Assembly (NCBI GenBank): GCA_021805585.1
Contig: JAJZEY010000499.1
Span: 1-6,873 of the forward strand
Source of the DNA: Planctomycetota bacterium
GTDB taxonomy: Bacteria > Planctomycetota > Phycisphaerae > WQYP01
Reading direction: 5' to 3'
Length of the DNA: 6,873 nt
The notes beneath the pieces were generated by a model, which did no database searches, was not told the DNA's origin, and saw only the letters and a program-made list of their open reading frames with translations. The position numbers were made by a program, and so were the translations under genes. Positions 1 through 6,873 of the stretch are shown one piece after another. The first letter of the stretch is position 1. The number at the start of each line of letters is the position of its first letter.

Positions 1-276
1 CATGGTATTGATGCCGAATATTTTATAGCTGATGTCCATAAGCCAGTAGATGACCGGCGGTTTGTCCGGCCGCAGGACACCATCAAACCGCGGCACAATG
101 AAATTTCCGCTGTTAAGCATTTCCCGAGCGGCCTGGGCGAAACGCGGTTCGTCACGGTCAAACAGCGGGATGCGGCCAATACCCGGAAAATAAAGGGTGC
201 ACGCCAGAAGCAGAATCAGCAGAATATCTTCCCAGTTCCACCATCGCTGGGTCAGTCTTTTTTTTGTTGGTTCCAC
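1..276 (-). CDS. ArnT/PMT-like membrane glycosyltransferase, N-terminal part (runs off left edge)
   Basis: The first 92 residues of a gene that continues beyond the window. After a short basic N-terminus (EPTKKRLTQR) comes a hydrophobic segment at about residues 17-31, probably the first membrane helix. It is followed by DRDEPRFAQAAREM (40-53) and KPPVIYW (72-78). An acidic DE motif in the first periplasmic loop followed by KPP-x-x-YW is characteristic of the GT-C fold family that includes ArnT and PMT-like enzymes, which transfer sugars from polyprenyl-phosphate donors to lipid A, proteins or other acceptors. I chose the GTG at 276 because AGGA lies 7 nt upstream. An in-frame TTG at 303 has no ribosome binding site and directly follows a stop. 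The gap to the upstream kamA-like gene on the same strand is 100 bp, so co-transcription is possible. The acceptor cannot be told from this fragment. Confidence 0.85.
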   Translation of the reverse strand, partial: MEPTKKRLTQRWWNWEDILLILLLACTLYFPGIGRIPLFDRDEPRFAQAAREMLNSGNFIVPRFDGVLRPDKPPVIYWLMDISYKIFGINTM

Positions 277-340
277 GCACGCATCCTGAACGCCAAAATC
301 CAATCAACCGGCTAAGAATATAGGCGGGTTATGCGGGCGG

Positions 341-356
341 GGCCAGTCCCCTGGCC
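341..356 (-). other. Perfect intergenic hairpin between kamA-like and glycosyltransferase genes
   Basis: GGCCAG and CTGGCC form a perfect 6-bp stem closing a four-base loop, which reads GGGA on the minus strand and fits the GNRA tetraloop pattern. It begins about 21 nt after the kamA-like stop codon. No T-run follows on the minus strand, so it is not a canonical intrinsic terminator. It could be a weak terminator, an mRNA 3'-end stabiliser, or chance in GC-rich sequence. Confidence 0.35.
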
Positions 357-376
357 GTAAACCGCGGGAAATCGGT

Positions 377-1588
377 TCAACTTGCGCCAGCTGCCGCGGC
401 CGACATAACCGGTATGGCCGCCCGGCTTTCCGCCGGGTTGTAGCGTTCGCCCAGGCTGTAATGCACGGGAACGCCGTCCTTGGTATGCAGCAGATAATAA
501 CCGCCGCGGTCCACCAGTTCTTCGTAAGGTCCAAGCACGCATTTACCCATGGGCGTGGGAATGGTAAGCAGCGGCACACGGGTGCCGGGGGCGGAAGCTA
601 AAGCCCGCAGAATGAATTGGCTTTCAGGCAATGTCAGGCGATGCTGCGGCAGAGTACCATCGGGGAACGGATGAATAAGATAGTAGGGTTTAACGGTAAC
701 CGGTCCGCCATCCAGCAAATCATACATTTGGGTAATAATGGCGGCATCGCTATTAATCCCACGGAAAAGCGGATGCTGCGTCATCATGAGAGGTGGACGC
801 GACGGTGTCAGCCGAACAAGAATATCCAGGGTTTCCAGCAGCGCAGGCGTTACTTCGCGGGGATGCACCACATGCAGAATATAGGAACTCGGCGCAAGGT
901 CGGCAATCGCCCGCCCAAGTGCCAGGTTGCGCATGATTCTGTGCGGATACCAGACCGGCTCACGCGTGTGAATACAAACAGTAATACGTCTGGAAACCCG
1001 CTGATTCAGCCGCCGCACGCGTTGGGCCAGATGGGCAATCACACCGGCCCCCACCGCCAGCGGGTCACCGCCGCTTAGAATAATTTCACGCAGTTCGGCC
1101 AGCCGAGGCGATATTTCCGCCTGGTCGAACATGGCGTCAATTTCGGCATGGGTGATGGTGCCCGGCGTCACATCGCGGTTCTTAAGATAGCAGTAACGGC
1201 ACAGCCCGCTGCAAAAATCAGTCACGCGCAGCAGGCTTTCGTAGCGGTATTTCTGAATCCATCGTGGATGGTCCACAACTTTTTCCGCAAGCTGAAACGA
1301 ATCCCAGCGTTCGGTCCCTGTATCATACAATTCACCGCTGTTGGGCAGCACCAGGTCCCAAAGCGGATCGTCGGGCTGATTGGTGAGAATATTTTCCACA
1401 TAAAACCGCGGCAGGCGGAAGGTAAATTTTCGGGCTACCTCTTCCATTTCAGCGAGGCGCGGGGCGCTGATACCGGGCAACGCAGCCGCCAAGGCGGCGA
1501 CCGATGTTATCAGGTCGGGATTATCAGTGGTTGGTGGATGCCGCGCTATATCCACAATGTTAAGTGATTTATTCTGCAAGACAGTCAT
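377..1588 (-). CDS. KamA/EpmB-family radical SAM, PLP-type protein; substrate uncertain
   Basis: A 403-residue cytoplasmic radical SAM enzyme of the lysine 2,3-aminomutase family. The 4Fe-4S cluster motif CxxxCxxC is at Cys126, Cys130 and Cys133 (CSGLCRYCY). The SAM-contacting SGGDPL is at 172-177. HTREPV (207-212), HPREVT (242-247) and the LFRGINSD stretch (274-281) fit the family backbone. Lys349 in PTPMGK aligns with the PLP-binding lysine of the family's PGGGGK motif, but that glycine-rich stretch is altered. By motif counting, the residues that bind lysine in the Clostridium enzyme (Arg134, Asp293, Asp330) correspond to Leu, His and Thr here. The C-terminal cysteines that bind zinc in that enzyme are also absent. 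I therefore do not call it lysine 2,3-aminomutase or EpmB; it may be an aminomutase acting on another amino acid or an RNA/protein-modifying relative. The ATG at 1588 has GGAG 9 nt upstream. It is transcribed away from the DAHP synthase gene. Confidence 0.9.
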   Translation of the reverse strand: MTVLQNKSLNIVDIARHPPTTDNPDLITSVAALAAALPGISAPRLAEMEEVARKFTFRLPRFYVENILTNQPDDPLWDLVLPNSGELYDTGTERWDSFQLAEKVVDHPRWIQKYRYESLLRVTDFCSGLCRYCYLKNRDVTPGTITHAEIDAMFDQAEISPRLAELREIILSGGDPLAVGAGVIAHLAQRVRRLNQRVSRRITVCIHTREPVWYPHRIMRNLALGRAIADLAPSSYILHVVHPREVTPALLETLDILVRLTPSRPPLMMTQHPLFRGINSDAAIITQMYDLLDGGPVTVKPYYLIHPFPDGTLPQHRLTLPESQFILRALASAPGTRVPLLTIPTPMGKCVLGPYEELVDRGGYYLLHTKDGVPVHYSLGERYNPAESRAAIPVMSAAAAGAS

Positions 1589-1608
1589 TCCGATTTACTC
1601 CACGACCT

Positions 1609-1614
1609 AGTATA
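1609..1614 (-). promoter_or_regulatory. Candidate -10 box for the kamA-like gene
   Basis: TATACT on the minus strand matches 5 of 6 bases of the sigma-70 -10 consensus. It would start transcription about 14 nt before the kamA-like ATG, leaving just room for the GGAG ribosome binding site. No good -35 box is seen 16-18 nt upstream, so the call is weak. Confidence 0.3.
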
Positions 1615-1634
1615 CTCCAGGCATCCCCGGAACG

Positions 1635-1714
1635 CATAGTCCGCCGGATACAAAAACCGGCCGCCCAAGGAGTAAAATCGGTTGACTTTTCGTGAATTTT
1701 CAGCCATAGTCCGC
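1635..1714. repeat. 10-bp direct repeat CATAGTCCGC, 70 bp apart, between the divergent genes
   Basis: CATAGTCCGC occurs at 1635-1644 and again at 1705-1714. The right copy covers the -10 box of the leader/DAHP synthase promoter; the left copy lies roughly where the -35 region of the kamA-like gene would be. The 70-bp centre-to-centre distance is near a whole number of helical turns. It may be a shared operator or a chance repeat. Confidence 0.35.
1682..1710 (+). promoter_or_regulatory. Sigma-70-like promoter of the leader/DAHP synthase transcript
   Basis: TTGACT (1682-1687, 5 of 6 to consensus), a 17-nt spacer, then CATAGT (1705-1710, 4 of 6). Seven nt after the -10 box is A1718, the first base of the leader peptide ATG, so transcription is predicted to start at or within a base or two of the start codon. 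This is the only good promoter match I see upstream of the leader. Confidence 0.6.
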
Positions 1715-1717
1715 ATT

Positions 1718-1813
1718 ATGAATACGGAATCCTTTAATTCCTTTCAACTGTCCAGACCGGACTTCTGGTTTGGAAGCATGTATTTTACCACCGGCTGGCG
1801 TCGGCGGACTTGA
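1718..1813 (+). CDS. Aromatic-rich leader peptide, 31 aa, for attenuation of DAHP synthase
   Basis: A short ORF starting MNTESFNSF and ending TTGWRRRT. Of 31 residues, 8 are aromatic: Phe6, Phe9, Phe16, Trp17, Phe18, Tyr22, Phe23 and Trp27. This is far above normal protein composition and is what a sensor of charged tRNA-Phe, tRNA-Tyr and tRNA-Trp should look like. The densest block (FWF at 16-18 and YF at 22-23) lies 17-40 nt before the antiterminator segment, so a ribosome stalled there would leave that segment free. A ribosome at the TGA would cover it. No Shine-Dalgarno precedes the ATG and the predicted transcription start is at the ATG itself, so translation may be leaderless. The peptide probably has no function apart from being translated. 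The logic is that of known trp and phe leaders, here applied to the first step of the shared aromatic pathway. Confidence 0.8.
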   Translation: MNTESFNSFQLSRPDFWFGSMYFTTGWRRRT

Positions 1814-1853
1814 GATTGTTTTTCAGAGTTTCTTTATCATCCTCAAGCCCGCC
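1803..1853 (+). promoter_or_regulatory. Antiterminator helix of the attenuator
   Basis: GGCGGACTTGAG (1803-1814) can pair with CTCAAGCCCGCC (1842-1853) at 11 of 12 positions; the only mismatch is A1808 opposite C1848. The 5' arm spans the last leader codons and the TGA stop. The 3' arm contains the entire 5' arm of the terminator (1845-1851), so this helix and the terminator cannot form together. The loop is 27 nt and T/A-rich. An alternative weaker hairpin, CCACCG (1788-1793) with CGGCGG (1802-1807), could hold the 5' arm when no ribosome is present. Confidence 0.75.
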
Positions 1854-1878
1854 GAAAGACGGGCTTTATTTGTTTTTA
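1845..1878 (+). terminator. Intrinsic terminator (attenuator) upstream of DAHP synthase
   Basis: AAGCCCG (1845-1851) and CGGGCTT (1860-1866) form a perfect 7-bp stem with an 8-nt loop (CCGAAAGA), followed by a T-rich tail (TATTTGTTTTTA, 1867-1878). It lies 31 nt past the leader stop codon and about 200 nt before the DAHP synthase start, on the same strand. Terminating there would make a roughly 160-nt leader RNA. Confidence 0.8.
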
Positions 1879-1892
1879 GACAGGATTCCAAT

Positions 1893-2021
1893 ATGCAAAC
1901 GACTCTTACCATGCACGTGCGGCAAAGTGTGCGGCTGGCGGCCAACGCCCTTGGGCTGGCGCGCAAAATAGAACAACAGCTTGACGAATTACGGGCCCGG
2001 CGGTTGCTTTGGCGATGCTGA
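1893..2021 (+). CDS. Possible small protein, 42 aa, between attenuator and DAHP synthase gene
   Basis: I do not recognise this ORF. It begins MQTTLTMHVRQSV and ends RARRLLWRC. AGGA at 1882-1885 lies 7 nt before the ATG, a good ribosome binding site, and the ORF starts just after the terminator's T-rich tail, so it would be made only on read-through. Residues about 12-38 are rich in Ala, Leu, Arg, Gln and Glu and look like one amphipathic, highly basic helix with no membrane character. The stop is 59 bp before the DAHP synthase ATG, so the two would share an mRNA. It might be a small partner or regulator of the enzyme, or a translated spacer that keeps ribosomes on the message. The same frame is open further upstream to 1770, but that part runs through the attenuator and has no reason to be coding. 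Confidence 0.45.
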   Translation: MQTTLTMHVRQSVRLAANALGLARKIEQQLDELRARRLLWRC

Positions 2022-2080
2022 CCGCGTCGGTCGGATAAAATCGAAAAAGACAAGAACTTGCAAACGGAAAGGAAGCAACA

Positions 2081-3103
2081 ATGATTATCGTAATGGAGCA
2101 GGGTGCGACGGACGGACAGGTACAGCACGTCGTGGAACTGGTGCGGGAAATGGGCCTGCGTGAACATGTCATTGTCGGTACGGAACGAACCGTCGTGGCG
2201 GTGCTTGGAGACGACCGCGCCAAGGACAAAGACAAACTGGAAAATGCCGGCGGAGTGGAAAAGGTTATGCCGGTTCTGGCACCCTATAAAATGGCCTCCC
2301 GTGAGGTGAAAAAGGAACGCTCGGTTGTCCCGCTGGGCGGGCGGCTGGGCGGATCGGCCGGCGGAAAAAAGCTGGCCCTTATTGCCGGCCCCTGTTCGGT
2401 GGAAGACCGGGTGAAGCTGCTGGAAATAGCACACATGGTAAAAGAAGCCGGTGCCACCGGCCTGCGGGGTGGCGCATTTAAGCCGCGCACCAGCCCGTAC
2501 GCATTTCAAGGCATGGGCGAAAAAGGTCTGGAAATTCTGGCCGAAGCCCGCGAACAGACCGGTCTTGCGGTGGTAACGGAAGTCATGTCCATCGATCAGG
2601 TGGATCTGGTCTGCCGATATGCGGACGTGCTGCAGGTTGGCGCGCGAAATATGCAGAACTTCAATCTGCTTTGGGCGGTGGGTGAACAGCGCAAGCCGGT
2701 GCTGCTGAAGCGCGGCATTGCGGCCACGCTGGAGGAATTCATGCTGGCGGCGGAATACATCATGTCCCGCGGAAACAGCCAGGTTATTTTGTGCGAACGG
2801 GGCATCCGCACATTTGAAACGCATTGCCGCAATACCCTTCCCCTGGCCACCGTGCCGGAGGTTCACCGCATCAGCCACCTGCCGATTCTGGTTGATCCAT
2901 CCCAGGGAACCGGGCATGCGCATCTTGTGCCGGATATGTGCAAGGCGGCGGTCGCCTGTGGGGCGGACGGCCTGATTATTGAATGCCACAACGACCCGGA
3001 ACACGCGCTGACGGACGGCGCACAATCCATTACCCCGGCAACCTTAAAAACCATGTATGGCACGCTGAAAAAGCTGGCCGCCGCGGTAGACCGGGAAATT
3101 TAA
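2081..3103 (+). CDS. aroF: Type I DAHP synthase with N-terminal ferredoxin-like regulatory domain
   Basis: 3-deoxy-D-arabino-heptulosonate-7-phosphate synthase condenses phosphoenolpyruvate and erythrose 4-phosphate, the committed step to chorismate, Phe, Tyr and Trp; it is cytoplasmic. At 340 residues it matches the Thermotoga type. Residues 1 to about 70 form a ferredoxin-like, ACT-like domain (MIIVMEQGAT start), which in that group binds Tyr or Phe for feedback inhibition. The TIM barrel follows: AGPCSVE (102-108), GGAFKPRTSPYAFQG (130-144), LQVGARNMQNF (184-194), LLKRG (208-212), ERGIRTFET (239-247). Metal ligands Cys105, Glu301 and Asp312 are present. The fourth, normally His in DPSH, is Gln275 (codon CAG at 2903-2905), which is odd. 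ATG 2081 has AGGA 7 nt upstream and the usual family N-terminus. Expression should be controlled by the upstream attenuator. No clear terminator follows; a GGCGG/CCGCC hairpin at 3128-3140 lacks a T-run. The downstream gene is convergent. Confidence 0.93.
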   Translation: MIIVMEQGATDGQVQHVVELVREMGLREHVIVGTERTVVAVLGDDRAKDKDKLENAGGVEKVMPVLAPYKMASREVKKERSVVPLGGRLGGSAGGKKLALIAGPCSVEDRVKLLEIAHMVKEAGATGLRGGAFKPRTSPYAFQGMGEKGLEILAEAREQTGLAVVTEVMSIDQVDLVCRYADVLQVGARNMQNFNLLWAVGEQRKPVLLKRGIAATLEEFMLAAEYIMSRGNSQVILCERGIRTFETHCRNTLPLATVPEVHRISHLPILVDPSQGTGHAHLVPDMCKAAVACGADGLIIECHNDPEHALTDGAQSITPATLKTMYGTLKKLAAAVDREI

Positions 3104-3258
3104 TATAGCCTCTGCCGGCCGACTGTGGGCGGATGCCGCCGATAGACCGCACGTGGGCCTTGCTGACGCATTTTAGTGAACGCTTTGGCAGTTATCGCGC
3201 CGTATCCACGCGGCTGCGCACTGTCGGCGATTTATTGCCGGAACCCGATAGCTGTGTA

Positions 3259-5037
3259 TTATGTCAGGCGAGACGCCCGACTCCCAGTCCCATCCCCGGC
3301 ACCACTGCCAATCTTCGCGGCCCGCAGCAGAAGAAAACCGATGATCAGCATAACCGCGGCGCAGAACGCGAAAGAGAGCCTGCCCGCCGGTGAATTGGGA
3401 ATCAGCACAAACAGGCCGATCACCACGCCATAGCAGGTAGCCAGCGCACCAAGTACGCGAAACAGCGGCCCGGAGTGACTTGCGGTGTTCTGTTTGTCTT
3501 CGGTAACCGGCGTAGCCAGATTGTGCGAAAGTTCTTCGATGGATTGGCGCTGGACTGCGTCTGATTTCTTATAAAACAGACCGGTTGTGAAAAACCAGGT
3601 TGAAGACACAACCACCATGGCGAATATCGGCAGAAAAAAAGTGGCATCCCCCTTTTCCGCGTGGCTTAAGCCCAGGGGAAACATGGCATTCAAGATTTGA
3701 TGCCTTGCCAGATAAATGCCGACGGATGTGACCAGTCCCACCGCGGCGGTACTCCAGCCGGACCAGCCCGGCGTACGCAGATACATAAAACCCAGCGCCA
3801 TGGGTATTGAAAGCGGCAGAATGAACAGACCGGCCACCAAATTAGTCAGGTTGAAAAGCGCCATAAGTTTGCAATAGCTGATTATAATTCCAACGGCAAT
3901 AAGAATCGCGCCAAAGACCAGTGTAAGCCTTTTGCTGATGCGCAAGAGCTTCTTTTCATCCGCATTGGGATTCATGATGGGCAGATAAAAATTCCGCACC
4001 ACCACGCCCACACCCTGATTCAGCACGGCATCAAGATTGGTAATAGTGGCCGCAAAAATAGTGCTCACCAGAAGGCCAATCATGCCGTGCGGCATGGTGG
4101 CAAGGCAAACAGCCACATAAGCCCCTTCCGAAGGATGCTGCAAATGTGGAAACTCCGCGTGCAGGTTCATGTGCGTGGCCACGGCACTAAGTGATGGAAT
4201 AATCCAGATGACCGGTGCAATCAGCATCCCGATAATCGGAATCAGGACCATTCGCCGGGCGGTGCGGTCGGAACGCAACATCAGAAATTTTTGCGAATTT
4301 TCCACGCTGTTGGCGGTCACAATATTCAACAGCGTCATGGCGATGACCCAACTGACGATGAATCCCAGCGGGGCCTGGGAAGTCCAGGAAAAATAACGGG
4401 CTGGAACTTTGTGAATCAGGCCGGCAATTCCCCCCACCGCCGGTTGGTGCACGGCCAGAAATGCCGCCACGGTTGTGATGCACAATACCAGAATCATTTG
4501 AATAAAATCGTTAACCGCCACCGCCCAGGCACCGCCAAAGTACGAAACCAGAGTCACCAATACGCCGCAGGTAATCAGCGTGGCGGCAATGGATACATGA
4601 AAAATGGATGACATGAAAACCGCGACCGCGAAAAGCACAATGCCACCCATGGCCAGCAGCAGTGGTATTTTCACCCATGTATAGAACTGCTGGGTTCCGC
4701 GGCCAAAACGCTGGTTTACGGCTTCCATCCACGTAATGGCACGCAATCGACGGAAGCGGCGAGCGCTTAGAAACAGCAGTGTGGTAAAGGCCAGACTATT
4801 GGAAAAATACAATGCCAGCACCCACGTGCCCTGGGTGAAAACCTCTCCGGCGGCGCCCGTAAAAGTCCAGGCGCTGAAATTCATAAACAGGGCCGCACCG
4901 GTAATCCACCAGGGAATAACACCCGCGGCGCGAAAATAATCAGACGTGTTCTTGCTTTGCAGCCGAAGCAAAATGCCGGCGGCCAGAATTAGGCTGAAAT
5001 AAATAGCGATGGCCAGATAGTCATAGAATGAAAGCAT
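3259..5037 (-). CDS. Sodium:solute symporter (SSS/SLC5 family)
   Basis: A 592-residue inner-membrane protein with about 13 or more hydrophobic helices, starting with MLSFYDYLAIAIYFSLIL. Features typical of the LeuT-fold Na+ symporters include SDYFRAAG (32-39) before helix 2, the GAALFMNFSAWTFTGAAGE region (47-65), and FAATITNLDAVLNQG (328-342), which corresponds to the Na+-binding helix and loop that often reads AAT-x-SS-x-D-x-x-LN. Thr/Asn replace the usual Ser pair there. It has an extended C-terminus: a charged cytoplasmic loop at about 490-522, two further helices (528-546 and 555-572), and a Gly/Ser-rich tail. The substrate cannot be read from sequence; relatives carry sugars, uronates, amino acids or small acids. 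The ATG at 5037 has AAGGG 5 nt upstream. The gene upstream on the same strand ends 199 bp away, so the two may be co-regulated. It converges on the DAHP synthase gene with 155 bp between the ends. Confidence 0.93.
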   Translation of the reverse strand: MLSFYDYLAIAIYFSLILAAGILLRLQSKNTSDYFRAAGVIPWWITGAALFMNFSAWTFTGAAGEVFTQGTWVLALYFSNSLAFTTLLFLSARRFRRLRAITWMEAVNQRFGRGTQQFYTWVKIPLLLAMGGIVLFAVAVFMSSIFHVSIAATLITCGVLVTLVSYFGGAWAVAVNDFIQMILVLCITTVAAFLAVHQPAVGGIAGLIHKVPARYFSWTSQAPLGFIVSWVIAMTLLNIVTANSVENSQKFLMLRSDRTARRMVLIPIIGMLIAPVIWIIPSLSAVATHMNLHAEFPHLQHPSEGAYVAVCLATMPHGMIGLLVSTIFAATITNLDAVLNQGVGVVVRNFYLPIMNPNADEKKLLRISKRLTLVFGAILIAVGIIISYCKLMALFNLTNLVAGLFILPLSIPMALGFMYLRTPGWSGWSTAAVGLVTSVGIYLARHQILNAMFPLGLSHAEKGDATFFLPIFAMVVVSSTWFFTTGLFYKKSDAVQRQSIEELSHNLATPVTEDKQNTASHSGPLFRVLGALATCYGVVIGLFVLIPNSPAGRLSFAFCAAVMLIIGFLLLRAAKIGSGAGDGTGSRASRLT

Positions 5038-5086
5038 GAAGACCCTTCAATTTTAACCGTCAGCACCGCCGGTCGATTTTGTTGAG

Positions 5087-5115
5087 AGTTTAGAGGCCGC
5101 CGGATTTGAACACAA
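5087..5115 (-). promoter_or_regulatory. Weak candidate promoter for the symporter gene
   Basis: On the minus strand, TTGTGT (5110-5115), a 17-nt spacer and TAAACT (5087-5092) match the sigma-70 boxes at 3 of 6 and 4 of 6. It would give a 5' UTR of about 40-45 nt. The matches are poor and other choices are possible. Confidence 0.22.
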
Positions 5116-5225
5116 GCCCGATACCGCCCCTTGCCACGGCTGGCGGCGACCGGCGCGGCGTAAAATGCCCCGGATAAAAAGCGATTTTGCAGCCGAAACT
5201 TGCAAATCATACAAGGGGATCATGA

Positions 5226-5249
5226 TCACATTGGTGTCATGGAATGTGA
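5226..5249 (-). repeat. Inverted repeat spanning the stop codon of the unassigned gene
   Basis: TCACATT (5226-5232) and AATGTGA (5243-5249) are perfect inverted arms around a 10-nt loop that contains the TGA stop at 5237-5239. There is no T-run after it on the minus strand. It may be a 3'-end hairpin or a protein-binding dyad (TGTGA/TCACA resembles half-sites of CRP-like regulators), or chance. Confidence 0.3.
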
Positions 5250-6873
5250 CGTTTGTCCAATAGAAAGATAACCGTGCGGCGCGGCGGAAGTTTTAACCTC
5301 TGGTCCAGTTTCATTATTTTTCCGGAAACAAGGTCACGCGCGGGCAGGCCGTATCCCTTCCGCGGGGTGAAGGTCCAACTATGATGACGCGAACAATTCA
5401 TGCCAATAATCCATGGGCCGTAGCGCAACACATACAATCCGGCCCGCCCCAGGTAAGGACCATAGTGGCCACGCCCAAACATTCCAAAATGACCCGCGGT
5501 TTTAATATACCCGTGCGGCAGAACCGGGATGGGCATTTTGCCGCCGGCGTAGGCTTCATGAATTCTGTTGCCGGGCGGAATAAAACCATGAAACTGCAAT
5601 TGATCTATATCATCCGGGCGAATATACACCTGGCCGCTGGGTATGAATTTGACCTGTTCGTGGCAGCGCACCAGGCGATCCACCGTGGGCGTGGTGAAGT
5701 GGATCCGAGCCAGGGAATTGATACCCGAATACGCACGATAGTAAAGCGATGCATACAGCCGCAGATGGCCGCGTTTAACAGCCACAACTCCGTCCTGCGG
5801 ATCGGCCCAGGCGAAATTCCGCTGTCCCGGCGTCATGGGCAGACGCACTCCGGTGATCGGCAATTTAATAACCGCGGCATACTGCCGCGGAATTTGCAGG
5901 AGGGATTTTATCATGGCACTGCCGGACGAATTGAGCATCGGAACGATGGATTGAAAAAACTGATGGTCTTCCAGGCACTGTTGGGCATAACCGATGATGG
6001 CACGTGATTTCATTTCAGGCAGCGCCGCACATTCCAGTGCAAAGCCCTGAATATTGCGGTCCCCATAGCAGACTTCCTCGGGGTACAGGTTGTGCCGCCA
6101 GCCGATTACTCCCTCCAGCCGCATGGCCCGATAGCCATTATGGTCCGCGCCCGGCTGCATGAAATAGCCGCGGGCCTTAATCATTCTAATTAATTGTGCG
6201 TTAATTTTTGAATTTCCGCCGGTGGCTTCGGACATCTGCCACAGAAAATGCGTAATGGTTTCTCCATAGCTGGCCACATAGCCAAGTTCGCGCGAAAGCC
6301 CGGCCTTTGTCACCAGAAAATAATGGTGCCCGAAAGGCCATTGCCACCCGTGGGCAAGCTTGTTTCCGCGGAACCGCACAAGCCCGATCGCCTCATACAG
6401 ATACCACAAAGCCTTTTTTTCAGGCATGGCCGCGGATGGTTCCAGAATTTCCAGCCCGCGATTGGCCGTGTATATGTTGTAATTCACGATCATGACCTGA
6501 TTGGTATAAAACCGCTGATGGGTCTGTTCGTAGGCAATGGTCCGGGCAAGAAGTTTTGCCCAGGCGATGCGCCTCGGCAGGCGTTGTCCGTCAACCAGTT
6601 GGATCGTTTTATCCAGATATGGCGATAATTGTTTTTTTAACAGCATAATCGCCCGCCCAATCGGCCCGTAGAGCCGCCAGGAAATATTCGCCTCATTGTG
6701 TTGGCCGTGTCCGCGTGCCAGGGCATCTATATCGCGGATAATTCGTGCAATCACGCGTGGGTTCTTATAGGCTGCGCACCAGGGGATCGTATAGGCGCGG
6801 GCCAGCATTTCCAGCCGCTGCGGCCCATCCAGCGACTTGCCACCAAGGAGTCGCAAAAGTACGGAATTCACAT
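5237..6873 (-). CDS. Large uncharacterised protein, C-terminal 544 residues (start beyond right edge)
   Basis: I cannot assign a function. The frame stays open to the window edge (a GTG at 6871 is probably internal), so the true start and any signal peptide are missing. The first roughly 320 residues are helical, with many aromatic, His and Asn residues; the most distinctive block is FYTNQVMIVNYNIYTANRGL (121-140), followed by GLSRELGYVASYGE (191-204), GYRAMRLEGVIGWRH (246-260) and a QQCLEDHQFF stretch (297-306). From about 330 to the end it looks beta-rich, ending LPPRRTVIFLLDKRHIP. A helical toroid followed by a beta-sandwich is the plan of several polysaccharide lyases (heparinase-like, PL8-like), and the block style recalls large unannotated proteins of Planctomycetota and Bacteroidota, but I see no lyase signature I can name. 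Upstream of and on the same strand as the symporter, which would fit degradation and uptake of one substrate. Confidence 0.7.
   Translation of the reverse strand, partial: VNSVLLRLLGGKSLDGPQRLEMLARAYTIPWCAAYKNPRVIARIIRDIDALARGHGQHNEANISWRLYGPIGRAIMLLKKQLSPYLDKTIQLVDGQRLPRRIAWAKLLARTIAYEQTHQRFYTNQVMIVNYNIYTANRGLEILEPSAAMPEKKALWYLYEAIGLVRFRGNKLAHGWQWPFGHHYFLVTKAGLSRELGYVASYGETITHFLWQMSEATGGNSKINAQLIRMIKARGYFMQPGADHNGYRAMRLEGVIGWRHNLYPEEVCYGDRNIQGFALECAALPEMKSRAIIGYAQQCLEDHQFFQSIVPMLNSSGSAMIKSLLQIPRQYAAVIKLPITGVRLPMTPGQRNFAWADPQDGVVAVKRGHLRLYASLYYRAYSGINSLARIHFTTPTVDRLVRCHEQVKFIPSGQVYIRPDDIDQLQFHGFIPPGNRIHEAYAGGKMPIPVLPHGYIKTAGHFGMFGRGHYGPYLGRAGLYVLRYGPWIIGMNCSRHHSWTFTPRKGYGLPARDLVSGKIMKLDQRLKLPPRRTVIFLLDKRHIP

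Follow-up and report, generated by a model that had tools for sequence, protein, structure and literature searches.

The gene aroF encodes DAHP synthase, and in the planctomycete DNA studied here it is preceded by a short open reading frame (ORF) rich in aromatic codons and by a terminator-like hairpin. The question that this locus raises is whether these elements act together as a ribosome-mediated attenuator, and which amino acids such an attenuator would sense. In the trp and pheA attenuators of Escherichia coli, the leaders of which have Shine-Dalgarno sites, the stalling of a ribosome sets free an antiterminator strand close to the leader stop codon, and without a stall the terminator forms; in attenuators of the ilvB and ilvG type, one leader reads several branched-chain amino acids. 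An earlier note on this DNA, made from the sequence alone, had read the region as a complete attenuator upstream of a DAHP synthase gene, responding to the combined supply of Phe, Tyr and Trp, in what might be a bacterium of the PVC group. The latter guess was correct: the analysed stretch of 6,873 nucleotides (hereafter the window) derives from Planctomycetota, Phycisphaerae, as do the nearest named relatives of its aroF. Here, we describe the anatomy of the region, its conservation, the compensatory changes in its helices and the predicted switching of the window leader. Very probably, aroF is controlled by ribosome-mediated transcription attenuation, with the leader sensing the charged tRNAs of Phe, Tyr and Trp jointly.

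Results

Organisation of the aroF locus

In 5' to 3' direction, the locus consists of a promoter, the leader ORF, an antiterminator strand over its stop codon, a terminator, a second small ORF and aroF. The features are as follows:

1682..1710, + strand: sigma-70-type promoter, TTGACT-N17-CATAGT (9 of 12 matches)
1718..1813, + strand: leader peptide ORF of 31 codons plus TGA stop, with 8 aromatic codons, predicted to be leaderless (ATG 7 nt 3' of the -10 box)
1751..1774, + strand: candidate pause hairpin over the Phe16-Trp17-Phe18 codons (predicted fold)
1763..1786, + strand: predicted sensor codons Phe16, Trp17, Phe18, Tyr22 and Phe23 (fold model of stalls)
1803..1814, + strand: antiterminator 5' strand, across the leader stop codon (pairing, duplex energy)
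1842..1853, + strand: antiterminator 3' strand, which includes the terminator 5' arm (pairing, duplex energy)
1845..1878, + strand: intrinsic terminator, stem 1845-1851/1860-1866 and U-rich tract 1867-1878 (terminator scan, helix alignment)
1893..2021, + strand: sORF2, a conserved small ORF of 42 codons with an invariant Trp near its end (alignment, pN/pS, profile search)
2081..3103, + strand: aroF, type I-beta DAHP synthase of 340 amino acids (TIGR01361, PRK08673, PF00793, PF18152)

The leader ORF opens at the ATG at position 1718, encodes MNTESFNSFQLSRPDFWFGSMYFTTGWRRRT and ends with TGA at 1811-1813; its aromatic codons are 5 Phe, 1 Tyr and 2 Trp. In the terminator, AAGCCCG (1845-1851) pairs with CGGGCTT (1860-1866) to give a stem of 7 pairs with a loop of 8 nucleotides, followed by TATTTGTTTTTA. 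Of the 12 positions of the segment 1803-1814 (GGCGGACTTGAG), near the leader stop, 11 pair with 1842-1853 (CTCAAGCCCGCC); this pairing takes in the entire 5' arm of the terminator, and antiterminator and terminator are mutually exclusive. The earlier note had described the 31-codon leader with 8 aromatic codons, the terminator at 1845-1878 and the pairing of 11 of 12 positions over the whole terminator arm, and all three were borne out by our reading of the sequence. The promoter, the position of the ATG at the expected transcription start and the small ORF at 1893-2021 were absent from it.

The antiterminator duplex of the window amounts to -21.4 kcal/mol, a value equalled by 1 of 200 shuffles, and the leader region of 161 nt folds with -49.8 kcal/mol (z = -4.0, 200 shuffles). 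Taken alone, the hairpin and the promoter mean little, the window having 11 terminator-like sites (1845-1866 included) compared to 9.7 in shuffles, and 10 promoter-like sites compared to 5.0. The N-terminus of AroF is a ferredoxin-like domain. Upstream of the locus, a divergent radical SAM gene (377-1588, minus strand) is related to lysine 2,3-aminomutase and EpmB, with scores below every curated cut-off. A plain terminator of the upstream gene was ruled out as an explanation of the hairpin, as this neighbour is oppositely oriented and a promoter lies just 5'. The 544-codon ORF at 5237-6871 (minus strand) had no match in NCBIfam or Pfam.

Conservation of leader and terminator in Phycisphaerae

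Relatives were collected in two groups. Group A is the GTDB order of the window, of which 28 genomes were searched; 25 had an orthologous aroF (77-94% identity) and 3 a paralog only, and the group totals 26 loci with the window included. Before this, a single scan for relatives had given 16 loci; aroF of L001 is 94% identical to that of the window. In the scan for leader and terminator, a region scored if 5 or more aromatic residues fell within the last 22 codons of an ORF and a terminator was present as well. Leader and terminator were present in 25 of the 26 loci, 22 of them recognised by the scan (among these L021, the ORF of which was corrected by eye) and three by eye (L042, L044 and L045, missed by the scan because their loops are too long). 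In L040, neither a leader nor a terminator was found. Typical leaders of this group are MKSDRPFCLAKSTGDGYRFWFYYFTGALRRAG and MNHVALAIRPLPAGAHDRFWFFYFTGLGPRA.

For group B, 298 genomes of the class were searched and 80 upstream regions were fetched besides those returned as loci. Here, in 16 of 19 loci (L022 and L052-L069; aroF identity 67-73%), the leader followed the pattern FGFWFxGYFYPAxxxAS and the terminator was AAGCCTCAGGACGCGGTCCTGGGGCTT or one related to this sequence. The other three, L062, L065 and L066, gave no score in the leader and terminator scan. Only two of the 67 loci L070-L136 scored, L081 and L082, which we put in group B as less certain members. In total, 45 of the 127 distinct loci from the Phycisphaerae search scored, and the curated set consists of 43 loci, 25 of group A and 18 of group B. 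The scan was positive for 40 of the 43 curated loci, whereas only 8 of 860 sequences scored when these regions were dinucleotide-shuffled; thus, although terminator and promoter each mean little alone, the combination of an aromatic-rich ORF with a terminator is non-random. Among the 84 other loci, 5 were positive.

A covariance model of group B (R1, built from 14 training sequences) gave 18 strong matches (E <= 2e-13) in the 298 genomes, every one of them upstream of aroF and none upstream of any other gene. These were the 14 training loci, 2 known loci outside the training set and 2 new loci, both before an aroF. One of the 6 weak matches (L205, E = 0.001) is the group A leader of the L018 genome, found in this way from group B alone; the genome of L204 is without aroF. 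In the genomes of L081 and L082, R1 had no match in this search.

Upstream of paralogous DAHP synthase genes (46-50% identity; L137-L155 and L047-L051), 2 of 24 loci scored, some of these upstream sequences being short. In L048, whose genome is without an orthologous aroF, the ORF AIAYYTFYFSFLYIIWSYWR stands before a terminator-like hairpin upstream of such a paralog; this ORF is very rich in aromatic residues and lies in AT-rich DNA, and the region could be either an attenuator in its own right or an AT-rich promoter.

Conservation of the two helices

When its 5' strand was shuffled, the antiterminator duplex was better than 95% of the shuffles in 34 of the 43 curated loci (group A, 18 of 25; group B, 16 of 18), with near-identical loci counted separately, and failed this level in 9. 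Comparing own with swapped pairing is uninformative inside a group because the stems are alike.

The helix alignment of group B comprised 16 of the 18 loci, L081 and L082 being left out. The shuffles leave relatedness in place, and the helix numbers are therefore to be read as supportive and not as probabilities: in the terminator, 95.8% of cells were paired and 9 cells in three pairs were changed on both sides (0 of 500 shuffles as high), and in the antiterminator, 90.0% of cells were paired and two pairs had both-side changes, a level that 4 of 500 shuffles reached. Among the slid controls of the group B antiterminator, one had more changed cells and one had an equal number. One both-side change, in L063, falls within the terminator loop and therefore benefits only the antiterminator. 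Within the group B leader, the GYFYP codons are covered by a third helix, which had 10 cells changed on both sides, again with 0 of 500 shuffles as high.

In group A, 14 of the 25 loci were aligned. L030 and L046 were omitted as near-identical to L031, and nine loci (L021, L028, L029, L037, L038, L039, L042, L044 and L045) were omitted since their switch register was not expected to match. Terminator and antiterminator were paired in 94.6% and 84.0% of cells, respectively. Changes on both sides amounted to one pair and two cells per helix, in the same column of both helices at once (L041 and L043). The slid controls exceeded the group A antiterminator in changed-pair counts and covariation score, whereas the antiterminator exceeded all of them in the percentage paired. 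A 1:2 protector helix, i.e. pairing of the leader with the antiterminator strand, had little support, as this pairing was on average not beyond chance (mean z -0.8; z <= -2 in 8 of 41 leaders).

In sum, the attenuator reading of the earlier note survived the comparison with relatives: leader ORF and terminator are kept in nearly all loci of the same order, Phe, Tyr and Trp are all present in 40 of 42 leaders, and compensatory changes occur in both helices, clear in group B and few in group A.

Aromatic leaders of aroF in other bacterial groups

We extended the search to the classes of two more distant relatives. Relative L012 is deltaproteobacterial; we searched 79 genomes of its class and took the 30 best aroF loci. 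The scan was positive in 28 of these 30 (e.g. NFRFWFSYYFYGQVCPSLRRT), an aromatic-rich ORF was present in all 30, and 27 had Phe, Tyr and Trp together. These loci (L156-L185) form a second family of aromatic leaders before aroF, and many of the leaders end in VCPSLRR or a similar sequence; conservation of the VCP codons may be due to pairing of the RNA and not to a function of the peptide.

In Planctomycetia, the class of L010, 148 genomes were searched and 29 new loci were taken (L210-L238). The scan was positive in 14 (e.g. GYWWWARSFTEWTAAGRRAMLGL), and leader and terminator were recognised by eye in 9 more (L219, L224, L225, L226, L228, L229, L231, L232 and L234); the other 6 were without a clear leader and terminator. 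In these loci, leaders such as RAWWWSWAFTR and GYWWWARSFTEW go along with long, GC-rich terminators before aroF.

The leader is predicted to be leaderless

A start was assigned in 42 of the 43 curated Phycisphaerae loci, L081 being without assignment. In these 42 leaders, TTGAC lies 35-40 nt before the assigned start (at 35 in 22 of them), a spacing that is partly built in as the starts were picked partly by promoter distance, and in 41 leaders the assigned -10 box ends 6-12 nt before the start. The promoter of the window sets the transcription start approximately at the A of the leader ATG. Given the spacing of 35-40 nt, the leader mRNA should therefore be leaderless, and the short gap between -10 box and start offers hardly any space for a Shine-Dalgarno site, provided that transcription starts in the usual way.

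Elsewhere in the 100 nt upstream, TTGAC is scarce, with 6 other occurrences. In the deltaproteobacterial leaders, assigned by another rule, the distance from TTGAC to the start is 52-79 nt in 28 of 30 (19 nt in one; one without TTGAC in range), and a Shine-Dalgarno-like triplet, defined by a loose pattern, is present in 22 of 30. From this contrast and from the scarcity of TTGAC, we argue that the narrow spacing in Phycisphaerae is real.

Predicted switching and the amino acids sensed

Switching was modelled by equilibrium folding of the RNA free 3' of the ribosome, with 12 nt counted from the first base of the A-site codon. In the window, the probability of the terminator was 0.95-0.96 by two measures with the ribosome at the stop codon, compared to 0.00 with the ribosome stalled at Phe16, Trp17, Phe18, Tyr22 or Phe23; thus, each of the three amino acids is represented by at least one codon at a position where it can act. 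With a stall at Trp27 (1796-1798), the terminator remained at 0.90-0.92, and this codon is predicted not to act. The terminator probability of the window RNA without a ribosome was about 0, so that an untranslated leader should read through. Such predicted antitermination differs from classical superattenuation.

The same model was applied to the 42 leaders. The terminator exceeded 0.8 in the stop state in 41 of them and fell below 0.2 with at least one aromatic stall in 24, with both behaviours in 23. By equilibrium folding, no aromatic stall brought the terminator below 0.2 in 18 of the 42 loci, and in L028 the terminator did not form in the stop state either. Codons of all three amino acids acted in 10 leaders. 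Real folding occurs during transcription, where the antiterminator can form first.

Based on these predictions, we propose the following mechanism. Transcription would begin at, or about 1 nt from, the leader ATG, as suggested by the promoter geometry, and a ribosome would load on the 5' end of the RNA as it emerges. If Phe, Tyr and Trp are plentiful, the ribosome would reach the stop codon at 1811 and cover 1803-1814, and the terminator stem 1845-1866 would form. If any one of them is short, the ribosome would stall at Phe16, Trp17, Phe18, Tyr22 or Phe23, 1803-1814 would pair with 1842-1853, the terminator would not form, and the polymerase would continue into sORF2 and aroF. We infer that the leader is transcribed and translated and that it answers to the tRNAs of these amino acids, and hence a response to the supply of Phe, Tyr and Trp.

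In a rival reading, the attenuator would work but sense mainly Phe, or Phe and Tyr, with the Trp codons being compositional and of little effect. Among the aromatic codons of 41 leaders, those for Phe are the most frequent (177 Phe, 90 Tyr and 52 Trp), and an effective Trp stall was predicted in only 12 of 42 loci, compared to 20 for Phe and 21 for Tyr. In addition, the aroR leader of Corynebacterium glutamicum has Phe and Tyr codons, yet in the parts of the report considered here Phe limitation raises transcription and Tyr supply has no effect (PMC11802643). However, Trp is present in 41 of 42 leaders, as is Tyr, and the model of the window gives stalls at Trp17 and at Phe the same effect. 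We thus regard a sensor of mainly Phe as rather unlikely, although it deserves to be kept in mind, and prefer an attenuator that senses all three.

Alternatively, the ORF might encode a small functional peptide, e.g. a membrane-bound or trans-acting one, the terminator being merely constitutive. The leader has a pN/pS of 0.59 (8 pairs), and leader peptides can act in trans, as described for peTrpL of Sinorhizobium meliloti in the parts of PMC7298713 considered. The leaders share little sequence outside the aromatic cluster, however, length and codons vary freely in group A, and it is the RNA pairing that is kept, with compensatory changes, which makes a functional peptide very improbable compared to the attenuator.

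A search of Rfam gave no match for the window up to E = 1, T-box included, and for 15 relatives, up to E = 0.1, no regulatory RNA family, no T-box and no match at the switch; the matches in the relatives were one tRNA and one microRNA, the latter below its gathering score. T-boxes on aromatic genes are known in low-GC Gram-positive bacteria and share the terminator/antiterminator anatomy, but control of aroF by a T-box or another ligand- or tRNA-binding RNA, with a fortuitous ORF, can practically be dismissed given these searches and an aromatic-codon ORF that is conserved throughout group A except in L040.

A second small ORF between terminator and aroF

sORF2 is found in 23 of the 26 group A loci and is absent from L033, L036 and L040. 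Met1, a Leu, an Ile and a Trp close to the C-terminus are common to the 21 aligned sequences (L030 and L046 omitted as near-identical), and pN/pS is 0.39 (7 pairs). A profile search of 5.8 billion proteins returned 14 clusters including that of the window; the three with an organism name are from Phycisphaerae or Phycisphaerales, and the proteins are hypothetical where named. sORF2 is probably a real small protein, one that the switch does not require.

Immediately before the invariant Trp, all 15 sequences with Leu use CTT, and the wobble position of this codon is T in 19 of 20; the other invariant Leu and Ile columns have mixed codons, and CTT makes up about one fifth of the Leu codons in three genes of the window. 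We suspect from this codon usage that the 3' end of sORF2 is also constrained at the nucleotide level, with the signal CTTTGGCG. No pairing was detected between the CTTTGG motif and the ribosome-binding site of aroF (mean z -0.1). We also considered sORF2 as a second Trp attenuator and rejected it, as it has one Trp codon and, in the window, no terminator-like site lies between 2021 and aroF.

Discussion

Attenuation at DAHP synthase as such is not new. The earlier note had called attenuation at this first step unusual and perhaps undescribed; the claim did not hold for the step itself, which is under described control in C. glutamicum (aroR-aroF) and proposed control in Acholeplasma, but the three-amino-acid form in planctomycetes appears to be undescribed. 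In the open-access literature, we recognised no aroF attenuator of Planctomycetota or Deltaproteobacteria among the matches listed. As far as searched, the occurrence of such attenuation across Planctomycetota, a leader with codons for all three amino acids and its leaderless form are new.

The closest known system is the aroR leader of C. glutamicum, for which attenuation of aroF is established (PMC11802643, PMC4046766). According to the parts of these reports considered, it likewise has a leader peptide with aromatic codons and acts directly upstream of the DAHP synthase gene; unlike the window leader, it has Phe-Tyr-Phe only, responds to Phe and not to Tyr, and belongs to a different phylum, the two being compared by description. 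The uORFC-13-1 motif before aroF of Acholeplasma is a computed element proposed to be an attenuator, in which promoter elements, a uORF containing Phe codons and a terminator directly precede aroF (PMC8632094). It differs in that its 24 representatives have at least one Phe codon and a ribosome-binding site, Trp and Tyr codons being unmentioned in the sections of that paper that we consulted. Also, aroF of Shewanella is among predicted regulatory RNAs in the consulted part of PMC2659441.

With trp and pheA of E. coli, the window shares the stall-freed antiterminator near the leader stop (see also the corresponding part of PMC11802643); these guard end branches and read one amino acid, whereas the window leader stands at the common first step and has codons for three. 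The ilvB and ilvG types are alike in reading several amino acids per leader and differ in pathway and phylum. Leaders that begin at their own ATG have precedents: the title of a paper from 2000 on ilvBNC of C. glutamicum reports a leader peptide formed without a ribosome binding site (cited in PMC4046766), and the mRNA for the trpL leader peptide of S. meliloti starts at its own ATG and is possibly leaderless, as stated in the consulted part of PMC7298713. The latter system differs in that it serves trp genes and in that its leader RNA and peptide also act in trans (PMC7298713).

A survey from 2010 stated that, to its authors' knowledge, no phyla other than Proteobacteria and Actinobacteria had been shown to have leader peptide systems until their own case in Firmicutes (PMC2965389). 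Leader systems of aroF are now seen in two planctomycete classes. The supposed nucleus-like compartment of planctomycetes is disputed, according to the parts of three reports considered (PMC5287468, PMC6212462, PMC6554331).

It is conceivable, and we offer it tentatively with more doubt than conviction, that the first aromatic step in Planctomycetota was ancestrally controlled by leaderless attenuation through three amino acids, a control spread over at least two classes, that it shows physical coupling of transcription and translation, and that one order has added sORF2 (35-52 residues) as a second layer of control on DAHP synthase. Ribosome-mediated attenuation requires a ribosome close behind the polymerase, and a conserved attenuator is therefore genome-level evidence for such coupling in Planctomycetota and makes this question testable. 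With a response to all three supplies, the leader would also be a natural three-input sensor for aromatic amino acids.
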